Part shown: positions 1-51,078 of the stretch, piece by piece
Layout: every line of letters begins with the position of its first letter
How positions within the stretch are numbered: the stretch's first letter is position 1
Assembly (NCBI GenBank): GCA_035498555.1
Contig: DATKAB010000060.1
Location: 1 to 51,078 of the forward strand
Length of the DNA stretch: 51,078 nucleotides
DNA from: Candidatus Sulfotelmatobacter sp.
Lineage (GTDB): Bacteria > Eisenbacteria > RBG-16-71-46
Direction: 5' to 3'
The notes under the pieces: model-generated
Databases searched by the model: none
What the model saw: only the letters and a program-made list of their open reading frames with translations
What the model was told of the DNA's origin: nothing
Position numbers and translations under genes: made by a program

Positions 1-609
1 CTCGACGATCTGCAGCCGCAGCTCGCCTCCTTCATCGGCACCACCGCGCGCGGCTTCCTGCCGGTGGGCGGCGTGGCTTCGTTGTTCATCGAGACCGCGC
101 CCGGGCTGATCATCAACCGCCTGATGGACGTGGCGCTCAAGGCCACCCGCTGCCGCCCCGCGATCATGGTGGTCGAGCGCGCCTTCGGCCTGCTCGAGAT
201 CCACGAGCACGACAAGGGCCAGGTGCAGCTCGGCGGCCAGGCGGTGCTCGACTATCTCGAGATCGAAGAGCACGATCGGTTGAAGCCCCGCGTGGTGAGC
301 GAGCAGATCATCCGCGCGGTCGAGCCCTACCACGCCCAGCTCATCAACAAGATCCGCTACGGCGACATGCTTCTGGCCGGCGAATCGCTGCTGATCCTCG
401 AATCCGAGCCGGCCGGCTACATCGCGTTCGCCGCCAACGAAGCGCTCAAGGCGGCGCGGGTGAAGCTGATCGACGCGCAGCTGTTCGGCGCGTTCGGGCG
501 ACTCTATCTCTCGGGACCCGAGGCGCAGATCGATGCCGCGCGGGACGCGGCGTTGCGCGGGCTCTCGAGCGTGACCGGCCGCGAGGGGACGCGAGGCGGC
601 GGCGGGTAG
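1..609 (+). CDS. BMC-domain microcompartment shell protein (tandem-domain, partial)
   Basis: This is the 3' part of a bacterial microcompartment shell protein that would form part of the protein facets enclosing a metabolic organelle. The frame is open from the first base of the window, and residues before the GTG at 64 (for example [11 protein letters not shown]) already fit the family, so the true start lies off the left edge. Two BMC folds are visible. The first spans about residues 22-85 (IETAPG, then [12 protein letters not shown]) and the second about residues 115-195 ([20 protein letters not shown], then [11 protein letters not shown]). That tandem layout resembles the BMC-T shell proteins of planctomycete-type (PVM) loci. 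The rest of such a locus would lie to the left, so no substrate can be assigned. The gene ends just before a hairpin terminator. Confidence 0.8.
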
Positions 610-636
610 GGGTCCGCTCGGGCTCGAAAACGAATG

Positions 637-664
637 GCGGGCGAGGGCCGAGGCCCTCGCCCGC
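637..664. terminator. Hairpin terminator between convergent genes
   Basis: A perfect 11-bp inverted repeat (637-647 with 654-664) encloses a 6-base loop. It lies in the 72-base gap between the convergent shell-protein gene and the secreted-protein gene. The minus-strand exit is T-rich (TTCGTTTT) and the plus-strand exit is weakly so (GTTCGTT), so it probably terminates both transcripts. Confidence 0.7.
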
Positions 665-681
665 GTTCGTTACAGCCGCGA

Positions 682-2184
682 CTACCGGCTGACCACCAGC
701 TTCCGGGTGAGCATCAGCGAGCCGGCTTCGAGACGGCAGAAGTACATGCCGTTCGGAACCCGGCTGGCATTCCACGTCACCTGGTGAATGCCGCCCGTCA
801 GGTAGCCGCGCTCGAGTGTCTCGATCCGCCGCCCGGCGAGATCGAACACCGCGAGCGTCGCGTCCCGATCGTCGGGCAGCGAGAAGGCGATGGTCCTGGG
901 ACCGGACGCGGCCCCACGCACCTCGAGCCCGGTGACCGAAGCCAGCGCATCCTCACCCGACCGCCCCAGCGGCGTCGGCAGCGGGACGCGCAGCGGCGAC
1001 ACATGCTCGCCCTGGCGGCGCAGCAGCCGACCGTCGGTCATGCTCACCCACAGCACGCCGTTCGCGTCGCCCGCAACGTCCACGGACGCGGCGTGAATGG
1101 GCTCGGGCGCGATGTCCTTCCACGCCGAGCCGTCGAAGTGGAACAGATGGAGATATCCATCCACCGCTCCGGTCACGTACACGTCATGCACCTGGAAGCC
1201 CCACACCCGGTTCGCGACGCTTCCCACCTGGCACGGACCATCCGGGTGCTCGACCACGCAGTGAAAATCGCCGGCCAGCTGGTCCTGCGTGGTCTCGACG
1301 TACTGGAAGATCTCGAGCTGATTGTGGGTGTCGTTGCTGCCGCCGGCGAACATGTGGAGCTCGCCGAACTGATCGCGTCCGCCCCACGCCCCGTTCACGT
1401 GCGCCGGGACCGCCTCGGGATTCCAGGTCCAGTGATGCCCATCGAAGAGATGCACACCCGACACGCAGGGCACCATCACCTGATTGCGCGACAGATAGAC
1501 GATCCCACCGCTCATTCCGAGATTCGGGCAGGAGAAATCCACCTGCCAGTGATTCGCGGTATGACGGAGGATCGCGCCGCCGGTGCGGAAGTAAAGGGTC
1601 TGCTCCCCGGCCATCTGACCGGCCGGGCCATGCACGCCCGCGGGCAGCGATTCCATGTGCCAGCCGCAGCCATCGTTCCGATAGAGGTGAATGGATCCAT
1701 CGGGAAGATCGGTCGCCGCGTAGATCTCGCCGGACCTCGCGATGAAAACGGTGGCGCCAGTCTCACCGGTCACCCGGAGCGACGGCGTCCAGCTGATGCC
1801 GTTGTAGGCGTAGAGCGTGCTCACCATCGCGTTGGTGCCGGGGGGCTGAGGACTGCCGCCGCCATCGGGCGGAGGCAGCGGAGTCCCCGGATCGGTCCGC
1901 TCGGGATCGATCACGTTCTCGGCGGCCGCGCCAAGCGGCTGGAACTGATTGGCCATCGACCAGACGAACACGCGACCCGACGGCTCGACGGCGAGCGAGC
2001 CGAGTGCCGATCCCGGCGCCTGCCCGACGATGGACACCGTGGACCACACGGATCCGCCACCGCCTTCGGCCGGCGGCGTGAGCGGATCGGTACGGCGAGG
2101 CGAAGGATCCTGGGCGAGCGCCACACCGGCGAAAATGAGAGCCGAAAGGATCAGGCTCCCGCGAATGAGATGGAGACGGTTCAT
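682..2184 (-). CDS. Secreted protein with FlgD-like / T9SS-type C-terminal domain
   Basis: A 500-residue exported protein of unknown function. The ATG at 2184 is chosen because GGAGGG (2196-2191) sits 6 bases upstream and the protein then opens with a signal peptide (MNRLHLIRG, hydrophobic core, cleavage near ALAQ). The middle is rich in Trp/Gly beta-strand segments of the kind seen in propeller-like or repeat ectodomains, with Cys residues suited to an oxidising compartment. The last ~75 residues (FDLAGRRI, GIHQVTWNA, PNGMYFCRL, TRKLVVS) are the FlgD-Ig-like C-terminal module used for surface sorting in Bacteroidota-type secretion and abundant in Eisenbacteria-like genomes. A Pro/Gly-rich linker, RTDPxTP..GGGS, occurs twice (about residues 31-44 and 95-109). 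Whether a type IX secretion system exists cannot be seen here. Confidence 0.75.
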   Translation of the reverse strand: MNRLHLIRGSLILSALIFAGVALAQDPSPRRTDPLTPPAEGGGGSVWSTVSIVGQAPGSALGSLAVEPSGRVFVWSMANQFQPLGAAAENVIDPERTDPGTPLPPPDGGGSPQPPGTNAMVSTLYAYNGISWTPSLRVTGETGATVFIARSGEIYAATDLPDGSIHLYRNDGCGWHMESLPAGVHGPAGQMAGEQTLYFRTGGAILRHTANHWQVDFSCPNLGMSGGIVYLSRNQVMVPCVSGVHLFDGHHWTWNPEAVPAHVNGAWGGRDQFGELHMFAGGSNDTHNQLEIFQYVETTQDQLAGDFHCVVEHPDGPCQVGSVANRVWGFQVHDVYVTGAVDGYLHLFHFDGSAWKDIAPEPIHAASVDVAGDANGVLWVSMTDGRLLRRQGEHVSPLRVPLPTPLGRSGEDALASVTGLEVRGAASGPRTIAFSLPDDRDATLAVFDLAGRRIETLERGYLTGGIHQVTWNASRVPNGMYFCRLEAGSLMLTRKLVVSR

Positions 2185-2647
2185 GACACACCCTCCTTGC
2201 TTCCGCGACGGTTCCCTGCCGCCTCGAGGCGCGTTCCAGGCGATTCCATCGCCGTCGCCACCGTGGTTCGCCACCGGCAACAGGGCGCGAGCGGTCGTCT
2301 GGATTCAGCGTCTGTATGCGAGGGAGGAGGGCTGCCTGCCCCGTCGGTGTCGACCGTTCGCGCTCCGCTGTCGGCGGAACGCGTCCTCACCACGGATCGC
2401 GGCACCTGCGTCTCGGGTGCGCTTGGGGCACAGCCCCTGATCGAGGGGCTCGATCAGAAGATTTCCGTGGGCGGCGAAGTCGGCTTGCACCGAACGTGCC
2501 ACTCGAAGTCGAGTCGAGCGAGCGGATCCAACTCGCGAATCCCTTGGGAATCCGGGGCGTCCCGCACGGGTGGACCCGTCGAGAAACCGCCCGGCCCGCC
2601 GCTCGTGTCATTCAGTCATGTCAGCGATGCACCCTGGCAGCGATCGC
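2185..2647. other. 463-base non-coding region
   Basis: No open frame here has recognisable domains or protein-like composition on either strand. The region is downstream of the DUF72 gene and upstream of the secreted-protein gene, both on the minus strand, so it should hold the terminator of the first and promoter/leader of the second. Its only clear structure is the hairpin cluster at 2425-2457. Confidence 0.5.
2425..2457 (-). other. Overlapping alternative hairpins upstream of the secreted-protein gene
   Basis: Two adjacent inverted repeats share bases: GGGGC/GCCCC (2425-2429 with 2433-2437) and CTGATCGA/TCGATCAG (2437-2444 with 2450-2457). A third pairing, CCCC/GGGG (2434-2437 with 2445-2448), competes with the first. 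They lie about 240 bases upstream of the ATG at 2184. They could be an attenuator-like leader or the terminator of the upstream DUF72 operon; no T-tract follows. Confidence 0.35.
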
Positions 2648-3445
2648 TCACCACAGTTCACCCTGAGGCCAGCGAGTCCTGGGATCGACGGGAACGAGTC
2701 CCAGCCGGCGCTTCATCTCGTTGGCGCTCGCAGGCGAATGGCCAGCCCAGTGATTGTTGAAATAGCCGAACACCTCTCGCACTCTCGGCAGCGCCTGCCG
2801 AATCTCCCGCTCCCATTCCGCGAACGCTTGCGCGCGATCGATTTGCACCCGATCGTATTTCTCGATCGCTTCGCGATCTCCCAGCCAGCGCACGTAGAGG
2901 AAGTCGGCGGTCACCTCGAACACCCGTGGCAGATCGCGCCAGTCGGTCCAGGCCATCGCCGTGGCGCGGCGCCGCAGCAGCTCGTAGACCGGGGGCTGGT
3001 GCCACGAGCGATGGCGGAATTCGACCGCCAATCTCGCCGCCGCCGGCTTCGCGGCCAGGAAACGATCGAGCACGCCCCGATTGTCTTCATCGTTGGTGAA
3101 CTCGGCGGGCATCTGGACCAGCAGCGGCCCGAGCCGCGACTCCAGCGGCTCGAGGGCGCTCACGAAGTCCCGCAGGTGATCCCCCATGGCGGCGAGTCTC
3201 GCTTCGTGCGTGATCCGCTGCGGCACCTTGGCCGCGAATCGAAACGTGCCGTGCGTGAGGCGGGCCCAGGACCGCACCACGCTGGCCCTGGGCGGGTGGT
3301 AAAAGGTGGTGTCGAGCTCGACCGAGTCGAACACCTGCGCGTAGAACGGCAAGTAGTGCTCCTGCTTCGAGCCCGGCGGATAGAAGGTTCCCACCCAGTC
3401 CGAATACGACCAGCCCTGCGTTCCGAGGTAGATACGCGCGCTCAC
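2648..3445 (-). CDS. DUF72 family protein (YecE-like)
   Basis: A 265-residue TIM-barrel-like protein of the DUF72 family; the biochemical function of the family is not established. Characteristic segments are GTQGWSYSDW near the N terminus, FDSVELDTTFYHPP, FRFAAKVPQRITH, LLVQMPAEF, LAVEFRHRSW and FGYFNNHWAGHSPASA at the C terminus, so the domain is complete. The GTG at 3445 is chosen because it overlaps the stop of the upstream alpha/beta hydrolase by 4 bases (GTGA, 3442-3445) and begins exactly where family similarity begins. The longer frame to 3577 is only the shadow of the upstream gene. Translation is probably coupled to the hydrolase, but nothing links the two functions. Confidence 0.88.
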   Translation of the reverse strand: MSARIYLGTQGWSYSDWVGTFYPPGSKQEHYLPFYAQVFDSVELDTTFYHPPRASVVRSWARLTHGTFRFAAKVPQRITHEARLAAMGDHLRDFVSALEPLESRLGPLLVQMPAEFTNDEDNRGVLDRFLAAKPAAARLAVEFRHRSWHQPPVYELLRRRATAMAWTDWRDLPRVFEVTADFLYVRWLGDREAIEKYDRVQIDRAQAFAEWEREIRQALPRVREVFGYFNNHWAGHSPASANEMKRRLGLVPVDPRTRWPQGELW

Positions 3446-4308
3446 TTCAGGTGCTCCGCGTAGAAGCCGAGCACGCGCCGCTCGTACTCGGCCCGATCCT
3501 TGAGCCACGCCTCGTTGTGACCGACCTTCCCGCGCAGGATCCAGAGCCCTCCCGAATCGCTGCCGGCTGCGCGCCACAGCGCCTCGGCTTCACCGGTCGA
3601 GAGGCGATCGTCGTTCTCCCCGTGGATGAACAGCGTCGGCCGATCGGCGAGCCGGCGCGCCGCGGCCACAGCGTCGAGCGCGAACGGATCGTAGCCGGAG
3701 AGCAGCCAGCCCAGTCCTCGCGCGATCGGCGCGGCCACCCACGACGGAGCGTGCGCCCAGCGCCAGCTGGCGTCCTCGACCGCCCAGCGTCCGGTGGCGA
3801 AGGCGCCGTCCACCACCACCGCGCGGACCTCGGGACGGCTCGCAGCGGTGACCAGAGCCACGCTCCCCCCCAGCGATTCGCCGAAGAACGCCAGCGTGTC
3901 GGCGGACAGATCGGGCTGCTCGTGGATCCAGCTCATCACCGCGGCGGCGTCCGGAATCTCGTAACCCCCGAGCGTGGTGGGCTTCCTCCCGACGGCGCGC
4001 GAGGAGCGGAAGTCGAAGGTGAGGATCGAGTATCCCGCGCGGCGCAGGAACTGGGCGTAGCGCCAGGCGCGAGTGTGGTTGCGCCCGTAGCCGTGGAAGA
4101 TCACCAGCAGCACGCGCCGCGAGCCCGGCAGCAGCCAGCCATCGAGGTGATCGCGCTCGGCCACTGGAATGCGGACGCGGCGCGCGACGCGGTCGAGGTT
4201 CGCGACGCCGCCGAGGTCCACCGGGACCACCGGATAGAGCGCGATCCAGGTCGAACCGCCGAGGAACAGGATCGCGGCGAGCAGCACCAGGGTGATGGCG
4301 CGTTTCAT
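3442..4308 (-). CDS. Alpha/beta hydrolase, membrane-anchored
   Basis: A 288-residue serine hydrolase of the alpha/beta fold (BAAT/dienelactone-hydrolase-like). After an N-terminal hydrophobic segment (residues 4-25, signal anchor) come the oxyanion-hole motif HGYG (about 72), the nucleophile elbow GESLGG with Ser145, a likely acid in HGENDDRLS and the catalytic His in KVGHNEAW. The substrate is unknown; membrane-anchored relatives act on esters or peptides. The ATG at 4308 begins the signal anchor, and the in-frame extension upstream has no family features. It is the first gene of a two-gene operon with DUF72. Confidence 0.85.
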   Translation of the reverse strand: MKRAITLVLLAAILFLGGSTWIALYPVVPVDLGGVANLDRVARRVRIPVAERDHLDGWLLPGSRRVLLVIFHGYGRNHTRAWRYAQFLRRAGYSILTFDFRSSRAVGRKPTTLGGYEIPDAAAVMSWIHEQPDLSADTLAFFGESLGGSVALVTAASRPEVRAVVVDGAFATGRWAVEDASWRWAHAPSWVAAPIARGLGWLLSGYDPFALDAVAAARRLADRPTLFIHGENDDRLSTGEAEALWRAAGSDSGGLWILRGKVGHNEAWLKDRAEYERRVLGFYAEHLK

Positions 4309-4417
4309 GGCGCGGCATGTTCGCACAGTCGTGGCGCCCCGCCGAAGCACCACCGCCAGCCAGACGGCCCGAGCCTCCTGCGAGACCCGGGCCGCACGAA
4401 TTTCAACGGCAAGTCGC

Positions 4418-5560
4418 TCAGCGCTCGAGCTTCAGTCCCCGCGGCCCGATGTACTCCGATTGCGGCCGGATCAGGTGGTCCTCGGCGTGCTGCTCGATGA
4501 CGTGGGCGCACCAGCCCGCCACGCGACCACAGGCGAACATCCCGACGAAGGTGGCCGGCGGGAGGCCCAGCGACTGGAGCACCAGCGCGGTGTAGAACTC
4601 GACATTGGTGCGCAGGTTGCGCCCCGGCTTCACTTCGTCGAGCACGCGAACGATGGTCTGCTCGACCGAGCGCGCAAGATCGAACAGCTTGCGATCGTGC
4701 AGCACCGCTCCCGACATCTCCTCGGCCGTGTGACTCAGCACCTCGGCACGCGGATCGCGCACCTTGTAGACGCGGTGGCCGAATCCCATGATGCGCTCGC
4801 CGGCGGCGAGCTTGGCGCGCACCCACGGTTCGCAATTCTCGGCGGTCTTGATGTCGAGCAGCATGTCGAGCACCGGCCCGGGCGCGCCGCCATGGAGCGG
4901 ACCCTTGAGCGCGCCGATCGCGCCGGTCACCGCGCTCACCATGTCCGAGCGGGTGCTGGCGATCACGCGGGCGGTGAAAGTCGAAGCGTTCATGCCATGG
5001 TCGATCACCGTGACCCAGTAGGTATCGAGCGCCCGCGCCGCGATCGGGTCCGGCTCCTTGCCGTGCACCATGTAGAGAAAATTCGCGGCCAGGGTGAGGT
5101 CGGTGCGCGGCGCGATCGGCTCCTGTCCCGCCGAGAGCCGGATGTGGGCGGCGAGCAGGGTCGGAAAGCGCGCCACCAGCATCTTGGCGTTCTGCAGATC
5201 GGCGGCGGGCGAGATGTCGGCGGGGTTGGCGACGTCGAGCGAAAGCGTTGCGCAGGCCATGCGCAGGGCGTCGATCGGCGGCGCCTTCACCGCCGCGCGG
5301 GTCACGGACAGCGCGGTCGGCGGCACCGCGCGCATTCCGGCGATCTCGTTGCGCAGTGCGGTCAACTCGTCGCGCGTCGGAAGCGCGCCCTTCCACAGCA
5401 GGTGCGCGGCCTCCTCGAACGTGACGCGGCCGGCCAGCTCCTTCAGTTCATATCCGCCGATGATCAGCACACCGTTCTGGCCATCGACGTGGCTCATACG
5501 GGTCTGGGCGGCCACCACCCCATCGAGTCCACGGGGCGTCGGGGTCGTCGTGCCCGTCAT
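4418..5560 (-). CDS. gltA: Citrate synthase (type II-like, or 2-methylcitrate synthase)
   Basis: A 380-residue citrate synthase, condensing acetyl-CoA and oxaloacetate at the entry of the TCA cycle. Visible features are DHGMNAS (H188, substrate binding), GPLHGGAPG (H223), MGFGHRVYK (H262) and the C-terminal arginine region RPQSEYIGP. The length fits the short Gram-positive/archaeal-type enzymes rather than the ~430-residue E. coli form. One oddity: the catalytic segment usually written NVDFY reads NVEFY here (E321), so the third catalytic acid is Glu instead of Asp. 2-Methylcitrate synthase activity cannot be excluded from sequence. The start is well supported: AAAGGAG lies just upstream of the ATG at 5560. 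Confidence 0.93.
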   Translation of the reverse strand: MTGTTTPTPRGLDGVVAAQTRMSHVDGQNGVLIIGGYELKELAGRVTFEEAAHLLWKGALPTRDELTALRNEIAGMRAVPPTALSVTRAAVKAPPIDALRMACATLSLDVANPADISPAADLQNAKMLVARFPTLLAAHIRLSAGQEPIAPRTDLTLAANFLYMVHGKEPDPIAARALDTYWVTVIDHGMNASTFTARVIASTRSDMVSAVTGAIGALKGPLHGGAPGPVLDMLLDIKTAENCEPWVRAKLAAGERIMGFGHRVYKVRDPRAEVLSHTAEEMSGAVLHDRKLFDLARSVEQTIVRVLDEVKPGRNLRTNVEFYTALVLQSLGLPPATFVGMFACGRVAGWCAHVIEQHAEDHLIRPQSEYIGPRGLKLER

Positions 5561-5617
5561 GGGTTGCTCCTTTCGGTTGCGGAGGCTTGGTGCGCCTCGA
5601 TTTCGATTCTCATCGGC

Positions 5618-6844
5618 TCAATGCGATCCCGGTGTCGCCAGCGGCACTGCCGGAATCGCGAGCGGATCCTCGCTCTTCGATTCCTGGCTCGCCCACTGGA
5701 AATAGACCACGGTCATCATGCCCCAGTAGAACATGGTGCCGGGAATCCACATGATCAGCCCGCCGAGGCGCTGATCGCCGACCGCGGTCGTTCCCCACAG
5801 CCGCGGCGCGAACTCGTACCATTCGTAGAGCGGCTGAGTGGCGAAGGTGATCAGCGCAGCCACCAGCATCATCGGCGTGCCGAGCAGGAACAGATAGAGG
5901 AGCCGGGCGCCATGAGAGAGTGGCCGCTCGACGGCCTCCCCTCCCACGATCGGCCACCACATCAGGGTGGCGCTGGCCATCACCATCAGATGCATGACGA
6001 TGTGGAAGTTGTGGTCGCGCATCATCAGGTCATAGAGCGGCGGCGCGTGCCACAGCCCGAGCACCAGCGAGTAGAGCACGAAGCCCACCGGCGCCATCGC
6101 TGCCCAGCGCCACGGAATCGCGACCCAGCGCGGCCGCAGCACCACGCGCCGGAGCCACACCGGTAGCCCCAAGATCAGGAGGATCGGGAAGATGTCGGCG
6201 AGCAGCAGGTGCTGGATCATGTGGGTGGTGAACAAGTAGTGATCGCTCAGATCGTGAATCGGCCCGTTGAGCGACATCACCACCACCGCGAGCCCGCTCA
6301 GGAACACGACGATGCGGCCGCGCTCGACGCGGGCCGGCGCGCCCAGGCGCGATCGCCACGGTCCCATCGCCAGCAGATAGAAGAGCGCGATCAGCCCGCA
6401 GCCCGCGAGCGTCGTCCACTCCCAGCGGATCGGCCACCAGGCGTAGCCGGGCTCGGGCTGCTCCCGCCAGGGGTAGACCGCGTTGACCGCGATCGCGGCA
6501 CCGTCGAACTTCTTCCAGACGTGCGCGCGGATGGCGAAGGTGTCCCCGAGCGCGTCGAGAAAACCCTGCTTCGGATCTTCCCAGTGATTCTGGCCAATCA
6601 CCGTGTAGAGGCGGCGCTGGCGGATGTCGAGAAAGTACATACCCTGCTCGACCCGGCCGCTCACCATCGCGCATTGCTTCTGGGCAATGCCCTGCATGCC
6701 GTGCTGGAAGATGCAGACCGGGTCCACGAACTCCCCGACCAGGTAGACGCTGTCCGAATTGGCGTCGCCGGGCCCGGCGTGCGCGGGAATCGCGAACGCC
6801 ACCATCGGCAACATCAGGCAGGAGGCGAGGAGAACGCGCTTCAA
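5618..6844 (-). CDS. ctaG: CtaG-family cytochrome c oxidase assembly protein with N-terminal di-Cys domain
   Basis: A 408-residue polytopic membrane protein of the caa3-type CtaG family, implicated in cytochrome oxidase assembly and copper delivery. From about residue 145 on there are roughly seven membrane segments with family motifs HMIQHLLL, HNFHIVMHL and a WW pair. Ahead of this, after a signal peptide (cleavage near AHA-GPG, residue 23), lies an extra periplasmic domain of about 100 residues containing GEFVDPVC (C44) and KQCAM (C58), plus H48, a possible metal site. The TTG at 6844 is chosen because GAGGG sits 7 bases upstream and it starts the signal peptide directly; the in-frame ATG at 6901 overlaps a good -10 box (TAAGAT, 6905-6900). 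No oxidase subunits are nearby. Confidence 0.82.
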   Translation of the reverse strand: MKRVLLASCLMLPMVAFAIPAHAGPGDANSDSVYLVGEFVDPVCIFQHGMQGIAQKQCAMVSGRVEQGMYFLDIRQRRLYTVIGQNHWEDPKQGFLDALGDTFAIRAHVWKKFDGAAIAVNAVYPWREQPEPGYAWWPIRWEWTTLAGCGLIALFYLLAMGPWRSRLGAPARVERGRIVVFLSGLAVVVMSLNGPIHDLSDHYLFTTHMIQHLLLADIFPILLILGLPVWLRRVVLRPRWVAIPWRWAAMAPVGFVLYSLVLGLWHAPPLYDLMMRDHNFHIVMHLMVMASATLMWWPIVGGEAVERPLSHGARLLYLFLLGTPMMLVAALITFATQPLYEWYEFAPRLWGTTAVGDQRLGGLIMWIPGTMFYWGMMTVVYFQWASQESKSEDPLAIPAVPLATPGSH

Positions 6845-6899
6845 CGGTTTGCCCTCGGCGAGGATTCGTGGACGAGCGGGCGGAACGGACCGACCGGGC

Positions 6900-6905
6900 A
6901 TCTTA
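6900..6905 (-). promoter_or_regulatory. Probable -10 box (TAAGAT) for ctaG
   Basis: TAAGAT on the minus strand (6905-6900) lies about 55 bases before the TTG start of ctaG. The -35 side is weak (TTTCGG at 17-base spacing). It gives a leader of about 48 bases that includes the GAGGG ribosome site. Confidence 0.4.
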
Positions 6906-6942
6906 CTCGTTCGCGCGCGTGCCCGAAACTGGCGGACCCCGA

Positions 6943-8112
6943 TCAAGAAGCGCCCGAGAAACGGGCCCGGAATTCCGCGGTGTGCTGGCCGAGGGCGGGC
7001 GGCGGGAGCTCGAGCGGCGGCCGCGCTCCGTTGGTGCGCCACGGCGTCCCGAGCAGGCGTACGCGCGCTCCGGTCTCGGGCAGGCGCGCCTCGCGCACCA
7101 TGCCGCGGCTCGCCAGCACCGGGTCGTTCAGCACCTCGCCGACCTCGCGCACCGGACCGGCCGGCACGCGAGCGGCCCGCAGGCGCTCGAGTAGCGGCTC
7201 ACGCGAATGACGCGCGAACCGCCCTGCCAGGGCTCCCACCACCTCGTCACGACGCAGCACGCGGTCCGGATTGCGCGCGAGGTCCGCCCGGCCGGCCAGG
7301 TCCGCCGCCTCGATCACTTCGCAAAGCCGCCGCCACTGCTGGTCATTGCCGATCGCCACCACGATCGGGCCATCGCGGGTCTCGAAGGTCTGATAGGGCA
7401 CGATCGAAGGATGGGCGTTGCCCCATCGCCGCGGCGGCTCGCCCGACGCGAGCGCGTTCTGCGCGACGTTGACCAGCGAGGCCACCCCCACCTCGAACAG
7501 CGGCACGTCGAGATGCACGCCGGGGCCGCCGCGCGCGCGGCCGACCAGTGCGGCAAGAATCGCGGCCGCGGCGTGCGCGCCGGTCATCACGTCCACGACC
7601 GCGACACCCACCTTGAGCCCGGGACGGTCCGGCGTGCCGGTGATGCTCTGCAGGCCGACGAATCCCTGCAGCACCGCGTCGTAGCCGGGCCACTTCGCAT
7701 AGGGGCCATCCTGACCGAAGCCGCTGATCGAGCAGACCACGAGCCCCGGGTGGCGCTCCCGCAGCGTCACGACGCCGAGCCCCAGGGCCTCGAGTCCTCC
7801 GGGAAGGAAGTTCTCGACCAGCACGTCGAAGGCGGGGAGCGCCTCGAGCACCAGTCGCCGATCGGGCTCGCTGGCCAGATCGAGGACCGCGCTGCGCTTG
7901 TTGCGATTGACGGCGAGGTAGTAGGCGGAGACGCCGCCCACGAACGGCGGGCCCCAGGTCCGCGTTTCGTCGCCGGGGCCGGGGCGCTCGATCTTCCAGA
8001 CTTCGGCCCCCAGGTCGGCGAGCAATTGCGTCGCGTAAGGTCCGGCCAGGACTCGCGACAGATCGAGCACGCGCAGTCCGGCCAGCGGATGGACCGCGTC
8101 CGGCGCGATCAC
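6943..8112 (-). CDS. CaiB/BaiF family CoA-transferase (family III)
   Basis: A 389-residue family III acyl-CoA transferase, moving CoA between carboxylic acids through an aspartyl-CoA intermediate. It shows PLAGLRVLDLSRVLAGPYAT, the DLGAEVWKIE segment, NRNKRSAVLDL, GFGQDGPYA and the catalytic Asp174 in VVDVMTG, followed by GPGVHLDVPLFE. The substrate (formate/oxalate, carnitine, succinate and so on) cannot be told. The GTG at 8112 overlaps the stop of the upstream peptidase by 4 bases (GTGA) and begins the family domain. The same frame stays open far upstream to 9537, but that is the antisense-like shadow of the peptidase gene. It is the last gene of a three-gene coupled operon (nitrilase-like, peptidase, CoA-transferase). 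Confidence 0.92.
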   Translation of the reverse strand: MIAPDAVHPLAGLRVLDLSRVLAGPYATQLLADLGAEVWKIERPGPGDETRTWGPPFVGGVSAYYLAVNRNKRSAVLDLASEPDRRLVLEALPAFDVLVENFLPGGLEALGLGVVTLRERHPGLVVCSISGFGQDGPYAKWPGYDAVLQGFVGLQSITGTPDRPGLKVGVAVVDVMTGAHAAAAILAALVGRARGGPGVHLDVPLFEVGVASLVNVAQNALASGEPPRRWGNAHPSIVPYQTFETRDGPIVVAIGNDQQWRRLCEVIEAADLAGRADLARNPDRVLRRDEVVGALAGRFARHSREPLLERLRAARVPAGPVREVGEVLNDPVLASRGMVREARLPETGARVRLLGTPWRTNGARPPLELPPPALGQHTAEFRARFSGAS

Positions 8113-9758
8113 GAGCCGGGCAACGGCGCGAGGTCGGCGATCATGGCCGCGGGGCCGAAGGCTTCGCCGGTGGCGCGGCGCACGGTCTCGCGCCAGTCGT
8201 AGCGGCGGCCGCTCGCGTACAGCCGATCCCGCAGCCAGGCGCCGGTGCGCGGGCTGGAGAGGTACTGGCTCCACGGATCGGCGCCGCCGAACTCTCCCAG
8301 CAGCGCGCGTTGGAGCTGGGAGGCCATCAGCTCGCCGAGCAGGTAGTTCTGGTAGTAGACGGGCGCCACGCTGAAGTGGATCTTGCTTGCCCAGTCGGGC
8401 GCGTTTCGCTCCTCGGGGCGCGTCACCTGCTGGAAGTGCTCGACCAGATCCCACCACCGCGTGTTCAGGTCCTGCTCCGGGTCGCGATACAGCGATCGCT
8501 CCATCTCGCACATCACCAGGTTCCAGCGGATCTGAACGAGCAGCTGGTGGCGCGTCGCGCGCTGCGACTCGACCCGGATGGAGCGCGCGACTTCGGCGGG
8601 CACCCCGGCGTAGCGCTCGAGCCAGGCGGCGTTTCGCGACAGGCGCCCGAGCAGCATGGCGCTGGATTCGGTGGTCAGGATGTGCGCGTGGGTGCGCAGC
8701 AGGAACGGCAGCTCGGGATCGATGTGCAGGTCGTACACCGCATGACCCAGCTCGTGCAGCAGCGTCCCCATCCAGCGCTCGCTGGGTCTGAGGTTGCAGA
8801 GCACGCGGATGTCCGGGCCCCGATCCATGGTCATGCAGAACGCGTGCGGGCACTTGCCGCCACGTTCGTAGAGGTCCGAGCGTGCCAGGATCTCCGCGAC
8901 CTCGAAGCCGATCTGACCGAAGAATCGGCGCGCGATTTCCTCGAGATCGCGACCCTCGAACCACGGGTCGAGATCGAGCCGGGGATCGGGCGCCTCCTGG
9001 AAGAACGGGTCCGCGAAGTGCCAGGGGCGCACGCGCCCGGCGGAGATCGCGAATCGCCCGGCGAGCGTCCCGTCGAGCTCCCGCCGATAGGCGGCGAATG
9101 CGGGCCCGGTATCGCGCGCGAGCCGATCGAGCATCGCGAACAGCTCGACCTGGTCGAGCTCGTCGAGCTCGAGCATCATCGAGTAGTAGTTGTCGAAGCC
9201 CTGTTCGCGCGCCGCTGAATTGCGCAGCCGCACCAGCTCGAGCAGCTCGTCCCGAACCTCGGCGCCGACCTGCTTGGATGCCTCCCACGCCTCGCGCCGC
9301 TCGCCCGAGTCGTGCGAAGTGCGCAGCACCTGGCGCAGATCGTTGTCGCTCACCTCGCGACCGCCAAAGTTCGCCCGAAAGGAATTGAACCGCCCTTCCA
9401 GCGATTTCTCCATGCGCACCAGCCTTTCGAGCGTGGCCGGAGGGATCTGTTGCGCCCGATATGCGAGGATCAGCACCTCGAGCTGGCGGCGGAGCAGCGG
9501 ATCGCGGATGGCACTCCGATCGAGCGCGCGCAGCCATTCGAGGGGTTCGCGGCGGGCGTAGACCAGGCGCACGGCAGCCTCGAGCCGCGCGCTCTCCCCC
9601 AGATCGGAAGACTCGCCGGTGAGGTTGGCGCGCCAGGAGGCGTGGTTCGAGGCCCGCATCAGCGGCGCGATCTCGGCGACGTGATCGTGAATGAACGACT
9701 CGAGCGCCGATTCGGTGGGAGTCCGCGGGTCGGCGCTCACCGGGATGCCCGCGCTCAC
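8109..9758 (-). CDS. M2/M3-type zinc metallopeptidase (peptidyl-dipeptidase-like)
   Basis: A 549-residue, probably cytoplasmic gluzincin peptidase. The zinc site HELGH is at residues 335-339 with the likely third ligand Glu in HILTTESSAML about 30 residues later. The mostly helical layout, the length and the C-terminal segment IHFSVAPVYYQNYLLGEL resemble bacterial relatives of angiotensin-converting enzyme (family M2) and M3 oligopeptidases. It should trim short peptides. No signal peptide is seen. The GTG at 9758 overlaps the nitrilase-family stop by 4 bases (GTGA); a second in-frame GTG at 9740 is the alternative. The downstream CoA-transferase overlaps it in the same way. Confidence 0.82.
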   Translation of the reverse strand: MSAGIPVSADPRTPTESALESFIHDHVAEIAPLMRASNHASWRANLTGESSDLGESARLEAAVRLVYARREPLEWLRALDRSAIRDPLLRRQLEVLILAYRAQQIPPATLERLVRMEKSLEGRFNSFRANFGGREVSDNDLRQVLRTSHDSGERREAWEASKQVGAEVRDELLELVRLRNSAAREQGFDNYYSMMLELDELDQVELFAMLDRLARDTGPAFAAYRRELDGTLAGRFAISAGRVRPWHFADPFFQEAPDPRLDLDPWFEGRDLEEIARRFFGQIGFEVAEILARSDLYERGGKCPHAFCMTMDRGPDIRVLCNLRPSERWMGTLLHELGHAVYDLHIDPELPFLLRTHAHILTTESSAMLLGRLSRNAAWLERYAGVPAEVARSIRVESQRATRHQLLVQIRWNLVMCEMERSLYRDPEQDLNTRWWDLVEHFQQVTRPEERNAPDWASKIHFSVAPVYYQNYLLGELMASQLQRALLGEFGGADPWSQYLSSPRTGAWLRDRLYASGRRYDWRETVRRATGEAFGPAAMIADLAPLPGS

Positions 9759-10567
9759 GCGCCGCGGGTGAGGAGCCGGTAGAAGTCGGGGCGTCGATTC
9801 GAGAAGATCGGCGTCCGCGCGGTGATGCGCTTGCGACGCGACGCCCTGAGCTCGCAGGCCGCGGCGCGGGCCACGGTCTCGCGCGCGCCGGCGCGCGCCA
9901 GGACTTCGCCGCTCGGGGCCACGATCTGGCTCCGACCCGTGAACGCCACGCGGCCGCCGGGTCGTGACTCGATCCCGGTGCGATTCGCGGTCACCGCGTA
10001 AACGTGATTTTCGAGGGCGCGGGTGCGCATCCCTTCCGGCGCCTGGCCGAAGACGAGATTGGAGGGATGCGCCAGCACATCGGCGCCCATCAGCGCCAGG
10101 ACGCGCGCCACTTCGGGAAAGCGCCAGTCGAAGCAGATCATCATGCCGACGCGGGCTCGGCCGACGCGGTGCACCGCCAGCGGCAGATCCCCGGGCGAAA
10201 ACCATTCGCGCTCGCGCTCGAACAGGTGCAGCTTTCGATAGATCGCGCGCACTCCGCCCGGGCCCACCAGCATCGCGCTGTTGAAGAAACGCCCGGCGTG
10301 TCGCTCGGGAAACCCGGCCACGTAATGGCGCCGTTCGCGTCGCGCGGCGGATGCCAGCGCCCGGGCGGTCACGCCGCGACGCGCGTCCTCGGCGAGCCGG
10401 GCCACCTCGGCCCGGGAGGAAAAGACGTAGCCCGACGACCACAGTTCGGGGATGACGATCAGCTCGGCGTCGAGCGGCGCGCTCAACGACAGCGCTCGCT
10501 CGAGGTTCTCGTCCGGACGGCCGAAGCGGGGGGATCCCTGCACGAATCCCGCGCGGAATTCGCTCAT
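9755..10567 (-). CDS. Carbon-nitrogen hydrolase (nitrilase superfamily)
   Basis: A 270-residue C-N hydrolase that attacks amide or nitrile bonds through a Glu-Lys-Cys triad. All three are present: E41 in IPELW, K112 in YRKLHLF and C145 in MICFDWRFPE. Length and motif spacing match omega-amidase / N-carbamoyl-D-amino-acid-hydrolase-like branches (predicted amidases), but the substrate is unresolved. It is the first gene of the operon with a peptidase and a CoA-transferase, which together hint at breakdown of a peptide or amide substrate to a CoA-activated acid (inference only). The ATG at 10567 has no Shine-Dalgarno site; a -35/-10 pair lies directly upstream. Confidence 0.88.
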   Translation of the reverse strand: MSEFRAGFVQGSPRFGRPDENLERALSLSAPLDAELIVIPELWSSGYVFSSRAEVARLAEDARRGVTARALASAARRERRHYVAGFPERHAGRFFNSAMLVGPGGVRAIYRKLHLFEREREWFSPGDLPLAVHRVGRARVGMMICFDWRFPEVARVLALMGADVLAHPSNLVFGQAPEGMRTRALENHVYAVTANRTGIESRPGGRVAFTGRSQIVAPSGEVLARAGARETVARAAACELRASRRKRITARTPIFSNRRPDFYRLLTRGA

Positions 10568-10573
10568 GGCCGA

Positions 10574-10602
10574 ACCCTAGCGGGTGCGCCGGCCGCGGAC
10601 AA
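10574..10602 (-). promoter_or_regulatory. Promoter of the nitrilase/peptidase/CoA-transferase operon
   Basis: TTGTCC (10602-10597), 17 bases, TAGGGT (10579-10574), then only 6 bases to the ATG at 10567. Transcription would start at or in the start codon, so the mRNA is probably leaderless; there is no ribosome site. Confidence 0.55.
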
Positions 10603-10625
10603 CCCGGGCCGCGCGAGCCGCTCGG

Positions 10626-11141
10626 CTAGGCGGCCGCTTGTTCTTCGGAGCTGGAGAGCGGCGCGCCCGCGCTCTCGGACAATCGGACTTCGACCACCGC
10701 CTCGGCACGAATCAGGTGCGTGCCGGTGGAAGTCAGGAGCACGAAGAAGGCGCCGCCGAGTTGATTGAAGAAATCCGAAAGGCGCTGGGTGGCGCGCTGG
10801 ATCGGCATCCACACCTTGCCGCTCAGCGCCGTGCCGTCCGCCATCAGGATCTCGGCTTCCTCCTCGCGCCAGGGCTCGAACCCGCGGTGGAAGATGTCGC
10901 TCGGCATCACCTGCCGGCCGACGGTGAGCCGCGCGATGCGCTGCTTGTTGTAGAGGTGGACCCGACCCTCGTCCCCGACGCCGACCGGCATGAAGGGCGT
11001 CGATTCGTTGAGCTTCTCGAGAATGGTCTGATGCATCTGGGTGGCCGCGTCCATGTCGAGGAACAGCTGGCCGCGCACGCCGTGCAGATCGGTGGACCAC
11101 AGGGTCACCGGAATCCGGCGTTTCGGAATGTAATGGTCCAC
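10626..11141 (-). CDS. Hypothetical protein built of two related ~60-residue repeats
   Basis: A 171-residue soluble protein I do not recognise. It has an internal duplication: residues 12-76 and 97-155 share the pattern of a beta-hairpin (GVRGQLFL / ALSGKVWM), an amphipathic helix with a shared AT-Q core (DAATQMHQTILEKLN / QRATQRLSDFFNQLG), then beta strands ending in RIARLTV / AVVEVRL. The acidic tail (SSSEEQ) is likely disordered. The GTG at 11141 is supported by GAGGAGG five bases upstream; the frame extends further upstream without protein-like sequence. It is transcribed toward, but separated by 58 bases from, the nitrilase-family operon. A small regulatory or scaffold role is possible, but nothing in the sequence proves one. 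Confidence 0.7.
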   Translation of the reverse strand: MDHYIPKRRIPVTLWSTDLHGVRGQLFLDMDAATQMHQTILEKLNESTPFMPVGVGDEGRVHLYNKQRIARLTVGRQVMPSDIFHRGFEPWREEEAEILMADGTALSGKVWMPIQRATQRLSDFFNQLGGAFFVLLTSTGTHLIRAEAVVEVRLSESAGAPLSSSEEQAAA

Positions 11142-11378
11142 GGTTTCCTCCTCGATCGGGCCGCTGGCGCTTCCCTGCGACTCCGCGAATCTGAGCAACT
11201 CTGTTGCCGGAGCGGGCGCCGAACCGGGTCCCGCCGATTCGCCGTCAAACTCGCGAGTTCGGCGCCCGTGGCGCGTGCGCCTCCCGGGCCGCCGCCCGCG
11301 GGGACGTGCAGGATGCAAGCTGCATCGGATCCCGCTGATCAACCTGCACGATCCCGGCCTGAACGGCGCACGCTCTGC

Positions 11379-11384
11379 TAGACT
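11379..11384 (+). promoter_or_regulatory. Probable -10 box (TAGACT) of the GT39-like gene
   Basis: TAGACT lies 8 bases before the ATG at 11393, the same placement as other -10 boxes in this window, and there is no ribosome site. No convincing -35 hexamer is found at 17-18 bases, so support is weaker. The 251-base gap 11142-11392 between divergent genes holds nothing else I can identify. Confidence 0.35.
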
Positions 11385-11392
11385 CGACTTCC

Positions 11393-12739
11393 ATGTTGCA
11401 CAGCGATCCGCCCGTCCGGCGCGTACGCCGCGTCCGCAGCGGTCCCGGACCCGGTCCGTGGATCGTGGTCTATCTGGTGGCGCTGGCGCTTCGCGTCGGC
11501 TACGTGTGGATGGCCGCGGGCCCCGGCGCGACCGCATCCTCCGACTCGCTCGAGTACGACACCGTGGCGTGGAATCTGGCGCGCGGCGCGGGCTTCTCGC
11601 TCGACGGCGCGGCCGGCCCCTACCCGACGGCGTTCGTGCCGCCCGTGGTTCCCTGGCTGACGAGCCTCGTCTACCGCGCGTCCGGCCACCATTTCTTCGC
11701 GGCGCTGCTGTTCCAGTGCGCGATCGGTGCGCTGGTGCCGCTGCTGATCGCCGCGTTCGCCGCCGCGACCTATGGGGGCGGCACCGCGCTGCTCGCGGCG
11801 TGGCTGGCCGCCTTCGATCCGCTGCTGGTGTTCTTCTCGGGCTACCTGCTCACCGAGATCACCTTCACGGCGGCCCTGCTCGGCGCCATGATCGCCAGCG
11901 TCGCCTGGCTCAAGACGCCCCGCCCGGGGCGCGCGCTGGGCGCCGGGATCCTGTGGGGGGTCGCCTCGCTCACGCGCCCGACCGCGTTGCCCCTGCCGGC
12001 GCTGGTGGCGGCGTGGGCGTGGGTGCCGTTGGGCCTCACCGTGGCTCCGCGCGATCGCGTGCGGCAGCTCCTGCTGCTCGGGCTCGGCGCGCTGCTCGTG
12101 ATCGGGCCCTGGACGATTCGTAATGCGATCTCGATTCATGCGTTCGTCCCGGTCACCACCGGCGGTGGGCGCGCGCTCCTCGACGGCAACAACGCGGCGG
12201 TGTGGGGCGATCCGCTGACGCGCGGCGGCGCCAACAGTACCTACGGACTCGAGCCCTGGGCCTCCGAGTTTCGGGGGCGCAGCGAACCCGACGTCGATCG
12301 CATCGCCCGCGCCGAGGCGATCGGCTTCCTGCGCGACCACGTCGCCGAGTGGCCGGCGATGGCCGGCGCCAAGCTTGCGCGCTTCTGGCGCGTGACCGCC
12401 GAAGGCGGCGGCACCGGCACCTGGCAGCGTGAAGGCTCGCCGATCAGCTCGTGGCTGCATCGGCTCGATCCCCTGCTGATCTGGTCCATCCCGGTGCTGC
12501 CGTTCGCGCTGTGGGGGCTGGTGCGGTCGCTGCGCAATCCGCGGCGATGGTTCCTCGCCCTTCCGCCGCTGGTCGTCGTCTACTTCACGCTGCTCGCGGT
12601 GGTGTTCTGGGGCGCGTTGCGCATGCGCGTTCCGATCGAACCGCTCGTCCTCCTGCTCGCCGCCGCCGGCCTCGAGGACGCGCGCCGCCGCTGGAACACC
12701 CGCGCGCGGGGTCTGCGCGTGATCGAGGGCCGCCGCTGA
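11393..12739 (+). CDS. GT39-like (ArnT/PMT type) membrane glycosyltransferase
   Basis: A 448-residue integral membrane protein with about ten hydrophobic helices, resembling family 39 glycosyltransferases that use polyprenyl-phosphate sugars at the outer face of the inner membrane. Supporting segments are the first loop after helix 1 with acidic residues (SSDSLEYDTVAWNLARG, the usual place of the catalytic Asp), LFQCAIGALVPLLI, LTEITFTAALLGA and LLVIGPWTIRNA followed by a large C-terminal periplasmic portion. The acceptor is unknown; lipid A, protein or cell-surface glycan are all possible. The stop is 1 base from the start of the next membrane-protein gene, so the two form an operon. Confidence 0.75.
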   Translation: MLHSDPPVRRVRRVRSGPGPGPWIVVYLVALALRVGYVWMAAGPGATASSDSLEYDTVAWNLARGAGFSLDGAAGPYPTAFVPPVVPWLTSLVYRASGHHFFAALLFQCAIGALVPLLIAAFAAATYGGGTALLAAWLAAFDPLLVFFSGYLLTEITFTAALLGAMIASVAWLKTPRPGRALGAGILWGVASLTRPTALPLPALVAAWAWVPLGLTVAPRDRVRQLLLLGLGALLVIGPWTIRNAISIHAFVPVTTGGGRALLDGNNAAVWGDPLTRGGANSTYGLEPWASEFRGRSEPDVDRIARAEAIGFLRDHVAEWPAMAGAKLARFWRVTAEGGGTGTWQREGSPISSWLHRLDPLLIWSIPVLPFALWGLVRSLRNPRRWFLALPPLVVVYFTLLAVVFWGALRMRVPIEPLVLLLAAAGLEDARRRWNTRARGLRVIEGRR

Positions 12740-12740
12740 A

Positions 12741-14573
12741 GTGACGTCCGCGCCGCGATCGAGCGCGTCACCGGCGCCGGCTCTCTCGCCCGCCCCCGAC
12801 ACCGCCCTGCGTCTGGCATGCATCGCGCTCGCCGCGCTTCGCGTCGCGGCCCAGTTCCATCCCTCGATGTTCGCGTGGGGTTTGAACTACGGCCGGTTCG
12901 CGGCCCCGCCGGCGTGGATGACGGGACTGCTGCTGATCACGCTGCCGCTGGCCCCCCCGGTCGGACGCTGGCTCGACGACCGGCTCGATCACCTCTCCCG
13001 GATCGCCGGTTCGCGCGCGGGGCTGGCCTGGGCGCTGCCCGCGGCGCTGGCGATCGCCGTCACCCTGGCGCTCCCCGACCGCACCTGGTTCGTGGGCGAC
13101 TTCGTGCTGAGGGCCGGAATCGTGCGCGAGCCGGGCGGCTTCGGACGGCTGTTCCCGCAAGCGCAGCCGCTCGACGTCTGGCTCCACTACCGGCTGCCCC
13201 ACGCCTTGCTGTCGCTCGGACTCGATTCCGACGTCAGCGCGCGGCTGCTCGGATCGCTCGAGGCCGTGGGAATCGCGCTGTTGTCGGTGCGGCTCGCGCG
13301 CGGGCTACGACTCGATGGCGCTCCCGCGATCGCGGTCGTGACCACCGCCGCCGCCGGCGGATATCTCGCGCTCTACACCGGCTACGGCAAGCCGACCATC
13401 GAGGTCGCGCTGCTGACGCTGGCGATCGGCGTGCTCGCGCTCGAGCTGGTCCGCGACGGTCGCGGATATCTGGCGATCGCGATCGCGTTCGCGTTGGCGC
13501 TCGGGCTCCACCGCTCGGCATTGAGCCTCGCGCCGGGCGTGTTCATCGCCTTCGGGCTGGCCATGGCGCGCCGGCGCGGCAGCCGGGTCGAAGCCGGCGT
13601 CGCGCTGCTGGTGCTGGCGGCAACGCTGGCCTGGTTCGTGCCGAGGCTGTGGCGACTGTTCGTGAGCTTCGACGCGTCCACCAATTTCACCTCGCCCGAG
13701 GTCGAGCGGCAGGGCGGGATGTTGCGCGCCGCCATGAGTGGATTGCGCCTGCTCGACCTCGCCAATCTCGTCGTGCTGTTCGCGCCGCTCGCCCTGGCGT
13801 TGCCGGTGCTGTTCGCGGGGCTGCGGAGATCCCGGCCCGCCGAGGAGTGGCTCGCCCTGCTCGGGCTGTTCACGGGGTTCCTGCCGGCGCTGCTGTTCGT
13901 GACCGTCACCCAGGGCCCGTTCCGCGACTGGGACGCCAACGCCGCCGCCGGGGTCGCGCTCGCGCTGCTGGTCGCCGCCGGATTGGCCGAACGATTGCGC
14001 TCCGGCGCTCGCGGGATGAGCACGGCCTCGGCCCTCGCGGTGCTCGTGCCGACACTGCTGGTGATGGTGTCGCAGAACGATCTTTCGCGCGGGCTCCAGC
14101 GCGCGCGCGCGTTCCTCGACGAGCGGCCGGCACGCAGCGAATCCCAACAGCTCGCCACGCTCGACTACCTCGGATTGCGCGAGCTTCGCCTCGAGCACTG
14201 GGAGGACGCGGCCGACGCCTACGGCGCGCTCGCCGAGCGCGCCCCTCACCCGCGCGCGCTGGTGCTGCACGGCACCGCCGCGCTGATGGCCGGACGCAAC
14301 GCCGACGCCGAGCGCTCCTTCCGCACGCTCATCGAGCGCGACTCGTCGGAGTCGGTGGGGTGGTTCGGGCTCTGGCTCTCGGCCCGGCGTGGCGGCGACT
14401 CGGCGACCGCGGCCCGCGCCGAACGAGTGGTGCTCGCCTATCCCGACACCAGCGAGCAGATGAGCCGGATCCTCGCCCATCTCCAGCACTATCCGAAGCT
14501 GTGGGGATTGTTGCCGCGGACCGGATGGGTGGGGTCGGCCGCGGACCGCGACTCTACTTCGGCAGGACGCTGA
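12741..14573 (+). CDS. Multi-pass membrane protein with C-terminal TPR-like region
   Basis: A 610-residue protein with about twelve hydrophobic helices (residues ~25-450), then a soluble tail of about 140 residues with helical pairs typical of tetratricopeptide repeats (LEHWEDAADAYGALAERAPH; NADAERSFRTLIERD). The membrane half looks like a polyprenyl-sugar-dependent glycosyltransferase or O-antigen-type protein but lacks motifs I can assign. The GTG at 12741 follows the upstream TGA by one base, so it is cotranscribed with and coupled to the GT39-like gene; a shared role in surface glycosylation is inferred. Its last 20 bases overlap the 3' end of the convergent lipoprotein gene. Confidence 0.7.
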   Translation: MTSAPRSSASPAPALSPAPDTALRLACIALAALRVAAQFHPSMFAWGLNYGRFAAPPAWMTGLLLITLPLAPPVGRWLDDRLDHLSRIAGSRAGLAWALPAALAIAVTLALPDRTWFVGDFVLRAGIVREPGGFGRLFPQAQPLDVWLHYRLPHALLSLGLDSDVSARLLGSLEAVGIALLSVRLARGLRLDGAPAIAVVTTAAAGGYLALYTGYGKPTIEVALLTLAIGVLALELVRDGRGYLAIAIAFALALGLHRSALSLAPGVFIAFGLAMARRRGSRVEAGVALLVLAATLAWFVPRLWRLFVSFDASTNFTSPEVERQGGMLRAAMSGLRLLDLANLVVLFAPLALALPVLFAGLRRSRPAEEWLALLGLFTGFLPALLFVTVTQGPFRDWDANAAAGVALALLVAAGLAERLRSGARGMSTASALAVLVPTLLVMVSQNDLSRGLQRARAFLDERPARSESQQLATLDYLGLRELRLEHWEDAADAYGALAERAPHPRALVLHGTAALMAGRNADAERSFRTLIERDSSESVGWFGLWLSARRGGDSATAARAERVVLAYPDTSEQMSRILAHLQHYPKLWGLLPRTGWVGSAADRDSTSAGR

Positions 14574-15222
14574 CCGCCTTGAAAGTGAAGGCGTAGTCGC
14601 GCGGGCGACCGTCGATCACCACCTCGATGGTGACCGAGGTTTCACGATCGGTGTACTGCTGGGCGCTGTTGTCTTCCGGGTAGAGCGGACGGTGGAGCTG
14701 CTGGTCGCTCGATCCGGGATCGACGAGATACGAGAGCGGGAACACGTAGTCGCCGTAACGCTGCAGGCCCGAGACCGTGGTGGCCGGCTGGGTGCTGAAG
14801 CGGTCGGCCCAGCGCGTGGTCGAGTGCGCGACCTTGTCGCTCTGCCCCCACGGGCCGACGATGCTCGACTTCTCCCAGTCGATGGTGATCGGGCGATCGA
14901 GCTTGTTCTCGAGCTGGAAGTGAATCGCGTCGGGTGTCGGCTTCATCGACCACGAGGTCTCGCGATCGTAGTAGGTGAAGTTGCTGCTCCCCGGCTGGGT
15001 CTGGCGGAAGCGATACCGGTAGAGCGCCTCGGCCGATCCGGGGAGCGAGCCCACGGAATCGGACGCCCCGCTGACGATTGCGCCGGGCCCGAGCCGATCG
15101 CCATAGCTCGAAGCCGGCGGCGCCGGAGGCGGGGCGGGATGCGCAGGCTCGCTCGCCGAGCAACCCCAAAGCGCCAGGGCGGCCGTGGAGGCAAGTCCCG
15201 CCAGCCATCGAGCGTGTTTCAT
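14554..15222 (-). CDS. Predicted lipoprotein of unknown function
   Basis: A 222-residue lipoprotein. A basic N terminus and hydrophobic stretch lead to the lipobox LWGC (C21), then a Pro/Ala-rich tether (residues ~25-42). The rest is a compact beta-rich domain, with segments such as FTYYDRETSWSMKP, IHFQLENKLDRPITIDWE and VSGLQRYGDYVFPLSYLVDPG, ending in VTIEVVIDGRPRDYAFTFKAV. It looks like an Ig-like fold. I do not recognise the family. The ATG at 15222 starts the signal peptide, has no ribosome site, and sits 8 bases from a clear promoter. Its 3' end overlaps the convergent membrane-protein gene by 20 bases. Confidence 0.75.
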   Translation of the reverse strand: MKHARWLAGLASTAALALWGCSASEPAHPAPPPAPPASSYGDRLGPGAIVSGASDSVGSLPGSAEALYRYRFRQTQPGSSNFTYYDRETSWSMKPTPDAIHFQLENKLDRPITIDWEKSSIVGPWGQSDKVAHSTTRWADRFSTQPATTVSGLQRYGDYVFPLSYLVDPGSSDQQLHRPLYPEDNSAQQYTDRETSVTIEVVIDGRPRDYAFTFKAVSVLPK

Positions 15223-15230
15223 CGCGCGCG

Positions 15231-15260
15231 AGACTAGCGGTGCCCGGAAGCCGGAGTCAA
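15231..15260 (-). promoter_or_regulatory. Promoter of the lipoprotein gene
   Basis: TTGACT (15260-15255), 18 bases, TAGTCT (15236-15231), then 8 bases to the ATG at 15222. The -35 matches the consensus at five of six positions. A leaderless transcript is expected. The promoter overlaps the 3' end of the upstream epimerase gene. Confidence 0.6.
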
Positions 15261-16187
15261 TACGGAAGCCGGTCCGAGAATCGCCGCGAGCGCCCCCTCG
15301 AGCGAAGCATGCCGCCAGGCGAAGCCGCTGCCGATCAGGCGAGCCGGGTGCACCCGGGCGCTCGAGAGCAGGAGCGAGTTGGCCATGCCGCTCCCGAGCG
15401 CAAGCCGGAGCGCGAACGCCGGCGCCGGGAGCCACGCCGGCCGCCGGAGCGCGCGAGCCAGCGAGCGCGCGAACTCGACCTGCCGCACGGGTTCGGGCGC
15501 GACGGCGTTGATGGGCCCGCTCAGCTCTTCACGTTCGAGCGCCCAAGCAAACGCCGAGACCAGATCGTCGAGCGCGATCCAGCTCCACCACTGCCGGCCG
15601 CTGCCGAGCGGGCCACCGAGACCGGATCGCGTGAGCCGCAGCATCGGCGGAAGCGCACCACCCTCGCGCGCGAGCACCAGGCCCTGGCGCATCCGCACCA
15701 CGCGAACGCCGGCTTCGGCCGCCGGCGCGCTCGCCCGCTCCCAATCTTCGGCGACCTCGGCGAGAAAGCCCGCGCCTCTCGCACTCGACTCGTCGAGCGG
15801 CTCCTCGCCGCGATCACCGTAGTAGCCGATCGCGGACGCCGAGATCAGGGCCCGGGGCGGCGACTGCGCGCCGGCGAGAGCCTCGCACAGGAGCCGAGTG
15901 CCGAGCACCCGACTCTCGCGAATTTCGCGCCGGCGGCGATTCGTGAAGCGGCCGGCGATGCTGGCGCCGGCCAGATGAATGACCGCCTCGTGGCCTTCGA
16001 GGTCGGCGCGCTCGAGCCGGCCGCGAGCGGGATCCCAGCGGGGCCCGGGTCCAGCGCCGCGGCCGAGCGCCACCACCGTCCACCCGCGCGCCGCCAGCTC
16101 GCGGGCGAGCGCGCGGCCGATGAGGCCGCTGGCGCCGGTCATGAGAACGCGCCGGAGCGGTGGCTCGCCCGGCGCGGTCCCGATCAT
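15234..16187 (-). CDS. TIGR01777 family epimerase (YfcH-like extended SDR)
   Basis: A 317-residue NAD(P)-binding protein of the TIGR01777 branch. The Rossmann motif TGASGLIG is at about 17-24; family markers are HLAGASIAGRF, the SASAIGYYGDRG segment with the SDR Tyr, GVRVVRMRQGLVLAREGGALP, WWSWIALDDLVSAF and GPINAVAPEPVRQVEF. The reaction is not established; E. coli YfcH is likewise uncharacterised. A second ATG 45 bases downstream (just before TGASG) is possible. It is 28 bases downstream of the slipin gene and may be the end of the long bsh-to-slipin train. Confidence 0.88.
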   Translation of the reverse strand: MIGTAPGEPPLRRVLMTGASGLIGRALARELAARGWTVVALGRGAGPGPRWDPARGRLERADLEGHEAVIHLAGASIAGRFTNRRRREIRESRVLGTRLLCEALAGAQSPPRALISASAIGYYGDRGEEPLDESSARGAGFLAEVAEDWERASAPAAEAGVRVVRMRQGLVLAREGGALPPMLRLTRSGLGGPLGSGRQWWSWIALDDLVSAFAWALEREELSGPINAVAPEPVRQVEFARSLARALRRPAWLPAPAFALRLALGSGMANSLLLSSARVHPARLIGSGFAWRHASLEGALAAILGPASVLTPASGHR

Positions 16188-16215
16188 TTCACGCTTCCGT
16201 CCGGCCGCGGAGCGC

Positions 16216-16983
16216 TCAGCTCGCCTTCTTCTCCATCGAGCCCATCCACACCTTGAGCATGTCGATCGGCACCGGGAAGATGGTGGTGGAATTGTTCTCG
16301 GTGGCGATCTCGGCGAGCGTCTGCAGGTAGCGCAGCTGGAGGGCCGCCGGCTCGCGCGCGATGACCTGCGCCGCTTCGGCCAGCCGCGCCGCGGCCTGAT
16401 ACTCGCCCTCGGCGTTGATCACCTTGGCGCGCCGCTCGCGCTCGGCCTCGGCCTGGCGCGCGATCGCGCGCTGCATCTCCTGGGGCAGATCCACGTTCTT
16501 CACTTCGACCGTGGTCACCTTGACGCCCCACGGCTCGGTCTGCCGGTCGATCACCTGCTGCAGCGCCTGATTCTGCTTTTCGCGCTCGGAGAGCAGCTCG
16601 TCGAGCTCGGCCTGGCCGAGGATCGAGCGCAGCGTCGTCTGCGCGATCTGCGAGGTGGCGTAGAGATAGTTTTCGACCTGAACCACCGCCTGTTTGGAAT
16701 CGATGACGCGGAAGTAGATCACCGCGTTCACCTTCACCGTGACGTTGTCCTTGGTGATGATGTCCTGGGGCGGCACGTCCATGGTGACGGTGCGCAATCC
16801 GACCTTGACCGCCCGATCGATGATGGGAAACAGCAGCACCAGCCCGGGTCCGCGCTCGCCCGACAGCCGGCCGAGCCGGAACACGACCAGCCGCTCGTAC
16901 TCGCGTACCACTCGAATGGCGTTGGCAAGGATCACCAGCACCAAGAAGATCAGGAACAGCAACAGTCCCAGAATCGGGGTCAT
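16216..16983 (-). CDS. Slipin (stomatin/prohibitin, SPFH domain)
   Basis: A 255-residue SPFH-domain membrane protein. One N-terminal transmembrane helix (residues ~4-24) precedes [15 protein letters not shown], the SPFH core with [22 protein letters not shown]-type strands, and a coiled-coil C-terminal half ([20 protein letters not shown]). Such proteins oligomerise into membrane microdomains and scaffold or inhibit membrane proteases. The start overlaps the NfeD stop by 4 bases (ATGA, 16980-16983). This is the classic slipin/NfeD pair, in which the NfeD-linked serine protease cleaves the C terminus of the slipin. Confidence 0.93.
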
Positions 16984-18356
16984 CCTCTCGCCTCCTGGCT
17001 CGCGGGGCGGACCCGCAGCGTGAGTTGTCTCACTTCCGTCACCACCACGTCACTCCCCGCTTCCACGGGAACGTCGGACTCAGCATTCCACAGCTCACCA
17101 TGGATCTCGACCCGACCGCGCGGCGCCAGCCGCTCGAGCACTCGACCGCGCGTCCCCACCATTCCCCGCGCGCCGGTGGCGGCCGGACGCCGCTGTGCGC
17201 GAATCCCCGCTCCCACCACGAGCAGGAAGAAGCAGGCCGAGGCAATGGTCACGCCGATCACCACCGACCACGAGATCCTGGGGCCCCCCTGGAACAGGAT
17301 CAGCGAGCCGAGCAGCATGGAAACCACGCCGCCGGCGGCGAGTAGTCCGTGACTCGTCACCTTGATCTCGGCGATGAAGAACACGATGCCGAGCACGATC
17401 AACGCGATGCCGGCGGCGTTGATCGGGAGCGTCGACAGCGACAGGAACGCCAGGATCAGGCAGATCCCTCCCACCACGCCGGGCAGGATGGCGCCGGGAT
17501 TCTGCAGCTCGAAGATCAGCCCGTAGAAGCCGAGCATCAGCATGATGTAGGCGACGTTCGGGTCGTCGAGCAATCCCAGCAGCCGCTGGCGGAAGCCGGG
17601 CTCGATGCGATCCGATTCGAGCCCCTTCACCTCGAGGCGGTGGGTGGCGCTGCCGCGGCGCCAGGTGCGGCCGTCGGCCTTGGCCAGCAGCTCGGGGAGC
17701 GTGCTCGCGATCAGGTCCACGACATGGAGCTGGATCGCCTCGTCCTCGCTCACCGAAACCGCCTCGCGCACCGCGCGCTCGGCCCACACCGCGTTGCGCC
17801 CACGCTGCGCCGCCACGGTGCGCGCGAAGGCGGCGGCGTCGTTGGTGGCCTTGTGGGCGAGCGTCGAGTCCATGGCGCCCTGCATGCCGATCGGGGTCGC
17901 CGCGCCGATGTTGGTGCCGGGCGCCATCGCGGCGACGTCGCCGGCCATGGTGATGAAGACCCCGGCCGAGGCCGCGCGCGATCCGCCGGGCGCCACCCAG
18001 GTGAGGATGGGCACCTGGGAGGCCAGCATCTTCTTCACCATCTCGCGCATGCTCGACACCAGGCCGCCCGGGGTGTCGATCTCGACCACCAGCGCGCGAT
18101 ACTTCTCGCGCTCGGCGCGATCGATCGCCGAGGCGAGCGTCTCGGAGGTGATCGGCGAGATTGCGCCGTTGATGTCCACCACCAGCACGCGCGGCCGGGT
18201 CTCCGGCGCGGGCGTGATCGAACCGGTGTCGGGAGGGACCGCCGCGGGCTTCGCCGCGGCCGCGCCGTGGTGCATCGTCCTGGCGAACGCCGGGCTCGTG
18301 AGCGCCGGGCCCGCGAATGCGAGCAATGCAACCAGCGCGAGCGCGCGCAGCTTCAT
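16980..18356 (-). CDS. NfeD-family membrane serine protease (ClpP-like + NfeD OB domain)
   Basis: A 458-residue long-form NfeD (STOPP) protein. A signal peptide (residues 1-25) is followed by a ClpP/crotonase-like protease domain with [13 protein letters not shown], the nucleophile region [11 protein letters not shown] (S130) and a likely catalytic Lys169 in AHKATND, as in archaeal PH1510. Then come four to five transmembrane helices (residues ~265-390) and a C-terminal OB-fold ([26 protein letters not shown]). It should act in membrane quality control with the slipin downstream. Both ends overlap neighbours by 4 bases (ATGA with thrC at 18353-18356 and with slipin). Confidence 0.92.
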
Positions 18357-19576
18357 CGCGCCACCTCGGCGCGGCGCGCCAGCGCCTGCTTCCAGGCGTC
18401 GAGATACTTGAGCCCGCTGCCGGTGTTGTAGATCACCACCCGTTCCTCGCTCTTCACTTCACCGCTCGCGCGCAAGCGCTTCAACGCCGCCAGCGTAGCG
18501 CCTCCTTCGGGACAGGCAAAGCAGGCCTCCTCGCCCGCCAGCTCGAGCATCCCGTCCAGCATCTCCTCCTCGCTCACCGCCACCGCGGTGCCCCGGCTGT
18601 CGCGCACCGCAGCGAGAATCATGGTGTCCGCGAACGGCGCGGGAACCCGCAGCCCGCTCGCCACCGTCGCCGCGTTCTCCCACGGCCGCGCGGTGGAGGC
18701 GCCCGCTTCGAACGCTCGCACGATCGGCGCGCAACCCTGGACCTGCACCGCGATCAGCCGCGGCGCAGGCGCGGACATCCAGCCCAGTTCCTTCAGCTCG
18801 GCAAAGGCCTTCCACATCCCGACCAGCCCGGTGCCACCGCCGGTGGGATAGAAGATGACTTCCGGAGGCTTCCACCCGGTTTGCTCGGCGATCTCGTAGC
18901 CGAGCGTCTTCTTTCCCTCGAGTCGGAACGGCTCCTTGAAGGTCGCCACGTTCCACCACTCGCTGGCCGGCGCCCACTCGGCGAGCGCGCGCCCGGCGTC
19001 GGAGATGGTGCCAGGCACGAGCCGGACTTCGGCGCCATAGGCGGTCTGCTCGATCAGGAACGCCTCGGGAGTGTCGGTCGGAATGGTGATGCGGCACTTG
19101 AGGCCGGCCGCCGCAGCGTAGGCGGCTGCGGCGCTTCCGGCATTCCCGGCCGAGGGCAGCGCGATTCCCTTGAGCCCGAAGGCCAGGGCGCCGTTGACCG
19201 CGAGCGCGAGCCCGCGCGCCTTGAAGGAGTGGGTCGGGTTGGGCGATTCCTCCTTGAGCCACAGCTCGCGGACTCCCAGCTCGCGCGCGAGTCCCGGCAG
19301 AGGCAGTAGCGGCGTGCCGCCCTCCCCCAGCCGGACGGCGGCGAACTCCGGGGCGAACGGGAGCACCATGCGGTAGCGCCACAGATCCGACCCGAATCGG
19401 CCGAGGTCCTCACGCCGCACTTCGCGCCCGATCTGGGTGAGGTCGTAGCGGGCCACCAGCGGGCGCCCGCACGAGGTGCAGACGCTGCGCGGCCTGGAGA
19501 GGTCGAGGCTTGCGCCGCACTGCGAACAGTCGAGCGAGAGCAGGTGCCGCTGGAAGGCTGTGGGAGCGGAACTCAT
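18353..19576 (-). CDS. thrC: Threonine synthase
   Basis: A 407-residue PLP enzyme converting O-phosphohomoserine to threonine. An N-terminal zinc-ribbon-like motif (C17/C20 and C33/C36) precedes the fold type II core with the PLP Lys119 in THSFKARG, the substrate loop SAGNAGSAAAA and the phosphate-binding FYPTGGGTGLVG. The two-Cys-pair N terminus is typical of the plant/archaeal-type threonine synthase branch. No other threonine genes are nearby; it sits between rsgA and nfeD, overlapping nfeD by 4 bases. A TATCCT sequence 9 bases before the ATG may be a -10 box, so it may also have its own promoter. Confidence 0.9.
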   Translation of the reverse strand: MSSAPTAFQRHLLSLDCSQCGASLDLSRPRSVCTSCGRPLVARYDLTQIGREVRREDLGRFGSDLWRYRMVLPFAPEFAAVRLGEGGTPLLPLPGLARELGVRELWLKEESPNPTHSFKARGLALAVNGALAFGLKGIALPSAGNAGSAAAAYAAAAGLKCRITIPTDTPEAFLIEQTAYGAEVRLVPGTISDAGRALAEWAPASEWWNVATFKEPFRLEGKKTLGYEIAEQTGWKPPEVIFYPTGGGTGLVGMWKAFAELKELGWMSAPAPRLIAVQVQGCAPIVRAFEAGASTARPWENAATVASGLRVPAPFADTMILAAVRDSRGTAVAVSEEEMLDGMLELAGEEACFACPEGGATLAALKRLRASGEVKSEERVVIYNTGSGLKYLDAWKQALARRAEVAR

Positions 19577-19613
19577 GGCCGGGACAGGATACTCGACCGG
19601 ATTGCCGCCGGTC

Positions 19614-20543
19614 TCACCTCTCGCCGCGCGCCTCGCGCCCCCGCTGCGGGCTCTGCTCCTGCTCCAGCTCGTCGCGCAGCTTCAAGTAAGACTCGAAGCG
19701 CCGCCTCGAAATGCCTCCCGACTCGACTGCGGCGCGCAGGGCACAGCCCGGCTCGCGCAGGTGCGAGCAGTCCGAGAACCGGCAGGCGCCGAGGAAGGGA
19801 CGGAATTCGGCGTAGGCCTGCTCGAGTTCGCGTGGGCCGATTCCCCACAGGCCGAATGCGCGCACTCCCGGGGTGTCGATCAATTCGAGATCGGGCGCGG
19901 GGCGCAACAGCCAGGCGGCGGTCGTGGTGTGGCGCCCCTTGCCGGTCTTGGGATTGACGCGCCCCTCGATCAGGTCGATGCCGGGCGCGAGCGCATTCAG
20001 GAGCGTGCTCTTCCCCACTCCGGAATGCCCGACCATCAGGCTGCGCCTCGACTGACACGAGTGGCGGAGCTCCTCCACGCCCTCACCGGATCTCGCGCAC
20101 AGCACGTGCACCGGATAGCCGGCGGCGCGGTAGGCCACCGCGACGTCTTCGGCGACGCCGGCTTCGGCGAGGTCCGCCTTGTTGAGGGCGACGCGTGCCG
20201 GGATCCCCGAATGCTCGGCCTGCGCCAGCACGCGATCGGCGAGGCCGGCCTTGAACTCCGGATGCGCCAGCGAGGCCACCAGCACCACCTGATCAAGATT
20301 GGCGGCCAGCACTTGTTCGGCCGGCTCATTGCCCGCGGCGCGGCGGGAGAACTGGTTCCGGCGCGGCGCCACGTTCTCCACCACCCGCCGGCCAGCTTCT
20401 TCCTCGATCCAGACTCGATCCCCGACCACCACGGTGTTGCCGAGCGCCTTCTTGGGCCCCATCACCCGCCCGCGCACCGTGGCCTCGATCAGCTCGCCAT
20501 CGGGGTCGAGCACCACGCAGCTGCCGAAGTCCACGCGCACCAC
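19614..20543 (-). CDS. rsgA: Ribosome small subunit-dependent GTPase A
   Basis: A late 30S-assembly GTPase of about 310 residues, circularly permuted as is typical. An N-terminal OB fold precedes the G domain with G4 LNKADL, G1 GHSGVGKSTLLN and G3 DTPGV, and a C-terminal zinc knuckle CRFSDCSHLREPGC. The start is uncertain. The GTG at 20543 is the first conventional codon, but the OB-fold first strand seems to begin a few residues earlier, and a CTG at 20576 overlaps the upstream kinase stop as CTGA, exactly like the ATGA/GTGA junctions elsewhere in this window. The CTG start would add 11 residues. No ribosome site is seen for either. Confidence 0.88.
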   Translation of the reverse strand: MVRVDFGSCVVLDPDGELIEATVRGRVMGPKKALGNTVVVGDRVWIEEEAGRRVVENVAPRRNQFSRRAAGNEPAEQVLAANLDQVVLVASLAHPEFKAGLADRVLAQAEHSGIPARVALNKADLAEAGVAEDVAVAYRAAGYPVHVLCARSGEGVEELRHSCQSRRSLMVGHSGVGKSTLLNALAPGIDLIEGRVNPKTGKGRHTTTAAWLLRPAPDLELIDTPGVRAFGLWGIGPRELEQAYAEFRPFLGACRFSDCSHLREPGCALRAAVESGGISRRRFESYLKLRDELEQEQSPQRGREARGER

Positions 20544-20572
20544 CAGCGCGTCATGGAGCGGGAGCGCCGAGG

Positions 20573-22003
20573 TCAGCCGAGGCCCCCGGCCCGGCTCTGC
20601 GGAAGGGTCACCGTGAAGCACGCGCCCTGACCGGGCGGGCTGGTGGCCACGATGCGCCCGCCGTGATTGGTAATGATGCGATACGAGGTCGAGAGCCCGA
20701 ACCCATGGCCCTCGGCCTTGGTGGTGAAGTGGGGTTCGAAGATGCGGGCCAGATTGGAGGGCGCGATGCCGCTGCCGGTATCGGTGACCACCAGCTTCAC
20801 CTGGCGCGTGCGTTCGTCCCACGAGCTGGTGACGGCGATGATCCTGTCGCCGATGGTCTTCTCCTTCATGGCGTCGGCGGCGTTCATGAACAGGTTGAGC
20901 AGCACCTGCTGGAGCTGGCCGGGATCGGCGCGCAGCTCGGGCGACGGCTCGCTGAGCCGGATGTCCCACTCCACCCCGTCGAAGCGATTCTGGGCGCGAA
21001 CGAACTCGATCGAGCGCTGCACCAGCGCGTTCACCTCGACGCGCTCGATGTGGAGCTCGGCCGCCGAGAAATCCATCAGCCCTTTGGACAGACCCTCCAT
21101 ACGCTTGGACTGCTCGAGAATGATCTGGGCATTGCGGGCGACGTCGTCGAACCTCTGGCGCTCGGCGTCGCGCGCCAGCATCTGGGCGCGCCCGCTGATC
21201 GCGACCAGCTGGTTGCGCAGCTCGTGTCCGATCTCGGCCGCCATTTCGCCCTTCGCGGCCATGCGCTCGGTGTGGATCAGCTGCTGTTGCGTGGAGCGCA
21301 GCTCGAGGTGCCGGCGCGCCGACTCGTGGAGCATCTGCAGCGGCACGTAGAACAGCACGACGCCGATGTAGCGGATCGCCTCGTACGAGATCACCATCAG
21401 GGGGCTCAAGAGGAACGCCGCTGCATCTTCGAGCAGGCGCTCGGGGTAGAACCAGTCCTCGCGCAGCGTCCGCAGGTAGGGACGCTCGCTCGACCATGCC
21501 ACCGCGACACCCACCAGCGCGCGATTGACCAGCAGGTAGGCCACGAACAACCCGGCGAACGCGGGCGCGAGGCGAAACGCCAGCGCCTCGGTTCCCAACT
21601 GGAGCTGCTGGCCTTCGATGCCGGTACGCATCCCACCCAACCACCCGAACACCGCGCTCGCGAACCACATGGTGATGGTGATCTGACCGGCGTTGAAGAT
21701 CGCGCGCACGAACGGCTTTCGCTGCACGAATACCACGGCGAACAGGGTGCTGATCGCGGCGATCCACATCGCCGGCGCCTGGCCCCACAGCGCGGCGGTG
21801 GTGAGGTTGGCGGTCGAAGCCATGCTGACGGTGCCGCTCTTCGAGATCGTGGCGAGCCACATGGTTTCAGACAGCACCGAGATCACGGCCCAGGCCACGT
21901 AGTGCGGCCACCGCTCCTCGAGCCGCTCGGGCACGCACAGGATCAACAGCAGTCCGGCGGCGATCGCCACCACGCTGACGTACAGGCGCAGCTTGAGGCT
22001 CAT
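20573..22003 (-). CDS. Orphan membrane sensor histidine kinase
   Basis: A 476-residue sensor kinase. About six to seven hydrophobic helices occupy residues 5-225 and form an integral-membrane sensor I cannot assign to a family. Then comes the dimerisation/phosphoacceptor helix (H260 in AAEIGHELRNQL) and an HATPase with the N box (QQVLLNLFMNAADAM), G1 (VTDTGSGI), F (IFEPHFTT) and G2 (GHGFGLSTS) motifs. No response regulator is encoded in the window, so the partner is elsewhere. The ATG at 22003 overlaps the epimerase stop by 4 bases (ATGA), tying it to the bacillithiol/D-glutamate-like gene train. The long frame upstream of 22003 is a shadow. Confidence 0.88.
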   Translation of the reverse strand: MSLKLRLYVSVVAIAAGLLLILCVPERLEERWPHYVAWAVISVLSETMWLATISKSGTVSMASTANLTTAALWGQAPAMWIAAISTLFAVVFVQRKPFVRAIFNAGQITITMWFASAVFGWLGGMRTGIEGQQLQLGTEALAFRLAPAFAGLFVAYLLVNRALVGVAVAWSSERPYLRTLREDWFYPERLLEDAAAFLLSPLMVISYEAIRYIGVVLFYVPLQMLHESARRHLELRSTQQQLIHTERMAAKGEMAAEIGHELRNQLVAISGRAQMLARDAERQRFDDVARNAQIILEQSKRMEGLSKGLMDFSAAELHIERVEVNALVQRSIEFVRAQNRFDGVEWDIRLSEPSPELRADPGQLQQVLLNLFMNAADAMKEKTIGDRIIAVTSSWDERTRQVKLVVTDTGSGIAPSNLARIFEPHFTTKAEGHGFGLSTSYRIITNHGGRIVATSPPGQGACFTVTLPQSRAGGLG

Positions 22004-23022
22004 GCGCCCGCTCGGGCGGGTTCGACGCCGAGTCCGGGCCGATCGCTCAGCACGATGCGACCCAGCTCGCGCGGCGCGCCGCGGAATGGATCGTGGCGAA
22101 GCAGCCAGTGGCCGTCGAGATCGAGGTAGTCGGCGAGCGGCGCGACCTGCGCGGCCGCCGAGAGCGCCAGGCTGGTCTCGACCATCGAACCCAGCAGGAT
22201 CTTGAGTCCCAGCGCGCGCGCCGCGTGGATCATGCGCAACATCTCGCGAATCCCGCCGGTCTTCATGATCTTGAGGTTGACGCCGTCGGCCCGACCGTGC
22301 AGCAGCCCCAGATCGAGCAGGGTGTGGCAGCTCTCGTCGGCGAACACCGGGATACCCGAGCGCTCGCGCACCCAGCGCAGGCCGTCGAGATCCTCGCGCG
22401 GGACGGGCTGCTCGACCAGCTCGATGCCGAGCGGCTCGATCTGGCGGAGCACGCGCACCGCCTCGGCCGGACTCCACGCGGTGTTGGCGTCCACTTGCAG
22501 CACGCCCTGATAGCGCGCGCGGATCCGCTTGAGATTGTCGACGTCGCCGAGCCCGCCGAGCTTCACCTTGATGCGCGGGAAATCCAGCACGGTCTCGAGC
22601 TTCTTCTCCATCTCATCGGGGCTCGCCATGCCGAGCGTGACGCACGACACCGGCGTGGTGCGGGCGTCAAGGCCGAGCAGCCGCCAGACGGGCAGGCCGA
22701 GCTTCTTCCCGATCCAGTCGTGCAGGGCCATGTCGATCGCCGCGTGCGCCGCGGCGTTGCCGCGCAGCACACCCGCCAGCCGCCGCTCGATCGCTTCGAG
22801 CGCGAACGGATCCTCGCCGAGATGCGGCGCCCATGCTTCGAGCGCAGCCGTGACCAGCTCGCGAGTCTCGCCGTAGTAGTGGGACGGAGAGGCCTCGCCG
22901 ATGCCTTCGATCCCGTCGTGCTCGATCCGCACCAGCGTGTTGTCATGGTGAGTGCGAGCGCCCACCGCGATGCGGAACTCGAAGGTGGTCTGGACGTCCA
23001 GCGGCTCATGCCGAAGTCGCAC
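22000..23022 (-). CDS. Dipeptide epimerase / N-acetyl-D-glutamate racemase-like (enolase superfamily)
   Basis: A 340-residue enolase-superfamily epimerase of the muconate-lactonizing subgroup. The catalytic lysine motif KVK is at 152-154, metal ligands are D178 (VDAN), E204 (VEQP) and D229 (ADES), the opposite-face Lys251 is in NLK, and the DLDG signature of dipeptide epimerases is at 301-304. Known members invert Ala-D/L-Glu from peptidoglycan, while DgcA, a member of this family, racemises N-acetyl-glutamate. The upstream gene is DUF1611, the family of DgcN (D-glutamate N-acetyltransferase), and the two overlap by 17 bases, so a DgcN/DgcA-type D-glutamate route is as likely as a murein-peptide role. 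Confidence 0.88.
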   Translation of the reverse strand: MRLRHEPLDVQTTFEFRIAVGARTHHDNTLVRIEHDGIEGIGEASPSHYYGETRELVTAALEAWAPHLGEDPFALEAIERRLAGVLRGNAAAHAAIDMALHDWIGKKLGLPVWRLLGLDARTTPVSCVTLGMASPDEMEKKLETVLDFPRIKVKLGGLGDVDNLKRIRARYQGVLQVDANTAWSPAEAVRVLRQIEPLGIELVEQPVPREDLDGLRWVRERSGIPVFADESCHTLLDLGLLHGRADGVNLKIMKTGGIREMLRMIHAARALGLKILLGSMVETSLALSAAAQVAPLADYLDLDGHWLLRHDPFRGAPRELGRIVLSDRPGLGVEPARAGA

Positions 23023-24091
23023 GTCGCCTCCTCGACTCGAGGGCCGCGATCAACGCCTGGGCCAGCGCCTCGGCACCAAAGCGCACCGGATCCGTCGCCG
23101 GCAGCCCGGTCTCGGCCGCCGCCGCCGCGCACGCGGCGCGCGCCGCCGGCTCGGCGAGCGCGGCGGTATGGAGCGCCACGCCGAGTGCGCGCGCCGGGTG
23201 AACCCAGGCGGCGGCGCTTTCGTACACGCGCACCAACGCCGGAAGCGACGCCACCGGGCGAGGCGCATCCCCGGGCCGGCCGTAGTGGATCAGCGCGTGG
23301 TCGGATTGATGGCAGAGAATCAACGCCGATGGGCAAGCGCCGTGGAGCAGACTCAGAGTCACCCCCGAGTAGCCGGGGTGGTGGAGCGCGCCCTGGCCCT
23401 CGACCAGCACGATGTCGGCGTCGCGCGCCGCTTCGAGCACCAGCTTCTCGACCGTCCCGGCCACGAAGTCGGCGGGGATCGCGTCGATCGCGGCGCCCTG
23501 GTCGGCGACGAAGATTCCGGTCTGGCCGGTGGCGACGAACGCCGCGCGCACGCCTCGAGCCTCGAGCGCGGCGCGGATCTCGAGCGCCGCGGTCATCTTG
23601 CCGACGTTGCAATCGCTGCCGACGGTGAGCGCGACCAGCGCGTCGAGGCCGGCCGCGCGCGCCGCCGCCACCGGCTTTCCGGCGGGCGGGCGGCGTACGT
23701 CGTGGATGGCGGCGCCGCTCGCCCGCGCGCGCTCGCGGAATTCGGGATCGTCTCCGAGAAACGCATGCAGTCCCGACAGCACGTCCCAGCGACGCGACAG
23801 CGCGTCGTTCACCAGCGCGCGCCAGGCGGGTGGAAGCTCGCCCCCCTGCGGAGCGATCCCGATCAGGATCGAATCCGCGCCGCGCGCCGCGGCCGCGTCG
23901 AGTTCGGCGAGCACCGGCACTCCGCCGCCCACCCCCACGCAATCCGCGGCGGTGCGCCCCGCGTGCGTCGAGTCGAGCACGGCCACGACCTCCTCTGGCC
24001 GGTAGCGCAGCACGCCGACCGCGGTCTTCGCCTCTCCCGGCGCGAAGTGACCTTCCGCGAGCAGCACCAGCCGGCGTTTCCTGCCCAGCAT
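23006..24091 (-). CDS. DUF1611 family protein (DgcN-like, putative D-glutamate N-acetyltransferase)
   Basis: A 361-residue DUF1611 protein. An N-terminal Rossmann-like domain (residues ~8-135) precedes a P-loop domain with Walker A GSDCNVGKM (158-166), RAAFVATGQTG, VEGQGALHHPGYSGVTLSLL and HQSDHALIHYG. DgcN of this family N-acetylates D-glutamate with acetyl-CoA, whose product is racemised by the epimerase-family partner DgcA. The adjacent overlapping epimerase gene supports that assignment here by context, not proof. It starts 2 bases after bshA ends, so it is in the bacillithiol operon. Confidence 0.85.
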   Translation of the reverse strand: MLGRKRRLVLLAEGHFAPGEAKTAVGVLRYRPEEVVAVLDSTHAGRTAADCVGVGGGVPVLAELDAAAARGADSILIGIAPQGGELPPAWRALVNDALSRRWDVLSGLHAFLGDDPEFRERARASGAAIHDVRRPPAGKPVAAARAAGLDALVALTVGSDCNVGKMTAALEIRAALEARGVRAAFVATGQTGIFVADQGAAIDAIPADFVAGTVEKLVLEAARDADIVLVEGQGALHHPGYSGVTLSLLHGACPSALILCHQSDHALIHYGRPGDAPRPVASLPALVRVYESAAAWVHPARALGVALHTAALAEPAARAACAAAAAETGLPATDPVRFGAEALAQALIAALESRRRRATSA

Positions 24092-24093
24092 CG

Positions 24094-25311
24094 TCAGCGG
24101 AACGACTCGTAGACCTGGATGTACCGACCCACCATCTCGTCGATGTTGAAACGCTCCCGCGCCACCCGTCTACCGGCGCGGCCCATCTGGCGCCGCAGCG
24201 ACGCGTTCTCCAGCAGGCGCAGCACCGAGCTGACGAACCCCGCGGTGTGGCCCGAGTCGTGGAGATACCCGGTGACGCCGTGGTCGATCACCTCGGGCAG
24301 CCCGCCCGCGTTGGACGCCACCACCGGCACCTCCGCACTCATCGCCTCGAGCGCCACCAGCCCGAAGCTCTCGGAGGAACTCGGTAGGAGAAAGACATCG
24401 GCAAGCGGAAGGAGTTCCTCCATGCAATCCTGATTTCCGAGAAACAGGACGTCGCGCTCCACCCGCAGCTCTCGCGCCAGCTGCTCCGCACCGGCCTTTT
24501 CCGGCCCGTCTCCGACCATCACGAGCTTGGAAGGAATCCGCCGGCGCACCTCGGCGAAGATGTGAATCACCTGCGGGATGTTCTTGACCGGACGGAAGTT
24601 CGAGACGTGCATCAGCACCCGCGACTCGGGTGGCGCCAGCCGCAGCCCCGAGCGGCGGCGCGGCGCGAACACCGCCGGATCCACGAAGTTGTAGATCACT
24701 TCGATCGGCCGCGTGATCCCGAAGGTCTCCTCGGCCCGGTCCTTGAGGAAGCGGCTCACCGCCGTCACCCGATCACTGTTCTGGATGCTGAACTGGGTGA
24801 CCCGGAAGTAGGCTGGCTCCACGCCCACCACCGTGATGTCGGTGCCGTGCAGCGTGGTCATCACCCCGAGCTGCTTCGGCAGCAGCAGCTGGCGCGCCAG
24901 ATAGGCGCTGGTAGCGAACGGCATCGCGTAGTGGACATGGATCAGGTCGAGCTTGTAGTGCTCGGCCACCTCCACGATCTTGGTGGTGAGCGCGAGATTG
25001 GCCGGAGTCTGATCGAACACCGGGTACTCGGCCGGCATCGCCTCGTGGAAGAACACGTTGGATTCGAAGGCGCGCAGTCGGAACGGCAGTCGATGCGCGA
25101 TGAAGTGGATCTCGCAGCCGCGGCGCGCCAGCGCCATGCCCAGCTCGGTCGCCACCACGCCGCTTCCACCGAAGTGCGAATAGCAGACGATGCCGATGCG
25201 CAGCTTCGGATGCACCGCGCCGGCGAGGCGCGGCGCGGGCTTGCCGCGTCGGCGCGGACTCGCATCGGCACCGGCCGCGCGCGATCGCGTGACCCGCCGT
25301 CCCGCGCTCAT
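24094..25311 (-). CDS. bshA: N-acetyl-alpha-D-glucosaminyl L-malate synthase (bacillithiol step 1)
   Basis: A 405-residue GT4 glycosyltransferase joining UDP-GlcNAc and L-malate, the first step of bacillithiol synthesis. Family markers are GIVCYSHFGGSGVVATELG, HVHYAMPFATSAYLARQ, TTLHGTDITVVG, the NFRPVKN segment and the retaining-GT E(x7)E motif in SSSESFGLVALEAM. Immediate neighbours bshB and bshC make the specific assignment firm. An arginine-rich extension of about 35 residues precedes the domain; translation may start later. The ATG overlaps the bshB stop by 4 bases (ATGA, 25308-25311). Confidence 0.95.
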   Translation of the reverse strand: MSAGRRVTRSRAAGADASPRRRGKPAPRLAGAVHPKLRIGIVCYSHFGGSGVVATELGMALARRGCEIHFIAHRLPFRLRAFESNVFFHEAMPAEYPVFDQTPANLALTTKIVEVAEHYKLDLIHVHYAMPFATSAYLARQLLLPKQLGVMTTLHGTDITVVGVEPAYFRVTQFSIQNSDRVTAVSRFLKDRAEETFGITRPIEVIYNFVDPAVFAPRRRSGLRLAPPESRVLMHVSNFRPVKNIPQVIHIFAEVRRRIPSKLVMVGDGPEKAGAEQLARELRVERDVLFLGNQDCMEELLPLADVFLLPSSSESFGLVALEAMSAEVPVVASNAGGLPEVIDHGVTGYLHDSGHTAGFVSSVLRLLENASLRRQMGRAGRRVARERFNIDEMVGRYIQVYESFR

Positions 25312-26024
25312 GACTCGTCCCCCGCCCCGATCAACAAGCGCGCGTCGTGAACCCCGAGCGGGGCGCGCGTGCGGTAGCCTTCGCCGTGGCGCGCGCCGAT
25401 CGCCGCGCCCATCACGCGAGCGCGCGCCTCGATCTCGTCGAGGAAGCCGGGCTGCGTCAGGTAGGTGGTCGGCCCGCGGTCGGGGTCGAGCTGGCTCCGG
25501 TGCTCCCTCAGCGCCCGCATGCGCTTCTCCCAGACTTCGCTGACATCGACGATGAGATGCGGCCGCACGCTGCTCCGATACAACGCGAACAGCAGGCGCG
25601 ATGGCCGATGGCGCTCGCCGGGCGCCGCGAAACGGACCAGACCCGACAGGTAGCAGGCGCGCGCCACGAGATGCGAGGCCTCGACGTGATCGGGATGCGC
25701 GTCATCGGCGGAAGGCGCCACCACCAGTCGCGGGCGATGGGTGCGCAGCGCGGTCACGACTTCGATGAGCTGGGCGCGCAAGTGGCGATCGAGCCCGGTG
25801 TCGGGCAGCTCGAGATTCTCGCGAACGGTGACCCCCAGCACCCGCGCGGCGTTGCGCGCCTCGACCGCGCGCTCTTCGACGGTGCCGCGGCTCGCGGCCT
25901 CGCCCCGCGTCAGGTCCACGATGCCGACCGCGTGGCCATGGGCGGCCAGCCGCGCCGCCAACCCGGCGGAGGTCAGCTCGACGTCGTCGGGATGGGCGCC
26001 GAAGAACAGCGCGTCGAGCGCCAT
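25308..26024 (-). CDS. bshB1: Bacillithiol biosynthesis deacetylase
   Basis: A 238-residue LmbE/PIG-L zinc deacetylase that removes acetate from GlcNAc-malate in step 2 of bacillithiol synthesis. The zinc/catalytic motif AHPDD (H11, D13, D14) opens the protein, and the third ligand is in APSADDAHPDHVEAS. The C-terminal region with REHRSQLDP and GEGYRTRAPLGVHD matches BshB1-type enzymes. The ATG at 26024 shares one base with the bshC stop (TGATG), and the 3' end overlaps bshA. The open frame upstream to 27698 is a shadow of bshC. Confidence 0.95.
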   Translation of the reverse strand: MALDALFFGAHPDDVELTSAGLAARLAAHGHAVGIVDLTRGEAASRGTVEERAVEARNAARVLGVTVRENLELPDTGLDRHLRAQLIEVVTALRTHRPRLVVAPSADDAHPDHVEASHLVARACYLSGLVRFAAPGERHRPSRLLFALYRSSVRPHLIVDVSEVWEKRMRALREHRSQLDPDRGPTTYLTQPGFLDEIEARARVMGAAIGARHGEGYRTRAPLGVHDARLLIGAGDES

Positions 26025-27649
26025 CACAGCTCCAGCACGGCGTGCTCGAGCACGCCTTCGGCGAGCCGGCGCGCGTGCTCGGCGGCCAGCTCCTTCAACT
26101 CGTCGGCCACCGCGCGCCCGCGATACGCGACCACCTCCAGCGAGGCGAGGCGGCGCTCCTGAAGCTTGTCGCCGGGCAACAGGTAGTAGCGAAGGCGCAG
26201 CCATTCGGGATGCTGGCGCTCGAGCTTGTGGCGCACCTTGCCGGTCAGCCCCTCGAGCAGCCGCTGGAACTGGAAGTCGACCTTGCCGCGCGCCGATTCC
26301 ACCATCTGCGGCAAACTGGGATCCAGCGAACGCGCGGCGTCGGCGAATTCGGCGAGCCCCTCGAGGGTGGCGCGGTGGGCACGCTCGAGCGCCGCTCGCG
26401 GGCCCGCCGGCACCTCGCGCTCGGCGAACCCGCGCAGCACACCGTCCGCGTCCGCCACCACCGCGAACGGATCGGCGCCCGCCTGCTCGAGCAGCTCGAT
26501 CGCGGCCGGCGGCATCCAGGTCGCCGACAGCCGCGGCACCGGACAGGCCGGGACCACCTCGAGCGCCTCGAAGGCCTCGCGGAGCTGCGCCAGATAGGCG
26601 AGCTCGCCCGGTCCACACGCCATCGCCACCGTCGGCAGCACGGCGTCTTGCACCTCGGGCCTCAGGGCGACACTTGGACTCAGAGTCATCCGGTGCCGGC
26701 TGGAATCCGCGAGCGCCTCGTTCAGGTCGCACTTCCGGCGCACGCCGTTCTCGATCGCGAATACGAACGAATCGAGGGCGCTGTCGGCGAGCGCGCGATG
26801 AGCGCCACGGCGTTCGAGCTCGTCGCCGGCCGCGCGCACGCGTGCGCCGATCGTGTCGGCTCGCGCGAGATAGCGATCGATCACCGGGCGCGCCGCCTCG
26901 CGGAACGCAGCCAGGCGCGGGTCCACCACCACCAGGCCGTCGCCGGCGAACAACTGCAGCATCAGCGCGCCGTGTGCCTCGCCGAAGTCGCGAGCGCCCT
27001 GACGGGCCGCGGCCAGCAGCCCTCCGGTCTCGGCGACGTGCGGCAGCCCCGCCCACACCCTCATCGCCTCGGTCTCGAGCGCGCGGAGCGAATCGAGCCC
27101 GATGTGACCCACCAGCCCGCCCTCGACGCGGGCCTCGTCGGGCAGCGCCAGCTCGCGCAGGGTCAGCCCGGAATCCGCGAGCGAGGCGCCGCGGATCTCG
27201 GCGAAATCGGAATCCTCGCCGTGCATCCAGAACACCGGCACGCAGGGAACGCCCGTGCGCCGCTCGACTTCGATGGCGAGCCCCAGCGTCGCCGCGGTCT
27301 TGTGCAGCGAGTACAGCGGACCCCCGAGTGGCGCGGGCTGCTGGCCGGCGATCGCCGCCACGGCCTCTCCGCGCGCCAGCCGGTCGAGATTGGCGAGGGT
27401 GGCGCCGGAAGCACCCAGACGGCGATGCAGCTCGAGCAGCTCGCGCGCCAGCGCCGCCGGCAGCGGACCGCGCTTGCGTTCGGCCAGCTGGCGCAGCGCG
27501 CCGGTGTTGGACCACAGAGTCGCGAATCGTTGCACCGCGAGCGCCCCGCCCCGCGCGATCTGATCCGCGAGCGGATCGTAAAGTCGGTCCCAAGGCGGCT
27601 CGATCGAGGCCGGAACCCGGGCGCGAACGGTGAGCGTGCGCGTGCTCAT
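26024..27649 (-). CDS. bshC: Putative cysteine ligase BshC (bacillithiol step 3)
   Basis: A 541-residue BshC, adding cysteine to GlcN-malate to complete bacillithiol. Family signatures include IAGQQPAPLGGPLYSLHK, the nucleotide-like site VPVFWMHGEDSDFAEI, RPEVQDAVLPTVAMACGPGE and ELAYLAQLREAFE, then a C-terminal coiled coil. Length matches the family (about 540). The ATG at 27649 (MSTRTL) is chosen over one 60 bases upstream because the extension lacks family features; no clear ribosome site. It is the first gene of the operon bshC-bshB-bshA-DUF1611-epimerase-kinase. Confidence 0.95.
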   Translation of the reverse strand: MSTRTLTVRARVPASIEPPWDRLYDPLADQIARGGALAVQRFATLWSNTGALRQLAERKRGPLPAALARELLELHRRLGASGATLANLDRLARGEAVAAIAGQQPAPLGGPLYSLHKTAATLGLAIEVERRTGVPCVPVFWMHGEDSDFAEIRGASLADSGLTLRELALPDEARVEGGLVGHIGLDSLRALETEAMRVWAGLPHVAETGGLLAAARQGARDFGEAHGALMLQLFAGDGLVVVDPRLAAFREAARPVIDRYLARADTIGARVRAAGDELERRGAHRALADSALDSFVFAIENGVRRKCDLNEALADSSRHRMTLSPSVALRPEVQDAVLPTVAMACGPGELAYLAQLREAFEALEVVPACPVPRLSATWMPPAAIELLEQAGADPFAVVADADGVLRGFAEREVPAGPRAALERAHRATLEGLAEFADAARSLDPSLPQMVESARGKVDFQFQRLLEGLTGKVRHKLERQHPEWLRLRYYLLPGDKLQERRLASLEVVAYRGRAVADELKELAAEHARRLAEGVLEHAVLEL

Positions 27650-28013
27650 CCGGCCAACGGCGGACACGAGGGGCGCAAAGCGGACCGGCGAAGGGCAACC
27701 TCGAGGCAACGGAGCATCGGAGGCGGCATCTTAGGCTCTGTTCGAGAATGCCGCACGGGCCCGGACGGGAATGACCGTCCGCGCTTCATTGCCAGTCGTC
27801 GACAGCCGAGCCACCGCCAGTCTCCTCCTCGCGCTTTGCCCCGCCAGTCATTCCCGCTCGGCGTGCTCGCGGGGCATTCTCAGCCAGAGCCTAGCCCGAA
27901 GCGCTCGCCAGCCGCCACCGCGCCCGCCGGCACCCCGGGCGCCGCGACTCGGCGCCGGATCGCCCGCATCCTTGACGCTCTCCTCGCGCTTCCGACAATA
28001 TCGCCCGCCCGCC
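27650..28013. promoter_or_regulatory. Divergent intergenic region between bshC and the antiporter gene
   Basis: This 364-base gap holds no convincing gene. For bshC, a TAAGAT -10-like box lies at 27733-27728 (minus strand), about 79 bases from the start, with a weak -35. For the antiporter gene, TTGACG (27972-27977), 18 bases and CAATAT (27996-28001) precede the ATG at 28014 by 12 bases. I see no operator repeat. Confidence 0.4.
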
Positions 28014-29177
28014 ATGGATCCCAATGGCCTGATGCCCGATGACGTGCGACGCTCGGCGCTGCACGCGTTGTGGACCTTTCCTTCGATCCTGGCCAGCGCC
28101 TTCGTGGTGGCCTGGGGCGCGGAGGCGGCCCAGTTCTTCGTCTCGCAGGGCCTGGCGCTGGCGCTGCTCGCCTGGGTTCAAGTGCTTCCGGAATTCGCCG
28201 TCGAGGCGGTGATTGCCTGGCACCGCGACATTCCGCTCATGACCGCGAATTTCACCGGCGCGCTGCGGCTGTTGACCGGGCTCGGCTGGCCGACGATCTG
28301 GCTGGTGTCGGCGTTCACCCGGCGCAGCCACGGCGAGCGCTTCTGGGACCCGATCCGGCTCGACGAGGAGCATGCGGCCGAAGTGGTCGGACTCGCCCCG
28401 GCGTTGCTCTATTTCGTCTGGATCATCGCGCGCGGATCCATCGGACTGGCGGACGCGGCGGTCTTGATCGGACTCTACGCATCGTATCTCGTGTTCCTGA
28501 ATCGCCTGCCGTCGCGCGAACGCGAGGCGCTGGACGACGCCGAGGCTCCGGTGCGCGCCGTGATGTCGCTGCCTTCACGGCTGCGCGCGGTCACGATCGT
28601 CGCCCTGTTCCTGGCCGGCGGCGGCGCCCTCTACCTGGTGGCGCATCCGTTCCTCGAGAGCACGCTGGCGCTGGCGACGGTGCTGGGCGTTTCGCAGTTC
28701 GTGTTCGTGCAGTGGGTCGCCCCCTTCCTCTCCGAGTTTCCGGAGTTCGTCACCACCACCTACTGGGCGCGCTCCCACGGCAAGGGCGGCATGGCGCTGA
28801 TGAACATGGCCAGCTCCAACATCAATCAATGGACGGTGCTGGCGGCGATGATCCCGATCGTCTATTCGCTGTCGCTGGGGGCTCCTTCGTCGGTGCCGCT
28901 CGAGGAGCACCGCGTCGAGCTGTGGCTGACGCTGCTCCAGGGGACGCTCGGGCTCGTGATCCTCTGCAACTTCACCTTCGAGGCCTACGAGGCCCTCGGT
29001 CTCCTCGCCGCCTGGGTCGCGCAATTCCTGCGCCCGGACTGGCGCGAGGAGATGGTGGCCGTGTACGCGATCTGGCTCGCCGTCGAGCTGGTCAGCACCC
29101 TGTGGCGGCCGGGGCGGCTGCGGGCCTTCCAGGTGTTTCCGCAGCTCTGGAATCAGGCCGCGCGCCCGAGGGCCTGA
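28014..29177 (+). CDS. Sodium/calcium exchanger-like cation antiporter (CaCA superfamily)
   Basis: A 387-residue membrane protein with about ten helices and two inverted repeats typical of CaCA antiporters. The alpha-repeat motifs are visible as VLPEFAVEAVIAW (residues ~58-70) and FLSEFPEFVTTTYWARS (~240-256), each carrying the acidic residue that binds the cation, followed by N-rich turns (MTANFTGALRL and MNMASSNINQWT). It probably exchanges Ca2+ for Na+ or H+. The ATG at 28014 starts the domain; the frame upstream to 27771 looks non-coding. No Shine-Dalgarno; it ends 9 bases from the convergent murJ. Confidence 0.87.
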   Translation: MDPNGLMPDDVRRSALHALWTFPSILASAFVVAWGAEAAQFFVSQGLALALLAWVQVLPEFAVEAVIAWHRDIPLMTANFTGALRLLTGLGWPTIWLVSAFTRRSHGERFWDPIRLDEEHAAEVVGLAPALLYFVWIIARGSIGLADAAVLIGLYASYLVFLNRLPSREREALDDAEAPVRAVMSLPSRLRAVTIVALFLAGGGALYLVAHPFLESTLALATVLGVSQFVFVQWVAPFLSEFPEFVTTTYWARSHGKGGMALMNMASSNINQWTVLAAMIPIVYSLSLGAPSSVPLEEHRVELWLTLLQGTLGLVILCNFTFEAYEALGLLAAWVAQFLRPDWREEMVAVYAIWLAVELVSTLWRPGRLRAFQVFPQLWNQAARPRA

Positions 29178-29186
29178 ACCCCGGGA

Positions 29187-30803
29187 TCAGCGCGGCGCAA
29201 TCCGCCGCCGCAACGCGGCGCCAATCTCGGCCAGCGCTCCCAGCTCTTCGACCTTGAGCAGGCGCAGGAACGCGTAACCCGCCCCGACCAGGATCAGGGC
29301 GCCGGCGGCGACCGTCAGCCCCGAGCCGGTCCAACCGTGGTGCCAGCGCCGGCCGAGCAGCACGAGCATGCCGCCCGCCAGCGCCGCGATGCCGAGCGAA
29401 GCGAGCGCGACGCGCAGCAGCGTGCCGAGGATCCGCCGGCCTTCGAGCGGCCCGATCCGGTTCCGCAGGTAGAACGCGAGCTGCACGAGGTTGCCGATCG
29501 AGGTCACCGAGGTGGCGAGCGCGAGGCCCATGTGGCCCAACCCGAGCCCGCGCCACGGGCCGATGAAGAGCAGGTTGAGCCCGAGGTTGATGGCGACCGC
29601 GACGAAGCTGGCCTGCACCGGCACCCGCGTCTCGCCCAGAGCGTAGAAGGTGCGCGTGAACACCCCGACCGCGGCGAAGGCCGGCAGCCCGATGCAGTAC
29701 ATGCGGAGCGCGCCGGCGGTACGCAGCGTGTCGCGGGCGTGGAAGCGGCCGTGTTCGAACAGCAGCGCGATCACCGGCTCGGCCATCACCGCCAGCCACA
29801 CCGCGGCCGGCACCGTCAGCAGGAACAGCAGGCGAACCGTCGACGACAGCGTGCGCTTCAGGCCCGGCATGTCCTGACGCACCGCGGCGCGCGACAGATC
29901 GGTCATGCTCACGGTGGCGAGCGCGACGCCGAACACCCCGATCGGCAGCTGCATCAACCGGAACGCATAGTAGAGCCACGAGACGCTGCCCTGCTCGAGA
30001 TGGGTGGCGATGATGGTGCTGACCATCTGATTGAGCTGGGTTGCCGACAGGCCCACCATTGCCGGCACCATCAGCGACGCCATCCGTTGGACCCCGGGGT
30101 CGCGGCGCGGCCACTCGGGGCGCAGCCGGAAGCCGAGCGCGTGCAGCGAAGGAATCTGCCAGCCGAACTGGAGCGCCCCGCCGATCAGCACCCCCACGGC
30201 CATGCCGAGGATGGCGGGTTGCCCGAGCGCGGTCGCGATCGGGATGCAGGCGAGCCCCCCCAGCACCATGCCGACGTTGAGCAGCGTGGGCGCGAACGCC
30301 GGAACTCCGAAGCGCCCGCGCGCGTTCAACATGCCCATCGCCACCGCGGCCAGGGCGACGATCGGGAGAAACGGCAGCATCACGCGGGTGAGCAGCACGG
30401 TCAGCTCGAGCTTGCCCGGGATCTTCTCGAACCCGCCCGCGAACAGCCGCACCAGCGGCGTGGCGAAGACGCCGGCCAGCAGGCAGATCGTCCCGAGCAC
30501 CGCCGCCAGCCACGCCATCACCTGGCGGCCCAGCGCCCAGGAGGCCTGATCGCCGCGGTTCAGGTGCGCTTCGGTGAAGGTCGGCACGAATGCCGAGGAC
30601 ATCGCGCCCTCGGCGAACAGATCGCGCAACAGGTTGGGGATACGGAACGCGACGTTGAATGCATCCGTCGCGAACCCGGCTCCGAACAACGAGGCCATCA
30701 CCTGATCACGGATCAAACCCGCCACGCGCGACAGCAGCGTGGCCGCGCCGACCACGCCGGCGCTACGCGCGACCCGCGCTTCTTCGCTGCCGGTCGTTGT
30801 CAT
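29187..30803 (-). CDS. murJ: Lipid II flippase MurJ
   Basis: A 538-residue MOP-superfamily flippase with 14 predicted helices, moving lipid II across the inner membrane for peptidoglycan synthesis. Conserved segments are LLSRVAGLIRDQVMASLFG, DAFNVAFRIPNLLRDLFAEGAMSSAFVPTF (shown in part), MLPFLPIVALAAVAMGMLNARGRF and LPIGVFGVALATVSMTDLSR. It is transcribed away from uppP with only 30 bases between starts; both serve the undecaprenyl-carrier cycle of wall synthesis. A TAGCAT box (30822-30817) lies 13 bases before the ATG. Confidence 0.95.
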   Translation of the reverse strand: MTTTGSEEARVARSAGVVGAATLLSRVAGLIRDQVMASLFGAGFATDAFNVAFRIPNLLRDLFAEGAMSSAFVPTFTEAHLNRGDQASWALGRQVMAWLAAVLGTICLLAGVFATPLVRLFAGGFEKIPGKLELTVLLTRVMLPFLPIVALAAVAMGMLNARGRFGVPAFAPTLLNVGMVLGGLACIPIATALGQPAILGMAVGVLIGGALQFGWQIPSLHALGFRLRPEWPRRDPGVQRMASLMVPAMVGLSATQLNQMVSTIIATHLEQGSVSWLYYAFRLMQLPIGVFGVALATVSMTDLSRAAVRQDMPGLKRTLSSTVRLLFLLTVPAAVWLAVMAEPVIALLFEHGRFHARDTLRTAGALRMYCIGLPAFAAVGVFTRTFYALGETRVPVQASFVAVAINLGLNLLFIGPWRGLGLGHMGLALATSVTSIGNLVQLAFYLRNRIGPLEGRRILGTLLRVALASLGIAALAGGMLVLLGRRWHHGWTGSGLTVAAGALILVGAGYAFLRLLKVEELGALAEIGAALRRRIAPR

Positions 30804-30825
30804 GTGCGGGACCGCATGCTAGCGT
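30797..30825 (+). promoter_or_regulatory. Promoter of uppP, overlapping the murJ -10 box
   Basis: TTGTCA (30797-30802), 17 bases, TAGCGT (30820-30825), then 8 bases to the ATG at 30834. The minus-strand TAGCAT for murJ (30822-30817) shares the GCTAGC core, so the two divergent -10 boxes overlap and would compete. The -35 lies over the murJ start codon. Confidence 0.6.
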
Positions 30826-30833
30826 GCCGCGCC

Positions 30834-31640
30834 ATGGTTTCCCCGGTGACGCCGATTCAGGCGGCAGTGCTCGGTGTGGTGCAGGGCCTCACCGAATTCC
30901 TTCCGGTTTCGAGCAGCGCGCATCTCTACGTGGTTCCCACCCTGCTTGGCTGGCCGTACGCGGGCGTGGCGTTCGACGTGGCGCTTCACTGGGGCACTCT
31001 GTTCGCGCTGCTGGTGGCGTTCGCCGGCGACTGGTGGCGGCTGGTGACCGGGTTGTTCGCGCGGAATACGCCGCGCCAGCGGGAGTCCTTCGATCTGCTC
31101 GCCAAGCTGGCGGCGGCCAGCGTGCCGGGCGCGGTGGCCGGATACCTGCTGCAGGATCTCGCCGAGACCCGGCTTCGAGCGCTTCCGATCCAGGCGGTGA
31201 TGCTGCTGGTGTTCGGCGCGCTGCTGTGGGCGGTGGATCGCTTCGCGCCGCCCGGCCGGCGCGAGGAATCGCCCGGCTGGCTTGCCAGCATCGGCGTGGG
31301 CTTCGCGCAGGCGCTGGCGCTGGTGCCGGGAGTGTCGCGCTCCGGGATCACCATGACCGCCGGACGCGCGGTGGGCATGGACCGCGTCTCATCGGCGCGC
31401 TTCTCGTTCCTGCTCGCGACGCCGATTACCTTCGGCGCCGGGCTGCTCGAGCTGCGCCACGTGCCGCACACCATTCCCGCTTCGACGCTGGCGATTGGAG
31501 TGCTGTTCTCGGCGGTGACGGGGCTGCTGGCCATCCGTGGCCTCCTGCGTTGGCTGAGTCGCGCCGGGTTCGGCGCGTTCTTCGTCTACCGCGCCGCGCT
31601 CGCTCTGTTCATCTTCATTCGTCTTCGGAACGCCGGCTGA
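30834..31640 (+). CDS. uppP: Undecaprenyl-diphosphatase (BacA type)
   Basis: A 268-residue integral membrane phosphatase that recycles undecaprenyl pyrophosphate to the monophosphate carrier. Both signature motifs are present: VVQGLTEFLPVSSSAH (residues ~16-31) and PGVSRSGITM (~164-173), with eight hydrophobic segments. The ATG at 30834 has a promoter directly upstream and no ribosome site. The last 26 bases overlap the 3' end of the convergent ECF sigma gene. Confidence 0.95.
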   Translation: MVSPVTPIQAAVLGVVQGLTEFLPVSSSAHLYVVPTLLGWPYAGVAFDVALHWGTLFALLVAFAGDWWRLVTGLFARNTPRQRESFDLLAKLAAASVPGAVAGYLLQDLAETRLRALPIQAVMLLVFGALLWAVDRFAPPGRREESPGWLASIGVGFAQALALVPGVSRSGITMTAGRAVGMDRVSSARFSFLLATPITFGAGLLELRHVPHTIPASTLAIGVLFSAVTGLLAIRGLLRWLSRAGFGAFFVYRAALALFIFIRLRNAG

Positions 31641-32310
31641 GCTCTTTCGCGCGTCGCGCGATCTTGCCCGCGAAGTGGCGATTGAGACGATCGCGCAGCT
31701 GGATTCGAGCGCGATGCAGCCGCGACTTGACCGCCGCGACGCTCAGCGACAGGGCGTCGGCGACCTCGGCATTCGATTCCTCGAGCCAGTCGCGCCGGAA
31801 GAACACCACCTTCAGATCCTCGGGCAGCTGGTCCACCGCCTGCACCAGCACCTCCCACGTCTCGCGGTCCTCGAGCTGATCCTCGGGAATCTGCGACCAG
31901 TCGGCGAGCTCCATGGGCTGGAGGTCGTCGTCCCGGCTCTGCGATTGCTCGAGCGACACATGGCCTTCGCGGCGCTTCCGGTACTTCATCAGCGCGGCAT
32001 TGGTGGTGATGCGGTAGAGCCAGGTCGAGAAGGTGGACTCGGCCTTGAAGTTCTTGAGCCCGCGAAACGCCGAGAGAAATGCGTCCTGGAGCGCCTCGGC
32101 CGCGTCTTCTTCGTGGCGAAGGATCTTGAACGCCAGCCGGTAGACCTTGTCGCGGTAGCGCCTCACCAGCTCGTCGAACGCGCGGGAATCGCCGCGCTGC
32201 GTGCGCACCACCAGCTGCGCGTCGGGCAGCTCGTGGTAGGCGGCCGAGGCGATCGGCGGCGGAACTCCGGCCGCGCCGTCATTCGACGACGGGTCGCGTC
32301 CCGAGTTCAC
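31615..32310 (-). CDS. ECF-type RNA polymerase sigma factor
   Basis: A 231-residue extracytoplasmic-function sigma factor. Sigma-2 is clear (AFDELVRRYRDKVYRLAFKI, DAAEALQDAFLSAFRGL, STFSTWLYRITTNAALMKYR), then a linker, then sigma-4 (LPEDLKVVFFRRDWLEESNAEVADAL, SVAAVKSRLHRARIQLRDRL, given in part). The GTG at 32310 overlaps the amidohydrolase stop by 4 bases (GTGA); the N-terminal ~30 residues look disordered and a later start is possible. No anti-sigma factor is adjacent, which is unusual, because its 3' end abuts the convergent uppP. The regulon is unknown. Confidence 0.9.
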   Translation of the reverse strand: MNSGRDPSSNDGAAGVPPPIASAAYHELPDAQLVVRTQRGDSRAFDELVRRYRDKVYRLAFKILRHEEDAAEALQDAFLSAFRGLKNFKAESTFSTWLYRITTNAALMKYRKRREGHVSLEQSQSRDDDLQPMELADWSQIPEDQLEDRETWEVLVQAVDQLPEDLKVVFFRRDWLEESNAEVADALSLSVAAVKSRLHRARIQLRDRLNRHFAGKIARRAKELSRRSEDE

Positions 32311-33938
32311 GATGCCACCTGGATGGCGCGGCCCGCGGGCTTCGGCGCCGGTTCGGTGGCCTCGTGAACGACCTGGCCTTCGAGCACCGTCAGCCGCGGC
32401 CGCGCCAGGGCGAGCGCGTCGCGCTGCAAGGCATGCAGGTCGGCGTCCCACACCACCAGGTCGGCCGGTGAGCCGATCGCAATTCTTCCCAGCCGCGGCC
32501 ACTGGCCGGCGGCCCGGGCCGGTCCCTCGGTGTATCCGGTGAGCGCCTGATCGAGTGTGAGGGTCTGCGCGGCGAGCCAGGGTACGCCCGGGTCGCCGGG
32601 GGCGCGGCGCGTCACCGCGGCGTGGAGCCCGAGCGAGGGATCGGGTGGCTCGACCGGCGCGTCGGCACCCAGCGCCAGCCGCGCGCCGGCCGACAGCAGA
32701 GAGCGCGCCGGGTACGCCCGATCGGTGCGATCCGGCCAGGCGCGCGCCACCAGCTCCCGGTCGGCCACGGCGTGCGAAGGCTGAAGACTCGCGATCACGC
32801 CCAGGGCCGCGAAGCGGGCCACATCCGCCTCGCGAATCAGCTGCACGTGCTCGATGCGCGGCGGAAGCGGCGGCCTGCGAATCCTCTCTCCCGCGGCTTC
32901 GATCGCGTCGAGCGCGTGGGCCACCGCACGATCGCCGATCGCGTGGATCGCGATCGCCAGCCCGGCCGAGGCGGCGCGCCCCACCAGCTCGCGCAACTCG
33001 GCCGGCCCGATCAGCTCCATGCCTCGATCCGTGCTGCCCGCGTAAGGTTCGAACACCGCCGCGGTGCGCGAGCCGAGCGTGCCGTCGGCGAACAGCTTGA
33101 TCGCGCCGACGCGAAACCAGTCGTCGCCGAGTCCGCTGGCGAGTCCCAGCTCGCCAGCCGCGTCGAGTCCCGCGTGAGCGAGGTGCATGAGCACCCGCAC
33201 GCGACTCCCCGCGCCGCCCGTCAGCCGCCGGGCCAGCCGATGGGCGCGCGGGCCCTCGAACGAATGGACGCCGGTGACTCCCCAGGCCAGCAGCCGCGCC
33301 GAGGCGCGGCCGAGCCGTTCCAGATCGGCCTCGTCGTCCTCGGAGGCCAGGAGCTCGGCGACCAGACGCACCGCGTGCTCGCGCAGCACGCCGGTCGGTT
33401 CGCCGTTGGAGTCGCGCTCGATCCGGCCGCCGGCCGGGTCGGGCGTCGCACGGGTGATGCCGGCGCGGCGCAGGGCCTCGCCGTTGACCCACAGCGCGTG
33501 GAAATCGTGGCTGTGCAGCAGCACCGGTCGGCGCGGCGCGGCGCGATCGAGCGCATCGCGGCGTGGCGGCACCGGCCACTCGTTCTCGTCCCAGCCCCGG
33601 CCGATCAGCGCCTCATCGCCTGGCCGGGCGGCGGCGAATCGCTCGACCCGGCGCGCCACTTCGTCACTCGATCGAGCGTCGCGCAGCGGGATCTGGTCGA
33701 GCGCGCGCGCCCACTCGAGCAAATGGATGTGGGCGTCGGTGAGCCCGGGGGTGAGTGTGGTGCCGCGCGCATCCACGACCCGCGTGCCCTCCCCGATCCA
33801 GGCGTCGAGCCCGTGCGAAGGACCGAGTGCGCGAACGCGCCCGTCGCGGACGGCGACGGCGTCGGCGCCGGGCCGCAGCGCGCCCTCGGACCACACGCGC
33901 GCGTTGCGGATCACCAGATCCGCCCGTTCAGAAGTCAC
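32307..33938 (-). CDS. Amidohydrolase family protein (YtcJ-like)
   Basis: A 543-residue metal-dependent amidohydrolase of the YtcJ / amidohydrolase-3 branch. The N-terminal composite domain is followed by the metal motif [11 protein letters not shown], then [56 protein letters not shown] and the C-terminal ADLVVWD. Substrates of this branch are mostly unknown (imides, cyclic ureas, N-acyl compounds). The GTG at 33938 overlaps the FAH-hydrolase stop by 4 bases. The gene lies between a FAH hydrolase and an ECF sigma gene, all coupled, suggesting a small catabolic operon carrying its own regulator. Confidence 0.88.
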
Positions 33939-34729
33939 CTTGCCGCCTCGACTCGATTGCTGAGCACCCCGATCCCCTCGACTTCGACCTCGATCACGTC
34001 TCCGGGAACGACCGGCGCGACGCCGGCCGGCGTCCCGGTGGCGATCACGTCGCCCGGCTCCAGGGTCATGATTCGCGAGATATGCGCGATCAGAATCGGT
34101 ATGGGAAAGATGAGGTCCGAGGTGTTGCCCAGCTGGCGGCGTTCGCCGTTGACGCGGCACTCGACGCGAAGCCCCTCGGGACCCAGATCCACCGCGAGCC
34201 ACGGGCCCAGAGGCGCGAAGGTATCGAAGCCTTTGGCCCTTGTCCATTGGCCGTCCTCGCGCTGGTGATTGCGCGCGCTGACGTCATTGAAGCACGTATA
34301 TCCGGCGACGAAATCGAGCGCGTCACGCTCGGAAACCGCTCGGGCGCGCCGCGCGATCACCACGGCCAGCTCGGCCTCGGGATCGAGCCGCGTGACGCTC
34401 GGCGGATAGCGAATCGCCTCGCCGCTCGCGATCACGGCACTCGGCGGCTTGAGGAAGATCAGCGGCTCCCTGGGGACCTCGCCGCCTCCGGGGATCACGG
34501 TGGTGCTCTCGGCGACGTGCGCGCGATAGTTGAGTCCCACGCAGACGATCTTGGTCGGCACGGCGGGCGGCAGGAGCGTCCATGCGCCCGGCTTCAGCCG
34601 TTCGCCGGTGGCGCGGCCGTCGTTCCAGGGTTCGGCGTCGAGCAGCTCGAGATCCTCGCCGCTCGAGCGCGCGAAGCACACCCGGCCGTTGGCTCGAACG
34701 CGGAGAATTCTGCCGGGAGGAGTCGCCAT
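33935..34729 (-). CDS. Fumarylacetoacetate hydrolase (FAH) family protein
   Basis: A 264-residue FAH-fold hydrolase/decarboxylase/isomerase acting on beta-dicarbonyl or hydroxyhexadienoate-type compounds. It has an N-terminal FAH_N-like stretch, [24 protein letters not shown], the metal-binding ExE in [34 protein letters not shown] and the C-terminal [15 protein letters not shown]. The ATG at 34729 starts the domain. It is the first gene of the three-gene operon with amidohydrolase and ECF sigma; a CATCAT sequence 8 bases before the start is the only -10 candidate. Confidence 0.9.
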
Positions 34730-34952
34730 GGCGCGCGATGATGGCACATCGAGGAGGCGCGCTCGAACGAGGGAGGAGGCCCCCGTCCTGTCCGTGAAGC
34801 GCTTCAGCGAGCCCGAAACGATGGCACGTCCACTTCGCTTTCATGACGCGCCGGCGCAGTATCACAGGATGAACAGGAGGCCTCGCTCCGGGGTCGGAGT
34901 CTCGATGGGAGCGTGACCTCGGGTCAAGAAAAAAATCGGAACTTCCTGTGAA

Positions 34953-34981
34953 TTGCGCGACGTCCATGCGTCTGTTAGCTT
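34953..34981 (+). promoter_or_regulatory. Promoter of the nucleotide-sugar dehydrogenase gene
   Basis: TTGCGC (34953-34958), 17 bases, TAGCTT (34976-34981), then 9 bases to the ATG at 34991. No ribosome site follows; a leaderless mRNA is likely. An A-tract at 34928-34935 just upstream resembles an UP element. Confidence 0.5.
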
Positions 34982-34990
34982 GCGCGCCGC

Positions 34991-36337
34991 ATGTCTCGTC
35001 GCGCCTCCGCGAAGTCCCGAATGTCCCGCTCCAGTCCCGCCGAGCAGCTCATCCGGCGGATCGAGTCCCGCCGAGCGCACCTCGCGGTCATCGGCCTCGG
35101 CTACGTCGGCCTGCCGCTGGCGGTGGAGATGGCGCAGGCCGGTTTTACCGTGACCGGCATCGACATCGATGAGCGGCGAGTGAAACAGTTGCAACGCGGA
35201 CACTCCTACATCCAGGACGTTCCGACCGCCGAGCTCCGCGAGCTGGTGCGTTCGGGAAAGCTGCGCGCCACCACGGACTTCAGCGTGCTCAGGCGCTGCG
35301 ACACGGTCAACATCTGCGTGCCGACGCCGCTTTCCAAGCAGCGGGACCCGGATGTCTCCTACATCGTGGCCGCCACCGAGCAGGTCAAGAAATACCTTCA
35401 TCGCGGCATGCTGGTGGTGCTCGAAAGCACGACCTACCCCGGCACTACCGACGAATTGATCCTGCCCGAGCTGCGCAAGACCGGGCTCGAAGTGGGCAGG
35501 GACTTCTTCCTGTGCTTCTCGCCCGAGCGCGTGGACCCCGGCAACCCGCGTTTCAATACCCGCAACATTCCGAAGGTGGTGGGCGGCGTCACGCCGGCCT
35601 GCTCGCGGGTGGCGGTCACACTCTACCGGCAGCGCCTCGAAAAGGTGGTGCCGGTTTCCTCCACCCAGGTCGCCGAGATGGTCAAGCTGCTCGAGAACAC
35701 CTTCCGCAGCGTGAATATCGGGCTCGTGAACGAGCTGGCGCTGATGTGCGCGCGACTCAAGATCGACGTGTGGGAAGTGATCCAGGCCGCCGCCACCAAG
35801 CCGTTTGGCTTCATGCCGTTCTTTCCCGGCCCGGGTCTCGGCGGTCACTGCATCCCGATCGACCCCTTCTATCTGTCGTGGAAGGCGCGCGCCAGCGGAT
35901 TCGAGGCGCGATTCATCGAGCTGGCCGGCTACGTCAACGGGCAGATGCCCGAGCACGTCGTCAGCCTGGTGACCGAGGGTTTGAACCGGCGCGGTCGCTC
36001 GCTGCATGGCTCTCGGGTGCTGGTGCTGGGGGTCGCGTACAAGGCCGACATCGACGACGTCCGCGAGAGCCCCTCGCTCGACATCATGGAGAAGTTGCGG
36101 GAGCACGGCGCGCGCATCGAGTACCACGACCCCTACGTGCCCTCGATCGAGTTCGGCGGCAAGCGGCTGAAGAGCACGCCCTTCACTCCCACGCAGCTGC
36201 GGCGATTCGACTGCGTGGTGGTGGCCACCGCGCACTCGAATGTCTCCTACCCCATGTTGCTCAAATACGCGCGCACCGTGGTGGACACGCGGAACGCGCT
36301 CAAGGGCCGGAGCTCGCCGAAGATCGTTCGCCTCTAG
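34991..36337 (+). CDS. Nucleotide-sugar dehydrogenase (UDP-GlcNAc/UDP-Glc 6-dehydrogenase type)
   Basis: A 448-residue four-electron dehydrogenase making UDP-sugar uronates for surface polysaccharide. The NAD site GLGYVGLP (36-43), VPTPL, ESTTYPGTT, the catalytic Cys287 in GGHCIPIDP and the C-terminal UDP-binding half (LGVAYKADIDDVRESPS) are complete. The sequence is nearer the WbpA/TviB group (UDP-GlcNAc or UDP-GalNAc) than to UDP-glucose dehydrogenase, but the substrate is not certain. A second ATG lies at 35021. It is monocistronic, with a terminator after it. Confidence 0.9.
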   Translation: MSRRASAKSRMSRSSPAEQLIRRIESRRAHLAVIGLGYVGLPLAVEMAQAGFTVTGIDIDERRVKQLQRGHSYIQDVPTAELRELVRSGKLRATTDFSVLRRCDTVNICVPTPLSKQRDPDVSYIVAATEQVKKYLHRGMLVVLESTTYPGTTDELILPELRKTGLEVGRDFFLCFSPERVDPGNPRFNTRNIPKVVGGVTPACSRVAVTLYRQRLEKVVPVSSTQVAEMVKLLENTFRSVNIGLVNELALMCARLKIDVWEVIQAAATKPFGFMPFFPGPGLGGHCIPIDPFYLSWKARASGFEARFIELAGYVNGQMPEHVVSLVTEGLNRRGRSLHGSRVLVLGVAYKADIDDVRESPSLDIMEKLREHGARIEYHDPYVPSIEFGGKRLKSTPFTPTQLRRFDCVVVATAHSNVSYPMLLKYARTVVDTRNALKGRSSPKIVRL

Positions 36338-36364
36338 TCGCGGCGCCGGACTCGACGACGAAAC

Positions 36365-36392
36365 GGGCGGCGGAGTGCTCGTTCCGCCGCCC
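36365..36392. terminator. Hairpin terminator between convergent genes
   Basis: A perfect 10-bp repeat (36365-36374 with 36383-36392) with an 8-base loop lies in the 78-base gap between the dehydrogenase and dnaK stop codons. T runs are weak (GTTTCG on the minus side). It probably serves both genes. Confidence 0.65.
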
Positions 36393-36415
36393 GATCGATC
36401 CCTTCCGAGGCGAGA

Positions 36416-38314
<1,899 letters not shown>

Positions 38315-38342
38315 GATGTTCCTTTCACCTTTCACGCGGGGT

Positions 38343-38374
38343 CGCGCCTGGCCGGATGACTTCCGGCCGGCGCG
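38343..38374 (-). other. Strong hairpin in the hsp20-dnaK intergenic leader
   Basis: A 13-bp stem with one bulged base (38343-38348 and 38350-38356 with 38362-38368 and 38369-38374) closes a 5-base loop. It lies 29 bases before the dnaK ATG, with no T-tract. It could be a processing/stabilising hairpin, a partial attenuator lowering dnaK relative to hsp20, or a temperature-responsive leader; sequence cannot decide. Confidence 0.55.
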
Positions 38375-38397
38375 AGCCGCGAATTCGTTCCGAGAGC

Positions 38398-38847
38398 TTA
38401 GCCGACCTGAATCTCGATCTCACGCGACCGGGCCTGCGGGGCCTTGGGCACGTGAACCTCGAGCACTCCGTCCTTGAAGGTGGCCTTGACCTGGTCCGCC
38501 TGCACCGGCGCACTCAGGGTGAAGCCGCGCTGGAAGCTGCCGAACACCCGCTCCCGATACTCCAGCCTGCCTTCCTTGCGGGCCTCGTCCTGCTTCCGCT
38601 CGCCGCTGATGGTCAGCTCGTCGCCGAGCAGACTCACCTTGACGTCGCCCTGTGCGACGCCCGGCAGATCCAGACGCACGATGAATGCCTCGGGAGTCTC
38701 CTGGATGTCGGTGGCCGGCGAGAAGCGCGCGACCTGGCCGCCCGGGCTGAACACGAGACCGTCGAACAGCCGGTCGAAGTCGGTGCCCCAACGATCGAGC
38801 TTGCGGGTACCCGAGAAGAACGGACTCCAGCGCATGAGAGTGGTCAT
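38398..38847 (-). CDS. Small heat-shock protein (Hsp20 / alpha-crystallin)
   Basis: A 149-residue holdase chaperone that binds unfolding proteins. The alpha-crystallin domain spans about residues 45-140 ([62 protein letters not shown]) and ends in the I-x-V-type tail IEIQV used for oligomer contacts. AGGAGG lies 10 bases upstream of the ATG at 38847, a somewhat long spacing. It precedes dnaK on the same strand and is probably cotranscribed. I see neither a CIRCE element nor a clear sigma-32 promoter upstream. Confidence 0.95.
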
Positions 38848-39104
38848 GATTGCAGTTCCTCCTGATGATGTGACGCCCGGCTCGAATCGCCGGACGGGAT
38901 GACGGATGCACCGGCCCCCATTCAAAGCAGGCCTCGTACCAGCCTCGGATCGCCTGGCCAACCCTTTCAGCGACAGTGGATTATGGAGCCGGATTCAATT
39001 CGGATGTCGGCGGTTGCCGCGGATCGCGTTCACGTCCGCAACGCCGGCGTTTCGCTCGCGAACGGCCGGCGTTTCGAATCGAACTGCGCCAGGCGCTGGA
39101 GCCC

Positions 39105-39133
39105 TTGGGCGCGCCTCGCCGAGCCGCTAAGGT
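39105..39133 (+). promoter_or_regulatory. Promoter of the glycosyltransferase gene
   Basis: TTGGGC (39105-39110), 17 bases, TAAGGT (39128-39133), then 7 bases to the GTG at 39141. There is no ribosome site. The 293-base gap 38848-39140 between hsp20 and this gene holds no other feature I can assign. Confidence 0.5.
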
Positions 39134-39140
39134 GCCGCGC

Positions 39141-40142
39141 GTGAAGATCGCGCTGTTTCTCCCCCACGTCGGCGTATTCGGCGGCGTCCGCCGCTTTCTC
39201 GAGCTCGGCAACAGCTGGACGGCGAGTGGCCACGCCGTGATGCTCTTCCATCCCGGCGGCGAGCCGCCCGCCTGGTTGGGATTCGCCGGCGAGGTGCGCA
39301 AGCTCGAAGCGGCCCGCCACCAGCGCTCGGACCTCGCCATCTCGGCCGACCCGCACACCTTCGATGCGTTTCGCCGCCACGAGTCGGCCCGCCACCTCTA
39401 TTACTGCGTGCTCGAGCGCGACCCGGGACTCGCCCTGGCGCTCCGCGACCGCGAGTTGCTGCTGGCCGCGAATTCGGGCCCGCTCCGCCGCGCGCTCGCC
39501 GCGCGCGCTCGCCGTCCGGTGCTCGACGGCATCGGCGGCATCCGGCTCGAACAGTTCCATCCCGCGCCCGAGCAGCGCGCCGATCGACCGCTGCGCGTGC
39601 TCCTGAACGGCCGGCGCTCGCGCGAAAAGAAGGGCACCGATCTGATCCTCGCCTCCCTCGAGGCGGTGCGGCGCAGCGTTCCCGAGTTCGAGACCGTACT
39701 GTTCGACAGTCTCGGGCCCGGCAACGCTCAGGACCCGCGTGAGGGCGCGCGGCTGCCGAGCAGCGCCCGCTTCGTGATCAATCCGAGCCAGGACCAGCTG
39801 GTCCGGCTCTACCAGTCCTGTCACGTGTTCGTGGCGGCCGAGCGGAAGGCCGGCTGGTGCAACACCGCGCTCGAAGCCATGGCCTGCGGGGCGGCGGTGG
39901 TCTGCACGCCGAGCGGCACCACCGATTTCGCGCGTGATGGCGACAACGCCCTGATGGTTCGCGTGCGCCACGCATGGTTTCTCTCGCGCGCGCTGCGTCG
40001 CGTGCTCGGCGATCCGGAGCTGCGCGCGAGGCTCAGCAGTCGGGCGCCGCTCGGGCTCGAACGATGGAGCTGGGATCGGCTGGCCGAGAAGCTCCTGAGC
40101 CAGCTGCCGGCGGAAGGCGCCGCCGGCGGGGCTCAGCGCTGA
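39141..40142 (+). CDS. Glycosyltransferase family 4-like protein
   Basis: A 333-residue GT-B glycosyltransferase. The N-terminal acceptor domain begins [21 protein letters not shown], the linker is [19 protein letters not shown] and the nucleotide-sugar domain contains [23 protein letters not shown] with the retaining-GT motif [22 protein letters not shown] (in part). The product is likely a surface polysaccharide or glycolipid. The GTG at 39141 is the only start near the domain edge; there is no Shine-Dalgarno. The last 10 bases overlap the convergent nuoI. Confidence 0.85.
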
Positions 40143-40579
40143 GGCAGGTAGCCCGACTTTTCGCGGCCCACCAGCAGCTCGTCCTTCGTATAGATGAACG
40201 CGTCGCGCCGGTAGTCGGAGAGCTCGAAGTCCTTCTCGAGGTAGATGGCGTCCTCGGGACACGCCTCCTCGCACATGCCACAGAAAATGCAGCGCAGCAT
40301 GTTGATCTCGTACCGCTCGGCGTAGCGCTCGCCGTGGGAGCTCGGGCGGTTCGGATCGTTTTCCGCGGCCTTGACGAAGATCGCGTCGGCCGGGCAGGCC
40401 ACCGCGCACAGCTCGCAGCCCACGCACCGCTCGAGACCGTCCTCGTGGCGGGTGAGGATGTGGAGCCCGCGGAAGCGGGGGGTCATCTGCAGCTGCTCGT
40501 CCGGATACTGGACGGTGAACGGCTTTCGGAACAGGTTCTCGAACGTGACGCCGAGCCCCGTCGCCAGCTCTTTCAGCAT
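40133..40579 (-). CDS. nuoI: NuoI-like 2x[4Fe-4S] protein (complex I subunit I)
   Basis: A 148-residue ferredoxin-type subunit carrying the N6a/N6b clusters that pass electrons toward quinone. Cluster ligands are C52/C55/C58 with C107, and C97/C100/C103 with C62. The context [17 protein letters not shown] and RFRGLH before the first motif, and the tail YTKDELLV, are specific for NuoI rather than generic ferredoxins. Oddly, no other nuo gene is in the window; the gene ends a mixed operon 75 bases after dcd. It may be a dispersed complex I subunit or serve another oxidoreductase. Confidence 0.88.
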
Positions 40580-40654
40580 TCCGCCTCCGCGTGACTCACG
40601 AATCCCCGACCAAGGCAGAATATCCAGCGGCTATCGCCGGCGCAAGCGCGCGGC

Positions 40655-41209
40655 TCACAAACGCGGCAGCGTGATGCCGCGCTGCCGCTGATACTTGCCG
40701 GCCTTGTCGCGGTACGAGGTCTCGCAGGGCTCGTCGCTCTCGAAGAACAGCACCTGAGCGATCCCCTCGTTGGCGTAGATCTTGGCGGGCAGGGGCGTGG
40801 TGTTGCTGATCTCGAGCGTGACGTGACCCTCCCACTCCGGTTCGAATGGCGTCACGTTGGTGATGATGCCGCAGCGGGCATAGGTGCTCTTCCCGACGCA
40901 GATGGTCAGGACATTTCTCGGAATCCGGAAGTACTCGATGGTGCGCGCCAGCGCGAACGAATTGGGCGGAACGATGCAAATGGGCCCGTGGAAGTCCACC
41001 ATCGAGGCCGGATCCACGTGCTTGGGGTCCACCACGGTGGACATGACGTTGGTGAAGATCTTGAATTCGTCGGCCACGCGGATGTCGTATCCGTAGGAAG
41101 AGATTCCGTATGACACCACGCCCTCGCGCACCTGCTTCTCTTCGAACGGCTCGATCATGCCGTATTCCCGGCACATCTTTCGGATCCAGTGGTCGGGCTT
41201 GATGGACAC
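40655..41209 (-). CDS. dcd: dCTP deaminase
   Basis: A 184-residue trimeric dCTP deaminase, making dUTP for dTTP synthesis. It shows [40 protein letters not shown] (catalytic/phosphate Arg region) and [21 protein letters not shown] with the catalytic Glu, then EGIAQVLFF. Monofunctional dCTP deaminase or bifunctional dCTP deaminase/dUTPase cannot be told apart with certainty. It begins 3 bases after the moaB stop. Confidence 0.95.
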
Positions 41210-41212
41210 TCG

Positions 41213-41740
41213 TCAGTCTCCGGGGGTGAGTCGTCCGAGCAGTCGCAGGGCGTGGGTCAGCTCGGGAATGAGCAGCTCGCGAAGTCCCAGCTCGACGGCC
41301 GCCGGGGAGCCGGGAAGGTAGGCCACCAGCCGCCCGCGAGCCACCCCGGCCCCGGCGCGCGACAGCCAGGCTGCGGCCCCGACCTGGCGGGACGATCGAT
41401 CGCGAAAGCGCTCGCCGAATCCCGGCAGCGCGAGGTCGAGCAGCGGCTCGACCGCCTGCGGAGTCACGTCGCGGGGCGAGACGCCGGTGCCGCCGGTCAG
41501 GAGCACCAGGTCGGCGCCGGTGGCCAGCGCCCGGCGCAGTTCACGCCGGATCGGCGCGATTCGATCGCGTACCCAGCGGCGCTCCATTACCCGATGCCCC
41601 GCCGCTCGCAGCAGCGCTTCCGCGCGTGCCCCGCTCACGTCGGTGCTGCTCCCGCGCGTGTCGCTCACCGTCACCACCACGCATTCGGCGGCGCGCTCAC
41701 CCCGCCGGCGCGCGGCATGCGCTCCACGGCGCGTGCGCAT
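41213..41740 (-). CDS. moaB: MoaB/MogA family molybdopterin adenylyltransferase-like protein
   Basis: A 175-residue member of the MogA/MoaB fold, which adenylylates molybdopterin before metal insertion. Family motifs are VVTVSDTRG near residue 21, the MPT-binding loop LLTGGTGVSPRDVTPQAV (80-97) and YLPGSPAAVELGL near the C terminus. No other molybdenum-cofactor genes are in the window. The ATG at 41740 is given, but an in-frame GTG at 41749 overlaps the upstream stop as GTGA and adds three residues, matching the junction style of this genome. The N-terminal Arg-rich stretch is likely disordered. Confidence 0.88.
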   Translation of the reverse strand: MRTRRGAHAARRRGERAAECVVVTVSDTRGSSTDVSGARAEALLRAAGHRVMERRWVRDRIAPIRRELRRALATGADLVLLTGGTGVSPRDVTPQAVEPLLDLALPGFGERFRDRSSRQVGAAAWLSRAGAGVARGRLVAYLPGSPAAVELGLRELLIPELTHALRLLGRLTPGD

Positions 41741-41745
41741 CGGCG

Positions 41746-42441
41746 TCACCGGGCCTGCTGCTCGGCCCACGTGGCGACGTCGCCGGCGCGCAACCCGAAC
41801 CGCCGCTGCCAGAGTTCGGATTCGGCCAGCCGCTGCTCCGCCACTTCCTCGAGCGGAGGCTCCCACGCCGGCTCGGGCGCCGAGCCCGCCGGAACACCCG
41901 CCGGCGGCCCGCCGGCCAGCTCGGACCACTCGGCCAGCGTCCGGGCTTCGGGCCCGGCGATGTCGAACCAGCCCTCCCAGGTCCCGCTCTGCGACAGCGC
42001 GTGATGCATCACTTCGACTACGTCGCGCTCGAGCACCGGCATCACCAGCGAGCGCGCGAAAGGCCCGAGCCGCGGCCGCGACTTCAGCCGGCTCCAGAAC
42101 GGGCTCGACTCGCCGATCAGCGGCGCCAGGCGAAGGACCAGGGTCGGGATCAGGCTGACGCGCGCGTACTCTTCGAGGCGCCACAGCTCGCGAAGGCTTT
42201 CCGCTCGCGCGTCGGGGTGAACCCCCATGCGGCTCAGCACCAGGATCCGTGCCCCGCGCGCGACGTGCCACGAACCGAACCACACTCCGAGCCGCATCCA
42301 GTCCACCGGTCGGGCGAGCAGCAGCGTCGCCCCGGGCCCGCCGGTCGGCGATTCCGACTCGACCACCGAATGACCGCGCGCCCCGAGGGCGTCGATCAGC
42401 CGGGGAACCGGGGCGTCGAAACGGCCGGGAACGTGGATCAT
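41746..42441 (-). CDS. Degenerate SDR / NAD(P)-binding epimerase-like protein
   Basis: A 231-residue protein resembling atypical extended short-chain dehydrogenases (NmrA/epimerase-like). The core (ILVLSRMGVHPDARAESLRELWRLEEYARVS, in part; TLVLRLAPLIG; PVLERDVVEVMHHAL; WFDIAGPEARTLAEWSEL) matches the second half of such proteins, but the N-terminal glycine-rich nucleotide motif is absent, the usual TGATG loop being replaced by HVPGRFDAPV. It may not bind NAD(P). The ATG at 42441 overlaps the upstream stop by 4 bases (ATGA). The in-frame extension to 43224 is a shadow. Confidence 0.65.
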   Translation of the reverse strand: MIHVPGRFDAPVPRLIDALGARGHSVVESESPTGGPGATLLLARPVDWMRLGVWFGSWHVARGARILVLSRMGVHPDARAESLRELWRLEEYARVSLIPTLVLRLAPLIGESSPFWSRLKSRPRLGPFARSLVMPVLERDVVEVMHHALSQSGTWEGWFDIAGPEARTLAEWSELAGGPPAGVPAGSAPEPAWEPPLEEVAEQRLAESELWQRRFGLRAGDVATWAEQQAR

Positions 42442-43487
42442 CGCGAGGCCGCGAGCGCGCGCTCGATCTGCCGCCGGTGCGACGCCTCGTGCTCGACCCA
42501 CGACCGCACCGCGTCGGCGACCGAGTACGGACCGCGTCGCGAATGGATTCCGCGTCGCGCCCATTCGGTGGATCGGAGCGGCGCGAGCCGTTCGAGCGCC
42601 GTCCGCCGCGACTCGCGCCAGCGCTCGATCTGCGCCCGGGGCGCGAGCCCCGGGGTGCCGGCCGAGGCGCGGATCGCGATCAGATCCACCTCGGGCAGCT
42701 CGGGACGCTCTTCGCGCAGCAAGCGCTCGAGGCGGGGTCCGAACACGTGGGCGTCGGATTCGAGCAGGTGGGCGACGACCTCGTGAGCGCTCCAGCGATC
42801 CGGGCCCGGCCGGCGCGTCCAGCGCGCCTCGCCGCTCACTTCGAGGAGCGAGGCCGCCCAGCCCGGCGCCTCGGCCAGCGCGGCCAGCCGCTGGCCCCAT
42901 TCGAGGTGACTCATCGCCGCGGGCGGGAGCCCGCGCACTCCGAGCGGGTGATCCGCCGCCGGGATCGGCTGGCCGAATCCGCGCGCCAGATACTCGCGCG
43001 ACAGCGCCACGTAGTGACGGTTGCCGTCGCGGATCGCGGCGCGATGCGACTCCTGAACCGGTCCCAGCACCCGTGCCGGCGCTCCCACCACCAGGCTCCC
43101 GGGCGGGATCTGCTGGCCTTCGCGCACCAGGGCGCCCGCCCCCACCAGCGAGCCGGTGCCGATATGGGCACCGGAGAGCACGATCGAACCCATGCCGATC
43201 AGGCATTCGTCCTCGATCACGCACCCGTGCACCACCGCGCGGTGCCCGACCGTCACTCGCGAGCCGATCAGGGCCGGTTGGCCCTCGTCCACGTGGACCA
43301 CGCTCAGGTCCTGCAGGTTGGTCTCCTCGCCCACCTCGATCCGGTCGGTATCGCCGCGAATCACGGTGTGGAACCAGACGCTGGCGCGCGGGCCGATGCG
43401 CACGGATCCGGTCACGACCGCCCCGGTGGCGAGGAACACGCTGGCGTCGATCTCGAGGTGAGTCTGCCAGCCGGTCGCCTGGCTCAT
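42438..43487 (-). CDS. Gamma-carbonic anhydrase fused to a DinB-family domain
   Basis: A 349-residue two-domain protein in one uninterrupted frame. Residues 1-175 are a left-handed beta-helix gamma-carbonic-anhydrase-like domain (RIGPRASVWFHTVIRGDTD, NLQDLSVVHVD, VTVGHRAVVHGCVIEDE) with putative zinc ligands H65, H82 and H87, and SLVVGAPARV. Residues ~192-349 are a DinB four-helix domain with its metal triad H240 (VVAHLL), H333 and H337 (WVEHEASHRRQIE). DinB relatives include bacillithiol and mycothiol S-transferases. An in-frame ATG at 42914 (M192) falls at the domain boundary, so separate translation of DinB is possible. ATG 43487 overlaps the MBL stop (ATGA). Confidence 0.82.
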   Translation of the reverse strand: MSQATGWQTHLEIDASVFLATGAVVTGSVRIGPRASVWFHTVIRGDTDRIEVGEETNLQDLSVVHVDEGQPALIGSRVTVGHRAVVHGCVIEDECLIGMGSIVLSGAHIGTGSLVGAGALVREGQQIPPGSLVVGAPARVLGPVQESHRAAIRDGNRHYVALSREYLARGFGQPIPAADHPLGVRGLPPAAMSHLEWGQRLAALAEAPGWAASLLEVSGEARWTRRPGPDRWSAHEVVAHLLESDAHVFGPRLERLLREERPELPEVDLIAIRASAGTPGLAPRAQIERWRESRRTALERLAPLRSTEWARRGIHSRRGPYSVADAVRSWVEHEASHRRQIERALAASR

Positions 43488-44128
43488 CCCAGCACCGCGC
43501 GCTCGCCCACGAAGGGATTGGTCCGGCGTTCGATGCCGATCGTGGTGGCGGGCCCGTGCCCTGGATAGCAGCGCACCTGGTCGCCGAGCGTGAACAGCCG
43601 GGTCCGGATCGTCCGCTCGAGCAGCTCCCACGAAGCGCCGGGCAGATCGGTGCGTCCCACCGAACCCGCGAAGAGCGTGTCGCCCACCCACAGATCGTCG
43701 CCGTGCCGGAAGCAGACTCCGCCCGGAGAGTGTCCCGGCGTGTGGATGACCTCGAGGGCGGATTCGCCGATCGCGAGGCGCTGGCCGTCGGCCAGGTCGC
43801 GCAGGTCGACCGGCGGATCGGCGGGCGGCAGGCCGAACAAGATGCCCTGCTCCGCGATCCGCGCGAGCAGCGGGCGATCCGCGGGATGGAGCCAGCAAGG
43901 CAACGGCAGCACCTGCTGCACCGCGAGCATGCCGCAGGCGTGATCGTAGTGCGCGTGGGTGAGCAGCAGCAGCTCGAGCTTCACGCGCTCGCGCGCGATG
44001 CGCTCGAGCACCGCCTCGGGCTCGAAGCCCACGTCGATCACGGCCGCGACGCGAGTGGCATCGTCCACCAGCAGAAAGGTGTTGTTGTCGAGCGGGCCGA
44101 GATTGAGCGTGATCGCCGTCAGCGGCAC
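43484..44128 (-). CDS. MBL-fold hydrolase (glyoxalase II-like)
   Basis: A 214-residue metallo-beta-lactamase-fold enzyme with all binuclear metal motifs: THAHYDH (H58, H60, D62, H63), HTPGHSPGGV, VGDTLFAGSVGRTD and CYPGHGPAT. The order and the GSVGRTDLPG segment are typical of glyoxalase II / hydroxyacyl-thiol hydrolases, which cleave thioesters of low-molecular-weight thiols. As the organism makes bacillithiol, a bacillithiol thioester is a reasonable substrate (inference). It is 31 bases downstream of the TIM-barrel gene and overlaps the carbonic-anhydrase/DinB gene. Confidence 0.9.
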   Translation of the reverse strand: MPLTAITLNLGPLDNNTFLLVDDATRVAAVIDVGFEPEAVLERIARERVKLELLLLTHAHYDHACGMLAVQQVLPLPCWLHPADRPLLARIAEQGILFGLPPADPPVDLRDLADGQRLAIGESALEVIHTPGHSPGGVCFRHGDDLWVGDTLFAGSVGRTDLPGASWELLERTIRTRLFTLGDQVRCYPGHGPATTIGIERRTNPFVGERAVLG

Positions 44129-44159
44129 GGGGCAATCGGCGAGCGCGGCGCGGCGCCGC

Positions 44160-45017
44160 TCAGGCCGCCTCCCAGCTCTGCTGCAGGTGCACCGCGTCGT
44201 CCTCGAGCGCCGGACTCTCGCACACCACCCAGCCCCGGACGCCCAGCGCCTTGAGCGCGCGCAACAATTCGCCGTAGCGGAATGCGGACTCGCGCAGCGG
44301 CACGTGCCGCCGCTCCCCCGAGGGGCCGAACTCGATGCCGGCGATGTGCACGTGCAGGGATTCGAGCGCCTCGGGACCCAGCCGGCGGCGGATGATTTCG
44401 AGCATGTCGGCGAAGTCGTCGAACCGATTGGGCTCGCCCTGCAGCCGGGCGTAGTGATGCGAGAAGTCGATGCAGGGTCGAACTCCGGGAATCATCTCGC
44501 ACCACATCAGCGTCTCGTCGAACGAGCCGATCTGTGAAGGCCTGCCGGTCAGCTCGGGACGCACGTCGATCGCCACGCCGCGCTCGCGAAGGGCGCGGGT
44601 GACTTCGAGCAGAGCACGCCACACCCGCACCCGTGCGTGGTGCGGATCCTGGCCGCCGAGAAAACCCGGGTGGAAGCAGAAGCTGCGCGCGCCGCAGCGC
44701 GCGGCCAGAACGCCGGTCTCGATCAGGCGCCGAACGCTGCGGTCGATGGTGTCGCGGTCCCCGCACAGATTGAGGTAATAGGGAGCGTGGGCGGTCAGCT
44801 CAAGGCCGGTCTCGCGTGCGGCCCGGGCGATGCGATCGGCGGTCTCGGGCTTCATTCGCACCCCGTTCCCCCACGCCATCTCGAGGCAGGTGAGGCCCAG
44901 CTCGGCGGCCCGACGAATGCCGGCTTCGGTGGCGGGTCGAGCGCTGGAGCGCGGAATTCCCGAGGTCCCGAAGCGCGGGCGCTCCGGCGCGAGGCGCGAA
45001 TCAGGCGTGGGGTCCAT
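44160..45017 (-). CDS. TIM-barrel protein (endonuclease IV / xylose isomerase-like)
   Basis: A 285-residue AP-endonuclease-2-family TIM barrel. Metal-site candidates are present in the family order: HAPYYLNL (as in Nfo HAPY), CFHPGFLGG, DVRPELTGR (Glu), PCIDFSHHYAR and HVHIAGIEFG. The Glu-Asp-His-His pattern fits an endonuclease IV-like or sugar isomerase/epimerase-like enzyme, but it is shorter and more divergent than true Nfo, so a DNA-repair role is not assured. The ATG at 45017 has no ribosome site but a good promoter 10 bases upstream, making this the head of the operon that runs to nuoI. Confidence 0.82.
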   Translation of the reverse strand: MDPTPDSRLAPERPRFGTSGIPRSSARPATEAGIRRAAELGLTCLEMAWGNGVRMKPETADRIARAARETGLELTAHAPYYLNLCGDRDTIDRSVRRLIETGVLAARCGARSFCFHPGFLGGQDPHHARVRVWRALLEVTRALRERGVAIDVRPELTGRPSQIGSFDETLMWCEMIPGVRPCIDFSHHYARLQGEPNRFDDFADMLEIIRRRLGPEALESLHVHIAGIEFGPSGERRHVPLRESAFRYGELLRALKALGVRGWVVCESPALEDDAVHLQQSWEAA

Positions 45018-45027
45018 GGCGCGAAGC

Positions 45028-45056
45028 ACGGTACGGAGGGCTCAGACCGCGGTCAA
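45028..45056 (-). promoter_or_regulatory. Promoter of the TIM-barrel-to-nuoI operon
   Basis: TTGACC (45056-45051), 17 bases, TACCGT (45033-45028), then 10 bases to the ATG at 45017. It sits in the 50-base gap after the outer-membrane protein gene. No Shine-Dalgarno lies near the ATG. Confidence 0.6.
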
Positions 45057-45067
45057 GGAGGGCGAGC

Positions 45068-46771
45068 CTAGAACGCCTGGCTCGAGCCCACCGAGAGCAC
45101 CGGCTGGCGCCTCCCGTCGCGCGTGGGGTGGATGGGCCAGGCGAGATCGACCCGAAACACCGGACCCAGCGCCGAGCGGGGCGGCGCGATCCGCAGGCCG
45201 AACCCGGCGTCGTGGAAGGAGCCCGCACCTTCGCTGCCCGGACCCCGAGCGTTGGCGCCGTCATAGAAGATCGCCGAGCCCAGCGAGGCCATCTGCAGTA
45301 CGTCGCGAACCAGGGTGAGGCGGTCTTCGACGTTCCAGCGCAGCACCTGGGTGCCGGCCACGGCGTGCACGGGATAGGCGCGCAGGCCGTTCAACCCGCC
45401 GATCGTCACCTGAAAGGTACGCGGCATGTTGTAGCCGCCGGTTCCCGTGAGCCCGAACACCAGCGAATGCGAGAGACTGGGCTGCCGAATCCATCGCGCC
45501 TCGAGCGTGGCCAGCATTTCGCGGGGCCCGCGCCGCAGGCGGGTCGACAGCGCCGAGCGCAGGAATCCGAACCCGAACCGCGTCTGCGCCCCGAGATCGA
45601 GCTGTCCCTGCGCATAGCCCTCGTCGGCCGTGCTGCCGAACGCCTTCGGCGCGTATCCGCCCTTGACAGCCAGTGACGGGCCGAGATCGTAGTCCTCGAC
45701 CCGATCGATGCGCTCGATGCCAATGCGCTCCACGTAGTCGGGCTTCCAGAAGCGCGCCTGAATCGCCAGGCGCCGCAGGCTCAGGGATTCCTCCGGGCCG
45801 ATGAAGGCGGCCGGGGGCGGCTGGGATGGCGAGTACTGGGTGGCGCCCAGTCGCCGGTCGAGCGTGTAGAACGAGGTCGTCCAGCGGAGGATGTTGCCGT
45901 CGTCGCGCCTCCCCCGCCCGAAGAACCATTCGGTCTCCTCGAGGTGCTGGGGAACGACCGCGACTTCGGTGTTGTTCTCGAAGAGATGAGACTGGCTGGT
46001 GGCGCGGTTCCCGAGCCCCCCGAACGACAGCCGCGTGTCCTCGGCATAGAAGGGCACGGCGGCACCGAAGAAATCGGTGGCGCCGCTGGTGCCGCGCGAG
46101 GCGTCGTAATCGAGCTGCAGCCGCGTGCCCGCGAAGCCCGGATCGTGAAGAGCGATGCCGCGCGTGATTCCCACCGGGTCCTCGCGATAGGCGAGCGTCA
46201 GCGACTTGCCGAGCCCGAGCAAATTGCGCTCGCTGAACGCCAGTGAGCCGAAGTGGCCGCCCGAAGCCTGCTGGACGTCGAACTCGGGTTGCGTGGTCCA
46301 GAAGTCGTGGGTCTGGACCGCGACCTCGACCGAGTCGCCCACCGGGCGCGCGGAGATGTGATCGGGCTCGAGGAATCCCAGCATGCGCAGCTGGCGCGCG
46401 GCCTCCCGCCCGCGATCGGTGGTCCATCGCTCGTCCGGGCGAAGGATGAGCTGATCGCGGACCGTCTGCTTCCGGGTGCGCACGTGCAGCTTGTTGGCCA
46501 TGCGGCCGATCGGACGCAGCGCGCCGGTCGGAAGCGGATCGAAGATATTGCGCGAGGTGATCTCGATGTTGCGGATCGGAAGGCCTTCGAGCGCCGGAAC
46601 GTCGGTCACGCGCGTCGTGTCGGGCGCCATCCAGGCCGGCGCCGGCGCCGGGTCATCGGCCGCCCGCGAGCCGCACGGCGAAATGCCGAGGAGCAGGAGC
46701 GCGACGAGCCCTGCCGCTCCCGGACGGCTAGATCCCCGTGTTCCGCCCGGTCCGTGGCGGGTCGCTACCAT
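45068..46771 (-). CDS. BamA/TamA-type outer-membrane beta-barrel protein
   Basis: A 567-residue Omp85-superfamily-like protein. After a signal peptide (cleavage near SRA, residue 37), residues ~66-155 form one POTRA-like domain (IRNIEITSRNIFDP, TVRDQLILRPDERWT, ARQLRMLGFLEPDHI, VEVAVQTHDFW). The remainder is a beta barrel with alternating strands and Gly/aromatic girdles, including GGLNGLRAYPVHAVAGTQVL, which resembles the barrel lid-strand region. It ends in Phe (SSQAF), the usual outer-membrane insertion signal. One POTRA suggests a surface-antigen or transport role rather than BamA itself. It starts 9 bases after cpoB and so belongs to the tol-pal operon. Confidence 0.8.
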   Translation of the reverse strand: MVATRHGPGGTRGSSRPGAAGLVALLLLGISPCGSRAADDPAPAPAWMAPDTTRVTDVPALEGLPIRNIEITSRNIFDPLPTGALRPIGRMANKLHVRTRKQTVRDQLILRPDERWTTDRGREAARQLRMLGFLEPDHISARPVGDSVEVAVQTHDFWTTQPEFDVQQASGGHFGSLAFSERNLLGLGKSLTLAYREDPVGITRGIALHDPGFAGTRLQLDYDASRGTSGATDFFGAAVPFYAEDTRLSFGGLGNRATSQSHLFENNTEVAVVPQHLEETEWFFGRGRRDDGNILRWTTSFYTLDRRLGATQYSPSQPPPAAFIGPEESLSLRRLAIQARFWKPDYVERIGIERIDRVEDYDLGPSLAVKGGYAPKAFGSTADEGYAQGQLDLGAQTRFGFGFLRSALSTRLRRGPREMLATLEARWIRQPSLSHSLVFGLTGTGGYNMPRTFQVTIGGLNGLRAYPVHAVAGTQVLRWNVEDRLTLVRDVLQMASLGSAIFYDGANARGPGSEGAGSFHDAGFGLRIAPPRSALGPVFRVDLAWPIHPTRDGRRQPVLSVGSSQAF

Positions 46772-46780
46772 TCGGTGAGA

Positions 46781-47557
46781 TCAGTGGCGGCCGCCCGTTG
46801 ACAGGCGCTCGCGCGCCAGCTGCGCCTCTCCGGAGAGCGGGAAGCGCTTGACCAGGTCCTCGAGCGTCTTCCTGGAATCGGCGTCCTTGCCGAGCTTGTC
46901 CTCGCACAGCGCGCGCTTGTAGAGGGCCGCCGGCACCTTGTCACCCTTCGGCCACTGGGTCTCCACCCTGGCGTACTCGACCGCCGCACTGTCGAACTGC
47001 GATTGCGCGAACAGACACTCGCCCACCCCATATTGCGCGTTATCGGCGAGCTCGCTGCCGGGGTTCTGCTTCACGAATTCTCGGAAGCCCTGCAGCGCCA
47101 TTGAATAGCGTCCCTGAGTGAGATCCAGGGCGGCCTGGTCGTACAGCTGGCCGGCATCGGCCGCGGCCGGAGTGGCGGGCGCATGCTGCGACGGCTGCTG
47201 AAACCGGCCCATGACGTCCTCGAGTCTCGCTTCCAGCCGGCTCATCTGATCGAGCTGCTGCTGAGTGTCGGTGCCGGTCGCGGCACGCGTGCTGAGCAAC
47301 AGATCGTGCTGCTCGCTCACCTCGCGGTGGATGTCGAGCAGCGTCTGATAGGCGATCGAGTCGCGCACCACCAGCGTGTCGACCACCACGCGCAGACTGT
47401 CCACGTCACCGCGCAGCGTCATCAGCGAGGGCGGCACGCAGCCGCTCATCGCGATCGCGCCGGCGGCGAGCAGCGCCGCCACTGCGCCCGCCGCGCGGGC
47501 GCCCGGTCCTGCCGGGCCCCGCGTGACGACCGCATTCCAAAGCGCGTTCAATCTCAC
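46781..47557 (-). CDS. cpoB: Cell division coordinator CpoB / YbgF-like lipoprotein
   Basis: A 258-residue envelope protein with an N-terminal coiled coil and C-terminal tetratricopeptide repeats. The signal peptide leads to MSGC (C40), so unlike E. coli CpoB it seems lipid-anchored. The coiled coil (residues ~45-115) precedes three TPRs (LYDQAALDLTQGRYSMALQG, AQYGVGECLFAQSQFDSAAV, ALYKRALCEDKLGKDADSRK). CpoB links Tol-Pal with peptidoglycan synthesis during constriction, and this gene is in the conserved position after pal. The GTG at 47557 overlaps the pal stop as GTGA; the frame is open to an ATG at 47593, which would overlap pal by 40 bases. Confidence 0.88.
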   Translation of the reverse strand: MRLNALWNAVVTRGPAGPGARAAGAVAALLAAGAIAMSGCVPPSLMTLRGDVDSLRVVVDTLVVRDSIAYQTLLDIHREVSEQHDLLLSTRAATGTDTQQQLDQMSRLEARLEDVMGRFQQPSQHAPATPAAADAGQLYDQAALDLTQGRYSMALQGFREFVKQNPGSELADNAQYGVGECLFAQSQFDSAAVEYARVETQWPKGDKVPAALYKRALCEDKLGKDADSRKTLEDLVKRFPLSGEAQLARERLSTGGRH

Positions 47558-48105
47558 TGAGAGACGAATTGCGCCCGACGATTCTGGGACCACGCCGACT
47601 CGTCGTGTCCTTCAGCGAACGGGCGCTCCTTGCCGTACGAGATCACCTTGAAACGCGACGCATCGATGCCGGCCTGCACCAGATAATCGCGAGCCGCGTT
47701 GGCGCGACGCTCGCCGAGCGCCTGGTTGTACTCGACCGTACCGCGCTCGTCGCAGTGTCCCTCGACCGTGATGTGCCAGCCGGCATTGTCGCGCAGCAGC
47801 TTGGCGTCCTTGTCGAGCGCCGCGCGCGCATCGTCACGCAGGGCGTCCGAGTCGTAGTCGAAGAACGCCGGCTGGAGATCGGAGACGCTGGCGGTAGGCG
47901 GAGGAGGCGGCGTCGGCGTCGGCACCGGGGCCGGGGCCGGCGTCGGCGGCGGTGTGGGAGCCGGAGGAGGAGTCGCCGCGGGCGCGGGAGGCGGCGTGGC
48001 GGGCGTTGGAGGCTGTTGCGTGGCCTTCTTGGCGCAGCTCCCCAGCATCAGCGCGCCCGCGAACAGGGCGAGCGCGACCACAGTGCGAAGCTTCGGATTC
48101 TTCAT
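47554..48105 (-). CDS. pal: Peptidoglycan-associated lipoprotein
   Basis: A 183-residue Pal. The lipobox LGSC (C24) ends the signal peptide; a Pro/Ala/Thr-rich tether (residues ~30-72) spans toward the cell wall; then an OmpA-like domain binds peptidoglycan (FFDYDSDALRDDA, VEGHCDERGTVEYN, GERRANAARDYL, SYGKERPFA, NRRAQF). It anchors the outer membrane and works with TolB and TolA in division. The ATG at 48105 has GGGAGGA upstream. The tether DNA (47885-48000) is a GC-rich repeat-like tract. Confidence 0.96.
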   Translation of the reverse strand: MKNPKLRTVVALALFAGALMLGSCAKKATQQPPTPATPPPAPAATPPPAPTPPPTPAPAPVPTPTPPPPPTASVSDLQPAFFDYDSDALRDDARAALDKDAKLLRDNAGWHITVEGHCDERGTVEYNQALGERRANAARDYLVQAGIDASRFKVISYGKERPFAEGHDESAWSQNRRAQFVSQ

Positions 48106-48150
48106 GCGATCCTCCCAGAAGCCCGGCAGTCCGCCGGAGAGGCAAGTTCC

Positions 48151-49425
48151 CTAGCGATTCACCCGGGGCGACCACGCCGGCGAGAAGGCGGCCAGCCCTC
48201 CCGTGTCGATCCGACGGGGTTGCCGATCGCTGAGATCGGACACATACAACGCGCGGTTCCCTTCGCGGTCCGATGAGAACACCAGTTGTCGCCCATCCGG
48301 AGACCAGTGGGGGTTCTCGTTGTTCCCGCCGGTCACGATCAGGCGCGGCTGGCTCCCATCGGCGTTCACCAGCCAGATGTCGAATCCTCCCGCCGTGCGC
48401 GAGACCAGCGCGATCCGATCGCCGCGCGGAGACCAGGCCGGAGAATCCGTGTAGCTGATTTCGTATGTCAGGCGGCGCACATTACCACCTTCGCGATCCA
48501 TCACATAAACCTGCGGCGTGCCGCTGCGATCCGAGGTGAAGGCGATTTCGCGGCCGGTGGGGGACCACGCCGGCGAGGTGTCGATCGCGCGATTGTCGGT
48601 GAGTCGGCGCGGATTGCCGCCGCGGGCGTCGGTGATGTAGATCTCGGAATTGCCATCCTGACTCAACGTGCACACGATGTCGCGACCATCGGGCGAATAC
48701 GACGGGCAGATGTTGAGCCCGGGCCGACCCGACACCAGGTAGAGCCGCCCGCCGCCCGCGGGAGTCACGAAGATCTGGGGTCCCGAGCCGCCCCGGTAGG
48801 ACGTGAACAGAATCAGCGAGGCGTCGGGCGCCCATGAGGGCGAGACCACGATCGAGTGATCGGCGGTGAGCGCCTTGAGATTCGCCCCATCGCTGTCCAT
48901 CACATACAGCTCCTTGTCGCGCCCGGTCCTGGCGACGAAGGCGATGCGCGTCGAGGCCACGCCCGGTTCGCCGGTGAACTGCTGGACGACGTCGTCCGCG
49001 AACCGGTGCACGAGCGACCGCCATTCGTCGGTCGACCCCTTGTAGTCGCGCTTGAAGATCGAGCGCCGCGCGGGGAAGTCGACCACTTCGCCGGTCAGCG
49101 AGACGCGGCTGCCGTGGACCTCCCACCTCCCTCCCACCACGCCTTCGACGTCGAAGGGCTGCTGCCCCTGCACCCAACCGCGGCTGACCGTGAACACCGC
49201 GGAATTCTCGAGATCATTGGCGATCACCTCGTCGGCCTGGACACTCGGCACGCGCGGATTTCGATCCCCGGCGGGATTGAGGGATTCGCAATGGATGCGG
49301 ATGCGGTGCCCGCCCGAGCTGATGTCGATGCGCACCTCGGTCGGCGCCTGGGCTCGCGCCGGCATCGCCAGCGTGAGCGCCAGCAGCAGCGGCCAGGCGC
49401 TCCTGGCGAGTCGTCGGCCGCTCAC
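48151..49425 (-). CDS. tolB: Tol-Pal system protein TolB
   Basis: A 424-residue periplasmic beta-propeller. The signal peptide ends near ARAQA (residue 27); an N-terminal alpha/beta domain (to ~160) precedes six WD40-like PD40 repeats with the recurring SPAWSPxGxxIAF(T/V)S pattern. TolB shuttles between Pal and TolA. It overlaps the upstream TonB/TolA-like gene by 4 bases (ATGA, 49422-49425) and is 45 bases before pal. Confidence 0.96.
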   Translation of the reverse strand: MSGRRLARSAWPLLLALTLAMPARAQAPTEVRIDISSGGHRIRIHCESLNPAGDRNPRVPSVQADEVIANDLENSAVFTVSRGWVQGQQPFDVEGVVGGRWEVHGSRVSLTGEVVDFPARRSIFKRDYKGSTDEWRSLVHRFADDVVQQFTGEPGVASTRIAFVARTGRDKELYVMDSDGANLKALTADHSIVVSPSWAPDASLILFTSYRGGSGPQIFVTPAGGGRLYLVSGRPGLNICPSYSPDGRDIVCTLSQDGNSEIYITDARGGNPRRLTDNRAIDTSPAWSPTGREIAFTSDRSGTPQVYVMDREGGNVRRLTYEISYTDSPAWSPRGDRIALVSRTAGGFDIWLVNADGSQPRLIVTGGNNENPHWSPDGRQLVFSSDREGNRALYVSDLSDRQPRRIDTGGLAAFSPAWSPRVNR

Positions 49426-50078
49426 GGCGTCGTGTACTCGAAGCCGAAGTGAACACCGAGCGATGCGCCCTTGAACCCGGCCGGCAACGGCGGCATGGGA
49501 TCGCTCAGCACCACCGCGCGCAGGGCCGAACGATCGAAGAAATCGGCGGCGCTCGGTGACTCGAGCCGCACGTCGGCGAGCCCCCCCTCGCGCAGCACGC
49601 GGAAATACACGACCGCGCGGATCGGCTGGCCCCCCGACACCAGCCCGGCGGGCGGCGACCAGTTCTCCGCAATCCGATTGCGCACCAGCAACAGGTAGTA
49701 GTTGAACTCGAAGTCACCGGCGTCGACGGTGAGATCGCCCTGCAGCCCCGGCCGGCCGAGCGAGGCCGGAGGCAGGGTCAGCGCGGGCGGGGGCGGCTTC
49801 TCGGGTTGCGCCGGGGGCTTCGCGGCCGGCTTTGGCCTGGGGGGCTTGGGCGGCGTGAGCTTGACCCCGCTCCCCTCCTCGGGCTTGAGCTCGGGCGCTG
49901 CCGGCGCCGGCTGAACGACCGGCGGCGCCGGCGTCGGCGGCTCGGGCGTGGGCTCGAGCAGGGCGACGCGCACCACGTCGGGTCCGGTGATCAGGCGGGG
50001 CGCGTGCGTTTGCAGGGCGAACATGGCGATCAAGAGGCCGAGGTGAACGAGCGCCGAGCCCGTGACCGCGCCCCGCAT
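49422..50078 (-). CDS. tolA: TolA/TonB-family energy transducer
   Basis: A 218-residue bitopic protein. One N-terminal helix (residues ~7-22) is followed by a Pro/Lys-rich periplasm-spanning region (residues ~38-105; PTPEPPTPAPP, PPKPPRPKPAAKPP) and a TonB C-terminal-like domain (YYLLLVRNRIAENWSPP, RAVVYFRVLREGGLADVRLE, ALRAVVLSDPMPPLPAGF). The Pro-rich spacer is TonB-like, while the position between tolR and tolB makes it the functional TolA. The ATG at 50078 shares one base with the tolR stop (TGATG). Confidence 0.9.
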   Translation of the reverse strand: MRGAVTGSALVHLGLLIAMFALQTHAPRLITGPDVVRVALLEPTPEPPTPAPPVVQPAPAAPELKPEEGSGVKLTPPKPPRPKPAAKPPAQPEKPPPPALTLPPASLGRPGLQGDLTVDAGDFEFNYYLLLVRNRIAENWSPPAGLVSGGQPIRAVVYFRVLREGGLADVRLESPSAADFFDRSALRAVVLSDPMPPLPAGFKGASLGVHFGFEYTTP

Positions 50079-50485
50079 CAGCGCGTCACCTGGCGCGGCG
50101 GCGGCTCCGTCACCAGGCCGAGGCTGCTCACCCCGGAGCGCCTCAATCGCGAGATCAGATCCACGATCGTGCCGTAGGGCACGCGCTGATCGGCCTTGAG
50201 GAACACCGGTCGCCGCGCGGCACCGGCCTGCGCCAGCGCGTCCTCGAAACGATCGATCGCCACCACCGAGTTGCCCACCGCCACGGTGCGGTCGGCGCGC
50301 ACGCTGATCACCAGACCCTCGCGCACGTCGAGGCCGCGCGAGGCCACCTTGGGCAGATTGATCTCGAGACCGCCCTGAAGGAAGGGCGCGGTCACCATGA
50401 AGATGATGAGCAGCACCAGCACCACGTCGACCAGCGGTGTGACGTTGATCTCGGCCAGCGGCATGCGGCTGGGCCCGAGCTTCAT
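50078..50485 (-). CDS. tolR: Tol-Pal system protein TolR (ExbD family)
   Basis: A 135-residue bitopic proton-channel subunit. The N terminus (AEINVTPLVDVVLVLLIIFM) carries the conserved membrane Asp20 used in proton transfer; the C-terminal periplasmic domain (VFLKADQRVPYGTIVDLISR) is typical. With TolQ it energises TolA. The ATG at 50485 overlaps tolQ by 4 bases (ATGA). The longer frame upstream is the shadow of tolQ. Confidence 0.95.
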   Translation of the reverse strand: MKLGPSRMPLAEINVTPLVDVVLVLLIIFMVTAPFLQGGLEINLPKVASRGLDVREGLVISVRADRTVAVGNSVVAIDRFEDALAQAGAARRPVFLKADQRVPYGTIVDLISRLRRSGVSSLGLVTEPPPRQVTR

Positions 50486-51078
50486 GCGCCGGTCCCGGAG
50501 AGGCGGCGGTCGAGGAATTCGCTCGAGAACTGCCCCGCGGTGTTGGCGAACTCGCGCAGGCGCGCGAGGCAGTGATTGTAGGCGACCACCGCGGGAATCG
50601 CCGCCGCCAGACCGGCGACCGTCGCGATCAGGGCCTCGGCGATGCCCGGCGCCACCACCACCAGCGAGGCGGAGCCCTGGCTGCCGATGTTGAGAAACGC
50701 GCTCATCACGCCCCAAACCGTTCCCATCAGCCCGACGAAGGGCGCCACGCTGCCGGTGGTGGCGAGGAAGCCGACGTGACGTTCGAGGCGCGCGCTCTCT
50801 TCGCCGGCACGGCGATCCATGGCGCGCTGGGCGAGATCCCAGCGGCGCTCGAAGCTGAGCCCTGGATCGGTGGCGTGCCGGTCGAGCGCCTGCTGCCCGG
50901 TGAGCGCGAGCCGCGAGAGGAACGAGAGCGGATGCTGCTCGCAGAGGAGCCGGCAATCGCCGCCGCCCGCCAGCCTTCGGAACGCGGCGAGGAACCCGCG
51001 ATCGGCCGACTCGACCCGCGAGTAGAGCCGCAGGCGATTCCAGATGACGGCCCACGAGTACACCGAAACCGTGATCAG
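50482..51078 (-). CDS. tolQ: Tol-Pal system protein TolQ (ExbB family), partial
   Basis: The C-terminal 198 residues of TolQ; the frame is open through the right edge of the window (LITVSVYSWAVIWNRL), so the start lies outside. The ATG at 51063 is not in the given phase of a real start: upstream residues already match the first TolQ helix. Visible are helix 1 end, the cytoplasmic loop, and helices 2 and 3 with the conserved channel segments FLATTGSVAPFVGLMGTVWG and VAPGIAEALIATVAGLAAAIP. It forms the proton channel with TolR. Confidence 0.94.
   Translation of the reverse strand: MITVSVYSWAVIWNRLRLYSRVESADRGFLAAFRRLAGGGDCRLLCEQHPLSFLSRLALTGQQALDRHATDPGLSFERRWDLAQRAMDRRAGEESARLERHVGFLATTGSVAPFVGLMGTVWGVMSAFLNIGSQGSASLVVVAPGIAEALIATVAGLAAAIPAVVAYNHCLARLREFANTAGQFSSEFLDRRLSGTGA

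Follow-up and report, generated by a model that had tools for sequence, protein, structure and literature searches.

The window, i.e., the whole stretch of 51,078 nucleotides analyzed here, carries a complete bacillithiol gene set (bshC-bshB1-bshA) that is directly followed by a DUF1611 gene, the gene of an enolase-superfamily epimerase (MLE), and a membrane histidine kinase gene. This gene run can be considered real and old. Its adjacency goes beyond chance, as this order is found again in 18 of the 20 genomes of the window's own family and in an order-level relative. As the best explanation, held tentatively with a probability of about 0.4, we propose that the six genes form one operon, combining complete bacillithiol synthesis by BshA, BshB1, and BshC with a cytosolic module for the salvage of D-glutamate compounds and the membrane histidine kinase. 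Thiol synthesis and the salvage pair would thereby be tied by shared expression, not by shared chemistry.

All genes of the run are encoded on the minus strand. The bacillithiol cysteine-adding enzyme BshC is located at 26024..27649, its longest open reading frame beginning at 27709 with a TTG start (27649 or 27709 to 26024), followed by the GlcNAc-malate deacetylase BshB1 (25308..26024) and the GlcNAc-malate synthase BshA (24094..25311). All three scored above the curated cut-offs, BshB1 with 243.6 bits (TIGR04001, cut-off 182.5), BshA with 490.5 bits (TIGR03999, cut-off 273.7), and BshC narrowly with 270.4 bits (TIGR03998, cut-off 265.8; also PF10079), confirming the complete set claimed by an earlier, sequence-only reading of this DNA. 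The bsh genes overlap by 1 nt (bshC/bshB1) and 4 nt (bshB1/bshA), bshA and DUF1611 are separated by a gap of 2 nt, and overlaps of 17 nt (DUF1611/MLE) and 4 nt (MLE/kinase) complete the block, so that its joining to the DUF1611, epimerase, and kinase genes was likewise borne out. The range assigned to the unit by the sequence-only reading (22000-27649), in contrast, omits the kinase (20573..22003), and the run extends, unmentioned there, into rsgA (about 19614..20543; TIGR00157 202 bits, cut-off 100) and the threonine synthase gene thrC (18353..19576; PRK08197 511.7 bits, cut-off 303). No terminator-like site was detected at any junction of the bshC-to-kinase block and no Rfam match anywhere in the window. 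Divergent from bshC, a Na/Ca exchanger-family gene (27771-29177, plus strand) adjoins murJ (30803-29187). This murJ-exchanger order was seen again in many genomes of the family, some of them having extra DNA before bshC.

To follow the run across the phylum, 47 genomes, all drafts, were assigned to eleven families (f1-f11). The window's own family (f1) comprises 20 genomes from 13 genera; the order-level relative G020 represents f2 and G021 represents f3. Within f1, the DUF1611 gene follows bshA in 18 of the 20 genomes, MLE is present in all 20, and the kinase is next in 19, the contig of the remaining one (G011) stopping inside MLE. The adjacency of bshA, DUF1611, and epimerase, for which absence from all relatives had been named as the refuting outcome, was thus found in these 18 genomes and in G020. 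Beyond the phylum, 80 named loci often show DUF1611 followed by MLE, while neither bsh nor pgeF was found near DUF1611 in any of them, apart from one weak glycosyltransferase match (L048). A DUF1611-MLE pair on a contig titled as a Bifidobacterium breve MAG (L095) sits on long branches, and the organism name may be wrong.

Assignment of the DUF1611 protein (23006..24091; PF07755 and PF17396) as a putative, DgcN-like D-Glu N-acetyltransferase is based on its similarity to PDB 7xrj (E 3e-57), with which it shares the P-loop and core motifs. Its score of 253.2 bits stays below the NCBIfam DgcN equivalog cut-off (480 bits), which 7xrj passes with 521 bits. The MLE (22000..23022; PF02746 and PF13378, MR_MLE_N/C), annotated as a DgcA-like dipeptide epimerase or N-acyl-Glu racemase, reached 238.5 bits on the DgcA equivalog model (cut-off 400). 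Failure at these cut-offs was considered as proof against DgcN/DgcA likeness and dropped: DUF1611-MLE pairs of haloarchaea, in which the pathway is reported to occur according to the title of reference 27 in PMC12363236, score alike (254-261 and 249-256 bits), so that the cut-offs do not decide DgcN/DgcA identity. The pair resembles the D-glutamate pathway of DgcN and DgcA (Yu et al. 2023, ISME J, as cited in PMC12363236) in gene order, haloarchaeal-level scores, and conserved P-loop core. It differs from it in falling below both equivalog cut-offs, in being embedded in a putative bsh operon, in a changed loop residue of the racemase, and in a racemase outliving the loss of DUF1611 in two relatives.

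Nearest among solved structures to the MLE is 3iji (E 5e-70), the epimerase BT_1313. As in BT_1313, YcjG, and YkfB, all catalytic residues are present, i.e., the KxK lysines K152/K154 and the second lysine K251, the metal ligands D178/E204/D229, and the DxD motif D301xD303. On the two NCBIfam L-Ala-D/L-Glu epimerase models, however, only 145.3 bits (the YcjG model, cut-off 343) and 132.8 bits (cut-off 500) were reached, both failing, which leaves DgcA as the best-scoring model; the adjoining gene, DUF1611, is a further difference from YcjG and YkfB. Almost every other DUF1611-linked MLE carries I[AS]R in its 20s loop, the arginine being an empirical feature of our alignment and not a published criterion. 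In f1, with the exception of G018, this arginine is replaced by V, H, L, or S, and R or K is found at position 23/24 instead; a basic residue at 23 also occurs in BT_1313. This change marks the f1 enzymes as a distinct subfamily but does not tell the substrate. Altered loop and strand motifs (SCVTLGM, LGSM) were noted in these enzymes as well.

A strict DgcN-DgcA route is the foremost alternative to our reading. DUF1611 would N-acetylate D-Glu, and N-acetyl-D-Glu would be the sole substrate of MLE, racemized to N-acetyl-L-Glu that enters glutamate or arginine metabolism. The wide distribution of the DUF1611-MLE pairing across phyla, the haloarchaeal-like scores, the conserved 7xrj core motifs, and DgcA as best model all argue for it. 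The fate of the pair within f1, together with the lost I[AS]R arginine, argues against it. In G003, no DUF1611 gene was found anywhere in the assembly, and in G010 only a remnant of 88 residues (L121 3947-4213) is left between intact bshA and MLE, lacking residues about 54 to 331 including the P-loop. Because the MLE tree separates the two genomes, DUF1611 appears to have been lost twice. Their MLEs are full-length and, with dN of about 0.15-0.22 and dS of about 0.5-1.0, evolve similarly to those of the other genomes. Since two relatives without intact DUF1611 thus keep MLE under purifying selection, we suggest with modest confidence that MLE can work without DUF1611. The reverse pattern also occurs and speaks against our reading, as does the best match to DgcA: MLE is apparently split by a frameshift in G009 (C79 15411-16443) and G014 (C307 6302-7260), with DUF1611 intact, although this could be an assembly error. 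All these cases, DUF1611 losses and MLE frameshifts, rest on draft genomes. Taken together, the strict route appears rather unlikely, yet it has to be regarded as a serious rival. Of the D-glutamate N-acetyltransferase/racemase pairing recognized by the sequence-only reading, the homology to DgcN and DgcA stands; the route in its strict form is weakened.

Supply of D-Glu for peptidoglycan was judged an unnecessary role for the pair, since glutamate racemase (MurI) is found above cut-off in 38 of the 47 genomes including the window's, making this supply independent of it. In the classical recycling pathway, MpaA cuts the tripeptide to L-Ala-D-Glu, which is epimerized by YcjG (PMC9928106). That pathway uses an S66 LD-carboxypeptidase, an enzyme missing from all 25 genomes of f1, f2, f3, and f8 but encoded in 12 of the remaining 22. 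NlpC/P60 proteins show the opposite distribution (23/25 vs 9/22), the two being nearly mutually exclusive between f5/f9 and f1/f2/f8. As this distribution runs along family lines, with descent as a confounder, it can be taken as a hint only, and the NlpC/P60 proteins may serve solely as wall hydrolases. With S66 missing from all genomes having the locus and NlpC/P60 present in most, a role in murein dipeptide metabolism nevertheless seems no less likely than the strict DgcN-DgcA route. In the preferred reading, MLE would epimerize the glutamyl alpha-carbon, most likely in L-Ala-D-Glu freed from murein stem peptides. As the genome lacks S66, this release is proposed to be performed perhaps by an NlpC/P60 endopeptidase, which by analogy could take the part of MpaA. 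DUF1611 would represent an optional branch, N-acetylating free D-Glu for conversion into N-acetyl-L-Glu by the same racemase.

A second alternative explains the run by position. The bsh genes, DUF1611-MLE, the kinase, rsgA, and thrC would be members of a housekeeping string sharing a promoter without functional tie. Indeed, the string conserved in f1 extends over rsgA, thrC, and a number of additional genes and keeps murJ upstream, so that synteny within f1 alone provides weak evidence for a connection: genes with no obvious thiol tie are equally kept. In Bacillus subtilis, bshB1 and bshA reside in the mixed seven-gene operon ypjD-dapB-mgsA-bshB1-bshA-cca-birA (PMC5372718), a precedent for bsh genes among functionally mixed neighbors, of which dapB belongs to the diaminopimelate route. 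In contrast to the window, bshC is found there in another operon, and DUF1611, epimerase, and kinase genes are missing from the seven. Within the phylum, bsh and DUF1611-MLE each occur without the other: G021 has DUF1611-MLE without bsh, and none of the 22 genomes of f4-f7 and f9-f11, most of which carry bsh, has DUF1611. Against a merely positional origin, only the six-gene core survives at order level. G020 shows exactly bshC-bshB1-bshA-DUF1611-MLE-kinase with 34-51% identity, whereas murJ, rsgA, and thrC are absent from the locus and the rsgA homologues lie on other contigs. Conservation of rsgA next to the kinase, like that of thrC, is restricted to f1, and none of the loci examined outside this family showed thrC beside rsgA. 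This core may be regarded as better evidence than the synteny within f1, although from one genome only. Together with a second DUF1611 lineage next to bsh in f8, it counts against the positional explanation, which we regard as rather unlikely but likewise as a serious rival.

In respect to this second lineage, two f8 genomes (G026, G032) show bshC-bshB1-bshA, then pgeF on the opposite strand, then DUF1611 and MLE, placing DUF1611 one gene away from bshA; in a third (G029), two halves are found at contig ends in compatible order. Because of the strand of pgeF, the f8 arrangement is a neighborhood, not a single operon. A single clade of the f8, f1, and f2 DUF1611 proteins was rejected (AU p=0.003; 33 rows, quick tree), and with it simple descent of a single bsh-DUF1611 cluster in these families. 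The association may either have arisen twice, or the gene may have been replaced in place.

The kinase (20573..22003), with a MASE9-like N-terminal part, carries HisKA and HATPase_c domains, and no response regulator is found among the annotated genes of the run. Relatives occur in f4, f5, f6, f7, f9, and f11, all without DUF1611. In f6, f9, and f11, one lies close to bshA; in f5, one is found close to pgeF at a distance from bsh. Since these families lack DUF1611/MLE and the kinase even occurs away from bsh, it is part of the neighborhood independently of the DUF1611-MLE pair. In the preferred reading, it probably acts via an unlinked regulator. The coordinated envelope/redox-stress unit suggested by the sequence-only reading is consequently unproven: synteny in f1 equally holds for rsgA, thrC, and further unrelated genes, the kinase is found without DUF1611/MLE and even without bsh, and G021 has the pair without bsh.

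The neighborhood in other families of the class provides some indication in favor of an envelope theme. The peptidoglycan editing factor gene pgeF (PF02578), whose product edits UDP-MurNAc-peptide precursors (PMC8844914), is a repeated neighbor of bsh, the kinase, or DUF1611-MLE in f3, f5, f6, f8, f9, and f11 (L139 10549-11544, L141 10174-10977, L130 8595-9428, L132 15180-15746; also L151-L155), and an M23 murein endopeptidase gene follows the kinase in f6, f9, and f11. In f1, pgeF is located away from the locus (contig C3 in the window's genome). The recurrence of both genes argues in favor of this theme. Extended to the class, the locus could be a condensed form of a cluster of bsh, pgeF, M23, and DUF1611-MLE that would join bacillithiol synthesis, murein precursor editing, murein opening, and D-Glu/dipeptide salvage, one sensor kinase co-regulating thiol status and wall turnover; we consider this broader view distinctly improbable. 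An AI-2E family membrane protein (PF01594) was additionally observed directly after the kinase in G020 (L129 10292-11326), a few kb from MLE in f8 (L130 14817-16163), and directly before DUF1611 in several Gemmatimonadota (L042 8853-9962).

An action of the pair on compounds that derive from bacillithiol or contain cysteine, e.g., by N-acetylation or epimerization of breakdown products, and not on D-Glu is highly improbable: apart from the adjacency, only the changed loop and strand motifs of the f1 MLE suggest it. G021, in contrast, has the pair without bsh, no bsh genes lie near it in the 80 loci outside the phylum, and DxD together with a basic residue at 23/24 suits acidic substrates of the dipeptide-like type, similarly to BT_1313.

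A literature search, with subscription papers mostly outside its scope, retrieved no published description of the bsh-DUF1611-MLE-kinase arrangement. This agrees, as weak evidence of novelty, with its designation as apparently undescribed. A joint function of the two pathways is hypothetical, and as a caution, order conservation throughout a family was not sufficient on its own to distinguish the core from unrelated neighbors. If the tie is functional, it would represent a genetic link of a low-molecular-weight thiol to murein-peptide or D-Glu turnover and would indicate where the signal of the orphan kinase might be sought. Even without a functional tie, f1 provides a natural experiment on the dependence of a DgcA-like racemase on its DgcN-like partner, because two relatives lost DUF1611 and kept the racemase.

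Follow-up and report, generated by a model that had tools for sequence, protein, structure and literature searches.

The 51,078-nucleotide window, that is, the whole stretch of DNA analysed here, carries on its reverse strand a gene in which a gamma-carbonic anhydrase (CA) is joined in frame to a DinB domain. The reality of this CA::DinB fusion was confirmed and its gene boundary was corrected: the original prediction had covered 42438-44128, of which 42438-43487 holds the fusion, and the remainder, 43484-44128, is a separate gene for an MBL-fold hydrolase. The architecture combines two known enzyme families in a way that is new and narrowly distributed. In the reading preferred here, to which we give about an even chance, it is a lineage-specific fusion derived from an operon, in which a CA trimer would carry tethered DinB thiol transferases and the two halves would work largely independently. 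The gene and its parts are the following:

42438..43487 (-): gamma-carbonic anhydrase::DinB fusion gene, 349 aa, ATG at 43487
42978..43460 (-): gamma-CA (CamH-type) domain, aa 10-170, with ligands H65, H82 and H87
42915..42977 (-): variable linker, probably flexible, aa 171-191, low confidence
42438..42914 (-): DinB / YfiT-BstA-like four-helix domain, aa 192-349 plus stop, with the triad H240, H333 and H337

A single reading frame with two domains

The interval 42438-43487 (-) is a single open frame with zero internal stops, in which Pfam recognises hexapeptide repeats (best stretch aa 88-122, E 3e-14) and a DinB_2 domain (aa 213-341, E 6.6e-12; 46 bits against a cut-off of 24.8). Long open frames are common by chance in this window because its DNA is 70% GC, and the fusion frame stays open up to 44135, across the hydrolase gene, where it is a mere shadow lying outside the fusion protein. 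For the fusion itself a chance open frame was ruled out, since 15 relatives with 47-59% identity conserve both halves complete in one frame, and two more do so up to the contig ends that cut them. The joining of a gamma-CA and a DinB domain in one frame, as initially proposed, is thus borne out, and the histidines 65, 82, 87, 240, 333 and 337 were all found at the positions then numbered.

The sample behind these comparisons comprised 20 genomes of one Ca. Eisenbacteria family, with the window's own included and the named relatives being Candidatus Eisenbacteria. Coding sequence for CA::DinB is present in 19 of them: 16 copies have both domains complete and in frame; those of G019 and G011 run off the end of a contig but still span the join, and that of G014 has a frameshift inside the CA, on an error-prone contig. 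An assembly artefact was discarded as the source of the fusion, since on the contig of this sole broken copy dcd and dnaK likewise match in fragments only.

That two genes were misread as one, either through an assembly error or because the DinB domain is translated separately from M192, is extremely improbable. A methionine does occur at this same place in most relatives, and it is possible that it represents a relic start codon of the DinB domain. However, the halves are not separated by a stop in any family member, near 42914 or elsewhere, no Shine-Dalgarno-like stretch was found before M192, and the corresponding codon is not a usable start in some relatives (CTG in L015, a lysine codon in L022), which led to the rejection of separate DinB synthesis. 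In the linker region mean identity is 33% (aa 167-190), and the predicted model has a pLDDT below 50 (aa 170-187).

The predicted metal sites

The closest matches of the CA half are CamH-type gamma-CAs, and its left-handed beta-helix is indicated by Pfam Hexapep and PDB gamma-CA matches. R44, D46, N57, Q59, D60, H65, H82 and H87 are invariant in all 17 alignment rows. With the exception of N57, which is conserved although outside the published list, these are the counterparts of Arg45, Asp47, Gln60, Asp61, His66, His84 and His89, the residues described as catalytically important in gamma-CAs (PMC8000050). The best NCBIfam family is gamma carbonic anhydrase NF050158 (E 4.6e-50), at 169.7 bits and thus below the 250-bit cut-off, and the half was classed as a gamma-CA by its fold and site residues, not as an NF050158 equivalog. 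The second-best family is PaaY (E 5e-30), with 104.5 bits against a cut-off of 319.6.

The acidic loop and the counterparts of Cam Glu62 and Glu84 are absent from the CA half, since in the alignment the residue that follows D46 varies and no loop is inserted. The Cam proton-shuttle glutamates are missing from CamH-type CAs, some of which have no detectable CO2 hydration; the T. thermophilus gamma-CA, for example, lacks both glutamates and its activity was not detected (PMC8000050). Yet PaCA-gamma-1 is active, being also devoid of Glu84 (PMC13261364). Hydration of CO2 by the CA half is likely, without being assured. The CamH-type enzymes (Thermus thermophilus gamma-CA, P. aeruginosa PaCA-gamma-1 and M. 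thermophila CamH) have in common with the CA half the hexapeptide-repeat beta-helix, the three His ligands and the Arg/Asp/Gln/Asp site, with neither acidic loop nor Cam proton-shuttle glutamate on either side; the known enzymes are single-domain, however, whereas the fusion adds a linker and a C-terminal DinB domain. The fold and ligands are also those of PaaY, a bifunctional gamma-CA/thioesterase whose thioesterase action has been described (PMC13261364), but PaaY is a single-domain protein of phenylacetate gene clusters and the CA half scores far below its family cut-off.

As to the DinB half, the solved structures nearest to it in profile searches were BH0186 (2RD9, E 1.1e-28) and then YfiT/BstA (1RXQ, E 1.1e-16). 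The same two ranked first when the fold of the predicted model was compared, at about 18-24% identity in the fold alignments; the model pLDDT over this half, taken in blocks, is mostly 79-96, with a dip to 63 at aa 271-280. H240, H333 and H337 align with BstA H67, H160 and H164, and the triad is kept in 16 of the 17 alignment rows. In addition, R294, H315 and Q340 (fusion numbering) are invariant across fused and paralogous DinB domains. BstA and BH0186 thus present the same four-helix bundle, His triad and 93+4 spacing, but neither is fused, whereas the DinB half sits behind a gamma-CA and its thiol transfer is predicted only. Both the intact metal triad and the likeness to bacillithiol S-transferases claimed at the outset are supported, the former by the alignment to BstA and the latter by profile and predicted fold.

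In B. subtilis all eight superfamily members (8/8) are metal-dependent bacillithiol transferases, with only the three His common to all (PMC5815605). By homology, the DinB half is probably a bacillithiol-type thiol transferase. Bacillithiol as the thiol is only presumed, because the DinB superfamily also holds mycothiol- and ergothioneine-related enzymes, along with many members without known function. The genome to which the window belongs (G000) encodes at least three further DinB-family proteins (C66, C207 and C138; L152-L154), which are possible other thiol transferases.

Gene order, distribution and origin

The fusion lies within a run of closely spaced genes:

44160..45029 (-): xylose-isomerase-like TIM barrel (AP_endonuc_2), upstream, same gene run
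43484..44128 (-): MBL-fold hydrolase, YcbL/glyoxalase II-like, upstream, 4-bp overlap with the fusion start
41746..42441 (-): 231-aa protein, 4-bp overlap with the fusion stop
41213..41740 (-): MoaB/MogA-like molybdopterin domain protein
40655..41209 (-): dCTP deaminase (dcd)
40133-40579: NuoI-like two-cluster ferredoxin, a conserved member of the run, downstream of dcd

In the window, the gaps from the TIM barrel to Dcd do not exceed 31 bp, with the 4-bp overlaps on either side of the fusion. The order TIM barrel-MBL-CA::DinB-231-aa protein-MoaB-Dcd-NuoI-like ferredoxin is conserved in the family, the 231-aa protein (41746-42441), for which no Pfam or NCBIfam match was found, being kept in most but not all genomes. 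Over nearly its whole length the hydrolase matches YcbL, a type II hydroxyacylglutathione hydrolase (2XF4), and the MBL protein 2ZWR, which agrees with the glyoxalase II-like neighbour first suggested; in comparison with those proteins it is assigned by sequence match and only adjoins the fusion. A link to complex I, raised by the co-occurrence of a gamma-CA and a NuoI-like ferredoxin, was abandoned, since the gene between dcd and the ferredoxin in G020 is, by eye, an MBL-type hydrolase and not a Nuo subunit.

In the other families of the phylum that were sampled the CA stands alone. Profile searches of two heavily overlapping samples of 385 genomes each, across Bacteria, gave many stand-alone CAs and no CA::DinB outside the family among the listed matches, with the caveat that a fusion with a very divergent DinB could be missed. 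Likewise, two other phyla, represented by 39 and 17 genomes, yielded no CA::DinB, none of 77 loci from other phyla had a DinB gene near its CA, and no published description of the architecture was found in the open-licence literature.

The sister family (L137) displays the order MBL-CA-stop-dcd, with dcd directly after the stand-alone CA, and in comparison the family with the fusion has an extra block of DinB, 231-aa protein and MoaB between CA and Dcd. The fusion most probably has a single origin, in the ancestor of this Ca. Eisenbacteria family, through insertion into the operon of a block, carrying moaB and a DinB/BstA-like gene, after a CamH-type gamma-CA gene; loss of the CA stop codon would then have produced CA::DinB. 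The hydrolase-CA pairing is older than the addition of DinB, and the pair is found without DinB in G020 and G012.

Two family members depart from the common arrangement. In G012 (L023:1480-2514, VBOY01000125.1) the CA continues in frame into a MoaB/MogA-like domain, and DinB and the 231-aa protein are absent; in G004 (L021:1486-2454) the fusion is kept, with all three DinB His lost and no Pfam DinB score. The CA is intact in both, and bsh genes and hydrolase also remain despite the lost or disabled DinB. Both cases look, provisionally, like later losses because a tree nests them inside the family, near G003; the tree is a quick one with a long outgroup, and single origin followed by losses depends on it. 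The position of G012 near G003 and G004 is accordingly probable rather than certain. Across the family, the aligned sequences indicate that DinB diverges faster than the CA (mean pairwise identity of 47% versus 69%).

Bacillithiol genes and the working of the two halves

The bsh genes announced for the same window are all present:

24094-25311 (-): bshA
about 25308-26018 (-): bshB1
26024-27709 (-): bshC

Matches to bshA and bshC occur in 20 of 20 family genomes, meaning that the fusion is not confined mainly to genomes devoid of bsh. This co-occurrence says little, however, because bsh is nearly universal in the phylum, with 41 of 47 genomes scoring above the bshA cut-off, whether or not they carry the fusion. 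In the window about 15 kb separate bsh from the fusion, with unrelated genes in between, including dnaK and a glycosyltransferase. In family genomes with CA and bsh on one contig the distance is about 13-21 kb, and in four of them bsh is downstream on the same strand. No paper naming Eisenbacteria together with bacillithiol was found in the open-licence literature.

In the preferred reading, the CA half would form the usual trimer and hydrate CO2 at inter-subunit metal sites, with each subunit carrying a flexibly tethered DinB bundle. Once it had bound a divalent metal, this bundle would activate a low-molecular-weight thiol for S-transfer to an electrophile, with bacillithiol as the likeliest thiol. 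The two halves would be largely independent, their join reflecting operon neighbourhood more than a coupled reaction, because the CA is kept where DinB is not, DinB diverges faster and the linker is variable and of low confidence. Equally, cooperation of the halves could explain why 19 of 20 genomes have the fusion and nearly all of these the triad.

The original prediction had gone further and suggested that fusion and hydrolase may be a bacillithiol-dependent detoxification module. In a dedicated module of this sort DinB would conjugate the thiol to an electrophile or form a thioester, and the hydrolase, the CA half or both would release the product and recycle the thiol. A BstA-like DinB domain, a YcbL/glyoxalase II-like neighbour overlapping by 4 bp, bshA and bshC in every family genome, bsh downstream on the same strand in four, and the thioesterase action of PaaY on a gamma-CA fold (PMC13261364) are all consistent with it. 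The module was not borne out, though: bsh is phylum-wide and far away, the hydrolase accompanies the CA without DinB in the sister family and in G012, two family members lost or disabled DinB while keeping bsh, hydrolase and CA, and no thiol theme runs through the operon, which includes dcd and moaB as well. We regard such a module as decidedly unlikely. A bifunctional enzyme coupling CO2/bicarbonate or thioester chemistry on the CA trimer to bacillithiol transfer by DinB, with the hydrolase recycling the thiol, is quite improbable.

An unlikely role for the CA half is that of a PaaY-like thioesterase, or of a structural trimer scaffold for DinB, instead of a carbonic anhydrase. The rank of PaaY as second-best family and the gamma-CA homologues without detectable CO2 hydration (PMC8000050) point that way; against this, gamma carbonic anhydrase is the best family (even if below its cut-off), every residue listed as catalytically important is kept, and the CA is retained, and better conserved, even where DinB was lost. 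The state of DinB in G004 and G012 and its faster divergence would, for their part, suit a neutral fusion in which the DinB half is a passenger kept only through its join to a needed CA. This is very improbable, as the triad together with R294, H315 and Q340 persists in 16 or more of the 17 rows, where the mean identity is about 47%, which indicates selection on the site.

If the DinB half is a bacillithiol transferase, the architecture would link a gamma-carbonic anhydrase with the chemistry of low-molecular-weight thiols, in a phylum for which bacillithiol appears not to have been studied; if the coupled bifunctional enzyme were true, it would represent a thiol-dependent pathway that is new and restricted to a single Eisenbacteria family. 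Since no natural substrate is known for the bacillithiol transferases of B. subtilis (PMC5815605), any lineage in which the partner is fixed offers a useful lead. The locus also provides a natural series, whose members are the CA on its own, CA::DinB, the CA joined to a decayed DinB, and CA::MoaB; with it one can test if the fusing of genes in an operon generates function or merely tracks their order.

Some further observations concern the surroundings of the bsh genes. In the window they are adjoined by DgcN-like and DgcA-like genes (22000-24091). In another family of the class (G037:C65, G023:C20 and G027:C17) a stand-alone CA and bsh share one contig, with bsh about 28 kb downstream of the CA on the same strand, which may reflect old regional synteny or chance.
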